Shown: positions 1 to 64,000 of the stretch, in pieces
Numbering within the stretch: position 1 is the stretch's first letter
How the letters are laid out: each line of letters begins with the position of its first letter
NCBI RefSeq assembly: GCF_003344965.1
Contig: NZ_CP031194.1
Coordinates: 5,890,001-5,954,000, forward strand
Direction of reading: 5' to 3'
DNA from: Streptomyces paludis
GTDB taxonomy: Bacteria > Actinomycetota > Actinomycetes > Streptomycetales > Streptomycetaceae
Length of the DNA stretch: 64,000 nucleotides
The notes under the pieces: generated by a model
Databases searched by the model: none
What the model was told of the DNA's origin: nothing
Seen by the model: the letters and a program-made list of their open reading frames with translations, nothing else
Position numbers and translations under genes: made by a program

Positions 1-548
1 GCCCGGCCGACCAGCCCGAACCGGTAGTTGAGCCAGCGCGGCCGGACCGCCGTGAGCAGCGCCGGCCGCGGCGGCGCCAGGGTCGTCCAGGTCATCGCGA
101 TCTCGGCCGACGGATCGGCGGCGCGTACGGCGAGCATCGTGCCCGGGCCCGCGCAGTAGTAGACGCGCTCGGCGGCGCCGCACTCGCGCACCGTACCGAT
201 GACCGTACGGACCGACGCCTCGGTGGCGCCCGGCAGATCGATCATCAGCCGGCCGTCCCCGCCGAGCGCCTCCCGGAGCGTCGGCACACCGCCGCGCGTC
301 AGCTCGTACAGCTCGTCGTACGTCACCTCCGCGAGACGCCGGTCATGGCCCCAGAGCCGTCCCAGCGACGCGTCGTGCAGCAGCACGGGCACACCGTCGC
401 GGGTGAGCCGCACATCGACCTCGACCGCCCCGGCGCCCCGCTCCCGCGCCGAACGGACCGAGGGCAGTGTGTTCTCCCGGGCGCGGTACGGGTCGCCGCG
501 GTGGCCCACGGCGACGACCGCGCGCTCGGTCGCGACCGTCGCCGCCAT
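1..548 (-). CDS. Glycerophosphodiester phosphodiesterase, C-terminus cut by window edge
   Basis: Hydrolyses glycerophosphodiesters to sn-glycerol-3-phosphate and an alcohol (GDPD family). The first 182 codons are visible and open to the window edge. The N-terminus has the family's catalytic signature: VGHRGDPYRARENT with H16, R17, E25 and N26, then VEVDVRLTRDGVPVLLHD with E43, D45 and H58, which supply the metal and acid-base residues. No signal peptide is seen, so it is probably cytoplasmic. The ATG at 548-546 overlaps the TGA of the upstream deaminase gene by one base (TGATG), so the two are translationally coupled. The rest of the TIM barrel lies outside the window. Confidence 0.9.
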   Translation of the reverse strand, partial: MAATVATERAVVAVGHRGDPYRARENTLPSVRSARERGAGAVEVDVRLTRDGVPVLLHDASLGRLWGHDRRLAEVTYDELYELTRGGVPTLREALGGDGRLMIDLPGATEASVRTVIGTVRECGAAERVYYCAGPGTMLAVRAADPSAEIAMTWTTLAPPRPALLTAVRPRWLNYRFGLVGR

Positions 549-1573
549 CAGCGCGCGAGCCACTCGGCGGTGTACGTGTCGATCTTCGCCGCGAGCGTCT
601 TCTTGCCCGCCGCGTCCAGGAAGGACGCCTCCACGGCGTTCTTCGCGAGATCGGCGATACCGCGCTCGTCCAGACCGAGCAGCCGGGCCGCGACCGCGTA
701 CTCCTGGTTGAGGTCCGTACCGAACATCGGCGGGTCGTCGCTGTTGACGGTCACCGTCACCCCGGCCGCCACCATCGCCTTGATGGGGTGCTCCTCGATG
801 TCGGCGACCGCGCGGGTGGCGATGTTGGAGGTGGGGCACACCTCCAGCGGGATGCGGTGGCGCGCGAGGTGCGCCAGCAGCTCCGGGTCCCGTACGGCGC
901 TGGTGCCGTGGCCGATGCGCTCCGCGCCCAGGTCGCGCAGCGCGTCCCAGATGGTCTCCGGCCCGGTCGTCTCGCCGGCGTGCGGTACGGAGTGCAGCCC
1001 CGCGGCGATCGCCCGGTCGAAGTACGGCTTGAACTGCGGCCGGGGCACCCCGATCTCGGGCCCGCCGAGCCCGAAGGAGACCAGGCCCTCGGGGCGCAGA
1101 TCCACCGCGAGCCGCGTGGTCTCCTCGGCGGCAGGCAGCCCCGCCTCGCCGGGGATGTCGAAGCACCAGCGCAGCACGACGCCCAGTTCGGCCTCGGCCG
1201 CCTTCCGCGCGTCCTCGATCGCCTCCATGAACCCCTGCGCGGGGATGCCCCGGCTGGTCGAGCTGTACGGGGTCACGGTCAGTTCGGCGTAGCGGATGTT
1301 CTGCCGCGCCATGTCCCGGGCGACCTCGAACGTGAGCAGACGGACGTCCTCGGGGGTGCGGATCAGGTCGACGACGGAGAGATAGACGGTGATGAAGTGG
1401 GCGAAATCGGTGAAGGTGAAGTAGTCGGCGAGCGCTTCGGGGTCGCTGGGCACCTGGGAGTCCGGGTGCCGGGCGGCCAGTTCGGCCACGATCCGGGGAG
1501 AGGCCGATCCGATGTGGTGGACATGCAGCTCGGCCTTGGGCAGGCCCGCGATGAACGGGTGCGGGTCGGTCAT
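548..1573 (-). CDS. COG1816 deaminase, probably 6-aminodeoxyfutalosine deaminase (adenosine-deaminase-like)
   Basis: A 341-aa amidohydrolase of the adenosine deaminase superfamily. Zinc ligands H17 and H19 are in LPKAELHVHHIGS, HAGE is at 198-201, and the metal-binding DD pair (D279, D280) is in NSDDPPMFGTD. Start: ATG at 1573 has GGAGG a few bases upstream; a longer reading frame to 1930 has no such site. The motif HHIGSASPRIVAELAARHP replaces the usual LHLHLxG of true adenosine deaminases. As I recall, actinobacterial COG1816 enzymes of this type, including one from S. avermitilis, deaminate 6-aminodeoxyfutalosine in the futalosine route to menaquinone, which Streptomyces uses. That function is inferred; adenosine deaminase is the alternative. 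It is the upstream partner of the overlapping GDPD gene. Confidence 0.85.
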   Translation of the reverse strand: MTDPHPFIAGLPKAELHVHHIGSASPRIVAELAARHPDSQVPSDPEALADYFTFTDFAHFITVYLSVVDLIRTPEDVRLLTFEVARDMARQNIRYAELTVTPYSSTSRGIPAQGFMEAIEDARKAAEAELGVVLRWCFDIPGEAGLPAAEETTRLAVDLRPEGLVSFGLGGPEIGVPRPQFKPYFDRAIAAGLHSVPHAGETTGPETIWDALRDLGAERIGHGTSAVRDPELLAHLARHRIPLEVCPTSNIATRAVADIEEHPIKAMVAAGVTVTVNSDDPPMFGTDLNQEYAVAARLLGLDERGIADLAKNAVEASFLDAAGKKTLAAKIDTYTAEWLAR

Positions 1574-1733
1574 CGGAATCCTCCGGGAACGGTGGGTACG
1601 GCGCGGGCGGGCGGTACGCCGTACATGCTCGTCCGGGCCCGGGACCGTGTGGGGCAGGGAACATCGTAGGCTGGGCCGGTTCGGCCCGGGGCACAGGCCG
1701 TAGCATGACCGGGAATCACGATGGGGGAGGCCC

Positions 1734-2525
1734 ATGTCAGACCAGAGCGAGCAGCCGTCGGGCGGCTCCGCGCCGCATGATCCCTGGGCGCCGCCGGAGC
1801 GGAAGACCTCGCTGGACAAGCAGACGGGCCCGCCCGAATCCGTGCACGACCAGCACACCGTCCTCGGCATACCCGGGCTGGGACAGGGCGCGGGGCAGGC
1901 GCCGGGCGCCGCACCCGCGGCCGGGCCCACTCCGCCGTCTCCGTACGGGAACGCGTCCGGAGCCGTACCGCCGCCGCCGACCGCCCCCGGGGGTCCGGCC
2001 CAGGCGCCGCCCGGCGCGTACGGCTACCCGGGCATTCCGCCCCAGGCCACCCAGGGCTTCCAGCAGCCCGGCTCGCCCTACGGACCCGGCCCCGGCCCCG
2101 GCCCCGGTCCGGGCGCCGGTCCCGGCTACGGCTATCCCGCGTACCCGGCCGCGCCCGGTTACCCCGGCTATCCGGGCCAGGGGCAGAACCCCTGGCAGCA
2201 GCCCCCGGCCAACGGTCTCGGTACCGCCGCGCTGGTGCTCGGGATCATCTCCGTCGTGGGCTTCTGCCTCTGGGGCCTGAACATCGTCATCGGCATTCTC
2301 GCGTTGGTCTTCGGCATCATCGGCCGCCGCCGCGCCGGCCGCGGCGAGGCCACCAACGGCGGTATGGCGCTGGCGGGCATCATCCTGGGCATCGTCGGGA
2401 TCGTGATCGGCACCATGATGATCGGGCTGACCATCGTGGGCTTCATCGCCGATGTCGAGGAGAACTCGGGCAGCAGCGACGACGACCCGTTCGCCACCTC
2501 CCTGGTCGTCGGCGCCGACCGCTAG
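1734..2525 (+). CDS. DUF4190-type membrane protein with Pro/Gly-rich N-terminus
   Basis: A 263-aa protein of unknown function. Residues 1 to about 160 are a disordered Pro/Gly/Tyr/Gln-rich region containing a run of alternating Gly-Pro pairs. From about residue 160 there are hydrophobic segments (GLGTAALVLGIISVVGFCLWG, NIVIGILALVFGIIG), a short basic loop RRRAGRGEA, then ALAGIILGIVGIVIG and an acidic tail. This is the DUF4190 pattern of small actinobacterial membrane proteins. ATG at 1734 is preceded by GGGGGAGG. It is divergent from the deaminase gene and convergent with the NADAR gene, whose stop codon overlaps its own. Confidence 0.8.
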   Translation: MSDQSEQPSGGSAPHDPWAPPERKTSLDKQTGPPESVHDQHTVLGIPGLGQGAGQAPGAAPAAGPTPPSPYGNASGAVPPPPTAPGGPAQAPPGAYGYPGIPPQATQGFQQPGSPYGPGPGPGPGPGAGPGYGYPAYPAAPGYPGYPGQGQNPWQQPPANGLGTAALVLGIISVVGFCLWGLNIVIGILALVFGIIGRRRAGRGEATNGGMALAGIILGIVGIVIGTMMIGLTIVGFIADVEENSGSSDDDPFATSLVVGADR

Positions 2526-3172
2526 CTTTCCGCGCCCGGCTCCGCCCGGAGCCGCTCGCGCGTCTCCATCAGCGCGAAGCCCAGCAGATTGAGCCCGCGC
2601 CAGCGGGCGGGGTCCTGGGCGCGCTCGTCGTCCGAGGCCAGTCCGATGCCCCAGATGCGGTCCATCGGGCTGGCCTCGACGAGTATCCGGTCGCCCGTCG
2701 ACAGCAGGAACCCGCGCAGCGCGGCGTCCTGGCCGAACTTGTGGACCCCGCCGGCCACCACGATCGCGTAGCGCTCCCGCTCCCAGACGGCCTCGTCGAA
2801 ACCGCGCACCAGCCGCCCGGCCTTCTTCGCCAGCGCCGGATTCGCCGCCGTCAGCGCGGCGCGCTCGGCCTCCGCGTCCCCGAAGAGGCGGGCCTTGCGC
2901 GCCATCATCCAGTGCTCCGCCGTCGCGTACCCCACCCCGTCCACGGTGAACGGCGCGGGCCACCACTGGCTGAGGCAGCTCACGTCGAGCGTGCCCTCCC
3001 GCCGGGGCGTGTGCCCCCAGAAGCGCAGATACTTCAGCCGCTCACCCCGCTCCGCGCGCGCGATCAGCCCGGCCACGCCACCGCCCGCACCGGCCGTGCC
3101 ACCGCCCGCGGCAAGCGCCTCCGCGACGCTTTCCGCACCGTCCCCCGTACCGCTCCCCGTGTGCTCGTTCAT
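2522..3172 (-). CDS. NADAR family protein (YbiA/DUF1768-like N-glycosidase)
   Basis: A 216-aa protein with a C-terminal NADAR domain. Family motifs are YLRFWGHTP, CLSQWWPAPF, YATAEHWMMARKARLFGD, DRIWGIGL and GLNLLGFALMETRE. Known NADAR members either cleave N-glycosidic bonds of early riboflavin intermediates (YbiA type) or remove ADP-ribose from guanine; the sequence alone does not say which applies. The first 45 or so residues are Gly/Ala-rich linker. I chose ATG at 3172 because the upstream extension is not coding-like, but no strong ribosome binding site is visible, so the start is uncertain. The gene is monocistronic and divergent from the polyamine aldehyde dehydrogenase. No DNA ADP-ribosyltransferase lies next to it. 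Confidence 0.85.
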   Translation of the reverse strand: MNEHTGSGTGDGAESVAEALAAGGGTAGAGGGVAGLIARAERGERLKYLRFWGHTPRREGTLDVSCLSQWWPAPFTVDGVGYATAEHWMMARKARLFGDAEAERAALTAANPALAKKAGRLVRGFDEAVWERERYAIVVAGGVHKFGQDAALRGFLLSTGDRILVEASPMDRIWGIGLASDDERAQDPARWRGLNLLGFALMETRERLRAEPGAES

Positions 3173-3266
3173 GTCCCGGATTCTGGCACCCACCACTGAC
3201 AACGCGTCCGGCCGGGCCCGTTCAGCGCATCCGGGGGGCGACCGAATCCGTCGTGTAATCAAAAGG

Positions 3267-3310
3267 CAACAACGGAATCCCTTGTTGGGATGGGATGCCT
3301 CTGTCAGGAT
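3267..3310 (+). promoter_or_regulatory. Candidate promoter with operator-like dyad for the polyamine operon
   Basis: In the space between the divergent NADAR and aldehyde dehydrogenase genes is a dyad CAACAA-9 nt-TTGTTG (3267-3287), overlapped by a second one, ATCCC-5 nt-GGGAT. The right arm TTGTTG (3282-3287) is 17 bp from CAGGAT (3305-3310), a plausible HrdB-like -35/-10 pair about 50 bp before the ATG at 3360. A regulator bound to the dyad would cover the -35. Inference from sequence only. Confidence 0.4.
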
Positions 3311-3359
3311 CGGCACTCAATTGGAGCCGGGGCCACCACCGCGACATTCGGAGAGCTGC

Positions 3360-4883
3360 ATGGGCGACCACTTCCAGGTGCGCGACCGCTTCGCGAGCGG
3401 GGCGCAGTTCGTCGACGGGCGGGCGCGGCACGGCGGTTCGGGGCGTACGCAGACCGTCGTGAACCCGGCCACCGGCGAGGAACTGCTGACCTATCCGACC
3501 GCGGGCCCCGACGACGTGGACGACGCCGTCGCCGCCGCGCACGCGGCCTTCCCCGGCTGGGCCGGCGCCACGCCCGCCACCCGCTCGGACGCCCTGCACC
3601 GGTTCGCGGAGATCCTGGCGGACCAGGCCCCGGACTTCGCGTACGCCGAGTCGCTCCAGTGCGGCAAGCCGATCAAGCTGTCCACCGAGTTCGACGTCCC
3701 GGGCACCCTCGACAACACCGCGTTCTTCGCCGGCGCCGCCCGCCGCCTCGAAGGCGCCTCCGCCGGGGAGTACAGCGGCGACCACACCTCGTACGTACGC
3801 CGGGAGCCGATCGGGGTCGTCGGCTCCGTCGCGCCCTGGAACTACCCGCTCCAGATGGCCGCCTGGAAGATCCTCCCGGCGATCGCCGCCGGCAACACCA
3901 TCGTGCTCAAGCCCGCCGAGATCACCCCGCTGACCTCACTGATGTTCGCCCGGGCCGCCCAGGAGGCCGGACTCCCCGACGGAGTGATCAACATCGTCGC
4001 CGGGACCGGACCCGGCGCCGGGGAGCACCTCGTCGGGCACCCCGATGTCGCCATGGTCTCCTTCACCGGCTCCACCGCCGTCGGCCGGCGCGTCGCCGGG
4101 ATCGCCGCCGCCGGGGCCAAGCGCCTCCACCTCGAACTCGGCGGCAAGGCGCCCTTCGTCGTCTTCGACGACGCCGACCTGGAGGCCGCCGTCCACGGCG
4201 CGGTCGCCGCGTCCCTCATCAACGGCGGCCAGGACTGCACCGCCGCCACCCGCGCCTATGTGCAGCGGCCCCTGTACGACGCCTTCGTCAGCGGGGTCGC
4301 CGACCTGATGGGGACCGTACGCCTCGGTGACCCCTTCGACCCGGCCACCGACCTCGGCCCGCTCGTCTCCCACGCCCACCGCGACCGCGTCGCCGGTTTC
4401 GTCGAGCGGGCACGCGGCCACGCGCGCGTGGTGACCGGCGGCGAGGCCCCCGGCGGCGACTGGAGCGACGGCGCCTACTACCGCCCCACCCTGGTCACCG
4501 GCGCCGCCCAGGACAGCGAGATCGTCCAGTCGGAGATCTTCGGGCCCGTCCTCACCGTGCTGCCCTTCGACACCGACGACGAGGGCATCCGGCTCGCCAA
4601 CGACACCCCGTACGGCCTCGCCGCGTCCGCCTGGACCCGCGATGTCTACCGGGCCGGCCGGGCCACCCGCGAGATCGCGGCGGGCTGCGTCTGGGTCAAC
4701 GACCACATCCCGATCATCAGCGAGATGCCGCACGGCGGATTCGGGGCCAGCGGCTTCGGCAAGGACATGTCCGCCTACTCCTTCGAGGAGTACACGCAGG
4801 TCAAGCATGTGATGTACGACAACACGGCGGTGGTCAGGAAGGACTGGCACCGCACGGTCTTCGGCGACAGACACCGTCCTTGA
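3360..4883 (+). CDS. Aldehyde dehydrogenase, probable gamma-aminobutyraldehyde dehydrogenase
   Basis: A 507-aa NAD(P)-dependent aldehyde dehydrogenase. The complete domain is present: PWNYPLQMAAWKILPAIAAG (cofactor domain), SFTGSTAVGRRV, general base E259 in LELGGK, nucleophile C293 in GGQDCTAATR, and EIFGPVLTV near the C-terminus. ATG at 3360 follows GGAGAG; the longer in-frame extension upstream covers the promoter region. Sequence type and position immediately before a PotDABC transporter and a FAD amine oxidase suggest oxidation of 4-aminobutanal (or a gamma-glutamyl or related aldehyde) to GABA during putrescine breakdown. It is the first gene of a run ending at 10632. The exact aldehyde is inferred from context. 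Confidence 0.85.
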   Translation: MGDHFQVRDRFASGAQFVDGRARHGGSGRTQTVVNPATGEELLTYPTAGPDDVDDAVAAAHAAFPGWAGATPATRSDALHRFAEILADQAPDFAYAESLQCGKPIKLSTEFDVPGTLDNTAFFAGAARRLEGASAGEYSGDHTSYVRREPIGVVGSVAPWNYPLQMAAWKILPAIAAGNTIVLKPAEITPLTSLMFARAAQEAGLPDGVINIVAGTGPGAGEHLVGHPDVAMVSFTGSTAVGRRVAGIAAAGAKRLHLELGGKAPFVVFDDADLEAAVHGAVAASLINGGQDCTAATRAYVQRPLYDAFVSGVADLMGTVRLGDPFDPATDLGPLVSHAHRDRVAGFVERARGHARVVTGGEAPGGDWSDGAYYRPTLVTGAAQDSEIVQSEIFGPVLTVLPFDTDDEGIRLANDTPYGLAASAWTRDVYRAGRATREIAAGCVWVNDHIPIISEMPHGGFGASGFGKDMSAYSFEEYTQVKHVMYDNTAVVRKDWHRTVFGDRHRP

Positions 4884-4923
4884 TCACCGGCCCGCGAGGG
4901 CACCACCCGAAAGGGCACAGCGC

Positions 4924-6171
4924 ATGGAGCAGTACGAGCCCGACCGCCTCTCCGCTGCCCGGTCGGCCGCGGTACGGCGCAGCCTGACCAGCGGCAGGGG
5001 CGCCCTCACCCGCCGCTCCCTGCTGCGCGCCTCCGGTATCGGCGCGCTCACCGTCGGCGGTCTAGCCGGACTGAGCGCCTGCGGGATCCCGCCCGCCAAG
5101 CTCGCGGACGCCGGCGCCGCCTCCGACGACCACTCGGCGAAGGAGAAGCGGGTCGTCTTCTCCAACTGGACCGAGTACATGGACGTCAGCGACGACGAGA
5201 AGCACTATCCGACGCTGGAGGCGTTCACCCGGCGCACCGGTATCACCGTCAAGTACACCGCGGACATCAACGACAACGTCGAGTTCTTCGGCAAGGTCCA
5301 GCCCCAGCTGGCGGCCGGCCAGGACATCGGCCGCGACCTCATCTGCGTCACCGACTGGCTCGCCGCCCGCATGATCAGGCTCGGCTACGCGCAGAAGCTC
5401 GACCCCTCCCACCTGCCGCACGCCTTCGCCAATCTCTCCGAGCAGTTCCGCACACCCGACTGGGACCCCGGCCGCGCCTACTCCTATCCGTGGACCGGCA
5501 TCCCCACCGTCATCGCGTACAACACCCGGGCCACCGGCGGCCGTACGGTCGACTCCGTCTCCCAGCTGCTCGACGACCCGAAGCTGCGCGGCCGGGTCTC
5601 GTTCCTCTCCGAGATGCGCGACACCATCGGGATGACCCTGCTCGACCTGGGCAAGGACCCGGCGTCCTTCACCGACGACGACTTCGACGCGGCCGTCGCC
5701 CGGATCCAGAAGGCCGTCGACCGGAAGCAGGTCCGCCGCTTCACCGGCAACGACTACACCGCCGACCTGGAGAAGGGCGATATCGCCGCCTGTGTCGCCT
5801 GGGCCGGGGACATCGTCCAGCTCCAGAACGACAGCCCCGACATCAAGTACGTCATCCCCAAGACCGGTTACATGCTCTCCAGCGACAATCTGCTGGTCCC
5901 GGCCAGGGCACGGCACAAGACCAACGCCGAACGGCTCATCGACCACTACTACCGGCCGCCGATCGCCGCGCAGCTCGCCGCGTACATCAACTACGTCTGT
6001 CCGGTCGACGGCGTACGCGCCGAACTCACGAAGATCGACAAATCGATGGCCGACAACACCCTGATCCTCCCGGACGCGGCCATGGCCGCCGCCTCGCACG
6101 CCTTCCGCTCCCTCAGCGCCGAGGAGGAGACCGCGTACGAGCAGAAGTTCGCCAAGCTCATCGGCGCGTAG
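4924..6171 (+). CDS. Spermidine/putrescine ABC transporter substrate-binding lipoprotein (PotD-like)
   Basis: A 415-aa extracytoplasmic polyamine-binding protein. The N-terminus has a twin-arginine motif (TRRSLLRASG, R30-R31), a hydrophobic stretch and a lipobox LSAC with C53, so it is probably exported by Tat and lipidated. The mature part matches the PotD/PotF fold: VVFSNWTEYMD, FTRRTGITVKYTADINDN, DLICVTDWLAARMI, YSYPWTGIPTVIAYN and IAACVAWAGDIVQL. It lies 40 bp after the aldehyde dehydrogenase and 52 bp before the ATPase gene, in an aldH-potD-potA-potB-potC order. Polyamine specificity is a family-level call; acyclic diamines or related amines are possible. Confidence 0.92.
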   Translation: MEQYEPDRLSAARSAAVRRSLTSGRGALTRRSLLRASGIGALTVGGLAGLSACGIPPAKLADAGAASDDHSAKEKRVVFSNWTEYMDVSDDEKHYPTLEAFTRRTGITVKYTADINDNVEFFGKVQPQLAAGQDIGRDLICVTDWLAARMIRLGYAQKLDPSHLPHAFANLSEQFRTPDWDPGRAYSYPWTGIPTVIAYNTRATGGRTVDSVSQLLDDPKLRGRVSFLSEMRDTIGMTLLDLGKDPASFTDDDFDAAVARIQKAVDRKQVRRFTGNDYTADLEKGDIAACVAWAGDIVQLQNDSPDIKYVIPKTGYMLSSDNLLVPARARHKTNAERLIDHYYRPPIAAQLAAYINYVCPVDGVRAELTKIDKSMADNTLILPDAAMAAASHAFRSLSAEEETAYEQKFAKLIGA

Positions 6172-6223
6172 GACACAGGACACAGCGAGCAGACCCTCCC
6201 TCTTCTCCCCGGGACCGTGACCC

Positions 6224-7444
6224 ATGACAGACACCGCATCCACCAGCCGGAGCGGCGGCGACGTCCGCCTCAGCGGGATCAGCAAGACGTACGGCTCTTT
6301 CCGCGCGGTCCGGCCGCTCGATCTCACCGTGCCCCAGGGCTCGTTCTTCGCCCTGCTCGGCGCGTCGGGCTGCGGCAAGACCACCACCCTGCGCATGATC
6401 GCCGGCCTGGAGGAACCGACCACCGGATCGGTCTTCCTCGGTGACCGGGACGTCACCGCGCTGCCCCCGTACAAACGCCCCGTCAACACCGTCTTCCAGA
6501 GCTACGCGCTCTTCCCGCACCTCGACATCCACGAGAACGTCGCCTTCGGGCTGCGCCGCCGGGGGATCAAGTCCGTCGCCGGCCAGGTCGGGGACATGCT
6601 CGATCTCGTCCAGCTCGGTGACTTCGCCCGGCGCAAGCCGCACCAGCTCTCCGGCGGCCAGCAGCAGCGGGTGGCCGTGGCCCGCGCGCTGATCAACCAC
6701 CCGCAGGTGCTGCTCCTGGACGAGCCGCTCGGCGCCCTCGACCTCAAGCTCCGCCGCCAGATGCAGCTGGAGCTGAAGCGCATCCAGACCGAGGTCGGCA
6801 TCACCTTCATCCATGTGACCCACGACCAGGAGGAGGCCATGACCATGGCCGACACGGTCGCGGTGATGAACGGCGGCCGGGTGGAGCAGCTCGGCAGCCC
6901 CGCCGATCTCTACGAGAACCCCGAGACGACCTTCGTCGCCAACTTCCTCGGCACCTCCAACCTCATCGGGACCGAGATCGCCGGGGCCGAGGGGGACGAG
7001 CTGGTCGTCAAGACCGCCGGTGTCACCCTCCGGCTGCCCGCCGCCCGATGTCCGGCACCGGCCACGGACGGCGGCGGGCCGGCGGCCGGCGGGCGGCTGC
7101 CGGCCGGGGGGCGGCTGCTGGTCGGCGGGCGGCTGCTGGTCGGCGTACGGCCCGAGAAGATATCCCTGACGCACGCGGACGACGCGGACACGATCCCCGA
7201 GGGCCGCAACCGGGTCCCCGGCCGGATCGCCGACTCCAGCTTCATCGGCGTCTCCACCCAGTACGTGATCGACAGCCCGGTCTGCCCCGGGCTGGAGGTG
7301 TACGCCCAGAACATCGAACGGGACGGCCGGCTCGCCCCCGGCGCCGAGGTCGTCCTGCACTGGAACCCGGCGCACACCTTCGGCCTCGACGCGGCGCAGG
7401 ATATCGACGCGGGCGTCGAGACGGTGGCCGAGGAGGCCGCGTGA
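6224..7444 (+). CDS. Polyamine ABC transporter ATP-binding protein (PotA-like)
   Basis: A 406-aa ABC ATPase energising the PotBC permease. It has Walker [11 protein letters not shown]-loop FQSYALFPH, signature [15 protein letters not shown], Walker [13 protein letters not shown] and the switch His in THDQEEAM, followed by a C-terminal TOBE-like region ([10 protein letters not shown]). Between the ATPase core and the TOBE part is a Gly/Arg/Leu insertion of three 6-residue repeats ([18 protein letters not shown]). Its TGA overlaps the GTG start of the next gene (GTGA at 7441-7444). Start ATG at 6224 is supported by agreement with the family N-terminus beginning just before [11 protein letters not shown]. 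Confidence 0.93.
7091..7144 (+). repeat. Three 18-bp tandem repeats inside the potA-like gene
   Basis: Two perfect 18-bp copies (7109-7126, 7127-7144) are preceded by one diverged copy (7091-7108). They are in frame and add six residues each (GGRLLV) in the linker before the TOBE region, so expansion or contraction changes linker length without a frameshift. Confidence 0.85.
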
Positions 7445-8385
7445 CCACCACCGAGGCCCCGCCCGCCGCCGCGCCCCCGCCGTCCCCGGCGCCCCCCGTC
7501 CCGGCCGCGCGCAAGCCGTCCGCCCGCAGGCGGCTCGTACCGTACTGGCTGCTGCTGCCCGGCATCCTGTGGCTGCTGGTCTTCTTCGCGCTGCCGCTGG
7601 TCTACCAGGCGTCGACCTCCGTGCAGACCGGCTCCCTCGAAGAGGGCTTCACCGTCACCTGGCACATCCAGACCTACGGGGACGCGCTCCAGGAGTACTA
7701 CCCGCAGTTCATCCGCTCGCTGCTCTACGCGGGCACCGCCACCGTGCTCTGTCTGCTGCTCGGCTACCCGCTCGCGTATCTCATCGCCTTCAAGGCGGGC
7801 CGCTGGCGCAATCTGCTGCTGGTCCTCGTCATCGCGCCGTTCTTCACCAGCTTCCTGATCCGCACCCTGGCCTGGAAGACGATCCTCGCCGACGACGGGA
7901 CGGCCGTCAGCCTGCTGAACTCGCTGCACATCCTCGATGTGACCAGCTGGCTCGGCTGGACCGAGGGCAGCCGGGTGCTGGCCACCCCCATGGCGGTGGT
8001 CTGCGGACTGACCTACAACTTCCTGCCCTTCATGATCCTTCCGCTCTACACCTCGCTGGAGCGCGTCGACGGACGGCTCCACGAGGCGGCCGGCGACCTC
8101 TACGCCCGGCCGCTGACCACCTTCCGCAAAGTGACCTTCCCGCTCTCGATGCCCGGCGTCGTCTCCGGCACCCTGCTCACCTTCATCCCGGCCAGCGGCG
8201 ACTACGTCAACGCCGAACTGCTCGGTTCGACGGACACGAAGATGGTCGGCAGCGTCATCCAGACGCAGTTCCTGCGGGTCCTCGACTATCCGACGGCCGC
8301 CGCGCTCTCCTTCATCCTGATGGCGATCGTCCTCGTCATGGTCACCTTCTACATCCGCCGAGCCGGGACGGAGGATCTCGTCTGA
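7441..8385 (+). CDS. Polyamine ABC transporter permease (PotB-like)
   Basis: A 314-aa inner-membrane permease. After a Pro/Ala-rich cytoplasmic N-terminus come about six membrane segments, beginning WLLLPGILWLLVFFALPLVY. The EAA loop that contacts the ATPase is EAAGDLYARPLTTFRKVTFPLSMPG. GTG at 7441 overlaps the TGA of the ATPase gene by the GTGA arrangement, and its own TGA overlaps the next ATG by one base, so the three transporter genes are translationally coupled. It forms a heterodimer with the following PotC-like protein. Confidence 0.92.
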   Translation: MTTTEAPPAAAPPPSPAPPVPAARKPSARRRLVPYWLLLPGILWLLVFFALPLVYQASTSVQTGSLEEGFTVTWHIQTYGDALQEYYPQFIRSLLYAGTATVLCLLLGYPLAYLIAFKAGRWRNLLLVLVIAPFFTSFLIRTLAWKTILADDGTAVSLLNSLHILDVTSWLGWTEGSRVLATPMAVVCGLTYNFLPFMILPLYTSLERVDGRLHEAAGDLYARPLTTFRKVTFPLSMPGVVSGTLLTFIPASGDYVNAELLGSTDTKMVGSVIQTQFLRVLDYPTAAALSFILMAIVLVMVTFYIRRAGTEDLV

Positions 8386-9179
8386 TGCGCTGGTTCCGAC
8401 GCAACCTCGTCGTTCTCGCGGGTCTGGGCACGCTCGCCTATCTGATCCTGCCGAACATCGTCGTGATGGTCTTCTCGTTCAACAAGCCCAACGGCCGCTT
8501 CAACTACACCTGGCAGCGCTTCTCCACGGACGCCTGGCAGGACCCGTGCGGAGTGGCCGACCTGTGCGGCTCGCTGAGCCTCTCGCTGCGGATCGCCGCC
8601 TGGGCGACGCTCGGCGCCACCGTGCTCGGCACGATGATCGCGTTCGCGCTGGTCCGCTACCGCTTCCGGGGACGCGGCCCGATCAACTCGCTGATCTTCC
8701 TGCCGATGGCGATGCCCGAGGTCGTCATGGCCGCCTCCCTGCTGACGCTCTTCCTGAACCTCGGCGCGCGGCTCGGCTTCTGGACCGTCCTCATCGCCCA
8801 CATCATGTTCTGCCTCAGCTTCGTGGTGACGGCGGTCAAGGCACGCGTCATGTCCATGGACCCACGGCTCGAAGAGGCGGCCCGCGACCTCTACGCGGGC
8901 CCGGTGCAGACGTTCGTACGGGTCACCCTGCCGATCGCCGCGCCCGGTATCGCGGCGGGCGCGCTGCTCGCCTTCGCCCTGTCCTTCGACGACTTCATCA
9001 TCACCAACTTCAACGCCGGCTCGACCGTGACCTTCCCGATGTTCGTCTGGGGCTCCGCGCAGCGCGGCACACCGGTGCAGATCAATGTCATCGGGACGGC
9101 GATGTTCGTCCTGGCCGTCCTGCTGGTGCTCGCCGGGCAGATCGTCGGCAACCGGCGCAAGAAGACCGCCACCACCTGA
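8385..9179 (+). CDS. Polyamine ABC transporter permease (PotC-like)
   Basis: A 264-aa second permease subunit, with a first membrane segment at NLVVLAGLGTLAYLILPNIVVMVFSF and an EAA loop EEAARDLYAGPVQTFVRVTLPIAAPG. ATG at 8385 overlaps the preceding TGA (TGATG). SFDDFIITNF is a typical PotC-family motif. With the upstream genes it completes a PotDABC importer. The FAD oxidoreductase begins 31 bp after its stop with its own Shine-Dalgarno sequence, so all are probably on one transcript. Confidence 0.92.
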   Translation: MRWFRRNLVVLAGLGTLAYLILPNIVVMVFSFNKPNGRFNYTWQRFSTDAWQDPCGVADLCGSLSLSLRIAAWATLGATVLGTMIAFALVRYRFRGRGPINSLIFLPMAMPEVVMAASLLTLFLNLGARLGFWTVLIAHIMFCLSFVVTAVKARVMSMDPRLEEAARDLYAGPVQTFVRVTLPIAAPGIAAGALLAFALSFDDFIITNFNAGSTVTFPMFVWGSAQRGTPVQINVIGTAMFVLAVLLVLAGQIVGNRRKKTATT

Positions 9180-9210
9180 ACACGTCTCTTCCCCTTAGGA
9201 GTTGGAAGCC

Positions 9211-10632
9211 ATGGCCTCAAGTGCCCCGCGCGGTACGGCGGTCACGGCCTCGCTCGCCGACGCCCGTCCCGCCCCGTACTGGCTGGACGACCCCGGCAGG
9301 CCGGCCGCGCTGCCCGCCCTCAGCGGCGACGAGCACACCGATCTGCTGGTCGTCGGCGGCGGCTACAGCGGGCTGTGGACCGCGCTCCTCGCCAAGGAAC
9401 GCGATCCGGCCCGGGATGTCGTCCTGGTCGAGGGCCGCGAGGTGGGCTGGGCGGCCTCCGGCCGCAACGGCGGCTTCTGCGCCGCCTCCCTCACCCACGG
9501 CTTCGCCAACGGACTCGCCCGCTGGCCCGGGGAGCTGGCGGAGCTGGAGCGGCTCGGCGCGCGGAACCTCGACGCCATCGAGGCGGCCGTCGGCCGGTAC
9601 GCCCTCGACTGCGACTTCGAGCGCACCGGCGAGATCGACCTCGCCACCGAGCCGCACCAGCTCGCCGAACTCCACGCGGCGTACGAGGAGGCCACCGCGC
9701 TCGGCGTCCCCGGTCTGGAGCTGCTCGACCGGGACGCCGTACGCGCCGAGGTCGACTCGCCCACCTTCCTCGGCGGGGTGTGGGACCGGCGCGGTGTCGC
9801 CATGCTCCACCCGGCCAAGCTGGTCTGGGGCCTCAAGCGGGCCTGCGCGGACCTCGGCGTACGGATCTACGAGCGCACCCCGGCCCTCGGGCTGGCCCGC
9901 TCCGGCGCCGCGATGGCCGTCCGTACGCCGCACGGCAGGATCTTCGCGCGGCGGGTCGCGCTCGGCACCAACGTCTTCCCGTCGCTGGTCCGGCGTGTCC
10001 GCCCGTACACCGTCCCGGTCTACGACTACGCGCTGATGACCGAGCCGCTGACGGCGGAGCAGCTCGGCGCGATCGGCTGGCGCAACCGGCAGGGGCTGGC
10101 GGACAGCGCCAACCGCTTCCACTACTTCCGGCTGACCGCCGACCACCGTGTCCTGTGGGGCGGTTACGACGCGGTCTATCCGTTCGGCGGCCGGCTCAGC
10201 GCCGACCGGGACCACCGCCCGGAGACGTACCGCACGCTCGCCGCCCACTTCTTTACCTGCTTCCCGCAGCTGGAGGGGGTGCGCTTCAGCCACACTTGGG
10301 GCGGCGCGATCGACACCTGCACCCGCTTCGCGCCGTTCTTCGGCACGGCGTACGGCGGCCGGGTCGCGTACGCCGCCGGTTACACCGGGCTCGGGGTCGG
10401 CGCGACGCGCTTCGGCGGCGAGGTGATGCTCGATCTGCTGGCGGGGGAGCGGACCGAACGCACCGCGCCGGCCATGGTGCGCGAGAAGCCGCTGCCGTTC
10501 CCGCCCGAGCCGGCCGCCTGGGCGGGGATCGCCCTCACCCAGTGGTCGCTGGCGCGGGCGGACGCCCGGGGCGGGAGGCGCAACGCGTGGCTGCGGACGC
10601 TGGACCGGCTGGGGCTGGGGTTCGACAGCTGA
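9211..10632 (+). CDS. FAD-dependent amine/amino-acid oxidoreductase (PuuB/DAO family)
   Basis: A 473-aa flavoprotein of the DAO family. The Rossmann FAD site DLLVVGGGYSGLWTALLAKE is near residues 47-67, followed by VGWAASGRNGGFC, and a C-terminal second FAD-contact region YAAGYTGLGVGATRFGGE. ATG at 9211 is 9 bp after AGGAG; a TTG three codons upstream is a weaker alternative. Enzymes of this type oxidise the amine of gamma-glutamylputrescine or related substrates to an aldehyde. Here it follows a polyamine importer and sits in the same run as an aldehyde dehydrogenase, so it could supply that enzyme's substrate. No gamma-glutamylputrescine synthetase is in the window, so the substrate remains inferred. 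Confidence 0.82.
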   Translation: MASSAPRGTAVTASLADARPAPYWLDDPGRPAALPALSGDEHTDLLVVGGGYSGLWTALLAKERDPARDVVLVEGREVGWAASGRNGGFCAASLTHGFANGLARWPGELAELERLGARNLDAIEAAVGRYALDCDFERTGEIDLATEPHQLAELHAAYEEATALGVPGLELLDRDAVRAEVDSPTFLGGVWDRRGVAMLHPAKLVWGLKRACADLGVRIYERTPALGLARSGAAMAVRTPHGRIFARRVALGTNVFPSLVRRVRPYTVPVYDYALMTEPLTAEQLGAIGWRNRQGLADSANRFHYFRLTADHRVLWGGYDAVYPFGGRLSADRDHRPETYRTLAAHFFTCFPQLEGVRFSHTWGGAIDTCTRFAPFFGTAYGGRVAYAAGYTGLGVGATRFGGEVMLDLLAGERTERTAPAMVREKPLPFPPEPAAWAGIALTQWSLARADARGGRRNAWLRTLDRLGLGFDS

Positions 10633-10807
10633 GGTCCGGCTGCTGAGGTCCGGCGGTACGGGGTCACCGCTCGCCGCCGCCGCTGGCTGTGAGGCAGATC
10701 ACCGGCGGCGCCGGGCGAACCCGCGTCATCGCACGGCAGCAGCGCGCTCCCTCCATCAACGGGCCGTCCAACAAGGCGGCGGTCCACAGATGGAGGGAGG
10801 CCGGGCG

Positions 10808-11311
10808 ATGACCGACCCGGGGGAGAAGAGCACGGTGGAGCGGAGCGCCGTCGCGTGGCTGGCGTCGGTGGCACCCGACCCCGACGCCTGCCGCCGGGAG
10901 TGGGAACGCAGCCCGGCCGGGGTGGCGCTGCTGCCCGCCGGCCGGCGCTGGGACGTCCTGATCCTCCCCGGCGAGCTGGGCTATCCGACGCTCGACGTGC
11001 TGACCGGCCTGGTCGACCGGCTGGGCCCCGTGCTCGCCGACTTCGGCGACGCGCGGATGGGCTTCTTCGTACCGCCGGACACGGTGGAGCGCTGGCTCGG
11101 TACGGGCGTACGGGGCGCCGGGCGCGGCACCTGGATCGTCGTCCCGTACCCGGGGCGCGCGAGCGGCGGGGTGCGCTGGCTGATCCCCCCGGACGGTACG
11201 GGCACCCTCACGGACCCGGCGCTGCTGGAACTGGCGATGCACGAGGCGGCGGCGGGCCTGGCGGAGCGCCGGAAGACGGACGAGAAGGCGGACGGGAAGG
11301 ACGGGGACTGA
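10808..11311 (+). CDS. Conserved hypothetical protein
   Basis: A 167-aa protein I do not recognise with certainty. ATG at 10808 follows GGAGGGAGG; codon usage is strongly coding. It is soluble, with no signal peptide or membrane segment. Visible blocks are WLASVAPDPDACRREWERSP, GVALLPAGRRWDVLILPGELG, LGPVLADFGDARMGFFVPPDT and GTWIVVPYPGR. The middle resembles the N-terminal part of actinobacterial proteins labelled bifunctional DNA primase/polymerase, but I cannot confirm that. The C-terminus is Lys/Asp-rich. It is convergent with the PAP2 gene; both stop codons lie in one 20-bp palindrome. Confidence 0.75.
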   Translation: MTDPGEKSTVERSAVAWLASVAPDPDACRREWERSPAGVALLPAGRRWDVLILPGELGYPTLDVLTGLVDRLGPVLADFGDARMGFFVPPDTVERWLGTGVRGAGRGTWIVVPYPGRASGGVRWLIPPDGTGTLTDPALLELAMHEAAAGLAERRKTDEKADGKDGD

Positions 11312-11325
11312 CCGGCCGGTCAGTC
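11306..11325. terminator. Perfect 20-bp palindrome spanning two convergent stop codons
   Basis: GACTGACCGGCCGGTCAGTC is a perfect palindrome that contains the plus-strand TGA (11309-11311) and the minus-strand TGA (11322-11320). With only 8 bp between the convergent genes it is the only obvious place for a bidirectional end signal, although no loop or T-tract is present. Confidence 0.45.
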
Positions 11326-12150
11326 GCCGGGCCGAGCAGTCTCCCGGGGCCGGCGGACCCGTCGTACCAAGGCCGCCACCACCCCCGCGACCAGCGGGAA
11401 CATCGCGCACAGCAGCACACTGCCGATCACGTCCAGCGGCCAGTGGTAGCCGCGCAGTACCAGTCCCGCGCCCGTCGCCACGGTGAGTACGGCGGCGGCG
11501 GGCAGGGTACGGCGGCGGCCGGCGTAAGGGGCCAGCAGCAGCGCGGCTCCGCCGTACGCGACCATCGCCGTGGCCGTGTGCCCGGACGGGTAGTAGCCGG
11601 TGGCGTCGGTGAACGGGCCCGGTCGGTCGGTCCAGAGCTTGAGCGGTACGACCAGCGCGGGCACCGCCGCCATCGCGCCGGCCGCCGCCCACGCCCGTAC
11701 CCGCTCCCCGCGCCACACCGCGTAACCGATCGCCGCCACCAGCACCGGCAGCGCGACCGGCAGGGAGCCCAGATCGGCGAGGAGTTCCGTCAGCGGCCGT
11801 GGACCCCGGCCCGCCAGCGCGCCACCGAGGCGCTCGTCCGCCGCGCGCAGCGGGCCGCCCGCCACCACCTGCCGGGTGACGAGCGCGAAGAGGACGGCGA
11901 GCGAAGCTAGAGAGAAGGCAGAAACAAGAGAAAACGGCCGCCCGGGAACAGGGGGGGGAGTTCCGGGGCGGCCGTACGGACCGGTGTGCCGCACGCCCCG
12001 GGGGGTTTGGGGCGGGCGGCCATCCGATCGGTGAGGAGATCCGGAGCCAGAAGCTCCAGTGATGTGCGCGAAGGCACGACCGAAGCGGCGCTGGGGATGC
12101 CCCGCATCAGTCTCGCCCGCAGTCTCCTGCGAGCGGGGTGTATCTCTCAT
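11320..12150 (-). CDS. PAP2-family membrane phosphatase
   Basis: An integral-membrane acid phosphatase-like protein, up to 276 aa. The three PAP2 motifs are present: KLWTDRPGP (motif 1), YYPSGHTATAM (motif 2, catalytic His) and LRGYHWPLDVIGS (motif 3). Several hydrophobic helices surround them (SLASLAVLFALVTR, LPVALPVLVAAIGYAV, AAAGAMAAVPALVVPL). Such enzymes dephosphorylate lipid phosphates, for example undecaprenyl or phosphatidylglycerol phosphate, on the outer face of the membrane. The start is uncertain: ATG at 12150 lacks a good ribosome binding site, and the segment before the first helix is poorly coding-like, so translation may begin at a GTG near 11993. Confidence 0.8.
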   Translation of the reverse strand: MRDTPRSQETAGETDAGHPQRRFGRAFAHITGASGSGSPHRSDGRPPQTPRGVRHTGPYGRPGTPPPVPGRPFSLVSAFSLASLAVLFALVTRQVVAGGPLRAADERLGGALAGRGPRPLTELLADLGSLPVALPVLVAAIGYAVWRGERVRAWAAAGAMAAVPALVVPLKLWTDRPGPFTDATGYYPSGHTATAMVAYGGAALLLAPYAGRRRTLPAAAVLTVATGAGLVLRGYHWPLDVIGSVLLCAMFPLVAGVVAALVRRVRRPRETARPGD

Positions 12151-12239
12151 CTGGGAAGACCGTACGTGAGGTGCGAGGGTGCCGACAGCCACATCGGCCT
12201 CTCGCCATGGCCCCCGCACACCTTCTTCACAGGCCCTGC

Positions 12240-13574
12240 TCAGAGGCCCGCGAGCGCCTCCTCGATGATGTCCAGACCCTCGTTCAGCAGGTCCTCGCCG
12301 ATCACCAGCGGCGGCAGGAAGCGCAGCACATTGCCGTACGTGCCACAGGTCAGCACCAGCAGCCCCGCCGCGTGGCACGCCTTGGCGAGCGCGGCGGTCG
12401 CCTCGGCGGCGGGCTCCTTCGTACCGCGGTCCTTCACCAGCTCGACCGCGATCATCGCGCCGCGGCCCCGGATGTCACCGATCAGCTCGTGCTTCTCGGC
12501 CATGGCCGCGAGCCGGTCCTTCATGACCGTCTCGATGCGCTTGGCCTTCCCCGCCAGATCCAGCTCCCGCATCGTCTCGATGGAGCCGAGCGCGGCGGCG
12601 CACGCCACCGGGTTCCCGCCGTACGTACCGCCGAGTCCGCCCGCGTGCACGGAGTCCATGATCTCGGCGCGGCCGGTGACGGCGGCGAGCGGCAGCCCGC
12701 CCGCGATGCCCTTGGCCGTGGTGATCAGGTCGGGGACGATCCCCTCGTCCTCGCAGGCGAACCACTGGCCGGTACGGCAGAAGCCCGACTGGATCTCGTC
12801 CGCCACGAACACGATCCCGTTGTCCTTGGCGAACTTCGCCAGCGCGGGCAGGAAGCCCTTCGCCGGCTCGATGAAGCCGCCCTCGCCGAGCACCGGCTCG
12901 ATGATGATCGCGGCGACGTTCCCGGCGCCGATCTGCTTGCTGATCTGGTCGATGGCCTGGGCGGACGCCTCGGCGCCACAGTTCTCGGGGCCGGTCGGCC
13001 AGCGGTAGCCGTACGCGACCGGTACCCGGTAGATCTCCGGGGCGAACGGGCCGAAGCCGTTCTTGTACGGCATGTTCTTCGAGGTCAGCGCCATGGTCAG
13101 ATTCGTACGGCCGTGGTAGCCGTGGTCGAAGACGACGACGGCCTGGCGCTTGGTGTACGACCGGGCGATCTTCACGGCGTTCTCGACGGCCTCGGCGCCC
13201 GAGTTGAACAGCGCCGACTTCTTGGCGTGGTCGCCCGGCGTCAGCTCCGCGAGCCGCTCACAGACCTCGACGTACCCCTCGTACGGCGTGACCATGAAAC
13301 AGGTGTGGGTGAAGTCCGCGAGCTGCGCGGACGCCCGGCGCACCACGGCCTCGGCGCTCGCGCCGACCGAGGTCACGGCGATACCGGAACCGAAGTCGAT
13401 CAGCCGGTTGCCGTCCACGTCCTCAAGGATCCCGCCGTCCGCGCGGGCGGCGAACACGGGCAGCACGGACCCCACCCCACCGGCGACCACGGAGGTACGG
13501 CGGGCCTGGAGTTCCCGCGACTTGGGTCCGGGGACGGGGGTGACGAGGCGGCGCTCCTGCGGAACAGTGGTCAT
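12240..13574 (-). CDS. gabT: 4-aminobutyrate aminotransferase (GABA transaminase)
   Basis: A 444-aa class-III PLP aminotransferase converting GABA and 2-oxoglutarate to succinate semialdehyde and glutamate. The PLP lysine K288 is in ITTAKGIAGGLPLAAV; upstream are NSGAEAVENAVKIAR, VVVFDHGYHGRTN, EPVLGEGGFI and FVADEIQSGFCRTG. ATG at 13574 is preceded by AGGAG. Length and motifs fit bacterial GabT. With the polyamine importer, amine oxidase and aldehyde dehydrogenases nearby, it would receive GABA made from putrescine. The gene is on the opposite strand and has its own promoter region in the gap 13575-13886. Confidence 0.93.
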   Translation of the reverse strand: MTTVPQERRLVTPVPGPKSRELQARRTSVVAGGVGSVLPVFAARADGGILEDVDGNRLIDFGSGIAVTSVGASAEAVVRRASAQLADFTHTCFMVTPYEGYVEVCERLAELTPGDHAKKSALFNSGAEAVENAVKIARSYTKRQAVVVFDHGYHGRTNLTMALTSKNMPYKNGFGPFAPEIYRVPVAYGYRWPTGPENCGAEASAQAIDQISKQIGAGNVAAIIIEPVLGEGGFIEPAKGFLPALAKFAKDNGIVFVADEIQSGFCRTGQWFACEDEGIVPDLITTAKGIAGGLPLAAVTGRAEIMDSVHAGGLGGTYGGNPVACAAALGSIETMRELDLAGKAKRIETVMKDRLAAMAEKHELIGDIRGRGAMIAVELVKDRGTKEPAAEATAALAKACHAAGLLVLTCGTYGNVLRFLPPLVIGEDLLNEGLDIIEEALAGL

Positions 13575-13886
13575 GAGGGGCTCCTGGGGGAGTTTCACGG
13601 GATGAGACCGACCGGCGGTCTTTTCGGCTTTCCCCGCAGGCTAGGGGGGACGGGCGGGCCCGGGCATGCGCCGTTCGGGAGTGGTGCGCGCGTGTCGTTG
13701 TCCGCGACGGACATAGCGTGGGGCACACCTTGGCGGGCGCGGGACGGCGATCCACCCGGCGATCCCCCGGCGATCCACCCGGCGCCCCCCGGTGATCCAC
13801 TCGGTGAGCTACCCGCCGAATCCCGTACGGGGACAGTAGATTGACGGGGGCACAAGGGCGGAGACCGCACAGGGGGCAGGGCTTTC
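13575..13886. promoter_or_regulatory. Divergent intergenic region of gabT with iteron-like repeats
   Basis: 312 bp without a gene, between gabT (minus) and the P-loop protein (plus). From about 13745 to 13803 there are four imperfect copies of a GGCGATCCACCC-like element in direct orientation, close to the P-loop gene's start. No clear promoter consensus could be assigned. The repeats are candidate regulator sites or slippage products. Confidence 0.4.
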
Positions 13887-16331
13887 ATGGACACGGACGG
13901 CACCGGCACGCACAACGCACCCCCCGGCCCGGTCCCGGCGCCCACCGGCTCCGTACCCCCGCTGCCGCGCCCGGCGGCGCCGCCCCGGCCCTCGTACGCC
14001 CCGGCCCCGCCGTCGCACCCCCCGGCGGAGGCCGCCGCGCGGTCCGCCGCCGTCTCCCTGGACGACTGGCTCCGTACCCCCCGGCGCGCCGAGGCCCCCG
14101 GGGTCTGGGGGTACGGACATGTGCCGAGGCCGCCCGAGAAGCCCGACGGCGTGCCCCATCGACAGCTGTTCGTCGGCGTGCTGATCTCCGTGTTCGTCGG
14201 CACGCTCGTCTGGACCCTCTGGCGCAACGGCTACATCCCGTACCGGCTGGTCCCGCTGAAGCTCTTCACCCCGGGCGACTGGTGGTACGCGGGAAGCTTC
14301 GGCGGTCCGCGGACCCAGGAGGCGGCGCGGGCCGTCGTCGTCTACGAAGCGCTGCTCTTCGGGCTGCTGGTGTACGTCTGCGCCCGGCTCGGGAACTGGG
14401 CCGAGCTGTTCCGGCGCCATGTCGCCCGCCGGGGGCAGCCCTTCCGCGCCGCCGCCACCGCGGCCGGAGGCGCGCTGGCGCTGCTGCTGGTCTGGCAGGA
14501 CATCCTGCCGGTCGCGCGGCCGGTGCTGATCGTGGTCGCCTGGATCGCGGGCGGCGAGCTGTTCCAGAGCCAGAACACCGTGAACGTGATCTACGTGCTG
14601 ATCAGCGTCGGCGTGCTCTGGCCCTTCGCCCGGCTGGGCGAGTGGCGCGCGCTCGTGGCGCGTTACGCGGGGGCCCGCGCGACGACGGGACCCGGTGCCG
14701 GGGCGGGATCCGGTGCCGCGGTGGCCGATGGCGCCGCGCACCCGGACGCGGAGGCCGCCGCCCCCTCGCCCGCCGAGTGGCCGGAGCTGCGGGCCGCCGG
14801 GCAGCGGGACGCCGCCGAGACCCTGGCCGCCGAGGCGCGCGCCGGCGGGATGAACGACGTCGACTGCGCCCGGCTGCGCCGCGCGTGGTCCGTTGCCGCC
14901 GCCCGGCCCGAACGGATCGCCGCCTTCACCGAGGCGGTGCTGCGCAAGGGCGCCGCCGCCTGCCCGCACCCCTCCGGGGACCGCGACCTGCCGCAGCGCA
15001 CCGCCCGGCACGACCTGCTCACCGGCCAGGTCAGGATCGGCAGCTGCGCGGACGACCCGCACAACCCCTACGAGCGCCGCGGCTCCGGCGTCGCCCTGGA
15101 ACCCGCCCTCCTCGGCACCTCGCTGCTGGCCGTCGGCCCGCCCGGCGCCGGGAAGTCCGGCCGGCTGGTGCGGCCCCTCGTCGAATCCCTCGCGCTCCAG
15201 GCGCTCGCCGGGCAGGCCGCCGTGGTCGCGGTCTGTGCCGCCGGCACCCCGCTCGGGCCCGACAGCGCGTACGACGTCGTCATCAAGATCGGTGACCCCG
15301 CGTCCCCGCACGACCTCGACCTGTACGGCGGCACCACCGACCCCGACGAGGCCGCGGCGGTCCTCGCGGAGGGGCTGGCCGGCGATGTCGGCACGGTCGA
15401 CGGCCGCCGCGCGGCCTCCGCGCTGGCCCAGCTCATCGGTCCGTACCGGGCCGCCCACGGCCACTTCCCGGCGGTGCCCGTGCTCCGCGAGCTGCTCGAC
15501 GGGGACCCGGCCGCGCTGACCGGCCTGCGGGCGGCGCTGACGGCCGCCGACGACCGCGCGATGCTCCGCGAACTCGACGCCCGCGCCCGCCAGGCGGGCG
15601 GCGCGGGCGACCCCGGTCCGCTGCTCTCCGACCGGCTCGCGCTGCTCGACCGGCCCGCGTTCGCGGAGTTCTTCGCCACCGGAGCGCGGACCCGCGTCTT
15701 CTCGCTGCGCTCCTTGGAGGGGCTGCCCGTACGGGTACGGATCGAGCTGCCCGAGCGCGCCCACGCCGAGGCGTCCCGGCTGCTCGCCCGGCTTGTCCTC
15801 GCCCAGTTCACGGCGGTCGCGGCGGCCCGTACGGACCGGTCGCTCTTCATCTGCCTCGTCCTGGACGACGCGACCCACACCCTCACCCCCGAGACCGTGC
15901 GCGGGGTGCGGCGGCTCCGGTCGGTGAACGCGGGGGCGGTCCTCGCGCTGCGGACCATTGACGATGTAGCGGAAGGGCTGCACACGGCGCTGCTCGGCGC
16001 GGTCGGCTGCTGCATGGCGTTCTCGGGTGTCACCACCTGGGACGGCAAGCGCTTCGCCGAGGTGTGGGGCAAGGAGTGGGTGGAGACCCGCGAGGTCGCC
16101 CAGCACACGGTCTTCGCGGACCAGCCGTTCACCCGGGCCGTCCACGCGCTGCGGAAGCTCGTCACCGGCAAGGCCGTGACCACGGACGCCGTTACCGTCC
16201 GGCAGGTCGAGCGCGAGCGCTGGTCCGCCTCCGAGCTTGCGTACGAGGTCCCCGCCGGGCACGCCGTGCTGTCCCTCCGTACGGTGGCGGGCGACCACGC
16301 CCCGCCGCTGCTGGTGGACCTGCGGGGCTGA
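13887..16331 (+). CDS. Membrane-anchored P-loop ATPase, VirD4/TraG-like
   Basis: An 814-aa protein. Residues 1-90 are Pro/Ala-rich. Membrane segments follow: QLFVGVLISVFVGTLVWTLW, VVVYEALLFGLLVYVCARLG, AAAGGALALLLVWQDILPVARPVLIVVAWIAGGELF and VNVIYVLISVGVLWPF. The soluble C-terminal half has Walker A VGPPGAGKSGR and a Walker B-like LFICLVLDDATHTL, with a late VEVRQ-type region before AGHAVLSLRT. The layout (N-terminal helices, then a motor domain) resembles type IV coupling proteins, but no relaxase or mating genes are near, so a DNA-transfer role cannot be claimed. ATG at 13887 follows a GGGGGCAGGG stretch. Function unknown. Confidence 0.75.
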   Translation: MDTDGTGTHNAPPGPVPAPTGSVPPLPRPAAPPRPSYAPAPPSHPPAEAAARSAAVSLDDWLRTPRRAEAPGVWGYGHVPRPPEKPDGVPHRQLFVGVLISVFVGTLVWTLWRNGYIPYRLVPLKLFTPGDWWYAGSFGGPRTQEAARAVVVYEALLFGLLVYVCARLGNWAELFRRHVARRGQPFRAAATAAGGALALLLVWQDILPVARPVLIVVAWIAGGELFQSQNTVNVIYVLISVGVLWPFARLGEWRALVARYAGARATTGPGAGAGSGAAVADGAAHPDAEAAAPSPAEWPELRAAGQRDAAETLAAEARAGGMNDVDCARLRRAWSVAAARPERIAAFTEAVLRKGAAACPHPSGDRDLPQRTARHDLLTGQVRIGSCADDPHNPYERRGSGVALEPALLGTSLLAVGPPGAGKSGRLVRPLVESLALQALAGQAAVVAVCAAGTPLGPDSAYDVVIKIGDPASPHDLDLYGGTTDPDEAAAVLAEGLAGDVGTVDGRRAASALAQLIGPYRAAHGHFPAVPVLRELLDGDPAALTGLRAALTAADDRAMLRELDARARQAGGAGDPGPLLSDRLALLDRPAFAEFFATGARTRVFSLRSLEGLPVRVRIELPERAHAEASRLLARLVLAQFTAVAAARTDRSLFICLVLDDATHTLTPETVRGVRRLRSVNAGAVLALRTIDDVAEGLHTALLGAVGCCMAFSGVTTWDGKRFAEVWGKEWVETREVAQHTVFADQPFTRAVHALRKLVTGKAVTTDAVTVRQVERERWSASELAYEVPAGHAVLSLRTVAGDHAPPLLVDLRG

Positions 16332-16528
16332 GGGCGGGCCGGGGTGCGAGGCCGGGGGCCGAGTGCGAGCACCTCGCTTCGTACAGGCTGGCAGAATCGG
16401 GGTACGCCGTTCATACGGGACGGCGTACTCGTCTCGTCCCGCGTTTCCTCCGGAGCGGGCGGTGACGGTGGCAGCGGCATCGGCCTCCGTGACCGGCCCG
16501 CCGTTCCCGAAAGTACGACGGTTCCGCC

Positions 16529-18256
16529 ATGCCGCCCACGCTCGCCTCGCTCGTCCAGCACTCGGCGCTCCATCTGACCGTGCACGCGGGGGAGGACCGG
16601 CTGCGGACGCCCGTGCGGTGGGTGCACGCGAGTGAGCTGGCCGATCCCGTGCCGTACATGGAGGGCGGCGAGCTGCTCCTCATCACGGCGACCACGCTCG
16701 ACGCCGCGGATCCGGAGGCGATGCGGCGCTACGTACGGCGGCTGACCGGCGCGCGCGTGGCCGGGCTCGGCTTCGCGATCGGCGTGAACTACGACGAGAT
16801 CCCCGAGGCGCTCGTCACGGCGGCCCGCGAGGCCGGGCTGCCGCTGCTGGGCGTGCCGCGCCGGACCCCGTTCCTCGCCATCAGCAAGGCGGTGTCGGCG
16901 GCCCTCGCGGCCGACCAGTACCGCGCCGTCACCGCCGGGTTCGACGCCCAGCGCGAGCTGACCCGCGCGGCGCTCGCCGACGGGCCCGCCGGGCTGCTGG
17001 CCCGGCTCGCGGCGCATGTCGACGGCTGGGCCGCGCTGTACGGCGCGTCCGGCGCGGTCGTGGCCGTCGCCCCGGAGTGGGCCGCGCGGCGGGCGGCGCG
17101 GCTGACGGACGAGGTACGGCGGCTCCGTGAGCGGCCCGCGCCGGCGAGCGCGGTGGTGTCGGGGGCCGACGCCGGTCCCGATGCCGGTCCCGATGCCGAT
17201 GCCGATGCCGATGCCGATGCCGGTGGCGGTGGCGGTGGCGATGGCGGTCCCGATGGCGACGCCACCGCCACCGACGCCACCGACCGCGTCGAACTCCAGT
17301 CGCTCGGCACCGGCCGTCGCGTACGCGGCGCGCTCGCCGTAGGTACGGGCGCGGCGCTCGGGACCGCCGAGCGGTACGCCGTGCACTCCGCGATCGCCCT
17401 GCTCACCCTCACGACCGAGCGCTCCCGTGCCCTCCAGTCGGCCGAACAGCGCCTCGGCGCCGCCGTGTTGCGCATGCTGCTCGCCGGACAGTCCGACCAC
17501 GCGCGCGCCGTCGCGGGCGACCTGTACGGAGCGCTGCTGGACGCCCCGTTCCGGCTGCTGATCGCGGAGACCGCGACCGGACAGACCGCGGCTGTACGGG
17601 CCCCCGCCGCGCAGGGCGCCGCCGATCCGTCCGACCACCCGCTCCACGTCCTCACCGAGGTTCTGGAGGCGGCGGCGGCCCGGGCGGGCGAGCCCGTGCT
17701 CGCGGTCCCGGACGGCGAGGAGCGGCTCGCGGTCCTCGCCGTGGACGGCGGCTCGACCGTCACGACCTGCGTGGCGTACGCGCGGCGCGAGTCCGAGGAG
17801 GCGGGCGTCGTCATCGGCCTCTCCGCGCCCACCGGCCCCACGGCCACGGCAGGCGCCTACAAGCAGGCCGAACAGGCCCTCTCCGTGGCGCGCCGCCGGG
17901 GCCGCGCCCTGGTCGAGCACGAGGAACTCGCCGCCGGCTCCCTCCTGCCCCTGCTGGCCGACGACGCCGTACGCGCCTTCGCCGACGGCATGCTCCGCGC
18001 CCTGCGCGAACACGACGCCAAGGGCCGCGGCGACCTGGTGGCCTCGCTGCACGCCTGGCTCTCCCGCCACGGACAGTGGGACGCGGCGGCGGCCGACCTG
18101 GGCGTCCACCGCCATACGCTGCGCTACCGGATGCGCCGGGTGGAGGAGATCCTCGGCCGCTCCCTGGACGACCCGGACGTACGGATGGAACTGTGGCTGG
18201 CCCTGAAGACAACGGCCCCCAGCGCAACGCCGGAGGCCCAGTCCCCAACGGCGTAG
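16529..18256 (+). CDS. PucR-family transcriptional regulator
   Basis: A 575-aa regulator. The N-terminal PucR domain (about 1-125) starts LASLVQHSALHLTVHAGEDRLRTPVRWVHASELADP, and the C-terminal helix-turn-helix is WDAAAADLGVHRHTLRYRMRRVEEILGRSLDDPDVRMELWLAL. Between them is a variable linker with Asp/Ala and Gly repeats (about residues 211-250) and a GGDEF-like central region. PucR-type proteins sense small nitrogen compounds; the C. glutamicum GABA regulator GabR is of this type. Lying between gabT and a semialdehyde dehydrogenase gene, it is a likely activator of GABA catabolism. The 196 bp before it hold no gene. The 14-bp repeat array begins 71 bp after its stop. Confidence 0.88.
   Translation: MPPTLASLVQHSALHLTVHAGEDRLRTPVRWVHASELADPVPYMEGGELLLITATTLDAADPEAMRRYVRRLTGARVAGLGFAIGVNYDEIPEALVTAAREAGLPLLGVPRRTPFLAISKAVSAALAADQYRAVTAGFDAQRELTRAALADGPAGLLARLAAHVDGWAALYGASGAVVAVAPEWAARRAARLTDEVRRLRERPAPASAVVSGADAGPDAGPDADADADADAGGGGGGDGGPDGDATATDATDRVELQSLGTGRRVRGALAVGTGAALGTAERYAVHSAIALLTLTTERSRALQSAEQRLGAAVLRMLLAGQSDHARAVAGDLYGALLDAPFRLLIAETATGQTAAVRAPAAQGAADPSDHPLHVLTEVLEAAAARAGEPVLAVPDGEERLAVLAVDGGSTVTTCVAYARRESEEAGVVIGLSAPTGPTATAGAYKQAEQALSVARRRGRALVEHEELAAGSLLPLLADDAVRAFADGMLRALREHDAKGRGDLVASLHAWLSRHGQWDAAAADLGVHRHTLRYRMRRVEEILGRSLDDPDVRMELWLALKTTAPSATPEAQSPTA
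17160..17260 (+). repeat. In-frame microsatellite in the pucR linker
   Basis: Five tandem GATGCC hexamers (17192-17221), preceded by GATGCCGGTCCC copies and followed by GGTGGC/GATGGC copies, encode Asp-Ala and Gly runs in the linker of the PucR protein. The hexamer period keeps the frame, so length changes would alter only the linker. Confidence 0.85.
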
Positions 18257-18326
18257 CCCCCGACAGGCCCGCCCCCACCGACCGGCACCGGCTGCCCCCG
18301 CCCCGCCGCGCACGCCCCGCGCGGTC

Positions 18327-19173
18327 GCCGTACCGGCTGCGCCGTACCGGCTGCGCCGTACCGGCTGCGCCGTACCGGCTGCGCCGTACCGGCTGCGCCG
18401 TACCGGCTGCGCCGTACCGGCTGCGCCGTACCGGCTGCGCCGTACCGGCTGCGCCGTACCGGCTGCGCCGTACCGGCTGCGCCGTACCGGCTGCGCCGTA
18501 CCGGCTGCGCCGTACCGGCTGCGCCGTACCGGCTGCGCCGTACCGGCTGCGCCGTACCGGCTGCGCCGTACCGGCTGCGCCGTACCGGCTGCGCCGTACC
18601 GGCTGCGCCGTACCGGCTGCGCCGTACCGGCTGCGCCGTACCGGCTGCGCCGTACCGGCTGCGCCGTACCGGCTGCGCCGTACCGGCTGCGCCGTACCGG
18701 CTGCGCCGTACCGGCTGCGCCGTACCGGCTGCGCCGTACCGGCTGCGCCGTACCGGCTGCGCCGTACCGGCTGCGCCGTACCGGCTGCGCCGTACCGGCT
18801 GCGCCGTACCGGCTGCGCCGTACCGGCTGCGCCGTACCGGCTGCGCCGTACCGGCTGCGCCGTACCGGCTGCGCCGTACCGGCTGCGCCGTACCGGCTGC
18901 GCCGTACCGGCTGCGCCGTACGCCGTACCGGCTGCGCCGTACCGGCTGCGCCGTACCGGCTGCGCCGTACCGGCTGCGCCGTACCGGCTGCGCCGTACCG
19001 GCTGCGCCGTACCGGCTGCGCCGTACCGGCTGCGCCGTACCGGCTGCGCCGTACCGGCTGCGCCGTACCGGCTGCGCCGTACCGGCTGCGCCGTACCGGC
19101 TGCGCCGTACCGGCTGCGCCGTACCGGCTGCGCCGTACCGGCTGCGCCGTACCGGCTGCGCCGTACCGGCTGC
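18327..19173. repeat. 60-copy perfect 14-bp tandem repeat (minisatellite)
   Basis: The unit GCCGTACCGGCTGC is repeated head to tail without a single substitution that I can see: 42 copies (18327-18914), one 7-bp half unit GCCGTAC (18915-18921), then 18 copies (18922-19173), 847 bp in all. Each unit contains GTAC and an interrupted palindrome GCCG-TAC-CGGC. Because 14 is not a multiple of 3 and the unit has no stop in any phase, all six frames are open and each encodes a 14-residue repeat (RRTGCAVPAAPYRL in permuted phase on plus). No ribosome binding site or plausible start precedes it, so I treat it as non-coding. It fills most of the 1084-bp gap between pucR and the second aldehyde dehydrogenase gene. 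Confidence 0.97.
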
Positions 19174-19340
19174 GCCGCCGCGCATCGCCCCCACCCCACC
19201 CCGCCCCCGTACGACATTGCGGCACACCGCGACACCCCATCACTCCACCCCGGACAACCCCCCACGCGCCCCCACGCCCCTACCGTGGACCCCACACGGT
19301 CATTCACCCCCGGATCTACTCGGAAGGGCCCGGACCCGCC

Positions 19341-20786
19341 ATGACTTCCACCCACGCCTTCTGGCTCGCCGGCCGCCAGGCCACCGGCGACGACACGTTC
19401 GATGTCACCTCCCCCTGGGACAACCGGCTCGTCGGCACCGTCGCCGTGCCGACCGACGCCCAGATCGAGGAGGCCGTCGCGGCGGCGCACGCCGTGCGGG
19501 ACGAGTTCGCCGCGACGCCCGCGCATGTACGGGCCGCCGCCCTCGACCACGTCTCGCGCCGGCTCGCCGAGCGCACCGAGGAGATCGCCCGGCTGATCTC
19601 CGCCGAGAACGGCAAGCCGCTCAAGTGGGCCCGCGGCGAGGTCGGCCGGGCCGTCTCCGTCTTCCGGTTCGCCGCCGAGGAGGCCCGCCGCTTCAACGGC
19701 GGCGAGGCGCAGCGCCTGGACACCGACGCGGGCGGCACCGGCCGGCTCGCGCTGACCCGTCGCTTCCCGCGCGGCACCGTCCTCGGGATCGCGCCGTTCA
19801 ACTTCCCGCTCAACCTCTGCGCGCACAAGATCGCGCCCGCGATCGCGGCCGGCGCGCCGATCATCCTCAAGCCCGCCCCGGCGACACCGCTCTCCGGGCT
19901 GGTCCTCGGCGAGCTGCTGGCCGAGACGGACCTCCCGGCCGGCTCCTGGTCCGTACTGCCCGTGCCGAACGACCGGATGCCCGCCCTCGTCCAGGACGAG
20001 CGGCTGCCGGTGATCTCCTTCACCGGCTCCGACAAGGTCGGCTACGCGATCATGGATTCGGTGCCGCGCAAGCACTGCACCCTGGAGCTGGGCGGCAACG
20101 GCGCGGCCGTCGTCCTCGCCGACTACGCGAGCGACCAGGACCTCGACTGGGCCGCGACCCGGATCGCCACCTTCTCGAACTACCAGGGCGGCCAGTCCTG
20201 CATCTCCGTACAGCGCGTGATCGCGGACGCGTCCGTGTACGACCGGCTGGTGCCCAGGATCGTCGCCGCCGTCGAGGCCCAGACCACCGGTGACCCCGCC
20301 GACGACACCACGGATGTCGGTCCGCTCGTCAGCGAGGACGCCGCCAGGCGCGTCGAGGGCTGGGTCGACGAGGCGGTACGGGCCGGGGCCCAGCTGCTGA
20401 CCGGCGGCAAGCGGGACGGGGCGTCCTACGCGCCCACCGTCCTCGCCGAGGTCCCCGCGGACAGCACCCTCGCCCAGGAGGAGGTCTTCGGACCCGTCCT
20501 GACGCTCCAGCGGGTGGACGGCGAGGCCGCGGCGTTCGGGACGGTGAACGGCTCGAAGTACGGCCTCCAGGCAGGGGTGTTCACCCATGACCTCCAGGCC
20601 GCCTTCCGCGCCCACCGCGCCCTGGAGGTCGGCGGCGTGATCATCGGCGACGTCCCGTCGTACCGCGCCGACCAGATGCCGTACGGCGGAGTCAAGCAGT
20701 CCGGGGTCGGCCGCGAGGGCGTGCGGTTCGCGATGGAGGACTACACGTACGAGCGGGTCCTGGTGCTGACGGGACTGGACTTGTAG
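19341..20786 (+). CDS. Aldehyde dehydrogenase, probable succinate-semialdehyde dehydrogenase
   Basis: A 481-aa NAD(P)-dependent aldehyde dehydrogenase with APFNFPLNLCAHKIAPAIAAG, general base E249 in LELGGN, nucleophile C287 in GGQSCISVQR, and EEVFGPVLTL. ATG at 19341 follows a GGAAGG sequence. The position after gabT and the PucR regulator argues for oxidation of succinate semialdehyde to succinate, the last step of GABA use. The LELGGN/GGQSC signatures also occur in lactaldehyde and other non-specific dehydrogenases, so the substrate is inferred. The 14-bp array ends 167 bp upstream, so any leader or promoter lies close to or inside it. Confidence 0.85.
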   Translation: MTSTHAFWLAGRQATGDDTFDVTSPWDNRLVGTVAVPTDAQIEEAVAAAHAVRDEFAATPAHVRAAALDHVSRRLAERTEEIARLISAENGKPLKWARGEVGRAVSVFRFAAEEARRFNGGEAQRLDTDAGGTGRLALTRRFPRGTVLGIAPFNFPLNLCAHKIAPAIAAGAPIILKPAPATPLSGLVLGELLAETDLPAGSWSVLPVPNDRMPALVQDERLPVISFTGSDKVGYAIMDSVPRKHCTLELGGNGAAVVLADYASDQDLDWAATRIATFSNYQGGQSCISVQRVIADASVYDRLVPRIVAAVEAQTTGDPADDTTDVGPLVSEDAARRVEGWVDEAVRAGAQLLTGGKRDGASYAPTVLAEVPADSTLAQEEVFGPVLTLQRVDGEAAAFGTVNGSKYGLQAGVFTHDLQAAFRAHRALEVGGVIIGDVPSYRADQMPYGGVKQSGVGREGVRFAMEDYTYERVLVLTGLDL

Positions 20787-20806
20787 GAGGTACGGGGAGC
20801 GGCGCG

Positions 20807-20853
20807 CCCGCACCGGTCGAGGCACGCGTCCCGTGTTCCACGACTGGTGCGGG
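20807..20853 (+). terminator. Hairpin after the second aldehyde dehydrogenase gene
   Basis: Stem arms 20807-20819 and 20841-20853 pair over 13 bp with one G-U, with a 21-nt loop, 20 bp after the TAG. No T-tract. Probably a factor-dependent or weak terminator. Confidence 0.5.
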
Positions 20854-20983
20854 TGCCCGGGGTCGGGTACATCTCGGAGGGATACACCGGAGGGAGACAA
20901 GGGACGCGGACGCGTCCCGGGTCCCCTTCCGCTCCCCTCCCCATCCCCCTCCCACCCCCACTCCGCGGCGAGGTGATGTCCTC

Positions 20984-23008
20984 ATGTCCGCTCCACCCAC
21001 CCGCTCGACGCACTCCGACCCGTCCCGTCCCTCCGCACCGCATGAACGTTCCGGTGAACCTTCCGGCCCGCCCAAGGTCTCCGAGCGCGAGGCCCGCCGG
21101 GTCGCGGAAGCCGCCCGCGAGCAGGGCTGGCGCAGGCCGAGCTTCGCCAAGGAGATGTTCCTCGGCCGCTTCCGCCTCGATCTGATCCATCCGCACCCGC
21201 TGCCCGCGCCCGACGACGTACGGCGCGGCGAGGAGTTCCTGGCGAAGGCGCGCGCGTTCTGCGAGACCCGGATCGACGGCGCGCTGATCGAGCGCGAGGC
21301 CCGGATCCCCGACGAGGTGATCCGCGGCCTCAAGGAGCTGGGCGCACTCGGGATGAAGATCGACACCGCGTACGGCGGCCTCGGCCTCACCCAGGTGTAC
21401 TACAACAAGGCCCTCGCGCTCTTCGGCACCGCCAGCCCCGCGGTCGGCGCGCTGCTCTCCGCGCATCAGTCGATCGGCGTACCGCAGCCGCTCAAGCTCT
21501 TCGGCACGCCGGAGCAGAAGGACGCCTTCCTGCCGAGGCTGGCCCGTACGGACATCTCCGCGTTCCTCCTCACCGAGCCGGACGTGGGCTCCGACCCGGC
21601 CAGGCTGGCGACGACGGCCGTGCGGGACGGCGACGCGTATGTGCTCGACGGGGTGAAGCTGTGGACGACCAACGGGGTCGTCGCGGATCTGCTGGTGGTG
21701 ATGGCCAGAGTCCCGAAGCCGGAAGGCGCCGAAGAGGCCCCGGAGGGGAGCCGGGGCGGGATCACCGCGTTCGTCGTCGAGGCGGACTCCCCGGGCATCA
21801 CGGTCGAGCACCGTAACGCCTTCATGGGCCTGCGCGGCCTGGAGAACGGCGTCACGCGCTTCCACCGGGTCCGGGTCCCGGCGGCGAACCGGATCGGCCC
21901 CGAGGGCGCGGGCCTCAAGATCGCCCTCACCACCCTCAACACCGGCCGGCTCTCGCTCCCCGCGATGTGCGTGGGCGCGGGCAAGTGGTGTCTGCGGATC
22001 GCCCGCGAGTGGTCGGGCGCCCGTGAGCAGTGGGGCCGGCCGGTGGCCCGGCACGAGGCGGTGGGCGCGAAGATCTCGTTCATCGCGGCGACCACGTTCG
22101 CGCTGGAGGCGGTCGTGGACCTGTCCTCCCAGATGGCGGACGAGGACCGCAACGACATCCGGATCGAGGCGGCCCTCGCCAAGCTGTACGGCTCCGAGAT
22201 GGGCTGGCTGATCGCCGACGAACTCGTCCAGATCCGCGGCGGCCGGGGCTTCGAGACCGCCGACTCGCTGGCCGCCCGCGGCGAACGGGCCGTCCCCGCC
22301 GAGCAGATGCTCCGCGACATGCGGATCAACCGGATCTTCGAGGGCTCCACCGAGATCATGCATCTGCTGATCGCGCGCGAGGCGGTCGACGCGCATCTCG
22401 CCGTCGCCGGGGACATCATCGACCCGGACACCTCCCTCTCCGACAAGGCGCGGGCGGGCGCGAAGGCGGGGCGGTTCTACGCGGGCTGGCTGCCGAAGCT
22501 GGTCGCGGGCCCCGGCCAACTGCCCGGCTCGTACGCCGAGTTCCATCCCGCCGGGCATCCGGATCTCGCCGTACACCTGCGCTATGTCGAACGGACCGCG
22601 CGCAAGCTCGCCCGCTCCACCTTCTACGCCATGTCGCGCTGGCAGGGCCGGATGGAGACCAAACAGGGCTTCCTGGGCCGGATCGTCGACATCGGCGCCG
22701 AGCTGTTCGCGATGAGCGCCGCGTGTGTACGGGCCGAGATGCTGCGGGCGAACAGGGACCACGGACGCGAGGCGTACCAACTGGCCGACGTGTTCTGCCG
22801 GCAGGCGCGGATCCGGGTCGAGGAACTCTTCCACCGGCTCTGGACCAACACCGACGAACCGGACCGCCGGGTGGTGGACGGCGTCCTGGCCGGTACGTAC
22901 ACCTGGCTGGAGGAGGGGGCGGTGGACCCGAGCGGCACCGGCCCGTGGATCGCGGACGCGGCGCCGGGACCGACGGAACGGGAGAACGTGCACCGGCCGA
23001 TCCGCTGA
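20984..23008 (+). CDS. Long-form acyl-CoA dehydrogenase
   Basis: A 674-aa FAD acyl-CoA dehydrogenase, longer than the usual 380-400 aa because of an N-terminal extension and a C-terminal helical domain, as in VLCAD/ACAD9-like proteins. Seen: LKELGALGMKIDTAYGGLGLTQVYYNKALALFG, FLLTEPDVGSDPARL (FAD and substrate contacts), VKLWTTNG, LQ-type substrate-channel residues in VQIRGGRGFETADSL, and the probable catalytic base E453 in FEGSTEIMHLL. ATG at 20984 has GAGGTGATG upstream. It would desaturate fatty acyl-CoAs in beta-oxidation. It stands alone between the GABA genes and the convergent zinc-ribbon gene, with a strong terminator after it. Confidence 0.9.
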   Translation: MSAPPTRSTHSDPSRPSAPHERSGEPSGPPKVSEREARRVAEAAREQGWRRPSFAKEMFLGRFRLDLIHPHPLPAPDDVRRGEEFLAKARAFCETRIDGALIEREARIPDEVIRGLKELGALGMKIDTAYGGLGLTQVYYNKALALFGTASPAVGALLSAHQSIGVPQPLKLFGTPEQKDAFLPRLARTDISAFLLTEPDVGSDPARLATTAVRDGDAYVLDGVKLWTTNGVVADLLVVMARVPKPEGAEEAPEGSRGGITAFVVEADSPGITVEHRNAFMGLRGLENGVTRFHRVRVPAANRIGPEGAGLKIALTTLNTGRLSLPAMCVGAGKWCLRIAREWSGAREQWGRPVARHEAVGAKISFIAATTFALEAVVDLSSQMADEDRNDIRIEAALAKLYGSEMGWLIADELVQIRGGRGFETADSLAARGERAVPAEQMLRDMRINRIFEGSTEIMHLLIAREAVDAHLAVAGDIIDPDTSLSDKARAGAKAGRFYAGWLPKLVAGPGQLPGSYAEFHPAGHPDLAVHLRYVERTARKLARSTFYAMSRWQGRMETKQGFLGRIVDIGAELFAMSAACVRAEMLRANRDHGREAYQLADVFCRQARIRVEELFHRLWTNTDEPDRRVVDGVLAGTYTWLEEGAVDPSGTGPWIADAAPGPTERENVHRPIR

Positions 23009-23019
23009 CGGGCCGGGCG

Positions 23020-23049
23020 GCCGAGGGGCCGGGCGGCCGGCCCCTCGGC
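23020..23049. terminator. Bidirectional hairpin between convergent genes
   Basis: A perfect 13-bp stem (23020-23032 with 23037-23049) and 4-nt loop GCGG, between the acyl-CoA dehydrogenase stop (23008) and the minus-strand stop at 23066. Very GC-rich, no T-tract on either side. Confidence 0.75.
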
Positions 23050-23065
23050 GCGCCACCTGGTCAAC

Positions 23066-23725
23066 TCATCGTCGGGTGCCGCAGGCAGGACAGAAGGCGG
23101 CCGACGCGGGCAGGTCGGCATGGCAGGACCCGCAGGTGTCGGGCCGGGCCAGCTGGTGGCCGCAGCCCGGGCAGAAGGCGCTGCCCCGGGTCTCGGCGCG
23201 GCACTGCGGGCACACCAACTGCCGTGCCGCCTGGCCGTCGAAGCGCTGCCCGGCCTGCTGTCCGGCCGCGTACGCCCGCTCCGAGGCCATGTCGTTGAGC
23301 CCGCGCTGACGGGCCGCGACGGCCTCGGCGGCGGTGTCCGGCGCGCAATTGAGACAGATTCCCTGCTCGGCGTTCCAGCAGCGGTTGCAGACGTAGTTCG
23401 TGCACCGCGCGCAGCGGTTGAAGTGCCCCTGGGCGTTGGATATCGCGCGCTGGAAGGCGGCGTCACGCGCACTGCCGTACCCCGCCCCGGCCAGCCCGTC
23501 CGCCGCGTTCGACACCCCGCTGCCGGTCCGCCCGAACAGCCCCCAGGCGGCGTTCACGCCCCGGCCGACCCAACCGGCGACCCGCCCGCTGGTGTACGGC
23601 TCGAACGGGGAGCGCCAGGTGTCCTGACACCGGTTGCAGGAGAACTCGAACTGGAAGCCGGCCCCCGTGCCCTGCTGTTCGCACAGGTCCCGGTAGTTGT
23701 TGCTGAAGTAGATCTCTGTACTCAT
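23066..23725 (-). CDS. Multi-zinc-ribbon protein of unknown function
   Basis: A 219-aa Cys-rich protein. Cys pairs are spread along it: CNRC (30-33), CARC...CNRCWNAEQGICLNC in the middle, then CPQC...CPGC and CGSC...CPAC at the C-terminus, giving at least four probable zinc ribbons. Between the first two pairs is a Gly/Ala-rich amphipathic segment (GRVAGWVGRGVNAAWGLFGRTGSGVSNAADGLAGAG). No signal peptide. ATG at 23725 is preceded by GGGGAGG. The pattern suggests a scaffold or nucleic-acid/protein adaptor; I do not recognise a specific function. It stands alone and is divergent from the lipoprotein gene. Confidence 0.8.
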   Translation of the reverse strand: MSTEIYFSNNYRDLCEQQGTGAGFQFEFSCNRCQDTWRSPFEPYTSGRVAGWVGRGVNAAWGLFGRTGSGVSNAADGLAGAGYGSARDAAFQRAISNAQGHFNRCARCTNYVCNRCWNAEQGICLNCAPDTAAEAVAARQRGLNDMASERAYAAGQQAGQRFDGQAARQLVCPQCRAETRGSAFCPGCGHQLARPDTCGSCHADLPASAAFCPACGTRR

Positions 23726-23981
23726 CCGTACCTCCCCGCGCGGCGACACCGCGCCCCCAGTGGCTTGTTCACGCTCCAGCCGATTGACGCGCGGGGCGCT
23801 GTCCCGTACCGGTGCGAGGCACACAGTGACACATCTGTGCGGGTTGGCGTGCGGCTGTCGTATTTACGCGGCCGGGATACGCGCCGATACCGAGGCGCGG
23901 CCGGGGACGAGCGCGCTCCATGGCGCACAATCGGGGACCGGGCGCGCGATCGCGCGGCGCGAGCGCGCCGGCGATGGACTC

Positions 23982-24749
23982 ATGACGGGGGTGCGGATGT
24001 TCCGGGCTGTGCGGGAAGCGGTCGTGTGGGTGGTGGCCGGGGCGGTGGTGATCGGTCTCGCCGGATGCAGCGGGGGCGGGGAGGGCGGCGCGGACGGCAA
24101 GGGCGGTCCCTCGGCTTCCGCCTCCGGGTCCGCCGCTGCTTCCGCTTCCGCCGCCGCGCCCGCGCCGGTCTCCCTGGCCCGGCTCACCGCCGCCTCGTTC
24201 ACGGACGGCGAGAAGGTCGGGATGTACACCGCCTCCGAGTACGCCCTCGGTGTCCCGCTCGGCGAGAACTACACCGCCTCACCGGCCGTCTGCCGGCCGC
24301 TGGTCAGTCTCACCGAGGGCGCCACCGCGTTCGACCCGGTCGCCGAGGTCCACCGCAGGGTCGACATCCCCGACGAGATCCTGGGCCTGACCGTCTCCGT
24401 ACAGCTGCGCTCGTACGCGGCCCAAGGCGCGCGCGGTGTCATGAAGGCGCTGGGCGCGGCCGGGCGGGCGTGTGCGGGCGGGTTCACCGAGGAGCGGGCC
24501 GTGGCGCGGGCGAAGTATCTGAAGGTGGAACCGGCCAAGGCGCCCGGCGTGGGGGACGAGGCCCGCGCGTACCGCTTCACGATCCTCGATGTGAAAGGCG
24601 AGGAGAAGCTTTACGAATATCTGACCGTTGTACGTTCCGGTTCCGTCACGCTCGCCTTCCGGGCCGAAATCGCCGGGATCCAGGATGTCGGGGGAGTGCC
24701 CGCGGAGATCGTCCGGGCCCAGTGGGAGAAATTCAGGTCCGCGCGGTAA
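23982..24749 (+). CDS. Putative lipoprotein
   Basis: A 255-aa secreted protein. The N-terminus has basic residues, a hydrophobic stretch VVWVVAGAVVIGLAGC and a lipobox with C29. A Gly/Ser/Ala linker (about 30-55) leads to a folded domain with ASFTDGEKVGMYTASEYALGVPLGENY, CRPLVSLTEG and YEYLTVVRSGSVTLAFRAEI. The layout is common for Streptomyces cell-surface lipoproteins, but I cannot name a family. Alternative starts at GTG 23991 or ATG 23997 would only shorten the signal peptide. It stands alone 160 bp before dxr. Confidence 0.75.
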   Translation: MTGVRMFRAVREAVVWVVAGAVVIGLAGCSGGGEGGADGKGGPSASASGSAAASASAAAPAPVSLARLTAASFTDGEKVGMYTASEYALGVPLGENYTASPAVCRPLVSLTEGATAFDPVAEVHRRVDIPDEILGLTVSVQLRSYAAQGARGVMKALGAAGRACAGGFTEERAVARAKYLKVEPAKAPGVGDEARAYRFTILDVKGEEKLYEYLTVVRSGSVTLAFRAEIAGIQDVGGVPAEIVRAQWEKFRSAR

Positions 24750-24783
24750 GCCCGCGGTAGGCCGCGATAAGCGCGCGGTAAGG
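24739..24783 (+). repeat. Short imperfect direct repeats before dxr
   Basis: Four imperfect copies of a CGCGGTAAG-like element run across the end of the lipoprotein gene and its 3' flank. They may be slippage products or a protein-binding cluster upstream of dxr. Confidence 0.4.
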
Positions 24784-24909
24784 AATCGACGGGAAGCGCC
24801 AAGGGAATTCGGCCACCGGCGGGCGGCCAAGTCAGCACAGACCGGCGCACAGCGACATCCGCGGGGGCGCGCTGTCGGAGCGGCCCGCGGATGAGGCAAG
24901 AATGGGGGC

Positions 24910-26259
24910 ATGAGCGACACCTCAGCCCCTCTCGCCGATCCGCACATCGCCTTCGATCCGACCGAGGGCCGCCGGGACATCGTCGTCCTCGGCTCCACCG
25001 GGTCCATCGGCACGCAGGCCATCGAGCTGGTCCTGCGCAACCCCGACCGTTTCCGCGTCACCGCGCTCTCCGCGGCGGGCGGCCGGGTGGACCTGCTCGC
25101 CGAGCAGGCGGCGCGGCTGCGGGTCCGGACGGTCGCGGTCGCGCGCGAGGACGCCGTGCCCGCGCTGCGGGAGGCGCTCGCGGCCCGGTACGGGACGGGC
25201 GAACCGCTCCCCGAGATCCTCGCGGGCCCGGACGCGGCCACCGACCTGGCGGCGTCCGACTGCCACACCGTGCTCAACGGCATCACCGGCTCCATCGGTC
25301 TCGCCCCCACCCTCGCGGCCCTCACCGCGGGCCGGACGCTCGCCCTCGCCAACAAGGAGTCGCTGATCGTCGGCGGCCCGCTGGTGAAGGCGCTGGCGAA
25401 ACCGGGCCAGATCATCCCCGTCGACTCCGAGCACGCCGCGCTCTTCCAGGCCCTGGCCGCCGGCACCCGCGCCGAGGTCCGCAAGCTCGTCGTCACCGCC
25501 TCCGGCGGGCCCTTCCGCGGCCGTACCCGCGCCGAACTGGCCGGGGTCACCCGCGAGGCGGCCCTCGCCCACCCCACCTGGGCCATGGGCCCGGTGATCA
25601 CCATCAACTCGGCGACCCTGGTCAACAAGGGGCTCGAAGTGATCGAGGCCCATCTTCTCTACGACATTCCCTTCGAACGGATTGAGGTCGTCGTACACCC
25701 TCAGTCGTATGTTCACTCGATGGTGGAATTCAACGACGGCTCGACCCTGGCCCAGGCGACCCCGCCGGATATGAGCGGACCGATCGCCGTCGGTCTCGGC
25801 TGGCCGCGCCGGGTGCCGGACGCCGCGCCCGCGTTCGACTGGAGCAAGGCGTCGACCTGGGAGTTCTTCCCCCTCGACACCGAGGCGTTCCCCTCCGTGG
25901 GACTCGCCCGGCACGTCGGGACGCTGGGCGGAACGGCCCCGGCGGTGTTCAATGCCGCGAACGAGGAGTGCGTCGACGCGTTCCTGGCGGGCCGGCTCCC
26001 GTTCAACGGCATCATGGACACGGTCACCGAGGTCGTCGCGGCACACGGCACCCCCCATGGGGGAACCGCGCTCTCGGTGGCGGACGTCCTCGAAGCCGAG
26101 ACCTGGGCCCGCGCCCGGGCCCGCGAGACGGCGGCGAAGTTCAGCGAAGGCGCGGCGGCGCCGTCCCGTACGGCATCGGCCGGCTCCACCGGCGCGGCAT
26201 CCACCAGCTCCACCAGTGCGACATTCAGCGAAGAACAGCCAGCGGAGGCTCGCGCATGA
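24910..26259 (+). CDS. dxr: 1-deoxy-D-xylulose 5-phosphate reductoisomerase
   Basis: A 449-aa MEP-pathway enzyme (IspC) that rearranges and reduces DXP to 2-C-methyl-D-erythritol 4-phosphate using NADPH. Seen: nucleotide-binding [41 protein letters not shown], metal ligands in [19 protein letters not shown], and [28 protein letters not shown]. The C-terminus has an extra Ala/Ser/Thr-rich tail of about 45 residues beyond the usual end. ATG at 24910 was chosen by family alignment; the site before it is weak. Its TGA overlaps the ATG of rseP (ATGA at 26256-26259). With ispG nearby, two MEP-pathway steps are present. Confidence 0.97.
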
Positions 26260-27557
26260 CGATTCTGTTGACGGTCCTCGGCATCCTTGTGTTCGTCGTC
26301 GGGCTGCTCTTCTCCATCGCCTGGCACGAACTCGGCCATCTCACCACGGCCAAGATGTTCGGTATCCGGGTGCCGCAGTACATGGTCGGCTTCGGGCCGA
26401 CCCTCTGGTCGCGCAAGAAGGGCGACACGGAGTACGGGATCAAGGCGATCCCCGCCGGCGGCTACATCCGCATGATCGGCATGTTCCCGCCGGGAGCCGA
26501 CGGCCGGATCCAGGCGCGGTCCACCTCGCCGTGGCGCGCGATGATAGAGGACGCGCGCTCCGCCGCCTACGAGGAGCTGGAGCCCGGCGACGAGAAGCGG
26601 CTCTTCTACACGCGCAAGCCCTGGAAGCGCGTGATCGTCATGTTCGCGGGCCCGTTCATGAACCTGATCCTCGCCACCGTGATCTTCATGAGCGTGGCGA
26701 TGAGCTTCGGCTTCCAGACACAGACCACGCAGGTCGCCGGCGTACAGAAGTGTGTGATCTCGCAGAGCGAGCAGCGCGACACCTGCGCGCAGAGCGACCC
26801 CGTCTCGCCCGCCCAGGCCGCCGGGCTCAAGAAGGGCGACCGGATCGTCGCGTTCAACGGGGAGCGCGTCGCCGACTGGGCGACGCTGTCCAACCTGATC
26901 CGCGAGACGATCGGCCCCGCCACCATCACCGTCGACCGCGACGGCACGGAGCAGGTGCTGAACGCCACGCTCGCCAAGAACATGGTCGCCGCGAAGGACT
27001 CCAAGGGCGAGGTCATCCCGGACAAGTACATCCCGGCCGGCTACCTCGGCTTCGCCGCCGCCACCGAGATCGTGCCGCTCTCCTTCACCGACTCCGTCGG
27101 CCGGATGGGCGACATGATCACCAACGGCGTCGACTCGATCATCGCCCTCCCCTCCAAGATCCCCGATCTCTGGAGCGCGGCCTTCGGCGACGGACCGCGC
27201 AAGGACGACTCCCCGGTCGGGGTGGTCGGCGCGGCCCGTATCGGCGGCGAGGTGATGTCCCTGGACATCCCGGCGCAGAACCAGATCGCGATGATGCTGT
27301 TCCTGCTGGCCGGCTTCAACCTCTCCCTCTTCCTCTTCAACATGCTGCCGCTGCTGCCCCTGGACGGCGGTCATATCGCGGGAGCGCTCTGGGAGTCCGC
27401 CACCCGCCGGCTGGCGAGGATCTTCAAGCGGCCCGACCCCGGTCCGTTCGACGTGGCGAGGCTGATGCCGGTCGCCTACGTAGTGGCGGGCATCTTCGTC
27501 TGCTTCACGCTGCTCGTCCTTGTCGCGGACGTCTTCAACCCCGTCAAGATCAGCTGA
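26256..27557 (+). CDS. rseP: Site-2 membrane zinc metalloprotease (RseP/M50)
   Basis: A 433-aa intramembrane protease with HELGH (H24, E25, H28) in the first membrane helix, a PDZ-like region (about 160-250, with [20 protein letters not shown]), and the third zinc ligand in [12 protein letters not shown] (D near 369). Hydrophobic C-terminal helices include [24 protein letters not shown]. It cuts transmembrane anti-sigma factors or remnant signal peptides. ATG at 26256 overlaps the dxr stop, so it is translationally coupled to dxr; the pair ends at a strong terminator. dxr-rseP-ispG is a usual actinobacterial order. Confidence 0.93.
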
Positions 27558-27593
27558 TCCAGGGGGAGATCGGCTGATCCTCCCCGATTCACA

Positions 27594-27622
27594 GCGGCCG
27601 GACACCATTTGTGTCCGGCCGC
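27594..27622 (+). terminator. Intrinsic terminator after dxr-rseP
   Basis: A perfect 12-bp stem (27594-27605 with 27611-27622), 5-nt loop CATTT, followed by TTACGTTT. Located 37 bp after the rseP stop and before the ispG leader. Confidence 0.9.
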
Positions 27623-27739
27623 TTACGTTTGGGCGGAATTTCTGTGTGGATGTGCTGCGGCGGTACGCGGTGGCGTAATCTCGGGGCTGGAGCCCGCCCG
27701 TCCCGGGACCTCGATCCACACCTTGGGGTTGCACTTCAG

Positions 27740-28894
<1,155 letters not shown>

Positions 28895-29051
28895 CGCCGC
28901 TGACAGGCTGACGCGGTCGCTCCAGCAGACCCGGCAGACCCAGTAGACCCAGCAAGCCCCGGCAGACACAGCCGATGGAGCCGTACGGACCGCCCGGGAC
29001 CCCGCGCACCTCAGCGGATCCCCGGCCGGTCCCGGCCCCACCCCGCACCTC

Positions 29052-29100
29052 ACGGGTCTCGCGCCACCCGGCCCCCGGGCCCACCGGCCGCGAGACCCGT
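29052..29100 (+). terminator. Hairpin after ispG
   Basis: A 12-bp perfect stem (29052-29063 with 29089-29100) with a 25-nt, partly self-pairing loop, 158 bp after the ispG stop. The rest of the 297-bp gap holds short CAGACCCAG-like direct repeats (about 28925-28970) and the ribosome binding site of the next gene. Confidence 0.6.
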
Positions 29101-29191
29101 CGTGTGTGCGCCCCCTCCACCGCCACCGGCGGCGTACCACAGAGTCGCCAGGTACAGTGCGGGGATCAGCAGCCGTACGGTGAGGCCCCTC

Positions 29192-30037
29192 GTGTTGACG
29201 CAGACCACCACCCGGGTCCTCGAACCCAGCGAACTCGGCGCCGCGCTCGCCATCCTGGAGAGCGAGCCCGTCGCCAACGCCTTCGTGACCTCCCGCGTCC
29301 AGGTCGCCGGGCTCGACCCCTGGCGCCTCGGCGGCGAGATGTGGGGCTGGTACGCGGACGGACGCCTCCGCTCCCTCTGCTACGCCGGCGCCAACCTCGT
29401 CCCCATCTGCGCCACCCCCGAGGCCGTCCGCGCCTTCGCCGACCGCGCCCGCAGAACCGGCCGCCGCTGCTCCTCGATCGTCGGCCCCGCCGAGCCCACC
29501 GCCCAGCTCTGGCGGCTGCTGGAGCCCAGCTGGGGCCCCGCCCGCGAGGTCCGCGCCCACCAGCCGCTCATGGTCACGGAACAGCTCCCCGCGGAGGTCG
29601 CGCCCGATCCGCTCGTCCGCCGTATCCGCAAGGACGAGCTGGAGACGATCATGCCCGCCTGCGTGGCCATGTTCACCGAGGAGGTCGGTATCTCCCCGCT
29701 CGCGGGCGACGGCGGACTCCTCTACCAGGCGCGTGTGGCCGAACTGGTGGGCGCAGGTCGTTCGTTTGCCCGAATCGAGGACGGCAAGGTCCTCTTCAAG
29801 GCCGAGATCGGCGCCGCCACCCGCCAGGCGTGCCAGATCCAGGGCGTCTGGGTCGACCCGGACCACCGCGGGCGCGGCCTCTCCGAGTCCGGCATGGCCG
29901 CCGTCGTACGGTACGCCCTGGCCGATGTCGCGCCCGTCGTCAGCCTGTACGTCAACGACTACAACACCCCGGCGCGGGCCGCCTACCGCCGTGTCGGCTT
30001 CCGCGAGGTGGGCGCCTTCATGAGCGTGCTCTTCTGA
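29192..30037 (+). CDS. DUF4081 plus GNAT acetyltransferase
   Basis: A 281-aa two-domain protein. The N-terminal DUF4081 part (about 1-130) starts TQTTTRVLEPSELGAALAILESEPVANAFV and contains GGEMWGWYADGRLRSLCYAGANLVPI. The C-terminal GNAT domain has the acetyl-CoA loop VWVDPDHRGRGLSESGMAAVVRYAL and VSLYVNDYNTPARAAYRRVGFREVG. GTG at 29192 follows GGTGAGG; TTG at 29195 is the alternative. The acceptor is unknown. It lies between ispG and proS, followed by a second GNAT gene 80 bp downstream, a conserved actinobacterial position as far as I know. Confidence 0.88.
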   Translation: MLTQTTTRVLEPSELGAALAILESEPVANAFVTSRVQVAGLDPWRLGGEMWGWYADGRLRSLCYAGANLVPICATPEAVRAFADRARRTGRRCSSIVGPAEPTAQLWRLLEPSWGPAREVRAHQPLMVTEQLPAEVAPDPLVRRIRKDELETIMPACVAMFTEEVGISPLAGDGGLLYQARVAELVGAGRSFARIEDGKVLFKAEIGAATRQACQIQGVWVDPDHRGRGLSESGMAAVVRYALADVAPVVSLYVNDYNTPARAAYRRVGFREVGAFMSVLF

Positions 30038-30117
30038 CCGGTCCGGCCCCTGTGACCGGTGACCGGTCCGACGCGCACGACAGTCCCCGACCGCCGCGAA
30101 AGTGAGGGTCCGGCCCC

Positions 30118-30714
30118 ATGCCGAGCATCCCCGGGAGCAGCCCGCGCACCCCCGACGTCCAGGTCGGCCCCCTCGATCTCGCCGCCCGCGTCGACGACGC
30201 CCTCGCCGTACAGGCCCTCGCCTTCGGACTCAGCGAGGAGGAGGTCGGCGTACGCCGCCACATCGTGCTGCGCCACAACCTTCAGCGCGGCTGCCGCGCC
30301 CTCGGCGCCACCACCGCCGACGGACGGCTGGTCGGCTTCGTGTACGGCCTGCCCAACGACCGCGTCCACTGGTGGTCCACCGTCGTCGAACCGTATCTGC
30401 GCGTCACCGGCGACGACGGCTGGCTCGACGACTCCTTCGTGATCACCGAGCTGCATGTCCACCCCGCGTTCCAGGCGCGCGGCATCGGCCGCGCCCTCAT
30501 CACCACCCTCACGGACGGCGCCGGGCAGCCCCGGTCGATCCTGTCCGCCATCGACACCGAGAGCCCGGCCCGCCGGATGTACCGCTCGCTCGGCTACGCG
30601 GACCTCGCCCGGCAGGTCCACTTCCCGAGCGCCCCCACGCCGTACGCCGTGATGGGCGCGCCCCTCCCGCTGCGCAGACCGGGTACGGCGGGATCGGGCG
30701 CGGGGGGAATCTGA
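30118..30714 (+). CDS. GNAT-family N-acetyltransferase
   Basis: A 198-aa single GNAT domain. Acetyl-CoA binding is in [20 protein letters not shown], and the C-terminal Tyr helix is [25 protein letters not shown] at 30118 follows GTGAGGG. Substrate unknown. It directly precedes proS (74-bp gap) and follows the DUF4081-GNAT gene, so it may be co-transcribed with either. The last 20 residues are Pro/Gly-rich and probably disordered. Confidence 0.88.
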
Positions 30715-30788
30715 TTTCCGCCTGCCCCCGCGCCCCGGCTAACCTCCTGACAACAGCCGAGAGAACGCAGAACGCAGGAGTGCTCCCC

Positions 30789-32480
30789 ATGTCCCAGGTC
30801 CAGCGCATGTCCCGTTTGATGGTCAAGACATTGCGCGACGACCCGGCGGACGCCGAGACCCTCAGCCACAAGCTGCTCGTCCGCGCCGGATACGTCCGCC
30901 GTACGTCCGCCGGCATCTGGAGCTGGCTGCCGCTCGGCAAGAAGGTCCTCGACAACATCTCCCGCGTGGTCCGCGAGGAGATGGACGCGATCGGCGCCCA
31001 GGAGGTGCTGCTGCCCGCGCTGCTGCCCCGGGAGCCGTACGAGGCGAGCGGCCGCTGGAACGAGTACGGCGACCTGCTGTTCCGCCTCAAGGACCGCAAG
31101 GGCGCGGACTATCTGCTCGGCCCGACCCACGAGGAGATCTTCACCCAGGTCGTCAAGGACCAGTGCACGTCCTACAAGGACCTGCCGGTGATGCTCTACC
31201 AGATCCAGACGAAGTACCGCGACGAGGCCCGTCCCCGCTCCGGCGTGCTGCGCGGCCGTGAGTTCCAGATGAAGGACTCGTACTCCTTCGACACCACGGA
31301 CGAGGGCCTGGCCGAGTCGTACGCGCTGCACCGCGCCGCCTACCAGAAGATCTTCGCCCGGATCGGCCTCGACTTCCGGATCGTCTCGGCGGTCTCCGGC
31401 GCGATGGGCGGCTCGGCGTCCGAGGAGTTCCTCGCCCCGGCCGGCGCCGGCGAGGACACGTTCGTGGACTGCCCGAGCTGCGACTACGCAGCCAACACCG
31501 AGGCCGTGACCTTCGTGGCGCCGGCCGTTCCGGTGACCGAGCACGGCCCGGTCGAGGAGCTGGACACCCCCGACACCCCGACCATCGAGACGCTCGCCGC
31601 GCACCTCGGTGTGGAGGCGTCCGCCACGCTGAAGAACCTGCTGGTCAAGGTGGACGGCGAGATCACCGCCGTGGGTGTGCCCGGCGACCGCGAGGTCGAC
31701 CTCGGCAAGCTCGGCGAGCACCTCGCGCCCGCCGTGGTCGAGCTGGTCACGGCCGACGACTTCGCCGGCCGGCCCGACCTCGTACGCGGCTACGTCGGCC
31801 CGCAGGGCCTCAAGATCCGCTACATCGCCGACCCGCGCGTCGCGGCCGGTACGGCCTGGATCACCGGCGCCAACAAGCCCGGCACACACGCCCGGAACGT
31901 CGTCGTCGGCCGGGACTTCGAGGTCGACGAGTACCTGGACGTGGTCGTCGTCGAGCCGGGCGACCCCTGCCCGGCCTGCGGCGCCGGCCTCAAGCTCGAC
32001 CGCGCGATCGAGATCGGCCATATCTTCCAGCTCGGCCGCAAGTACGCCGACACCTTCCAGCTCGACGTCCTCGGCCAGCAGGGCAAGCCGGTCCGCGTGA
32101 CCATGGGCTCGTACGGCATCGGTGTCTCGCGCGCCGTCGCGGCCCTCGCCGAGCAGAGCGCCGACGAGCAGGGCCTGTGCTGGCCCGCCGAGATCGCCCC
32201 GGCCGACGTCCATGTCGTCGCGGCGGGCAAGGCGCTCCAGACGGAGCTGGCGCTCGATGTCTCCGAGCAGCTCGCGGCGGCCGGTCTGCGCGTCCTGGTG
32301 GACGAGCGCCCCGGTGTCTCCCCGGGCGTGAAGTTCACCGACGCCGAGCTGATCGGTGTGCCGAAGATCCTGGTGGCCGGACGGCGCTCGGGCGAGGGCG
32401 TGGTGGAGCTGAAGGACCGGCGCACGGGGGAGCGCGAGGAGCTGACGGTGGCGGAGGCGATCGCGCGCCTGACGGCATGA
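30789..32480 (+). CDS. proS: Prolyl-tRNA synthetase
   Basis: A 563-aa class-II synthetase of the bacterial type, charging tRNA-Pro. Motif 1 region [20 protein letters not shown] and [11 protein letters not shown], motif 2 [25 protein letters not shown], and motif 3 [17 protein letters not shown] are present. A YbaK-like editing domain (about residues 245-390, with [13 protein letters not shown] and [10 protein letters not shown]) is inserted between motifs 2 and 3 and would remove misacylated Ala. The C-terminal anticodon-binding domain ends [13 protein letters not shown] at 30789 has AGGAG at the right distance. Confidence 0.97.
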
Positions 32481-32633
32481 CCGACTGACCGCGTGCCGCG
32501 CCGCAGTCGGCGGCCTGGTGGTGGCCGTGTCGGCCGGCCGGACCGTGAGCGACCGATGAACCGGTCCCCGGTCCGCTTCGGTCCCCTGGCCGGTGTCCGA
32601 TCGGTTGACCGGCAAGGGGACCACCCCGGTCCT

Positions 32634-32673
32634 CCCCTTGCCGGACGGGCTCGACAGCCCGTCCGGCAAGGGG
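32634..32673. terminator. Strong bidirectional terminator between proS and the convergent gene
   Basis: A perfect 18-bp stem (32634-32651 with 32656-32673) and 4-nt loop CGAC. It lies between the proS stop (32480) and the minus-strand stop at 32696. A 13-bp direct repeat AAGGGGCGTTCGC follows on the right. Confidence 0.9.
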
Positions 32674-32695
32674 CGTTCGCTCAAGGGGCGTTCGC

Positions 32696-33610
32696 CTACA
32701 GCCAGCCCGCGAACTCCAGCAGCAGCTCCGCGCTCTGCCGCCGGCCCGCCGTCAGCGCGCGTACGCCCGACTCCACCGCCCGGAACAGCGTCCAGCCGCG
32801 TACCCGCTCGCGGTCCAGGTCCAGCGAGTCCGCCAGCCTGCCGACGCGGCGGCGGGCCGAGGAGGCGCCGGAGGAGGCGGCCACCAGGTCCTCCACCCGG
32901 TCCCGGACCAGCCGCGCCAGATCGTAGGCGCGCTCGCCCACCACGGGCTCGGGGCCGACCGCGAGCCACGGTGCCCGGTCGCCCGCGAGAACCTTGCCCT
33001 GGCGGAACGCGCCGTGCAGGAGCAGCTCCTCGGCCGGTCCGTCCGCGCAGAGGGCCTCGCGGGCCGCGAGGGCGGCGGAGACCAGCGGCGCGAGCGTCTC
33101 GTCCTCGCTCGCCCGCAGCGCGTCCGCCTGCCGGGCCGTCCGCCCGGCCACCGTCTCGAACGGGTGATCCGCGGGCGGCTCCACCCACAGCCGGCGGACC
33201 GTACCCGCAGCCTCCAGCAGCGCCTTCGCCTCGGGCAGGGAGCGCAGCGACATCTCGGGGTGCAGCCGCTCCAGCAGCAGCGTGCCGTCCTCGGTTCCGG
33301 TGCCGTTCACCGGATCGAGGAGTTCCACCGCGCCCGAGCCGTGCCAGTGCGCCAGCGCCGCCCGCTCGGGGCCGGGCGCCGCGAACGGCGGGGCGATCTT
33401 GAGCGTCGCGGGGGAGCCGTCGGGGCGGCGTACGAGCAGGAGCAGCCCGCTCCGGCCGCCCGGCGCGATCACCCGCTCGATGTCGAGCCCGCGCCGGGCG
33501 ACCGCCTCCGCCGTGGTCTCCGGCAGCCGGTCGAGCCACTCGGCCGCGCGAGAGTGCCCGTACTTCTCGCCGAGCGAGCGCACCAGACGCCCCGGCGGTT
33601 CGCCACCCAT
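32696..33610 (-). CDS. Aminoglycoside/hydroxyurea phosphotransferase-like protein, catalytic residues missing
   Basis: A 304-aa member of the APH(6)-like kinase family by overall pattern (PGGRSGLLLLVRRPDGSPATLKIAPP, HWHGSGAVELLD, LLLERLHPE). The family's catalytic HGDxxxxN motif here reads HGAFRQGK (H199, A201 in place of Asp, K206 in place of Asn), and the metal-binding Asp of WLAIDPK is G219 in WLAVGPEP. All three key residues are therefore replaced although the frame is intact and codon usage is normal. It is probably a pseudokinase or has a different function rather than a resistance enzyme. ATG at 33610; upstream GGGGA is a modest ribosome binding site. Confidence 0.8.
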   Translation of the reverse strand: MGGEPPGRLVRSLGEKYGHSRAAEWLDRLPETTAEAVARRGLDIERVIAPGGRSGLLLLVRRPDGSPATLKIAPPFAAPGPERAALAHWHGSGAVELLDPVNGTGTEDGTLLLERLHPEMSLRSLPEAKALLEAAGTVRRLWVEPPADHPFETVAGRTARQADALRASEDETLAPLVSAALAAREALCADGPAEELLLHGAFRQGKVLAGDRAPWLAVGPEPVVGERAYDLARLVRDRVEDLVAASSGASSARRRVGRLADSLDLDRERVRGWTLFRAVESGVRALTAGRRQSAELLLEFAGWL

Positions 33611-33668
33611 ATGTGATCGGTCCCCTTCGTGCCCGGCGCCCAGTCCTGTCCGGACGGCTCACCGCCCG

Positions 33669-33685
33669 GCCCGCCGAGGGCGGGC
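33669..33685 (-). terminator. Small hairpin at the end of the DUF4439 gene
   Basis: GCCCGCC-GAG-GGCGGGC, 7-bp stem, its right arm ending at the first base of the minus-strand stop codon complement. Possible terminator of the two-gene minus-strand unit 34697-33685; no T-tract. Confidence 0.4.
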
Positions 33686-34119
33686 TAAGCGCGTTCGGCG
33701 AGACCGGGGAAGGCTACGCCGCTGCCGCGCCACCGCGTCGCGCGCACCGCCGCCTCGCGCAGCGCGCCCGCCGCCTCGCGGCGCAGCGGCCCCTCGGCGG
33801 CCCGGACGAGATCGGAGTAGACACCCGCGACCCGGTCCTCCAGCTCGGCGGCCAGCCGCACTGCCGCCGCCGCGTCCGGGACCGCGAACGGCAGGGTGTA
33901 CGCCGCCGCCGACGCGGCGGGCCGGCCGCCCAGGTCGCGTACGGTCCTGGCGAGCGCGTCGCGCCGGGCCCGGTGGGCCGCGTACGCCGCGGTGGCCTCG
34001 GCTTGGCGGGCCGCGTCGACCCGGCCGCCGACGACCCCGTACCCGTACACCGCCGCGTGCTCGGCGGCGAGCGCCGCCTGGGCGGCGGTCAGGGCGGCGG
34101 CCGGCGCACCGGTGGTCAC
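33685..34119 (-). CDS. Ferritin-like DUF4439 protein
   Basis: A 144-aa all-helical, Ala-rich protein of the DUF4439 ferritin-like group: LTAAQAALAAEHAAVYGYGVVGG, AAYAAHRARRDALARTVRDLGG, AAYTLPFAVPDAAAAVRLAAELEDRVAGVYSDLV. Potential metal-type Glu/His residues lie in AAEHAA, AHRARRD and AELEDR, but a complete di-iron site cannot be asserted. GTG at 34119 overlaps the TGA of the upstream lipoprotein gene (GTGA), so both are co-translated. Role unknown. Confidence 0.8.
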   Translation of the reverse strand: MTTGAPAAALTAAQAALAAEHAAVYGYGVVGGRVDAARQAEATAAYAAHRARRDALARTVRDLGGRPAASAAAYTLPFAVPDAAAAVRLAAELEDRVAGVYSDLVRAAEGPLRREAAGALREAAVRATRWRGSGVAFPGLAERA

Positions 34120-34697
34120 GAGCGGGCTCCTTCGGTCAGCAGATAGGCGTGGGCGGCGTTCGCGGCGGCCAGCGAGGCCAGCAGCCGGGCCAGCTCGGGG
34201 GCGGCGGTGACGAGCGAGGCGGTGTGCGCGTCGGAGGTACGGCGCTCGGCGGCGGCCAGTTCCTTGAGCGCCTCCGCCGGATCGGAGGAGACGGCGGACG
34301 CTCCCGCGAGAGTGGCGGAAGGTTTTTCCGGAACTTTGTCCGTATTACCGCCCGTATCGGTGTCGGGATCAGCGTCCGAACTGCTGTCCGGTGACGGTTC
34401 GCCCGTCCGTAACGTCAACGCCGACACATGGCGGGCGACGGCCGCGCGCAGCGGGGTCAGCAGCTCCGTCCGCCGCGGATGGCGGGCCAGCACCGCGTCG
34501 TACCGGCGCAGCAGCTCCTCGCTGTCACCCGCCGCTCGCTTGCGCAGCGCCCGTGCCGCGCGGGCCGCCCGGGCCGCCGCGTCCGGTGACAGGACGCCGT
34601 CCGACGAGCCGCCCGAGGTGCAGGCGGTCAGCAGACCGGCCGCCGTCGCGCCCGCGGCCATGAGCGCGTGCCTGCGTGTCGTCCCCGTGCGCCCCAC
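34116..34697 (-). CDS. Putative Tat-type lipoprotein
   Basis: A 193-aa protein with an N-terminal TTRRHALMAAGATAAGLLTAC: twin Arg R8-R9, hydrophobic stretch, lipobox Cys C26. The rest is helical and Ala/Arg/Leu-rich (AARAARAARALRKRAAG, LRAAVARHVSAL) with an acidic Asp/Ser/Thr linker (PDSSSDADPDTDTGGNT). GTG at 34697 has AGGAG 6 bp upstream. It may work with the coupled ferritin-like protein at the cell surface. The gene is divergent from rimP across a 166-bp gap that must hold promoters for both. Confidence 0.72.
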   Translation of the reverse strand: MGRTGTTRRHALMAAGATAAGLLTACTSGGSSDGVLSPDAAARAARAARALRKRAAGDSEELLRRYDAVLARHPRRTELLTPLRAAVARHVSALTLRTGEPSPDSSSDADPDTDTGGNTDKVPEKPSATLAGASAVSSDPAEALKELAAAERRTSDAHTASLVTAAPELARLLASLAAANAAHAYLLTEGARS

Positions 34698-34863
34698 GCG
34701 TCTCTCCTCGGACTTCGCGATGATCACCGCAGGCGAGCGTACCCGCGGGTCACTCGTTCGTGGACGGCAACACCCCTTGGGACCGGATACCCTTTGATCC
34801 GACACACACCGATCAGACACGCGACGATCCCACAACAGCACACGCGGCCGAGGAGTCACCCGG

Positions 34864-35361
34864 ATGAGCACCACCCAGAGCGAGAGGCTGCGCGAACTGC
34901 TGGAGCCGCTCGTCAGCGCCAAGGACCTTGATCTGGAAGAGATCGAGCTGTCGCGGGCGGGCCGGCGCCGGGTGCTGAGGATCGTGGTGGACTCGGACGA
35001 CGGTGTGGACCTCGACGAGGTCGCTGAACTGAGCCGCTCCGTCTCCGAGAAACTCGACGAGACGGACGCGATGGGCGACGACGAGTACCAGCTCGAAGTG
35101 ACCTCCCCCGGCGCCGAGCGCCCCCTGACCGAGCACCGCCACTACGTACGCGCCGTCTCCCGGCTGGCCCGGATCCAGCCGGTCGAGGGTGATGAGCTGG
35201 TGGCCCGGATCATGGCCGTCGACGACGAAGGGCTCGACCTCGAAGTGCCGGGCGTGAAGGGGCGCAAGCCCACCGCCCGCCGGATCGGGTTCGCGGACAT
35301 CGCCAAGGCGCGTGTGGAGATCGAGTTCAACCGCAAGGACAAGAAGGAAGAGGAGGCGTAG
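34864..35361 (+). CDS. rimP: Ribosome maturation factor RimP
   Basis: A 165-aa protein assisting 30S subunit maturation. Seen: [53 protein letters not shown] (N-terminal domain), [14 protein letters not shown] (family signature) and a C-terminal SH3-like part ending in a Lys/Glu tail. It is the first gene of the rimP-nusA-rnpM-infB cluster, with nusA starting 2 bp after its stop. ATG at 34864 follows GAGGAG. Confidence 0.95.
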
Positions 35362-35363
35362 CC

Positions 35364-36449
35364 GTGGACATCGATGTGAAGCTCCTGAAGGGCTTGGCAC
35401 AAGAGAAGGAGATCCCCTTCGATCTGCTGGTCGAGGCGATCGAATCCGCCCTCCTCATCGCCTACCACCGCACCGACGGCAGCCACCGGCGCGCCAGGGT
35501 CGTGCTGAGCCGCGAGAACGGGCATGTGACGGTCTGGGCCAAGGAGGACCCGGCCGATCTGGAGGAGGGCCAGGAGCCCAAGGAGTTCGACGACACCCCG
35601 TCGGACTTCGGCCGGATCGCCGCCACCACCGCCCGCCAGGTCATCCAGCAGCGGCTGCGCGACGCGGAGAACGACGTCACGTTCGGCGAGTACGCGCGCC
35701 GCGAGGGCGATGTCGTCGCCGGCATGGTCCAGCAGGGCAAGGACCCGAAGAACGTCCTGGTGCGGCTGGACGACAAGCTCGAAGCCATCCTGCCCGTCCA
35801 GGAGCAGGTCCCCGGCGAGGAGTACACGCACGGGCTGCGGCTGCGGACGTACGTCGTCCGGGTGGCCCGGGGCGTACGCGGGCCCTCGGTGACCCTCTCG
35901 CGCACCCACCCCAATCTGGTGAAGAAGCTCTTCGCGCTGGAGGTGCCGGAGATCGCGGACGGCTCCGTCGAGATCACGGCGATCGCCCGCGAGGCCGGCC
36001 ACCGTACGAAGATCGCGGTGCGGTCGACCCGGTCCGGGCTCAACGCCAAGGGCGCCTGCATCGGCCCGATGGGCGCGCGTGTGCGCAATGTCATGGCGGA
36101 GCTGCTCGGCGAGAAGATCGACATCGTCGACTGGTCGGACGACCCGGCCGACATGGTCGCCAACGCGCTCTCGCCGGCCCGGGTCAGCAAGGTCGAGATC
36201 GTGGACCTGGGAGCACGCTCCGCGCGGGTGACCGTCCCGGACTACCAGCTCTCGCTGGCGATCGGCAAGGAGGGGCAGAACGCCCGTCTGGCCGCCCGCC
36301 TCACCGGCTGGCGCATCGACATCCGCCCCGACACGGAGCAGTCCGACGACGACCGAGGTGACCGCGACGACCGCGGTGGTGACCGCGGCGGCGACCGTCA
36401 GGGCGGTCAGGACCGCGCCGGCGACCGCGACCGCGGTACCCGTCGGTAA
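35364..36449 (+). CDS. nusA: Transcription termination/antitermination factor NusA
   Basis: A 361-aa RNA polymerase-associated factor. N-terminal domain (1 to about 120; [34 protein letters not shown]), S1 domain (about 130-200), then two KH domains with [28 protein letters not shown] and [24 protein letters not shown]. It has no C-terminal acidic repeats as in enterobacteria, and instead ends in an Arg/Asp/Gly-rich tail. GTG at 35364 has AGGAGG. It follows rimP by 2 bp. Confidence 0.97.
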
Positions 36450-36533
36450 CGATCCGGGAGTGGTGTCGGCGCGTACGAGCGTTCGGACCTTGCCCCAAAG
36501 GGGTGGGGTCGGCGCGGGGAGGTAGACTTGAGG

Positions 36534-36860
36534 ATGTCCGGGCGGACGAGCGACCGAGCATGCCCTGAGCGAACCTGCGTGGGCTGCCGGGAGCGAGCGG
36601 CCAAGAGCGATCTGCTGCGCATCGTGCTGGTCGGTGACCAATGTGTCCCCGATCCACGCGGTACGCTGCCCGGCCGGGGTGCGTATACGCACCCCGTTCT
36701 GAACTGTCTCGATCTGGCGGTCCGCCGCCGGGCGTTCCCCCGGGCCTTCCGGGTCCAGGGACCGCTCGACACCGCGCGACTGCGCCGGGCCGTCGGGACG
36801 AGCACCGCCATGGAGACGAGTCCGGCCATGGAGACAGGCACTGCGCAGGCAGCGCTGTAA
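36534..36860 (+). CDS. rnpM: YlxR/RnpM family RNA-binding protein
   Basis: A 108-aa protein with the YlxR (DUF448) signature RTCVGCRERAAKSDLLRIV, then GRGAYTHPVLNCLDLAVRRRAFPRAFR. In B. subtilis this family binds RNase P and tunes tRNA maturation. The last 20 residues (TSTAMETSPAMETGTAQAAL) are an extra tail with a short repeat. ATG at 36534 follows GGGAGGT; TTG at 36528 is a weak alternative. It sits in its usual place between nusA and infB. Confidence 0.9.
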   Translation: MSGRTSDRACPERTCVGCRERAAKSDLLRIVLVGDQCVPDPRGTLPGRGAYTHPVLNCLDLAVRRRAFPRAFRVQGPLDTARLRRAVGTSTAMETSPAMETGTAQAAL

Positions 36861-36928
36861 GAAGAAGTACGGCACGGAATCCCGTGCGGTTCAGGTACCT
36901 CGCGAGTTGGAAGTAGGTCGAGATTGCG

Positions 36929-36996
36929 ATGAGCACTCGATGAGTACGCGATGAGTACGCCCATGAAGTAGCGACGGTCCGGCGGTAACCCGGACC
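36929..36996 (+). promoter_or_regulatory. infB leader: three overlapping micro-ORFs and a hairpin
   Basis: Three micro-ORFs overlap by ATGA: 36929-36943 (MSTR), 36940-36954 (MSTR) and 36951-36971 (MSTPMK). They arise from an 11-bp direct repeat CGATGAGTACG. A 7-bp stem GGTCCGG-CGGTAAC-CCGGACC (36976-36996) follows, and AGGAG and the GTG of infB come right after (37001-37012). The layout resembles a translational attenuator. This is a sequence observation; regulation is inference. Confidence 0.5.
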
Positions 36997-37009
36997 TAAA
37001 AGGAGCGAA

Positions 37010-40120
<3,111 letters not shown>

Positions 40121-40134
40121 CGCACATCTGCCGT

Positions 40135-40177
40135 CCGGGGCCGGTCGACGGGACGTAATTCCGTCGATCGGCCCCGG
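40135..40177 (+). terminator. Long imperfect hairpin after infB
   Basis: Arms 40135-40153 and 40159-40177 pair over 19 bp with two mispairs or wobbles, loop CGTAA. It lies 15 bp after the infB stop; no T-tract follows. It may attenuate rather than stop transcription into the DUF503-rbfA-truB genes. Confidence 0.7.
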
Positions 40178-40201
40178 CCGTTCCGTGTACGGTTTCGATG
40201 C

Positions 40202-40222
40202 CCCTGCCAAGCGCTGGCAGGG
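40202..40222 (+). promoter_or_regulatory. Second hairpin before the DUF503 gene
   Basis: A perfect 8-bp stem CCCTGCCA-AGCGC-TGGCAGGG, 36 bp before the DUF503 ATG. It may be an operator or an RNA structure in the leader. Confidence 0.4.
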
Positions 40223-40257
40223 CGTCGAACCCGTACCGGCGGGACATCCGGACGTCT

Positions 40258-40551
40258 ATGTATGTGGGGACTCTGTCCTTCGATCTGCTCCTCGGCGACG
40301 TACGGTCGTTGAAGGAGAAACGCTCTGTCGTCCGGCCGATCGTCGCCGAGCTGCACCGGAAGTTCGCGGTGAGCGTGGCGGAGACCGGCGGCCAGGACCT
40401 CCACCGCAGGGCCGAGATCGGCCTGGCCGTGGTGTCCGGCGACTGGGAACACCTCACGGACGTGCTCGACCGCTGCGAGCGCATGGTCGCCGGCCGGCCC
40501 GAGGTGGAGCTGCTGTCGGTACGGCGGCGGCTGCACAGCGACGAGGACTGA
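40258..40551 (+). CDS. DUF503 family protein
   Basis: A 97-aa protein of the YlxP/DUF503 family: [29 protein letters not shown], then [27 protein letters not shown]. It is commonly found between infB and rbfA, as here. The family is small, single-domain and of unknown function, probably linked to ribosome or translation processes by context. ATG at 40258 was chosen because the family starts MxVGxL; a longer frame upstream crosses a hairpin. Confidence 0.9.
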
Positions 40552-40648
40552 CCGGGACGACGAGAACCGGCCGGGACTCGCCGGGACGACCGGGCGACAC
40601 AAGACTGACCTGCACGACAAGAAACCCAGAAGGAAGAGTGACGGACCG

Positions 40649-41158
40649 GTGACCGACAACGCGCGGGCCCGCAAGCTGGCCGATCGCATCCAGGTCGTGG
40701 TCGCGGAGACCCTGGACCGGCGTATCAAGGACCCGCGACTCGGCTTCGTGACCATCACGGACGCCCGCGTCACCGGCGATCTGCGGGAGGCCACGGTCTT
40801 CTACACGGTCTACGGCGACGACGAGGAGCGCGCGGCCTCCGCCGCCGCCCTGGAGAGCGCCAAGGGCGTGCTGCGCTCCGAGGTGGGCCGCCAGACCGGC
40901 GTCCGCCACACCCCGAGCCTGGCGTTCGTACCCGACGCCCTCCCGGACAACGCCCGCACCATCGAGGACCTCCTCGACAAGGCGCGCGCCAAGGACGCGG
41001 AGGTACGGGACGTGTCCACCGGGAAGTCCTACGCGGCCGGGGCCGACCCGTACCGCAAGGACGACGACCCGGACTCCGACGACGACCCCGCCACGGACGG
41101 CGGCCCGGGCACCGACGGCCCGGGCACCGGCCGCACGGACGGTGCCGCCGCGGAATGA
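40649..41158 (+). CDS. rbfA: Ribosome-binding factor A
   Basis: A 169-aa 30S maturation/cold-adaptation factor. KH-like core: [48 protein letters not shown], then [26 protein letters not shown]. The last 45 residues are a disordered Asp/Gly/Pro tail. GTG at 40649 has AAGGAAG upstream. Its TGA overlaps the ATG of truB (ATGA), so the two are translationally coupled. Confidence 0.95.
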
Positions 41159-42054
41159 CTCAGCAGAACACGACGCCCGACGGGCTTGTCATCGTCGACA
41201 AGCCGTCGGGCTTCACTTCGCACGACGTCGTCGCCAAGATGCGCGGGATCGCCAGAACCCGGCGCGTCGGCCACGCCGGCACCCTCGACCCCATGGCGAC
41301 GGGCGTTCTCGTCCTCGGCGTGGAGCGGGCCACGAAACTCCTCGGCCACCTCGCGCTGACCGAGAAGGAGTACCTCGGCACGATCCGGCTCGGCCAGAAC
41401 ACCGTCACGGACGACGCCGAGGGGGAGATCACCTCCGCCACCGACGCCTCCGCCGTCAAGCGCGAAGCCATCGACACCGGGATCGCGGCGCTGACCGGCC
41501 CGATCATGCAGGTGCCGTCCAAGGTCAGCGCCATCAAGATCGACGGAAAGCGCTCGTACGCGCGGGTCCGCGGCGGCGAGGAGTTCGAGATCCCGGCCCG
41601 CCCGGTCACCGTCTCGTCCTTCCGGCTGTACGACGTCCGCGCGGCCGTCGCCGAGGACGGCACCCCCGTCCTCGACCTGGTCGTCTCCGTCGTCTGCTCG
41701 TCCGGCACCTATATCCGCGCCCTCGCCCGCGACCTGGGCGCCGGCCTCGGCGTCGGCGGCCATCTCACGGCGCTGCGCAGGACCCGGGTGGGCCCGTACG
41801 CGCTGGACGCCGCGCGGACGCTCGACCAGCTCCAGGAGGAGCTGACCGTCATGCCCGTCGCCGACGCCGCCGCGGCGGCGTTCGCCCGCTGGGACGTCGA
41901 TGACAAGCGGGCAAAGCTGCTGGTCAACGGCGTACGGCTGGATATGCCGGCCTTCCCCACCAGCCCCGTCGCCGCGTTCGACCCCGAGGGGCGCTTTGTC
42001 GCGCTCGTCGAGGAGCAGCGCGGCAAGGCCAAGAGCCTCGCGGTCTTCGCCTGA
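41155..42054 (+). CDS. truB: tRNA pseudouridine(55) synthase
   Basis: A 299-aa enzyme isomerising U55 in the T-arm of tRNAs. N-terminal [21 protein letters not shown], and the catalytic D45 in [17 protein letters not shown]; further [27 protein letters not shown] and [17 protein letters not shown]-terminal TruB-type extension is present (about 220-299). ATG at 41155 overlaps the rbfA stop. A strong terminator follows 4 bp after its own stop. Confidence 0.97.
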
Positions 42055-42058
42055 ACAC

Positions 42059-42092
42059 CGTGGAGCGGGCAGGCGAGCCTGCCCGCTCCACG
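42059..42092 (+). terminator. Intrinsic-type terminator after truB
   Basis: A perfect 15-bp stem (42059-42073 with 42078-42092), loop CGAG, 4 bp after the truB stop. No clear T-run. It closes the rimP-truB cluster; the remaining 250 bp before ribF show no gene. Confidence 0.88.
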
Positions 42093-42342
42093 ATCCCCCT
42101 CCGGCAGGGATCTATCCACCCCGAGCCCCGCATTCACCCCAACAGGCGGGCGCACGGAGTGTCCGGAGGGTGCACAGGGGGCGTGCCCGGCTCACGGCGG
42201 CGGTGTACCGGCCCCGGACGGCGGCGGTCGGTGGCGGCCGGCGTTCAACGGTGCCGGTGCGGGCCATGGGGGCCGGGCATGGCAGTCTTAGATCTGCGTA
42301 ACTGGAAATCATGTACATGGGTTCGGGCGAGGAGCGGTCACA

Positions 42343-43281
42343 GTGCAGCGCTGGCGTGGCTTGGAGGACATCCCCCAGGACTGGGGGCGCAGCGTCGTCA
42401 CCATCGGCTCGTACGACGGGGTGCACCGCGGACACCAGCTGATCATCGGCCGGGCCGTTGAACGCGCCCGTGAGCTGGGCGTTCTCTCGGTCGTCGTGAC
42501 CTTCGACCCGCACCCCAGCGAGGTCGTCCGCCCCGGCAGCCACCCGCCCCTGCTCGCCCCCCACCACCGGCGCGCCGAACTGATGGCCGAGCTGGGCGTG
42601 GACGCGCTGCTGATCCTGCCGTTCACCCTCGCCTTCTCGAAGCTCTCGCCCGCCGACTTCATCGTCAAGGTCCTTGTCGACAAGCTGCACGCGCGCGCCG
42701 TCATCGAGGGCCCCAACTTCCGCTTCGGCCACCGGGCGGCGGGCAATGTCGCCGTCCTCGCCGACCTCGGCCCGACCTACGAATACGAGGTGGAGGTCGT
42801 CGATCTCTCCCTCAGCGGAGCGGCGGGCGGCGGCGAGCCCTTCTCGTCCACCCTCACCCGCCGACTGGTCGCCGAGGGCGATGTCGCGGGCGCGGCGGAG
42901 ATCCTCGGCCGCCCGCACCGCGTCGAGGGCGTGGTCGTACGCGGCGCCCAGCGCGGCCGTGAGCTGGGCTTCCCCACGGCCAACGTCGAAACCCTCCCGC
43001 ACACCGCGATCCCCGCGGACGGCGTCTACGCGGGCTGGCTCACCGCCGACGGCGAGCGCATGCCCGCGGCCATCTCCGTCGGCACGAACCCGCAGTTCGA
43101 CGGCGTGGACCGGACGGTGGAGGCGTACGCGATCGACCGGGTGGGGCTGGACCTCTACGGGCTGCACGTGACCGTGGACTTTCTGACGTACGTACGCGGG
43201 CAGCGGAAGTTCGAGTCGATCGAGGCGCTGCTGGAAGCGATGGCGGCGGACGTGAAGCAGGCGCGGGAGTTGACGGCGTAG
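42343..43281 (+). CDS. ribF: Bifunctional riboflavin kinase/FAD synthetase
   Basis: A 312-aa enzyme making FMN and then FAD. N-terminal nucleotidyltransferase domain with TIGSYDGVHRGHQ and VVTFDPHPSEVV; C-terminal riboflavin kinase domain with GRELGFPTANVE and PADGVYAGWL, ending in EAMAADVKQARELTA. GTG at 42343 is preceded by GAGGAG. It is monocistronic, between truB and the convergent transporter operon. Confidence 0.96.
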   Translation: MQRWRGLEDIPQDWGRSVVTIGSYDGVHRGHQLIIGRAVERARELGVLSVVVTFDPHPSEVVRPGSHPPLLAPHHRRAELMAELGVDALLILPFTLAFSKLSPADFIVKVLVDKLHARAVIEGPNFRFGHRAAGNVAVLADLGPTYEYEVEVVDLSLSGAAGGGEPFSSTLTRRLVAEGDVAGAAEILGRPHRVEGVVVRGAQRGRELGFPTANVETLPHTAIPADGVYAGWLTADGERMPAAISVGTNPQFDGVDRTVEAYAIDRVGLDLYGLHVTVDFLTYVRGQRKFESIEALLEAMAADVKQARELTA

Positions 43282-43375
43282 CCGTCTGTTTTTGGGCGCG
43301 CGTTCGGGCCCGGCCTGCGCGGGCGGTGCGCCCGCCCCCACCGGCGGGAGGGGGCCGGGGTCGCAGGAGGTGACG

Positions 43376-43463
43376 TCCCCGGATGTAGAGCGTGATTTGT
43401 GCCGCTGTACGGTCCGCAGTCGGCCGACGAAGCCGCACGCGGCGTAAATCATGCATCCGGGGA
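43376..43463. repeat. 88-bp imperfect inverted repeat between ribF and the transporter operon
   Basis: Outer arms TCCCCGGATG (43376-43385) and CATCCGGGGA (43454-43463) are perfectly complementary. After an internal loop, TGATTT pairs with AAATCA, followed by two G-U pairs and GCCGC with GCGGC. Lies between convergent genes (ends 43281 and 43540). May be a bidirectional termination structure, a small RNA hairpin or a MITE-like remnant; no clear target-site duplication. Confidence 0.6.
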
Positions 43464-43539
43464 TGCGCCTCCGGAGTGCCCCGGCCCCCGGCACGGGGAC
43501 AACCGGCCCGCACCCCGAACCGGCCCGCACCACGGCCCC

Positions 43540-44328
43540 CTAGCGGTGGCGGACGGACAACAGCGCCTGGGTGTAGGGGTGCTGAGGTGTCATCAGGACG
43601 TCCTCGACCTGGCCGGTCTCCACGATCCGGCCGCGGTACATCACCGCCACCCGGTCCGCGATGTTCCACGCGAGCCCCAGGTCGTGGGTCACGACCAGCG
43701 CGGACAGGCCGAGTTCGGCGCGCAGGGACAGCAGGAGCGCCAGGATCTCGCCGCGTACGGACGCGTCGAGGGAGGCCACCGGCTCGTCGGCGACGATGAG
43801 TTCCGGTTCGAGGACGAGCGCGCCCGCGATGACGACGCGCTGGCGCTGGCCGCCGGACAGCTCGTGCGGGTAGCGGAGGAAGAAGCGTTCGGGCGGGCGG
43901 AGGCCGGCCCGGGACAGCGCCTCGGCCACGGCCGCGCGTTCGTCGCCCGGGCGGCCGTGGATGCGTGGGCCCTCGGCGACCGCGTCGTACACCGTGTGCC
44001 GGGGGTTGAGCGAGCCGCTCGGGTCCTGGAGGACGAGTTGCACGCGCTTGCGGTACGCCTTGAGGGCGCGCGAGCCGTACGTCAGGGGCTCACCGGCGAA
44101 GACGACACGGCCGGCCGTGGGCGGGACGAGACCGAGCAGGGCGCGCGCGAGGGTGGTCTTGCCGCAGCCCGACTCACCGACCAGGGCGACGATCTCCCCG
44201 GCGCCGATGTCGAGGTCGACCCCGTCGACCGCGCGGGCGGCCGGGGTGCCGCGGCGGCCGGGGAAGACGACGTGGAGGCCGGTGGCGGAGAGCAGCGGGC
44301 CGGGCCGTGGCTCCGGCGGGGTGCTCAT
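43540..44328 (-). CDS. Peptide/nickel ABC transporter ATP-binding protein (DppF/OppF-like)
   Basis: A 262-aa ABC ATPase with Walker [11 protein letters not shown]-loop [13 protein letters not shown], signature LSGGQRQRV, Walker [13 protein letters not shown] and the switch His in [33 protein letters not shown] is typical of OppF/DppF. ATG at 44328 overlaps the stop of the preceding ATPase gene (ATGA, 44325-44328). It is the last gene of the five-gene operon and forms a heterodimer with the DppD-like subunit. Confidence 0.92.
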
Positions 44329-45296
44329 GACGGCACCGCCGGGGCGATCCGGACGCAGGCCGCGCGCCGGCCCGGGGCCGCGTCCCGCAGCTCCGGGTCG
44401 TCGGTGGCGCAGCGGTCGAGCGTGACCGGGCAGCGCGGGTGGAACGTACAGCCGCCCGGCAGCGCCGACGGGTCGGGCGGGTCGCCGGGCAGCCCGCGGG
44501 GGGCGCGCCGCGAGGCGGGGTCGCCGACGCGCGGGAAGGCGGCGGAGAGCGCGTGGCCGTACGGATGGAGCGCGGTGTCGTACACGGCGCGCGCCGGTCC
44601 CTCCTCGACGACGCGGCCCGCGTACATGACGGCGAGCCGGTCGCAGGTGTCGGCGAGGACCGCGAGATCGTGGCTGATCATGAGCAGGCTGATGTCCTGG
44701 TCCGCGACCAGGCGTTCGATGAGCCGCAGGATCTGCGCCTGGGTCATGACGTCGAGCGCGGTGGTCGGCTCGTCCGCGACGATCAGCCGGGGGTCGCAGG
44801 CGAGCGCCATGGCGATCATCACGCGCTGGCGCTGGCCGCCGGAGAGTTCGTGCGGGTAGGCGCCGGCGCGGGCCGCGGGGAGGCCGACCTGCTCCAGGAG
44901 CGCGCCGGCGCGGGCGCGGGCGGCGGCCGGGGTGGTGCGCCGGTGGAGGAGGACGGGTTCGGCGATCTGGTCGCCGATCCGGTGGACCGGGTTGAGCGAG
45001 TGCATCGCGCTCTGGAAGACGATCGAGGCGCCCGCCCACCGTACGGCGCGGAGCCGGCCCCATTTCATGGTGAGGACGTCCTCGCCGGCGAGCAGGATCT
45101 CCCCGGAGAGCGTGGCGGTGGGCGGCAGCAGCCGGAGCAGGGCGAGGGCCAGGGTGGACTTGCCGCAGCCGGACTCCCCGGCGAGTCCCAGCTTGCGGCC
45201 CGGCTCGACGGTCAGGCCGACGCCGCGTACGGCGGGGACGGCGCCGGGGCCCGAACCGTACGTCACATGAAGGTTCTTGATCTCCAGCGCGTTCAC
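44325..45296 (-). CDS. Peptide/nickel ABC transporter ATP-binding protein (DppD/OppD-like)
   Basis: A 323-aa ABC ATPase with Walker [11 protein letters not shown]-loop [11 protein letters not shown], signature [15 protein letters not shown], Walker [13 protein letters not shown], and the C-terminal oligopeptide-ATPase extension [22 protein letters not shown] with its conserved Cys residues (GGCxFxPRCP...C). GTG at 45296 overlaps the TGA of the permease gene (GTGA). It works with the adjacent DppF-like ATPase. Confidence 0.93.
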
Positions 45297-46255
45297 CGGG
45301 ACACCACCCGCCTCGGGTTGAGTACGGACTCGACGGCGCGTCCGCAGAGCGTGAAGGCGAGCGCGACGCACGCGATGGCGAGGCCGGGCGGCGCCAGGTA
45401 CCACCAGTGCCCGGAGGAGACGGCGCCGGCCTCGCGCGCGTCCTGGAGCATGCCGCCCCACGAGACGACGACCGGATCGCCGAGGCCGAGGAAGGCGAGG
45501 GTGGCCTCCGTGAGGATGGCGGCGGAGATGCCGAGCGTGGTCTGGGCGAGCACCAGCGGCAGCACATTGGGCAGGACGTGGCGCGTCATGATGTGCCGGT
45601 GCCCGCCGCCGAGCGCGCGGGCGCGTTCGATGTACGGGCGGGACTCGACGGCGATGGTCTGGGCGCGGACGAGCCGGGCGGTCGTGGGCCAGCTGGTGAC
45701 GCCGATCGCCAGGATCACCGTCCAGATCGACCGGGACATGACGGTGGCCAGCACGATGGCGAGGACGAGCGTCGGCATCACCAGGAACCAGTCGGTGACG
45801 CGCATGACCACGGTGGCGAACCAGCCGCCGTAGTGTCCGGCGAGGACACCGACCAGCGTACCGATGGCCACCGACAGCGCGGCGGCCAGCAGCCCGACGG
45901 TCAGGGAGATCCGGGAGCCCCAGATCAGCAGGGAGAGCAGCGGGCGCCCGAACTGGTCGGTGCCGAGCGGGAACCGGGCGCTGGGCGGCTCCAGCGCGGT
46001 GCCGGGCGCGTCGGTCACGCGCTGCACGCCGGCGCCGACGATCAGCGGTGCGCACAGGGCGACGATCGCGAGGAGCGAGAGCCCGGCGAGCCCGATGAGC
46101 CCGCCGCGACGGTCCCGGTAGCGCTGCCAGAAGCGGACCAGCGACGCACGGCGGCGGGCGCGCGCGAGCGCGGCGGCGGTGAGCCCGGCGGCGGCGGGCC
46201 CGGCGCCAGTGGGCGGCGCTTCGGCGGGCTCCGGTGCGGTGTTCTCCGGATTCAT
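45293..46255 (-). CDS. Peptide ABC transporter permease (DppC/OppC-like)
   Basis: A 320-aa permease. After a Pro/Ala-rich N-terminus, the OppC_N segment GGLIGLAGLSLLAIVALCAPLIV and HPLGTDQFGRPLLSLLIWGSRISL-type motif (FPLGTDQFGRPLLS) follow, then the BPD domain with EAA loop ERARALGGGHRHIMTRHVLPNVLPLVL. GTGA overlap with the DppD gene downstream and ATGA overlap with DppB upstream. ATG at 46255. Confidence 0.93.
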   Translation of the reverse strand: MNPENTAPEPAEAPPTGAGPAAAGLTAAALARARRRASLVRFWQRYRDRRGGLIGLAGLSLLAIVALCAPLIVGAGVQRVTDAPGTALEPPSARFPLGTDQFGRPLLSLLIWGSRISLTVGLLAAALSVAIGTLVGVLAGHYGGWFATVVMRVTDWFLVMPTLVLAIVLATVMSRSIWTVILAIGVTSWPTTARLVRAQTIAVESRPYIERARALGGGHRHIMTRHVLPNVLPLVLAQTTLGISAAILTEATLAFLGLGDPVVVSWGGMLQDAREAGAVSSGHWWYLAPPGLAIACVALAFTLCGRAVESVLNPRRVVSR

Positions 46256-47352
46256 CGGCCCACCCGGGGATCGAGCAGCGGATGGAGCAGGTCGGCAAGG
46301 AGGTTCATCAGGATCATCGCTCCGGCGAAGACGACGAACAGCCCCTGGACGAGGGGCAGATCGGGCACGCTCAGCGCCTGGTAGAACAGCCCGCCGAGGC
46401 CCGGCCAGGAGAACACCGTCTCGACCAGGATGGAACCGGCCGCCACATGGCCCAGATTGATGAAGACCATGGTGACGGTGGGCAGCAACGCGTTCGGCAC
46501 GGCGTGCCGGCGGCGTACCAGCGCGTCCCGCAGCCCCTTCGCCCGCGCCGTCGTCAGATAGTCGGCGCCCATCTCGTCCAGCAGGGACGACCGCATGACC
46601 AGCAGCGTCTGCGCGTAGCCGACCGCGACCAGCGTGATCACGGGCAGCACCAGATGGTGGGCGACGTCGAGGACGTACCCGAAGCCCGACGAGTCGCCCG
46701 ACTCCATCCCACCGGTGGGGAACAGACCGGGGACGGGACCGATGCCCACCGAGAAGAAGATGATCAGCAGCAGACCGAGCCAGAAGGCGGGCACGGACCA
46801 CAGCGTCAGCGCCAGACCGGTGCTGAGCCGGTCGCCCAGGCCGCCGCTCCGCCAGGCGGCGCGGGTGCCGAGCCAGAGGCCGAGCGCCGAGTAGATCACC
46901 ACGGCGACCCCCGTGAGCAGCAGGGTCGCCGGCAGCTTCTCCGCGATCAGCTCACCGACCGGCGCGTGGAACTGGTACGACGTACCCAGGTCGCCGGTCA
47001 GCGCCTTGGCGCAGTACTCCGTGAACTGCCGCCACAGCGGCAGGTCCAGCCCGAACTGCCGGCGCAGGGTGGCCATCTGCTCCGGCGAGGTCGGGACACC
47101 GTGGGTCATGGCGCGGACCGGGTCGCCCGGGACGATCCGGAAGAGGAAGAAGCTCGTGACGAGGACGGCGAAGAGCGAGACGGCCGCGCCGCCCATCTTG
47201 CCCGCCACATGGAGCGGATACGCGGCCCGGCGGCCGGGAGCGGTCCGGGTGCCCGGAGCGGTACGGGTCGTACGGGCCGGGGCCTCGGCGGGTCCGTACC
47301 GCCCCTGGTCGTCGGCCGCGTCCCCCGCCACTTCGGGGCTTGCGCTACTCAC
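46252..47352 (-). CDS. Peptide ABC transporter permease (DppB/OppB-like)
   Basis: A 366-aa permease with a roughly 50-residue charged N-terminal extension before the first helix (GAAVSLFAVLVTSFFLFRIVPGDPVRA). The RIVPGDP and LDLPLWRQF motifs and EAA loop TTARAKGLRDALVRRRHAVPNALLPT are typical of DppB. GTG at 47352 lies 8 bp upstream of the end of the binding-protein gene, so the two overlap. Alternative starts inside the extension are possible. Confidence 0.9.
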   Translation of the reverse strand: MSSASPEVAGDAADDQGRYGPAEAPARTTRTAPGTRTAPGRRAAYPLHVAGKMGGAAVSLFAVLVTSFFLFRIVPGDPVRAMTHGVPTSPEQMATLRRQFGLDLPLWRQFTEYCAKALTGDLGTSYQFHAPVGELIAEKLPATLLLTGVAVVIYSALGLWLGTRAAWRSGGLGDRLSTGLALTLWSVPAFWLGLLLIIFFSVGIGPVPGLFPTGGMESGDSSGFGYVLDVAHHLVLPVITLVAVGYAQTLLVMRSSLLDEMGADYLTTARAKGLRDALVRRRHAVPNALLPTVTMVFINLGHVAAGSILVETVFSWPGLGGLFYQALSVPDLPLVQGLFVVFAGAMILMNLLADLLHPLLDPRVGR

Positions 47353-49210
47353 GGTCTTCGGCGGTGGTACGGCGGCGCCTCAGGACGAGAACCCCGGCAG
47401 CGGCGGCGGCCACCACGACCACCCCGGCCCCGATCAGCACACCGGTGGCGGCGGAGCCGCCGGAGCCGCCCGGGCCACCGCTCGTCTCCCGGTCGGCGGG
47501 GACCGCCGACCACCAGCTCCAGTAGCCGTCCTGGCCCCAGAGATTGCCGGCGGCCTCCGGCATCGTCGTGATCGACTTGATGTGGTCGGTGCGGTACGCC
47601 TCGACGGCGTTCGGGTAGGCCATGACGTTCATGTACCCCGTGTCGTAGAGCCGCGACTGGATCTGCTTGACCAGTTCTGCCCGTTTCGCCGGGTCGTACT
47701 CGGCCGTCTGCCGCGCGTACAGCGCGTCATAGCGCTTGTCGCAGATGAAGTTGTCGGTGGAGCCGCTGTCCTTCGGCGTGGCGGGGAGGGAATCGCACGT
47801 ATGAATGGAGAGGACGTAGTCGGGATCCGGGTTGACTGACCAGCCGTCGAAGGCCAGATCGTAGTCACCGGCCTGCCACGGGTCGGAGACATTGTCGAGG
47901 CACTCGATCTTCAGCCCGATACCGAGCTTCCCCCACCACTCCTGGAGGTACTTGCCGATCGCCTTGTCGTTCGGGTCGGTGGCATGGCAGAGGATCCGGA
48001 AGCCGAGCGGCTTGCCGTCCTTGCCGACACGCCTGCCCGCGCCGTCCGTCCCGTAGCCGGCCCGGTCGAGCGTCCGGGCCGCCGCCGTCGGGTCGTACCC
48101 GACCTTCTGACCGGCCGAGGGCTGCCAGAAGTACGGCGCGAAGCGCGGCGGGATGTACCCCTGGCCCTCCACGGCGTGGCCCTGGAACACCTTGTCGACG
48201 ACGGCCTCGCGGTCGACGGCCTGGAAGAGCGCCCTGCGCACCGCCGGATCGCGCAGCGCCACCGCGCCGTTGCCGAACGCCGTGCCGTCCTTCGCCCGGG
48301 CGCCGGGGTTGACCGCGAGGGCGTGGAAGCGCCGGCCGGGCGCGTCGTTGACCTTGATGTTCTCGACGCTGCCCAGCGCGGCGGCCTGGGCCGGGGTGAG
48401 GTTCGGGGCGAAGGACACCTCGCCCTTCTGGAGCGCCGCGACGGCCGCGTCCCCGTCCTTGTAGTACTTGAACACCAGCTCGTCGAACTTGGGCGCGCCG
48501 CGCCAGAACCCCTTGTTCGGCTTGAGCTTGACGTACTGATCGACCTTGTAGTCCGTGATGACGAACGGGCCGTTGCCGACGATCGGGAAGGTCTTGTCGT
48601 TGTTGAAGGTGGAGAAGTCACCGACCTTCTCCCACACGTGCTTCGGCACGATCGGCACGTCGAGCGCGACCATCGTCGCCTGCGGCTTCTTCAGCTCGAT
48701 GATCAGCGTCCTCGGATCGGGCGCCGTGACCTTCGCGAAGTTCGCGGTGAAACTGCCGTTGGCGACGGCCGCGTCGGGGTCCGTCATCATCTTGTTGAAC
48801 GTCCAGGCGGCGTCCTCGGCGGTCGCCGGCCGGCCGTCGGACCACGTCGAGTCCGCGCGGATCGTGTACGTCCAGGTGAGCTTGTCCGCCGACGGCTGCC
48901 AGGAGGTAGCGAAGCCCGGGACGGGGTGCGCGTCCTTGGGGTCGTAGTTCGTCAGGTACTCGTACGCCAGCCGGTGAATGCTGGTGCTGGTCAGCCGCTG
49001 TGCGAGGAAGGGGCTGAGCGAGTCGATGCTCTGGCTGACCGCGACGGTCAGCACCCGTCTGCCGTCGTCCGCCCGTGCCTGCGGGGCCGGGAACAGCGGA
49101 CCGAGCGGGAGTACGGAACCGACCACGAGCGCGCCGGCCGCGGCAGCCGATGCCAGGAATAGCCGCAGCCGGCGGAGGTGGGGGGTGTGGGGGAGGGTTT
49201 TTCCGACCAT
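47345..49210 (-). CDS. Family-5 peptide-binding protein with C-terminal membrane anchor
   Basis: A 621-aa binding protein of the DppA/OppA family. N-terminal signal peptide RRLRLFLASAAAAGALVVGSVLPLG...AQARA, with no lipobox Cys. The mature domain has LTVAVSQSIDSLSPFLAQRLTS, LTWTYTIRADSTWSDGRPATAEDAAWTFNKMM and DYDLAFDGWSVNPDPDYVLS. The end carries a Gly/Ser linker and a single hydrophobic helix GVLIGAGVVVVAAAAAGVLVLRRRRTTAEDRE, so it is probably tethered to the outer face by its C-terminus rather than by lipid. ATG at 49210. First gene of the transporter operon. Confidence 0.9.
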   Translation of the reverse strand: MVGKTLPHTPHLRRLRLFLASAAAAGALVVGSVLPLGPLFPAPQARADDGRRVLTVAVSQSIDSLSPFLAQRLTSTSIHRLAYEYLTNYDPKDAHPVPGFATSWQPSADKLTWTYTIRADSTWSDGRPATAEDAAWTFNKMMTDPDAAVANGSFTANFAKVTAPDPRTLIIELKKPQATMVALDVPIVPKHVWEKVGDFSTFNNDKTFPIVGNGPFVITDYKVDQYVKLKPNKGFWRGAPKFDELVFKYYKDGDAAVAALQKGEVSFAPNLTPAQAAALGSVENIKVNDAPGRRFHALAVNPGARAKDGTAFGNGAVALRDPAVRRALFQAVDREAVVDKVFQGHAVEGQGYIPPRFAPYFWQPSAGQKVGYDPTAAARTLDRAGYGTDGAGRRVGKDGKPLGFRILCHATDPNDKAIGKYLQEWWGKLGIGLKIECLDNVSDPWQAGDYDLAFDGWSVNPDPDYVLSIHTCDSLPATPKDSGSTDNFICDKRYDALYARQTAEYDPAKRAELVKQIQSRLYDTGYMNVMAYPNAVEAYRTDHIKSITTMPEAAGNLWGQDGYWSWWSAVPADRETSGGPGGSGGSAATGVLIGAGVVVVAAAAAGVLVLRRRRTTAEDRE

Positions 49211-49350
49211 GGGACGTGACCTCGTGTTATCACTCGCACGGAGAAAACCGGGGTGACGCTGGTTCGCCAACTGGTGAAGCGAAGGTCTACCAGCGCTCGT
49301 ACGGTCCGTCAACGGCCCCTCAAACCCCTTGTGGTCTGCGGTAATACGCC

Positions 49351-49384
49351 GAGGGGCCGCACCGTGGAGACGGTGCGGCCCCTC
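49351..49384 (-). terminator. Terminator after the EspI-like ATPase gene
   Basis: A perfect 15-bp stem (49351-49365 with 49370-49384), loop GGAG, 23 bp beyond the minus-strand stop at 49407. The space 49211-49350 between it and the transporter operon must hold that operon's promoter. Confidence 0.88.
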
Positions 49385-49406
49385 ATTGGTCTCGACCTCT
49401 GAAGCG

Positions 49407-52400
49407 CTACTGCTGAGGCGCTGGCGGTACGGGTGGGGACTGCGGCGGAGGCCATGCGCCGGGCGGCGGCACGGGCCCCGGCGCACCCGGCTGCGCCTGG
49501 GCGGGGGGCGGTCCCTGCGGGGGCTGCGCCTGCTGCGTGGGCTGTGGCGGGGGCTGCTGCCATCCCTGCTGGGGGCCGGGCTGCTGGCCGTAGTGCTGTT
49601 GCTGCGGCTGCTGCGGGTGCTGTGGCGGGTACGGGTACGGGTAGGCCGGGGGCTGCTGCTGGGGATTCGGGTACTGCTGGGGCTGGTAGGGCTGGCCCGG
49701 CATGGGCTGGCCCGGCATCGGCTGGCCGGGCATCGGCGGCGCGAGGTGCGGCGGCGGATTGCCGTCCGCGGTCCACAGCCCCTGCGCCTGCTGCGCCCGT
49801 ACGAAGTCCTCCGCGACCAGGGCGGAGAGATGGAAGTACGCCTCGCGCGTCTTGGGCCGCATCATGTCGAGGTCCACCTCGGCACCCGCCGCCAGATGCT
49901 CGTCGAACGGCACGACGACCACCCCGCGGCAGCGTGTCTCGAAGTGCTGCACGATGTCGTCGACCTTGATCATCTTGCCGGTCTCGCGGACCCCGGAGAT
50001 GACCGTGAGCGAGCGCTGCACCAGCTCGGCGTACCCGTGCGCGGAGAGCCAGTCGAGCGTGGTCGACGCGCTGCTCGCGCCGTCCACGGAGGGTGTCGAG
50101 ATGATGATCAGCTGATCGGCGAGGTCCAGCACCCCGCGCATCGCACTGTAGAGCAGACCGGTACCCGAGTCCGTGAGGATGATCGGATACTGCTTGCCCA
50201 GCACATCGATGGCGCGCCGGTAGTCCTCGTCGCTGAACGCGGTCGAGACGGCCGGGTCCACGTCGTTGGCGATGATCTCCAGCCCGGAGGACGCCTGAGA
50301 GGTGAACCGGCGGATGTCCATGTAGCTGTGCAGATGCGGGATCGCCTGGACCAGGTCCCGGATCGTCGCACCGGTCTCGCGCCGGACGCGGCGGCCGAGC
50401 GTACCGGCGTCCGGGTTGGCGTCGATCGCCAGGATCTTGTCCTGCCGCTCGGTGGCCAGGGTCGAGCCCAGCGCGGTGGTCGTCGTGGTCTTGCCGACCC
50501 CGCCCTTGAGGCTGATGACCGCGATCCGGTAGCAGGAGAGGACCGGGGTGCGGATCAGGTCGAGCTTGCGCTGACGCTCGGCCTCGGCCGCCCTGCCGCC
50601 GATCCGGAAGCGCGAACCGCCCGTCGAGGGACGGCTGCTCTTGGCCTTCGGCTTGTTGTTGCGGAGCAGCCGGTCCGAGGACAGCTCGACGGCCGCCGTG
50701 TAGCCGAGCGGGGCGCCCGGCACGGAACGCTCGCGGTGGTCGTGCGAGACGGCCGACGGCCAGCCCGCTCCGGCGCGGGGGTCGGCGGGCGGCGGCCCGG
50801 GTGCGGGCTGCGGCTGCTGGGGCGGTTGCGGCTGATGGAACTGGGGCGGCTGCGAGGGCTGCGGGCTCTGCGGACTCGGTGCGTTCTGAGGGGGCTGCGG
50901 GTTCTGAGTGGGCTGAGGGGGCTGAGGTGCGTACGGCCCTTGCTGCGCGGGGAAGTACGGCGCTCCGGGCCCGGCGGCGGGTGCCTGGAGCGGGAAGCCG
51001 TAACCGCCCTGAGCGGCGGCCTGCGGCTGCGGCTGCGGCGCGGCCGGATACGGGCTCGGGTGGCCCGGCCCCTGCGGAGGCGGGAAGCCGTAACCGGCGG
51101 GCGGCGCGGCGAGTTGCTGAGGCTGCGGCGCCGCTTGCGGGGTCTGTGGGGCCGGGGCCGGGGCCGGGGCCTGTGCGGCCTGCGGAGCGGGGGGCTGTCC
51201 CTGCCGCTGGTGGGGGAAGCCGTAACCGTCCTGCTGCGGCTGGTTCTGGGGCGGCCACCCGTACGGGGCCGGTGCGGCGGCCTGCGGCTGCGGCGCCGGC
51301 TGTGCCACGGGCTGCTGTGCCGCGGGCGGCTGCGGCGCGAGCTGCTGCGGCGCGGCCGGCTGGAACGCGGGCGGCAGCGGGGGCAGGCCCGGGGCGGGCT
51401 GCGCGTTCGGCGGCGGGGCCCAGGGGAGCACCGCCTCCGGGGCGGCAGGGGGAGCGTCCTGAGGCACGGCGTCCGTGACGGCGTCCACGGGCGTCGCGTC
51501 GGTGGGTACGGCATCGGTGGGCGCGGCGTCTTCGGGTGCCGCGGGGGCCGCGTCGGCGGGAACGGCGTCGGCCGGTACGGAATCGGCGGGTACGGAATCC
51601 ACCGGTGCGGCATCGACGGGCGGGGTGTCGCCGGTGGCGGCCTCCCCGGGAGAGGCCTCCGCGTCAGCGGGCTGGGCGTCGGAGGGTTCGGGGGCGTCAG
51701 CGGTCGCGGTGGGGGCCGGGGGCTCCTCCTCGGGCCCGCCCTCCTCCCGTACAGCCGTCGGAGCCGCCTCCGTTACGCCGGCCTCGGCCGCGGATGCGGC
51801 CTCCGGGACGTCCGGCGCGGGGGCCGCGTCCACGTTCACGGCCGCGTTCTCGTTCTCGGCGATGGCCTCGGGCCCGGTCTTGGCCTCGGGCTCGGGAAGG
51901 TCGGTCTGTCCGTCAGCCGCCGCGGCCGTCTCGGCGGGCGTGGCGGGCTCGGAGGCGGCGTCCTCCGCCGCCTTTTTCGCGGCGTCCATCTCCGCGAACT
52001 CGCGCTTGAGCGCGGCCGGGGAGAACCGCATGGTCGCCCCGCTCTCCACATCGGCGCCCCCGTCGGCGAAGTGCTGCGCCGCGGGCGGTGCCGTGGGTAC
52101 GGGTACGGGCGCCGCCGCCGGAGCGCCCTGTGCGACCGGCACCGGAGCCGAGGCCGGCGCGGCCTGAGCCGGCACCGGAGCCTGCGCCGGCACCTGGGGC
52201 TGCTGCTGTAGCTGGGCCTGCTGGGGCTGGGGGCGCTGCGGCTGGGGCGCGGGCGCCGCCGGGGGCTGCTGGTTCGGCGCCCAGTTCGGCTCGTAACCAC
52301 GTCCCGCGGGCAGTCCCGGCACGGCGACCGGCGCGCCGTCGGGCGGCGGCGGCATCTGGGCGGGGGCGGGCGAGGGCGGTGGCGCGGCCGACGCGCCGCC

Positions 52401-52553
52401 ACCGGACGTGTCGCCCGGCGCGTTCTGCGTGTACCAGGCGGGCGGGGTGTAGTCGATGGTGAACTCACCCGTCATCTCGGGCTCCACGTCGGACTGATCG
52501 TCCGCGGCGGGCCTGTTCCAGCCTCCCCGGATCTCGTCCCGCTCGCCGTTCAC
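49407..52553 (-). CDS. ESX-associated MinD/ParA-like ATPase with long Pro/Gln-rich arm (EspI-like)
   Basis: A 1048-aa protein. Residues 1 to about 640 are a disordered Pro/Ala/Gln/Glu-rich arm with many PQP/APQ and acidic repeats. Then [28 protein letters not shown] P-loop (K688), [39 protein letters not shown] and [24 protein letters not shown] define a SIMIBI ATPase. A Pro/Gln/Tyr tail follows from about 940. Mycobacterial ESX-1 EspI (Rv3876) has the same arm-plus-ATPase plan. GTG at 52553 is preceded by AGGAGG. It probably regulates or powers type VII secretion; that is inference from context. Confidence 0.85.
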
Positions 52554-53008
52554 TTTGCCTCCTGATGTGGTCGAGCACCCTTGTGCCGTGGTGGGTGGGG
52601 GCGACCGAATCCGTCCGTCCGGTCAGCCCGGCTCTTCCCCTGGACGACGCGGCCCGCCTGCCCGTGGATCCGGCGCCTCTCCCGGCACAGGCTCCGCCCC
52701 GGCGGGCAAGCGATGCCGGTCGCGGCACCAGGCCCTGTCCGGCTGCTCCCGCGCCCGCACCCACCCTAATCGTCACCGGCGCTCCTGGGGCAGGGCGGAC
52801 CGCCCACGACCGTGCCCAAGTACGTCACCGCCGCGCGCAAACGGGCCGGGCGCGGCTCCGGATGAGGGGCGAAGGAGTTGAATTCACATATACCGGTGCC
52901 GATTTCGGTCACCGTACGGTCCCTACGACCGCCACCCAACAATCCGGTCTCGGCCGGGCGGGACCGATACCGGCGGACGACGATCGACACCATATGTTCA
53001 CGCACACG
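52554..53008. promoter_or_regulatory. Intergenic region upstream of the EspI-like gene
   Basis: About 455 bp without a credible gene. It should contain the promoter of the EspI-like gene. CTAATC/GATTAG near 52770 is the only AT-rich element in the proximal half. The distal part (52870-53000) is less GC-rich than its surroundings, including a GAATTCACATATACC stretch. Short reading frames in both directions have non-Streptomyces codon use. Confidence 0.4.
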
Positions 53009-53041
53009 AAAGGGGCGCACTCCGTCCGAGCGCGCCCCTTT
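53009..53041 (-). terminator. Terminator after the DUF397 gene
   Basis: A 10-bp stem AAAGGGGCGC/GCGCCCCTTT (53009-53018 with 53032-53041), 13-nt loop, 6 bp beyond the minus-strand stop of the DUF397 gene. Confidence 0.8.
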
Positions 53042-53047
53042 ACGGTG

Positions 53048-53281
53048 TCAGTGCAGATCGAACTCGCCGTCGCGCGCGCCGAGAACGAACGCCCGCCACT
53101 CGCCCTCGGTGTACCGGAGCACGGTGTCGGGGTCCAGCGACGACCGCATCGCGACGGCTCCACCGGGCAGATAGGCGATCTCGACCCGCTCCTCGTCCGG
53201 ACTGGTGCCGGGGGCACCGAGCCACTCGACACCCGAGATGTCGAGGGCGTACAGCTCGTCCTTCTCCTGTGCGCTCCCCAT
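53048..53281 (-). CDS. DUF397 protein, candidate BldB
   Basis: A 77-aa single-domain protein of the DUF397 type: VEWLGAPGTSPDEERVEIAYLPGGAVAMRSSLDPDTVLRYTEGEWRAFVLGARDGEFDL. ATG at 53281 follows AAGGGAA; an in-frame extension to 53368 would make it 106 aa, so the start is uncertain. DUF397 proteins usually pair with an XRE-type regulator, but no such gene is adjacent. As I recall, the developmental regulator BldB is a DUF397 protein encoded inside the Streptomyces ESX locus, which fits this position. The assignment is inference. A terminator follows. Confidence 0.75.
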   Translation of the reverse strand: MGSAQEKDELYALDISGVEWLGAPGTSPDEERVEIAYLPGGAVAMRSSLDPDTVLRYTEGEWRAFVLGARDGEFDLH

Positions 53282-53451
53282 GAGCCAAGATTCCCTTCGG
53301 TAACGGCTTCCGTAAACGGCTTTGGTGACGGCCGGGATGGATGTGCCGGTCATGCCGGTCAAAGCCACTTCGGCATCTTAGGGCAGCTCATTGACCGAGA
53401 TGGGGTACTCCGGCAACGCGGAGTCAGCAACCCGACGTCCCCGCCCCCGAG

Positions 53452-54162
53452 TCAGTCCATGCGCCGGGCCACACCCAGCAGACCCGTCTCGGCGTCGGTC
53501 GGGCTCGTCATCACCCAGTGCCGCTCCTGGCCGGCGCACCAGAGGGTGACCCCGTCGGCCAGCGTGGGCAGCGCCTCGCGCTCGGCCCGGGACAGCCCCA
53601 GGATGCGGCTGGTCTGCTCCGCCTCCTGCGGCGATATCCGCTGGACGCCCACCAGCCTGGCGTCCCGCATCAACCGGGGTGCCACCGGGCTCAGATACGG
53701 CAGCAGCGTCATCACGGACTGCCAGGGCGCCGACACCACGCGCCCGCGCGGCGGCCGCATCCCGCAGTCCCGGATCACCACGACCGGGCTGCCGACCGTC
53801 GCCCCCATGGGGGGTACGCGGCCCACCTCGTGGAGCGTGATGCACTCCAGGCCCGCGCCGGCCGCCTGGGCCAGCATCGTCCATGCCTGAGGCCGCCCGG
53901 TCTCGACCGCCACGCGCGCGCCCGTACCCGCCGCGCGCAGCGCCAGCACCTGCGCCGACCAGAGGCCACCGATCAGCAGCACGTCGTACGGGGTCGACCG
54001 GTGGAAGCCCACCAACTGGGGGCGCCCCTCCGCGTCGTCCCCGAGGACCACGCCGTCGTCCCCCACCGGCAGCGCCAGCGCGCCCAGATGGTCCACGGTC
54101 ATGGTGTGTCCCGCGTGCCGGGGGCCGCGCAGTCCGCGCGCCGTGCCGATTCCGGCGGTCAT
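53452..54162 (-). CDS. Conserved hypothetical protein of the ESX locus
   Basis: A 236-aa soluble protein with no family I can name. Seen: MTVDHLGALALPVGDDGVVLGDDAEGRPQ, TPYDVLLIGGLWSAQVLALRAAGTGARVAVETGR, HEVGRVPPMGATVGSPVVVIRDCGMRPP, and a C-terminal WVMTSPTDAETGLLGVARR. The middle resembles nucleotide- or dinucleotide-handling folds only loosely. The ATG at 54162 overlaps the eccE stop (ATGA), so it is co-translated with EccE and probably serves the secretion system. The 170 bp after it hold the DUF397 leader. Confidence 0.75.
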   Translation of the reverse strand: MTAGIGTARGLRGPRHAGHTMTVDHLGALALPVGDDGVVLGDDAEGRPQLVGFHRSTPYDVLLIGGLWSAQVLALRAAGTGARVAVETGRPQAWTMLAQAAGAGLECITLHEVGRVPPMGATVGSPVVVIRDCGMRPPRGRVVSAPWQSVMTLLPYLSPVAPRLMRDARLVGVQRISPQEAEQTSRILGLSRAEREALPTLADGVTLWCAGQERHWVMTSPTDAETGLLGVARRMD

Positions 54163-55502
54163 CGCGCTCCTCCCAGGGGCAGTGTCGCCAGCACACCGGG
54201 CAGCTGCTCGCGGTCCAGCCGGATCAGCCCGACCTTCGCGTGGCGCGCGGCGCCCTCCAGCACCCGGCGCACCCGTACCAGCTCCGTATCGCTGCCGCCC
54301 GTGATCCGTACATGGCCGGCCACATCCATCGAGCCCCGGCGGTTGCCGGGACGCAGCGTCACACTGAAGGTCGTCGCATAGGCCGGGGCCGAGGTCAGCA
54401 GCGCGACCAGCCGGGGCAGCGGGGTCGCCGCGCGCCCCAACTCGGGCCAGCGGCCCACCGCGTACGTGGTGTGCCAGCGGTCGTCGCAGCGCCAGACCCG
54501 GGTGGTCTCGGCCGTACGCGCGCGGGGCGCCGACTCCGGCCGGCTCGCGCGGGCCGAGAGCGCCGGGCTGGCACAGGCCGACGTCGTCATCGCCGAGTTC
54601 AGCTCCTGCTGGTCCAGGACCACCGCCCGGAACCCGGCGCCGGTGATACGGCTCGCCACATGGTCCGCCACCCGCACCAGACAGCGCTGGGCGCCCTCGA
54701 CACCACCGCCGCGCGCGTCCACCGCCTCCCGGCACAGCTCCGGATCCAGCTTCACCGCCACCCATGTCAGCCGCAGCGCCGGCGCGCCCGTCACCTCCTG
54801 GAGCGGGGTGTACGAGAGCCGGGCCACCGACTGCTCGGGCAGATGCGGCGCGGGCGCCGAACGCACCTGCTGCACCAACTGCACCGACTCCAGCACGATG
54901 TCGTCCACCTGGAGCGAGGCGCCCAGCAGGGAGAGCGGCAGCGAGCGCGCGCCGGAGACCGGGCGCAGCCCCTCACCGTTCGCCTCGACCCGGATCACCG
55001 CCGTCAGGAAACTGCCGTCGCCGAGCATCCCCACCGTGCGCCGGTCGCGGTCGACATAGGTGAACGGCCGGAAGCCCGGCACGCTCTCCGCTATCGGCGC
55101 CAGCGACGGATCCGTGTCCGGCGGGCCCGGCTTCAGCGCCCGCCTGCGCGCCCGCAGGGCGAGCGCGGCCGACATCCAGTCCTGGACGGCGTGCCCCCGG
55201 CGGCGTACCACCGCGAGCAGCACCAGCGCGCCCGCGACGACGAGCGTCGGCACGAGCCAGAGCCCGCCCAGCACACCGCCGATCAGCGCCAGCGCCACCG
55301 CCACCTCGACCAGCACCAACTGCCGCAGCTGGAAAGGCCCCACCCGGCTCGTGGCCGACAACGGCCGCAGGGTCGTCTTCGCGGGAGGTACGGGCAGGGT
55401 GTCGGTGGCCCCCATCGCCGGTACGTTGCTGCGTCGCTTACGGGAAGCGCCCGGGGCCCGTGCCGTGCCCCGCTCAGTGCGCTCGCGCGTCGCCGTACTC
55501 AT
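54159..55502 (-). CDS. eccE: Type VII secretion protein EccE
   Basis: A 447-aa inner-membrane component of the ESX channel. Two adjacent membrane helices, QLVLVEVAVALALIGGVLGGLWLVPTLVVAGALVLLAVVRRRG (about residues 65-108), follow a basic N-terminus. The soluble part has FRPFTYVDRDRRTVGMLGDGSFLTAVIRVEANGEGLRP and WRCDDRWHTTYAVGRWPE, as in actinobacterial EccE. ATG at 55502. It is divergent from eccB across 183 bp; a TTGACG at 55551-55556 in this gap is a possible -35 for eccB. Confidence 0.85.
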   Translation of the reverse strand: MSTATRERTERGTARAPGASRKRRSNVPAMGATDTLPVPPAKTTLRPLSATSRVGPFQLRQLVLVEVAVALALIGGVLGGLWLVPTLVVAGALVLLAVVRRRGHAVQDWMSAALALRARRRALKPGPPDTDPSLAPIAESVPGFRPFTYVDRDRRTVGMLGDGSFLTAVIRVEANGEGLRPVSGARSLPLSLLGASLQVDDIVLESVQLVQQVRSAPAPHLPEQSVARLSYTPLQEVTGAPALRLTWVAVKLDPELCREAVDARGGGVEGAQRCLVRVADHVASRITGAGFRAVVLDQQELNSAMTTSACASPALSARASRPESAPRARTAETTRVWRCDDRWHTTYAVGRWPELGRAATPLPRLVALLTSAPAYATTFSVTLRPGNRRGSMDVAGHVRITGGSDTELVRVRRVLEGAARHAKVGLIRLDREQLPGVLATLPLGGAR

Positions 55503-55685
55503 CGCCGCCTTGCCCCCCTCGTGCCGTAAATCACCATTTGATCCTGGGTATTGACGGGCCGAACACCCTACCTGAGCGGTGCGCCGCAAGCCCCAGCATG
55601 CATAGTAGGGGGCCGGTACGACAGCAGCCCCTCTCGGTGAGTGTGGCAACCTGGTCGCCGCCACGGGGAGAGGGACAGCGGACAG

Positions 55686-57218
55686 ATGGCATCACGACGG
55701 GATGAACTCAACGCATACACCTTCGCGAAGCGAAGGCTGATCGCGCAGTTCGTGCAGCCGAACGCGACCGGCTCGGAAGAGGGAGCGCCCCGCCCGCTGC
55801 GCGCGGTACTGCCCGGCACGATCGTCGGGGTCGTGATCCTCGCCGGCTTCGGCGCCTGGGGCATGTTCAAGCCGGTGGCGCCCAAGGACTGGGACCGGCC
55901 GAACGAGAACGTCATCGTCGCCAGCAAGTCCACCACCCGGTACGTGGTGCTGAGGACCAACGGCAAGACACAGCTCCATCCGGTGCTGAACATGGCCTCC
56001 GCGAAGCTCCTCCTGAACGGTGACAACAGCAAGGTCGTCAACGTCAGCGAATCGGTGCTCGACAACGGGAAGATCCCGCACGGCGCCACCATCGGCATCC
56101 CCTACGCCCCCGACCGGCTGCCCGACGCCAAGGAGGCGGGCGCGGCCAAGCGCTGGGCGGTCTGCGAGCGGCCGGGCGAGGGCGGCAGGGCCATCCAGAA
56201 GGCGGCCTTCGTCCTCGCCGAACGCGACCGGGCGAAGACCGACGGCGCGAACCGGCTGCGCGGCGGCGAGCTGATGTATGTGGAGGGGCCGGCGCCCGAC
56301 CGTACCCGCTATGTCGTGGACGCGGGCGGCAAGGCGTACGAGGTCGCCCGGGACGAACTGCTGCTGCGCCAGCTGGTCGGGCAGGACCGCAAGCCCCAAC
56401 GCGTCTCCGCCGCCTGGCTGGACACCCTGCACCGGGGCGACGCGATCGCCTTCCCGAAGATCGACGGCGTCCCCGGGGCCGACGCGGAGGTCCCCGGCGA
56501 TCTGCCCGCCGAGCTGAACAAGGTGGGCACGATCCTCACCGCGGCCGACGGCACCAGGAAGCAGACGTACATCGTGCTGCCGGGCCGGGTGGCCCGTGTC
56601 ACGGACTTCACCGCGAAACTCCTGCTCAGCAGCAAGGACCTGATTCCCCTCGGCCAGGACGGCGAGGCGAAGCCCGTCGCGCCGGGGCTGATCGAGCCCC
56701 GCGAGAAGTTCGGCAGCCAGAACGACTGGCCGGCCGACTCCCCGAAGCCCGTCAACTCGGCGAGCACCGCGCCGGGCAGCCGCAACACCGTGTGCGGCGT
56801 CCTGCGGTCGGTGGACCAGGACAGCGGCGCCACCACGCTGAGCACCTGGGCGGGCACCGACTTCCCCGCGCCGCTGCCGACCGGGTCGAGCAGCGCGTAC
56901 GTCACCCCGGGATCCGGGCAGCTGTTCCGCCAGTTCAAGGGCTCCACGACCGGCTCGGGATTCATCTTCCTGGTCACCGACACCGGTCTGCGCTACGCGA
57001 TGCAGTCCAACGGCGACTCGGCCACGGACGACTCCGGCATCGGCGCCTCCGGTACGGCCAAGGAGAAGGCGGCGCAGCGGGAGGCGGACCAGCAGGCCCA
57101 GAACCTGCTCGGCTACAAGAACGTCAACCCGGCGCCGGTCCCGGCCGCCTGGTCCTCGTTCCTGCCGACCGGGCCGCGGCTGTCGACGGGCTCGGCCCGC
57201 CAGCCGCAGGGCTCATGA
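55686..57218 (+). CDS. eccB: Type VII secretion protein EccB
   Basis: A 510-aa membrane-anchored periplasmic-side ESX component. N-terminal MASRRDELNAYTFAKRRLIAQFVQPN is the EccB signature, then one helix LRAVLPGTIVGVVILAGFGAWGMFK. The extracytoplasmic part has TQLHPVLNMASAKLLL, RVARVTDFTAKLLLSS, and CGVLRSVDQDSGATTL; a repeat-type fold is known for the family. ATG at 55686; the longer frame upstream is not supported. Its TGA overlaps a possible ATG of mycP (57215), so the two are coupled. Confidence 0.93.
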   Translation: MASRRDELNAYTFAKRRLIAQFVQPNATGSEEGAPRPLRAVLPGTIVGVVILAGFGAWGMFKPVAPKDWDRPNENVIVASKSTTRYVVLRTNGKTQLHPVLNMASAKLLLNGDNSKVVNVSESVLDNGKIPHGATIGIPYAPDRLPDAKEAGAAKRWAVCERPGEGGRAIQKAAFVLAERDRAKTDGANRLRGGELMYVEGPAPDRTRYVVDAGGKAYEVARDELLLRQLVGQDRKPQRVSAAWLDTLHRGDAIAFPKIDGVPGADAEVPGDLPAELNKVGTILTAADGTRKQTYIVLPGRVARVTDFTAKLLLSSKDLIPLGQDGEAKPVAPGLIEPREKFGSQNDWPADSPKPVNSASTAPGSRNTVCGVLRSVDQDSGATTLSTWAGTDFPAPLPTGSSSAYVTPGSGQLFRQFKGSTTGSGFIFLVTDTGLRYAMQSNGDSATDDSGIGASGTAKEKAAQREADQQAQNLLGYKNVNPAPVPAAWSSFLPTGPRLSTGSARQPQGS

Positions 57219-57232
57219 GGGAAGGCGGAGCC

Positions 57233-58516
57233 ATGACACCGAGAAACGGCGACCGCTCCCCGTACAGCGGCCGTTGCCCTCACCGCCTGCTGACCCTGGC
57301 GGCGGTCACCGCGGCCACGGCGCTCACCTATCTGAGCCTGCCGGTGCCGCACGCGGTGGCCGACTCGGCCCAGTGCACCTTCGGCGGCGAGAAGTACGAG
57401 GGCCGGCCCTGGTCACTTCAGCGTGTCCTCCTCGATGAGCTGCGTACCCAGTCGACCGGCAAGGGCGTCCGGGTGGCGGTCATCGACACCGGTGTGGATG
57501 TCAGGAATCCGCAGCTCACAAAGGCCGTTGATACCAAGAGCGGACGGAACTTCCTGCCGAAGGACCTCAAGGACGAGAACGGCCAGAAGATCGCACGCGG
57601 CAAGGAGAACGGCACCACGGACACCGTGGGCCACGGCACCAAGGTCGCCGGCATCATCGCCGCCCGCCCGCTCAAGGGCACCGGATTCGTCGGCCTCGCG
57701 CCAGAGGCCACGATTATCCCCATCCAGCAGAACGACGCCGAGGGCCACGGCACGGTCGAGAAGCTCGTCGAGGCCATCAACTACGCGGTCCAGGCGGGCG
57801 CGGACGTGATCAACATCTCGCAGGACACGGAGAACGCCGTCGAGCCCATTCCGGCGCTGCGCAAGGCGGTGGACGAAGCGCTGGCCCAGGAGGTCGTCAT
57901 CGTCGCCTCGGCGGGCAACGACGGCCTGGGGGGCAACGTCAAGAAGACCTACCCCGCGTCGTTCCCCGGCGTCCTCGCCGTGGCCGCCTCCGACCGTAAC
58001 AACGAGCGCGCCGTCTTCTCCCAGTCCGGCGAGTTCGTCGGCATCGCCGCCCCCGGCGTCGACATGGTCTCGACCGTCCCCGGCGGCGGCCACTGCGCCG
58101 ACAACGGCACCAGCTTCTCCGCGCCCTATGTCGCCGGCGTCGCGGCGCTCATCAAGAGCAAGCACCCCGACTGGACACAGCGGGAGATCGTCGCCCAGAT
58201 GCAGCAGACCGCCGAACGCTCGGTCGCGGGCCACGACCGCCTGGTCGGCTGGGGCGTCATCGACCCCGTACGCGCCCTCACGGAGGACGACAAGCCCATC
58301 GAAAAGCCGGTCCCCCACGAGGGTCTGACCGATGCCGAGGCCCCGACCCCGGCCAAGGTCCACCTGGGGGAGTCCCCGGAAGAACGAACCGCCCGCCTGG
58401 CGACCTACACGGTTGTGGGTGGTGGAGTCCTGGTCGCCGCCATAGCGGGCGGCGGGGTGGCCCTCCGCGACGCACGCCGCCGCACCAGGGGGCCGGACGG
58501 CCGGGTGACCGCGTGA
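57233..58516 (+). CDS. mycP: Mycosin 1 (subtilisin-like ESX protease)
   Basis: A 427-aa membrane-bound S8 protease. Signal sequence HRLLTLAAVTAATALTYLSLPVPHAVA; catalytic triad D85 (VAVIDTGVD), H134 (GHGTKVAG) and S294 (NGTSFSAPYVAG). One C-terminal helix TYTVVGGGVLVAAIAGGGVALRDARRR anchors it. It directly follows eccB, as in mycobacterial ESX loci, where mycosins stabilise the membrane complex and process substrates. ATG at 57233 has AAGGCGGAG; ATG at 57215, overlapping the eccB stop, is the alternative. Confidence 0.93.
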   Translation: MTPRNGDRSPYSGRCPHRLLTLAAVTAATALTYLSLPVPHAVADSAQCTFGGEKYEGRPWSLQRVLLDELRTQSTGKGVRVAVIDTGVDVRNPQLTKAVDTKSGRNFLPKDLKDENGQKIARGKENGTTDTVGHGTKVAGIIAARPLKGTGFVGLAPEATIIPIQQNDAEGHGTVEKLVEAINYAVQAGADVINISQDTENAVEPIPALRKAVDEALAQEVVIVASAGNDGLGGNVKKTYPASFPGVLAVAASDRNNERAVFSQSGEFVGIAAPGVDMVSTVPGGGHCADNGTSFSAPYVAGVAALIKSKHPDWTQREIVAQMQQTAERSVAGHDRLVGWGVIDPVRALTEDDKPIEKPVPHEGLTDAEAPTPAKVHLGESPEERTARLATYTVVGGGVLVAAIAGGGVALRDARRRTRGPDGRVTA

Positions 58517-58571
58517 GAGCCCGGGAGCGCGCTGAAATGCCGCGCTGCGCGGAAACCGTACAGGCTCTCAC
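58513..58571 (+). terminator. Stem-loop overlapping the end of mycP
   Basis: Arms GTGAGAGCC (58513-58521) and GGCTCTCAC (58563-58571) are perfectly complementary, with inner GC pairing. The left arm includes the mycP stop. The remaining gap to 58715 holds a dyad TGGGG-CTGTCAGA-CCCCA (58612-58629) and TAGAGT (58634-58639), a possible -10. Confidence 0.55.
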
Positions 58572-58714
58572 AGATCACGTCGTCCGGAAGGCGCTTGACG
58601 GATAAGACTTTTGGGGCTGTCAGACCCCATGGCTAGAGTGACATGTATGTGGCGAGTGGTGTTCGCATCACCACGGCCACGGTGCGTGTGAAGTAAACGG
58701 GGAGGGTTACGGGG

Positions 58715-59170
58715 ATGCCAGGTCCGGGGAATGGCAGCGACGATGTCAGGCTGCATGTCGAAGCGTTGAAGAAATTCCGCTCACGGGTGGACATACTGCT
58801 GAGAGATCTCCAGGGCAGCGCCGCCGGCAGCACCAAGGTGGCCGCCCAGACGATCTCCCGCTCGTCCCTCAGCGGCCGCAACGTGCCTTTCGCCGAGGCG
58901 GACGGCCTCTACGCGCAGTACAGCCGGGTCCACGAGGCACTCGCCTCGCTGTCCAGGTCCCTCAGCGACCAGATCGAGGTCCTGAGCATCGGCGTACACG
59001 CGGCGGCGGTCGGATTCCACAACGTCGAGGAAGACATCCGCCGGCGGTACGCCACGATCCAGATGCGGATCGACCAGGAGCAGGAAGCGCGCGAGGCTCC
59101 GCAGAACGACGAGCAGCAGCGCACGAGTGACACGTCCGGTGGGTCGTTCGATCCGGGGGAGCCGAAGTGA
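58715..59170 (+). CDS. WXG100-like helical ESX-locus protein
   Basis: A 151-aa helical protein: DDVRLHVEALKKFRSRVDILLRDLQGSAAGSTKVAAQTISRSSL, then VPFAEADGLYAQYSRVHEALASLSRSLSDQIEVLSIGVHAAAVGFHNVEEDIRRRYATIQ. Two long helices match the WXG100 layout but no W-x-G is present, so it is only WXG-like. ATG at 58715 follows GGGAGGG. Its TGA overlaps the GTG of the next gene (GTGA), so the two proteins are made together and may form a pair. Confidence 0.8.
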   Translation: MPGPGNGSDDVRLHVEALKKFRSRVDILLRDLQGSAAGSTKVAAQTISRSSLSGRNVPFAEADGLYAQYSRVHEALASLSRSLSDQIEVLSIGVHAAAVGFHNVEEDIRRRYATIQMRIDQEQEAREAPQNDEQQRTSDTSGGSFDPGEPK

Positions 59171-60846
59171 GTGACGAGAAGACGCAGAGAGCGGACGACA
59201 ACGCACGCGTCGACATCCGCAACAGCCAGATCGACATCGCGCGGAGCATGGCGTCGTCCACTCCCGACTTCTCCGGCGGGGGCCAGGGCCAGGGCCGGGG
59301 CGGCGGGCCGGCCCCGGGGCCGTTCGCCAGTACGAGCTTCGAGGGCCACGACCTGAACGAAATGATCAGCCTGGTCAACAGCGCCAACCACGCCGATCTG
59401 GTCAGCGCGGGCCAGGCCCTCTGGGCGGCGAGGGACGCGCTGAAGGACGCCGCGAGCGAGCTGAAGGACTACGTCGACGCCGTCGACTGGACGGGCCAGG
59501 CCAGCGACTCGTTCGAATCCTTCGGCAAGGCCCTGACCACGCACGCCCTCAGCCTGTCCGACTTCGCCGACGTAGCGGGAACCCAGATCGCGGCGGCGGG
59601 CTCGGGCCTCGCGGAGGTACGCACGGCGATGCCGCCAGGCGACAGCAGGCTCGTCAGGAAAAAAGTCGAAGACTTCCAGATCATCGAGAAGACGAGCACG
59701 AACAAGGACTACGCCGAGGCGGTGAAGGTCGAGGCACATCGCCAGGAGGCCATCAACCAGATGTACCGGCTGGCGTCGTTCTACGCGGTATCGGAGGAGA
59801 CGCTGGCGGCGCAGCAGCCACCGGAGTTCGGGGAGAGGGCGCCGGGGGAGGTGCCTCGGCCTAAGGGCGGTGTGGATCCGGGACCGGGGGCGGCTGCCAG
59901 TGCTCAGGCTGCCGTTTTGCAGGGCGCTGCCACCCCGCAATCAGCTTCAGGCCGTGCGGAAATCGCTGCCGCTGGTGTGCCTCGCAGCGGATCCCCCGAA
60001 TCGGTGCTTGTCAGCAGCCCTGGCAAGGGTATTGATGCGGTTCCGGATGGAACAGGCATCGTGCCCAGAGGCGAAGCCTCGTCTCTTCCCGGCGGGAGTA
60101 CCTCGCTGGAGATCAACAGTGTCGCAGCCCCGGCAAATCCGACTACGAATGCGACTCCTCTGCCGACTTCAACGGCAAACGGTGCGCCAACGTCCGTATC
60201 TGCGCCTGGATTCAGCCCCCCGTATCCCTCTGTCAATCCTGCCCAAGGCGCGGCCGTGCGATCCTCGGGTCCGGCTGGTGCCGCCAGCACGTCAAGGGCA
60301 ACGGGGAGGGCGCCCATTGGCGGGAGTGGTAATTCGGCTGGGGGACGGCCTGGCGTAGCCGGTAGTGGGCCCGTGGGCATGGGGCGCGGCGGTGCGGCGG
60401 GGCAGACACCGGCAGCGGGAAGGCCAGGCCCGGTCGGCCGACAGGGAGTTGTCGGAGGCAGCCCGAGGGCCGCTGGCGGATCCGCCGGCTCGCGAATGCC
60501 GCGAGGAACCGTTGTCGGAGGAGAGGGCAACGCTCTGGGGCGGGCCCCCTCCGGAGGCATCGGTCAGCGTGGAGTCGTCGGTGCGAACCCTGCGAAGGGT
60601 GCGGCACGGCCCGGGGGGAGGGGCACTGCCAGTTCGAACGGGGTGGTCGGTACGCCCCGTGGTGGTTCAAAATCCGGTGCCGGATTTACGCAAGGTGGTG
60701 CGGGTCTGGTACGTGGCCCAGCGGGCCGCAAGGACGACAAGAACGAGCCGGAGTCGACTGGATCGTCGCGTCCTGACTACCTGACAGAAGACGAAGAGAC
60801 GTGGACAGGCAAACGGCGTGGTGCCGTACCGCCGGTGGTCGAATAA
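59167..60846 (+). CDS. ESX effector-like protein with WXG domain, Gly-rich region and YxxxD tail
   Basis: A 559-aa protein. Residues 60-230 are helical with W108-T-G110 in DAVDWTGQASDSFESFGKALTT. Residues about 240-530 are a Gly/Pro/Ser/Ala low-complexity region with GVVG repeats. The end RPDYLTEDEETWTGKRRGAVPPVVE contains Y538-xxx-D542, matching the YxxxD/E type VII signal. Codon use turns noticeably less GC-rich from about 59860. GTG at 59167 overlaps the preceding stop. With the following mycosin it looks like a substrate-protease pair. Function unknown. Confidence 0.82.
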   Translation: MSDEKTQRADDNARVDIRNSQIDIARSMASSTPDFSGGGQGQGRGGGPAPGPFASTSFEGHDLNEMISLVNSANHADLVSAGQALWAARDALKDAASELKDYVDAVDWTGQASDSFESFGKALTTHALSLSDFADVAGTQIAAAGSGLAEVRTAMPPGDSRLVRKKVEDFQIIEKTSTNKDYAEAVKVEAHRQEAINQMYRLASFYAVSEETLAAQQPPEFGERAPGEVPRPKGGVDPGPGAAASAQAAVLQGAATPQSASGRAEIAAAGVPRSGSPESVLVSSPGKGIDAVPDGTGIVPRGEASSLPGGSTSLEINSVAAPANPTTNATPLPTSTANGAPTSVSAPGFSPPYPSVNPAQGAAVRSSGPAGAASTSRATGRAPIGGSGNSAGGRPGVAGSGPVGMGRGGAAGQTPAAGRPGPVGRQGVVGGSPRAAGGSAGSRMPRGTVVGGEGNALGRAPSGGIGQRGVVGANPAKGAARPGGRGTASSNGVVGTPRGGSKSGAGFTQGGAGLVRGPAGRKDDKNEPESTGSSRPDYLTEDEETWTGKRRGAVPPVVE

Positions 60847-60871
60847 GCACAGGAAAGGTGCGGAAGTCAGG

Positions 60872-62137
60872 ATGACGCCAGATACGAGCCGGGTCGTGAA
60901 GCGTAAAACAGCCCGTGGTGTACGGCGCGGGTTGCTCTGCACGCTTGCCGCTGCTGGCGCCTGGAGCGTGGTCATCGCGGGGCTGGCTCCGGCCGCCGTG
61001 GCTGCGGACGATGTGCGGTCGAAGCAGTGGTACCTGGACGTGATGCGTGCCGAGGACATGTGGAAGGTCACCACGGGGGAAGGCATCAAGGTCGCGGTCA
61101 TCGATACCGGCGTCAACGCATCCACCCCTTCATTGAAGGGGCAAGTCTTGAAGGGACTGGACGCAACTGGCGTAGGCAAGGAGACGGACGACTACAACGG
61201 CCACGGTACGACCATGGCTGAGTTGATCGCGGGAACAGGAGAAGGTGGTGGTCTCCAAGGGCTTGCTCCTGGCGCAAAGATCATCCCTATGAGGATCTCT
61301 GATACCGATTTTCAGAATAAGAATGACGTGAACGCACTGGACGCCGAAGACGCAATCATGGCTGCTGCTGATAGCGATGCGCAAATCATCAGCATGTCGT
61401 TCGCCAGTGATTACTCGGCCGGTACGGAGAGAGACGCGGTGAAATATGCGGAGAGCAAGGGGAAGCTATTCTTTGCCGGCGTCGGAAATAACGCAGAAAA
61501 GGGCAACAAGGAGCAGTATCCTGCCGCCTACCCGCAGGTTGTCGGGGTTGCTTCGGCAGACAAGAAGGGTGTTGTTGCGGACTATTCCCGCAATGGAACC
61601 AGTGTGGATATTGCGTCGCCCGGAAATGATATCCCGCGCTGGTGCGACTCAAAATTCAAGAGCTATTGCGATGGAGATGGCGGAACCAGTGCTGCCACCG
61701 CCATCGCTTCCGCTTCCGCCGCTCTTATCTGGTCCGCCCACCCGGACTGGACCGCGAACCAAGTCCTCCGCGTGCTCTTCGAGACTGCCAGTCGCACCTG
61801 GAAAGAGGGCGACCTCAGTAACCATCTCGGCCACGGCCTGATCCGTCCCGGCGTGAATATCCTCCACGGCAAGGGCGACCCGGGCGACCCGGACATCAAC
61901 CCCCTCACCAACAAGAAGACACCCAGCCCCTCGGGCTCACCCACGCCCTCCGCGTCGGAGACCGCGTCGTCCGAGGCGCCCGAGGGCAAGGCGAGCGACA
62001 AGCCGGGCGACAAGGCAGTGGTCGCCGCTACCGACAGCGGCTCGGGCAACGGCGTGCTGATCGCCGGTGTGGCTGTAGGTGTCGCTGTGCTCGCCGGGGG
62101 TGCGTTCGCCGTGATCCGTAGGCGCCGTAGCGCCTGA
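60872..62137 (+). CDS. Mycosin 2 (subtilisin-like protease)
   Basis: A 421-aa S8 protease. Signal sequence RGLLCTLAAAGAWSVVIAGLAPAAVA; triad D78 (VAVIDTGVN), H111 (GHGTTMAEL) and S273 (GGTSAATAI). C-terminal Pro/Ser/Glu linker, then GVLIAGVAVGVAVLAGGAFAVIRRRRSA as membrane anchor. ATG at 60872. The central part (about 61130-61730) has many A/T-ending codons, unlike the flanks and mycosin 1, which suggests a different history. It is not adjacent to eccB, so it is an extra mycosin serving the neighbouring effector-like gene. Confidence 0.9.
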   Translation: MTPDTSRVVKRKTARGVRRGLLCTLAAAGAWSVVIAGLAPAAVAADDVRSKQWYLDVMRAEDMWKVTTGEGIKVAVIDTGVNASTPSLKGQVLKGLDATGVGKETDDYNGHGTTMAELIAGTGEGGGLQGLAPGAKIIPMRISDTDFQNKNDVNALDAEDAIMAAADSDAQIISMSFASDYSAGTERDAVKYAESKGKLFFAGVGNNAEKGNKEQYPAAYPQVVGVASADKKGVVADYSRNGTSVDIASPGNDIPRWCDSKFKSYCDGDGGTSAATAIASASAALIWSAHPDWTANQVLRVLFETASRTWKEGDLSNHLGHGLIRPGVNILHGKGDPGDPDINPLTNKKTPSPSGSPTPSASETASSEAPEGKASDKPGDKAVVAATDSGSGNGVLIAGVAVGVAVLAGGAFAVIRRRRSA

Positions 62138-62198
62138 CGACCGTTCGTTCCCGCTGACGTTCTTCTCGACGGCCACCCGGCGTCGAGACTCATGAACA

Positions 62199-62228
62199 AC
62201 CCGGTGAGACCATCGCCTCACCGGGTTT
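62199..62228 (+). promoter_or_regulatory. Hairpin in the leader of the first WXG100 gene
   Basis: A perfect 11-bp stem AACCCGGTGAG/CTCACCGGGTT (62199-62209 with 62218-62228), 8-nt loop, directly before GAGAGGAAG and the ATG at 62249. It could end the mycosin 2 transcript or protect or regulate the WXG100 mRNA. Confidence 0.6.
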
Positions 62229-62248
62229 CCAGAGAGGAAGCCCATCGC

Positions 62249-62635
62249 ATGACTACACCCGCGCAGAAGGCGAATTCACAGAAGCTCGGCAAGCTTCAGG
62301 AAGAAATCGCCCTGAACTTCGAGGACGTCAAGGGGCAGTTGAAGCAGCTCCAGGCCACCATCGACAGTCTGGAAGGCGCGTGGCAGGGGATCGGCGCCGG
62401 TGCCTTCAACTCGAAGCAGAAGGCGATCAACGACCGCGTGGTGGACCTCGGTCTGCTGCTGGTCAAGTTCCAGAACGCCATTGGCGCTGCCCGGACCATC
62501 AACAGCAACACGGAGCACGACATTGAGGCCGCCCTCCGCGGTATCAATGTGGACGAGAGCGGCTCGGGCAGCGCAGCCGCCGCCGGCGGCGGATCTGCTC
62601 AGACGACGCGGATCTCAAGCCTCAACAGCTTCTGA
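62249..62635 (+). CDS. WXG100-family ESX protein (EsxB-like)
   Basis: A 128-aa secreted-type protein. Two helices around W45-Q-G47 (LEGAWQGIGAGAFNSKQKAIND) match WXG100 proteins, and a Gly/Ser/Ala tail follows (about 104-128). No YxxxD/E is present, so it would depend on a partner for export. ATG at 62249 has GAGGAAG. It precedes the second WXG100 gene by 97 bp, and the two would form an Esx heterodimer. Confidence 0.9.
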   Translation: MTTPAQKANSQKLGKLQEEIALNFEDVKGQLKQLQATIDSLEGAWQGIGAGAFNSKQKAINDRVVDLGLLLVKFQNAIGAARTINSNTEHDIEAALRGINVDESGSGSAAAAGGGSAQTTRISSLNSF

Positions 62636-62732
62636 TCCTCGTCCCCTTGCGATCGCGCGCTCTTCCGCACCCGCGTCCGCGCGCGCACCCGCACGTAATC
62701 GGTAAGCCACACACATCTCGCTGGAGGAATTC

Positions 62733-63029
62733 ATGGCAGACGACGGCACGATGATCGTCACTTACGGCTCGCTGGACCAGGCGGCCGGCTCCATCAGGGA
62801 GCAGGCGAAGAAGCTCGGGATGACGCTGGACGCCATCAAGGCGCAGATCCAGTCCGTCGCCGACGTCTGGGAGGGTGAGGCCAAGCAGGCGTACCACCAG
62901 GAGCAGGCCAAGTGGGACAAGGACGCCGCCGAGATCCAGGCCAACCTCGCCAAGATCGCGACCGCGGTCGATGACGCGAATGTCGCCTACCGCAGTGGGG
63001 ACAAGCGGGCGGCCGCGAACTTCCACTGA
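62733..63029 (+). CDS. WXG100-family ESX protein (EsxA-like)
   Basis: A 98-aa protein of classical WXG100 length: helix 1 (10-42), W46-E-G48 turn, helix 2 (50-85), then Y86-RSG-D90, the YxxxD/E type VII export signal. ATG at 62733 is preceded by GGAGG. It is the likely partner of the preceding EsxB-like protein. In Streptomyces, Esx proteins affect sporulation. A terminator follows 44 bp after its stop. Confidence 0.93.
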   Translation: MADDGTMIVTYGSLDQAAGSIREQAKKLGMTLDAIKAQIQSVADVWEGEAKQAYHQEQAKWDKDAAEIQANLAKIATAVDDANVAYRSGDKRAAANFH

Positions 63030-63073
63030 GCCGGTCTTGAGGCCGGACCGAGCGCTTTAGTAGGTGATCGACC

Positions 63074-63112
63074 AGAAGAGGTGGGCACGCACGGGAGGTG
63101 CCCACCTCTTCT
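63074..63112. terminator. Bidirectional terminator after the esx genes
   Basis: A perfect 15-bp stem (63074-63088 with 63098-63112), 9-nt loop, followed by GTTTCCCT. It separates the plus-strand esx genes from the convergent lipoprotein gene. Confidence 0.9.
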
Positions 63113-63133
63113 GTTTCCCTCACAGGAATTTAT

Positions 63134-63733
63134 TCATGGCTTCGCTGTGCACCCCATGGCGGCGAATCCGGTGGGGAGGTACGCGGTGGCGAAGGACTCC
63201 AGATCCTTGCGCTGCCCGTCCGAGCCATTTCCGGTAACCGACTCGATATCCAGTATGTACTGGTTGGCATTCTTCTTCTCGGTGCAGGTGGTTGCCAGCA
63301 GCAGGGCGCTGTCGGAGACCACCGCGTCTTCTCCGATGCCAATTTTTTCGGGGTCTCGGAATTTCCCGGTCCGCTGCGTGGCGAAATCCATGACGTCAAA
63401 TTTTTCCTGGTTCTTGAATTCTTTGACGTACAGTGCCGGCTTCTTGTCGACGGAGATTTCGCAGACGGAGGAGGAGCTGTCGGAGTCGTGCTTCTCCGCG
63501 AACTCGCTGCCCGACGGCAGAAGAGGCTTCAGCTTCGCCGGCTCGATCGCGCGGCCGCATATCTTCTGAGGGAGCGTGTAATCGTCCGCTTGAGTGCATG
63601 CCGATACGGCCAGCAGCGGGGCGATGACGGCCAGCGGGCCCAGGCCACGCAGGATCAGGCCGCGCAGGTTCAGGCGGCCCAGGTTCAGGCGGCCCAGAAT
63701 CATGCGGCGCAGGATCGTTCGCGTCGAGATCAT
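63134..63733 (-). CDS. Putative lipoprotein of the ESX locus
   Basis: A 199-aa lipoprotein. The long N-region has a five-residue periodicity (RMILG RLNLG RLNLR GLILR GLGPL, a pentapeptide-like repeat encoded by a 15-bp tandem DNA repeat), then AVIAPLLAVSAC with a lipobox Cys. The mature part has four or more Cys residues (ICGRAIEP, SSVCEISVD, ATTCTEKKN, MGCTAKP), probably in disulphides. Codon use is less GC-rich than average. ATG at 63733 overlaps the TGA of the upstream gene (ATGA). Resembles DUF3558-type lipoproteins only loosely. Confidence 0.78.
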   Translation of the reverse strand: MISTRTILRRMILGRLNLGRLNLRGLILRGLGPLAVIAPLLAVSACTQADDYTLPQKICGRAIEPAKLKPLLPSGSEFAEKHDSDSSSSVCEISVDKKPALYVKEFKNQEKFDVMDFATQRTGKFRDPEKIGIGEDAVVSDSALLLATTCTEKKNANQYILDIESVTGNGSDGQRKDLESFATAYLPTGFAAMGCTAKP

Positions 63734-64000
63734 TGCGGTGCGATTCCCGCTTTCCTGTTCGCCGTGCTGTTCCCGTTGAACGCCGAGTTCCCGATGGAGT
63801 CCTGGCGCAGGTATTTGTTTCCGTCTTCCGCCAGCCGGTGGTCCGGATTCGCCTTGGCCCACTCGTCCGCCAAGGAGGCCAGGTAGTTCTGGCGGGACGT
63901 GAAGTTGTTGCTGTTGTCGATCGCGTTCTTGTCGTCGATCCGGCCCTGCTCCTCAAGCTGCCAGGCATAGGCTGCCGCGTCCACGCCACGCTGGATCGCG
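63730..64000 (-). CDS. Hypothetical protein, N-terminal part beyond the window
   Basis: The visible part is the last 89 codons: AIQRGVDAAAYAWQLEEQGRIDDKNA, SNNFTSRQNYLASLADEWAKANPDH, and an Asn/Ser/Gly-rich end. A GTG at 63984 could be a start, but the frame stays open to the edge and looks coding, so I treat it as truncated. It overlaps the lipoprotein gene (ATGA) and is part of the ESX locus. Family unknown. Confidence 0.65.
   Translation of the reverse strand, partial: AIQRGVDAAAYAWQLEEQGRIDDKNAIDNSNNFTSRQNYLASLADEWAKANPDHRLAEDGNKYLRQDSIGNSAFNGNSTANRKAGIAPQ

Follow-up and report, generated by a model that had tools for sequence, protein, structure and literature searches.

The spacer between a PucR-family regulator gene and an aldehyde dehydrogenase gene was found to carry 60 identical copies of the 14-bp unit GCCGTACCGGCTGC, at positions 18327..19173 of a 64,000-nucleotide stretch of Streptomyces paludis DNA (the window), interrupted once by a 7-bp half unit (exact match). 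This array is most likely a young, neutral, noncoding minisatellite produced by slippage and/or unequal recombination. It is probably a functionless stutter of DNA copying and not a new kind of genetic element. The genes and array segments considered were as follows.

12240-13598, minus strand: gabT gene (curated GABA transaminase cut-offs passed)
16529..18256, plus strand: PucR-family regulator gene (PF07905, PF17853, PF13556)
18257..18326, plus strand: left flank, 70 bp, containing ACCGGCTGC at 18287-18295 (shuffle-tested alignment)
18327..18914, plus strand: first block, 42 perfect copies of GCCGTACCGGCTGC (exact unit count)
18915..18921, plus strand: half unit GCCGTAC, 7 bp, one CGGCTGC half absent (sequence)
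18922..19173, plus strand: second block, 18 perfect copies of GCCGTACCGGCTGC (exact unit count)
19341..20786, plus strand: aldehyde dehydrogenase gene (PF00171)

Structure and edges of the array

The array started 70 bp past the stop codon of the pucR-family gene and ended 167 bp ahead of the dehydrogenase gene. A first-pass annotation, made from the sequence, had counted 42 copies, a 7-bp half unit and 18 copies, and the recount gave exactly the same numbers and coordinates; the GCCG-TAC-CGGC dyad and the GTAC that it noticed in each unit are both present. The unit is laid out as arm-loop-arm-loop, GCCG TAC CGGC TGC, with each GCCG pairable with the CGGC on either side, and the half unit has lost exactly one arm and one loop (CGGCTGC). 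It is indeed exactly half a period long, as the annotation said, but the slippage or offset crossover suggested there was not singled out as the mechanism, since a single indel of non-unit size could be 7 bp by chance.

TRF described the array as 14 bp x 61.4 with a score of 1655, the strongest in the window, and the runner-up scored 175. No exact units are expected there by chance (100 shuffles, largest number 0). The edges were sharp, the match to the unit extending only 1 base leftward and 4 bases rightward. As in a minisatellite, the 14-bp units (TRF and exact count) are arranged head to tail and fall within the range of 10-30 nt, the position between the pucR stop codon and the dehydrogenase start is noncoding, and the repeat occupies a single site and is not a dispersed family (whole genome and relatives searched). 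A CRISPR array was ruled out, as the copies abut directly with no unique spacers between them.

In the left flank, ACCGGCTGC could be the seed from which the unit arose, though support is weak, 88 of 2000 shuffles having aligned equally well; for the right flank as seed, equally good alignments were given by 1132 of 2000 shuffles. The sequence CCGCCGCGCA(T)CGCCCC flanks the array on either side, but its significance as a repeat was rejected, with 464 of 2000 shuffles scoring equally. A short GC-rich stretch right behind the pucR stop codon was probably duplicated, and the duplicate would have grown in this lineage to about 60 identical copies by replication slippage and/or unequal recombination. 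Strand misalignment could have been favoured by the alternating arms GCCG-TAC-CGGC-TGC, and the resulting array would probably have no specific role.

Age of the array

No substitutions were present among the copies in the assembly (0 in 840 sites), which by the rule of three places their divergence below about 0.0036 per site. At fourfold sites of the dehydrogenase gene, the difference to the nearest of 86 relatives, S. scopuliridis (L032), was 0.256 (289 sites, uncorrected). This contrast suggests that the expansion, or the last homogenisation, was recent, provided that the copies were not polished alike and that the array evolves at about the fourfold-site rate. Recent expansion had been proposed from the sequence before, and the identity of the copies, the sharp edges and the absence of the array from the other genomes searched all agree with it.

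A perfect array of 847 bp is longer than short reads, and polishing can make copies alike. Even for a real array, assembly or polishing might account in part for the number of copies or for their perfect identity, a reading compatible with a young minisatellite. The first-pass annotation had also named the risk of an assembly artefact. This is unlikely, as the array lies deep inside one 8.45-Mb contig, hardly reachable by short-read assembly, and the 7-bp defect was preserved.

Reading frames across the array

A stop scan confirmed the earlier statement that all six frames across the array are open, as expected when the period is not divisible by 3 and no phase of the unit contains a stop. Since ATG, GTG and TTG are absent from the unit on both strands, ORFs of at least 100 aa can cross the array only through frames entered from outside. 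One such ORF was found on the plus strand and three on the minus strand.

That the array is the coding sequence of a repeat protein would fit the open frames, but it is next to impossible: the same period of 14 and the 7-bp offset disrupt any frame, and the unit holds no start codon. Protein searches, in which the best 8000 candidates by shared words were scored, gave no match for one plus-strand frame (E 0.001) and one weak match, with E 0.16, for one minus-strand frame (E 10). A short 14-residue periodicity resembling the minus-frame translation was seen by eye in P0001, a predicted protein of 263 aa, a possible sign that a different genome carries a similar 14-bp unit.

Genes adjacent to the array

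The left neighbour, previously annotated as pucR, is a PucR-family regulator gene by its Pfam domains. The right neighbour had been called a GABA-pathway dehydrogenase. It encodes an aldehyde dehydrogenase and gabT lies about 5 kb upstream, but the protein was below the cut-off of every NCBIfam model among the 25 matches listed of 39 (best listed score 412.5 bits against a cut-off of 650; SSADH, 286 against 646). Because gabT passes the GABA transaminase cut-offs, a GABA setting for the locus is plausible.

Between gabT and pucR, an 814-aa frame (window 13887-16331, plus strand) had relatives in 77 of 109 loci, with a median identity of 65%; in the six relatives shown, similarity begins at residue 57-59. 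The frame had no Pfam or NCBIfam match and is a conserved predicted protein of unknown family.

Conserved block upstream of the dehydrogenase gene

The best 80 of 195 confirmed loci with pucR relatives, all from Streptomyces, were compared. The dehydrogenase gene was downstream on the same strand in 73 of them, 113-3215 bp from the end of the pucR match, and the other 7 lacked it in that position, in some cases owing to a contig end. With the array removed, the window's spacer would be 237 bp long; among 67 relatives with spacers of 20-1200 bp, the median was 228 bp and the quartiles were 160 and 310 bp.

A promoter-like block is strongly conserved before the dehydrogenase gene in Streptomyces, corresponding to 19211-19336 in the window. 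Alignment of 68 upstream regions, including that of the window, showed box 1, box 2 with CGGACAA, CCTACCGTGG, and GGAAGGGCCGG before the start codon. The three elements scored with matrices were as follows.

19211..19228, plus strand: box 1, consensus gcCAa..cGg.G, possible regulator site, putative function (native score 15.7; relatives median 16.7, lowest 0.0)
19242..19262, plus strand: box 2, consensus CT.C..c.CGGACAAaCg, putative function (native score 22.9; relatives median 25.6, lowest -13.0)
19279..19288, plus strand: CCTACCGTGG, putative -10-like element of the dehydrogenase promoter (native score 17.8; relatives median 17.8, lowest -7.5)

The window retains the whole block, with scores equal to or slightly under the medians of the relatives. 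The block is a candidate PucR regulatory site, and a regulator would most plausibly bind at its conserved boxes. The available text on GabR, a PucR-type regulator of Corynebacterium glutamicum, describes binding to a pair of 21-bp inverted repeats that directly precede the -35 region (PMC7652997).

The array is located wholly upstream of this block, with a gap of 37 bp to box 1. It would be tolerated because the part of the spacer that it occupies is not conserved, belongs to neither gene and precedes the dehydrogenase promoter block.

Tandem repeats in Mycobacterium tuberculosis promoters have units of 54-57 bp (dop, cysG), with 2-3 copies at dop, and vary in copy number, according to the accessible part of PMC12817950. 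By analogy with this precedent from another actinobacterium, in which such repeats are proposed to tune or switch expression, the array, also a noncoding tandem repeat upstream of an actinobacterial gene and beside a likely regulator, might be a copy-number-variable element that tunes or switches dehydrogenase expression. However, the repeats in the accessible part of that report are inside promoters, whereas the array stops short of box 1 and is outside the conserved block, within which the spacing is unchanged. The searched relatives have no such array, their spacers spanning 38-823 bp in the filtered set, and this possibility is very unlikely. Nor does the array resemble a phase-variable promoter repeat, being upstream of the intact block at 19211-19288, the presumed promoter. 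The phase-variable spacer that the first-pass annotation suggested for the downstream gene would also lie upstream of this block and leave its internal spacing unchanged. An actively homogenised, copy-number-variable array whose length acts as a regulatory dial, setting the coupling of pucR read-through to the dehydrogenase promoter, is also very unlikely.

The idea that the array titrates PucR, raised in the first-pass annotation, received no support. Sixty identical sites beside a regulator gene, with the GCC..ACCGGC of the unit resembling box 1 by eye, might act as decoys for PucR or another regulator. With matrices built from 67 relatives, the best scores in the array were 0.9, -11.9 and -4.5, far under the native 15.7, 22.9 and 17.8 (box 1, box 2 and -10-like element, respectively), and of the 126,250 other window positions, 422 had a box 1 score at least as good as that 0.9. 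The units thus match none of the three conserved elements, from which the true PucR operator may differ, and a decoy role is exceedingly improbable.

Folding of the array

Single-stranded DNA of 20 units folded somewhat better than shuffled sequences, with z values of -2.96 (plus strand) and -2.62 (minus strand), and 2 and 1 of 200 shuffles, respectively, were as good. For RNA, each of 20 shuffles gave a more stable fold than the array with its flanks (z +4.08). The small hairpins proposed earlier are therefore modestly favoured in DNA but disfavoured in RNA, which makes the hairpin argument weak.

The 4-bp stem in each unit and the DNA folding would speak for a structured element that insulates the two genes or terminates transcription between them, but this is highly improbable given the RNA result. 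The sole terminator-like site in 18200-19360 is on the minus strand at 18238-18214, outside the array, and the relatives manage without the array. Neither terminator-like nor promoter-like sites were found inside the array. A search of 16000-21000 against Rfam gave 8 matches up to E 1, all under the gathering score and none within the array.

Distribution of the unit and of comparable arrays

The whole genome, a single contig of 8,454,852 bp, contained 63 exact units, 60 in the array and 3 as scattered singles. The first-pass annotation had proposed a search for the unit in other Streptomyces genomes; among 392 genomes of the genus, a tandem pair occurred in 1, the window's own. When up to 3 mismatches were allowed, tandem pairs were found in 2 of 394 genomes of the family, a set partly overlapping the 392, and the second was a single 3-mismatch site in G382, in a degenerate GC-rich stretch.

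Perfect arrays of at least 4 copies with periods of 7-60 numbered 6, this array included, in the 29% of the genome that was scanned (2.464 Mb, made up of the window and 120 tiles totalling 2.4 Mb). The next by copies, with 8.4 perfect copies of the 7-bp unit AGGCCGC, was at L161:3084-3142, near the left chromosome end. In the same 29%, the TRF score closest to that of the array was 1482, for 2.7 copies of a 294-bp unit at L266:15985-16774; these copies are 97% alike, and the start of the repeat may resemble tandem acyl carrier domains. In other Streptomyces (80 loci, 1.02 Mb, three N runs left out), the maximum was 7.0 copies of 12 bp, equivalent to a hexamer x14. The size and perfection of the array are therefore unusual in the samples examined. 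A size so far beyond that of the sampled arrays counts against the minisatellite reading, and ordinary slippage alone leaves the growth unexplained.

None of the contigs ending near the spacer (L047, L090, L092 and L124), nor the pucR contig of G017, ends in the unit; the contig end of L047 is a degenerate GC-rich stretch, and G017 has an unrelated-looking stretch after pucR. The end of contig G017:C963 (L282) shows a possible trimming fault, with a sequence that presumably resembles a transposase adaptor. As for a mobile origin, no plasmid or phage match was obtained in a BLAST search whose low-complexity filter could hide repeats, and an exact 28-mer of the unit had no match in viral contigs.

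Tandem repeats in the spacers of relatives

Small tandem duplications of their own, unrelated to the unit, were seen in the pucR-dehydrogenase spacers of relatives: 12 bp x4.3 (L138), 14 bp x2.8 (L128) and 23 bp x2.0 (L122). In L138, the 12-bp repeat TCCGACCAGTAG crosses the pucR stop codon, so that every unit adds a TAG.

A strict count was made on a pool of 109 loci (L031-L110 and L122-L150), requiring at least 2 full perfect copies, a period of 5-45 and a run of at least 12. Loci in which the two genes did not both occur in the right order and orientation, on a single strand, matches with less than 55% identity or truncated ends, spacers shorter than 20 or longer than 1200 bp, and identical spacers were excluded, and imperfect repeats noticed by eye (L129, L078 and L066) were outside the count. 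Repeats were present in 4 of 67 pucR-dehydrogenase spacers, in 5 of the 64 that precede pucR, and in none of the 9 that follow the dehydrogenase gene. One of the four, in L146, is close to the dehydrogenase gene instead of pucR. With a run of at least 10, the counts for the first two classes were 9/67 and 7/64, and with a run of at least 18 they were 3 and 3.

The pucR-dehydrogenase spacer is thus no hot spot, and the idea of a preferred site was dropped because the neighbouring spacer is equally often repeated. Shuffled spacers gave means of 0.2 (pucR-dehydrogenase) and 0.1 (upstream of pucR), indicating that tandem duplication is above chance in these Streptomyces spacers.

Relation to known repeats and significance

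Palindromes of the REP/ERIC type are dispersed over a genome in many copies, whereas the unit has just the three single exact copies outside the array. MIRU and cyanobacterial STRR elements have units of either about 50-100 bp or 7 bp and are found at many loci, different from the one array of a 14-bp unit described here.

The prokaryotic satellites are closer. A survey of these reported 38 satellites in S. coelicolor, at a density of 4.2 per Mb, and 21.1% had units longer than 30 nt (PMC6749651). Like the array, satellites consist of head-to-tail units of 10-30 nt, often with a sequence that occurs just once; the array differs in its 60 perfect copies without decay, far from the 8.4 copies of the next perfect array sampled. 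The repeats of Borg elements, in the available portion of PMC9879509, also have perfect units of recent origin that arose independently in each lineage, but are pervasive and A-enriched, whereas the array is GC-rich and single in the part examined. The accessible part of PMC12699852 is restricted to repeat units of 1-9 bp. A literature search that covered titles and the starts of abstracts, most subscription papers being beyond its reach, found no paper on a 14-bp Streptomyces tandem array. The earlier remark that no Streptomyces element like it has been described agrees with this search as far as the unit is concerned, but short-unit satellites are on record from S. coelicolor (PMC6749651). 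The array is best placed in this known satellite kind, in which it is unusually long and perfect.

If the minisatellite reading is right, the array would serve mainly as a marker for strain typing and for rates of slippage and recombination in Streptomyces, and it would be liable to mislead gene callers and short-read assemblers. It would gain greater importance only if its copy number varies and alters expression.
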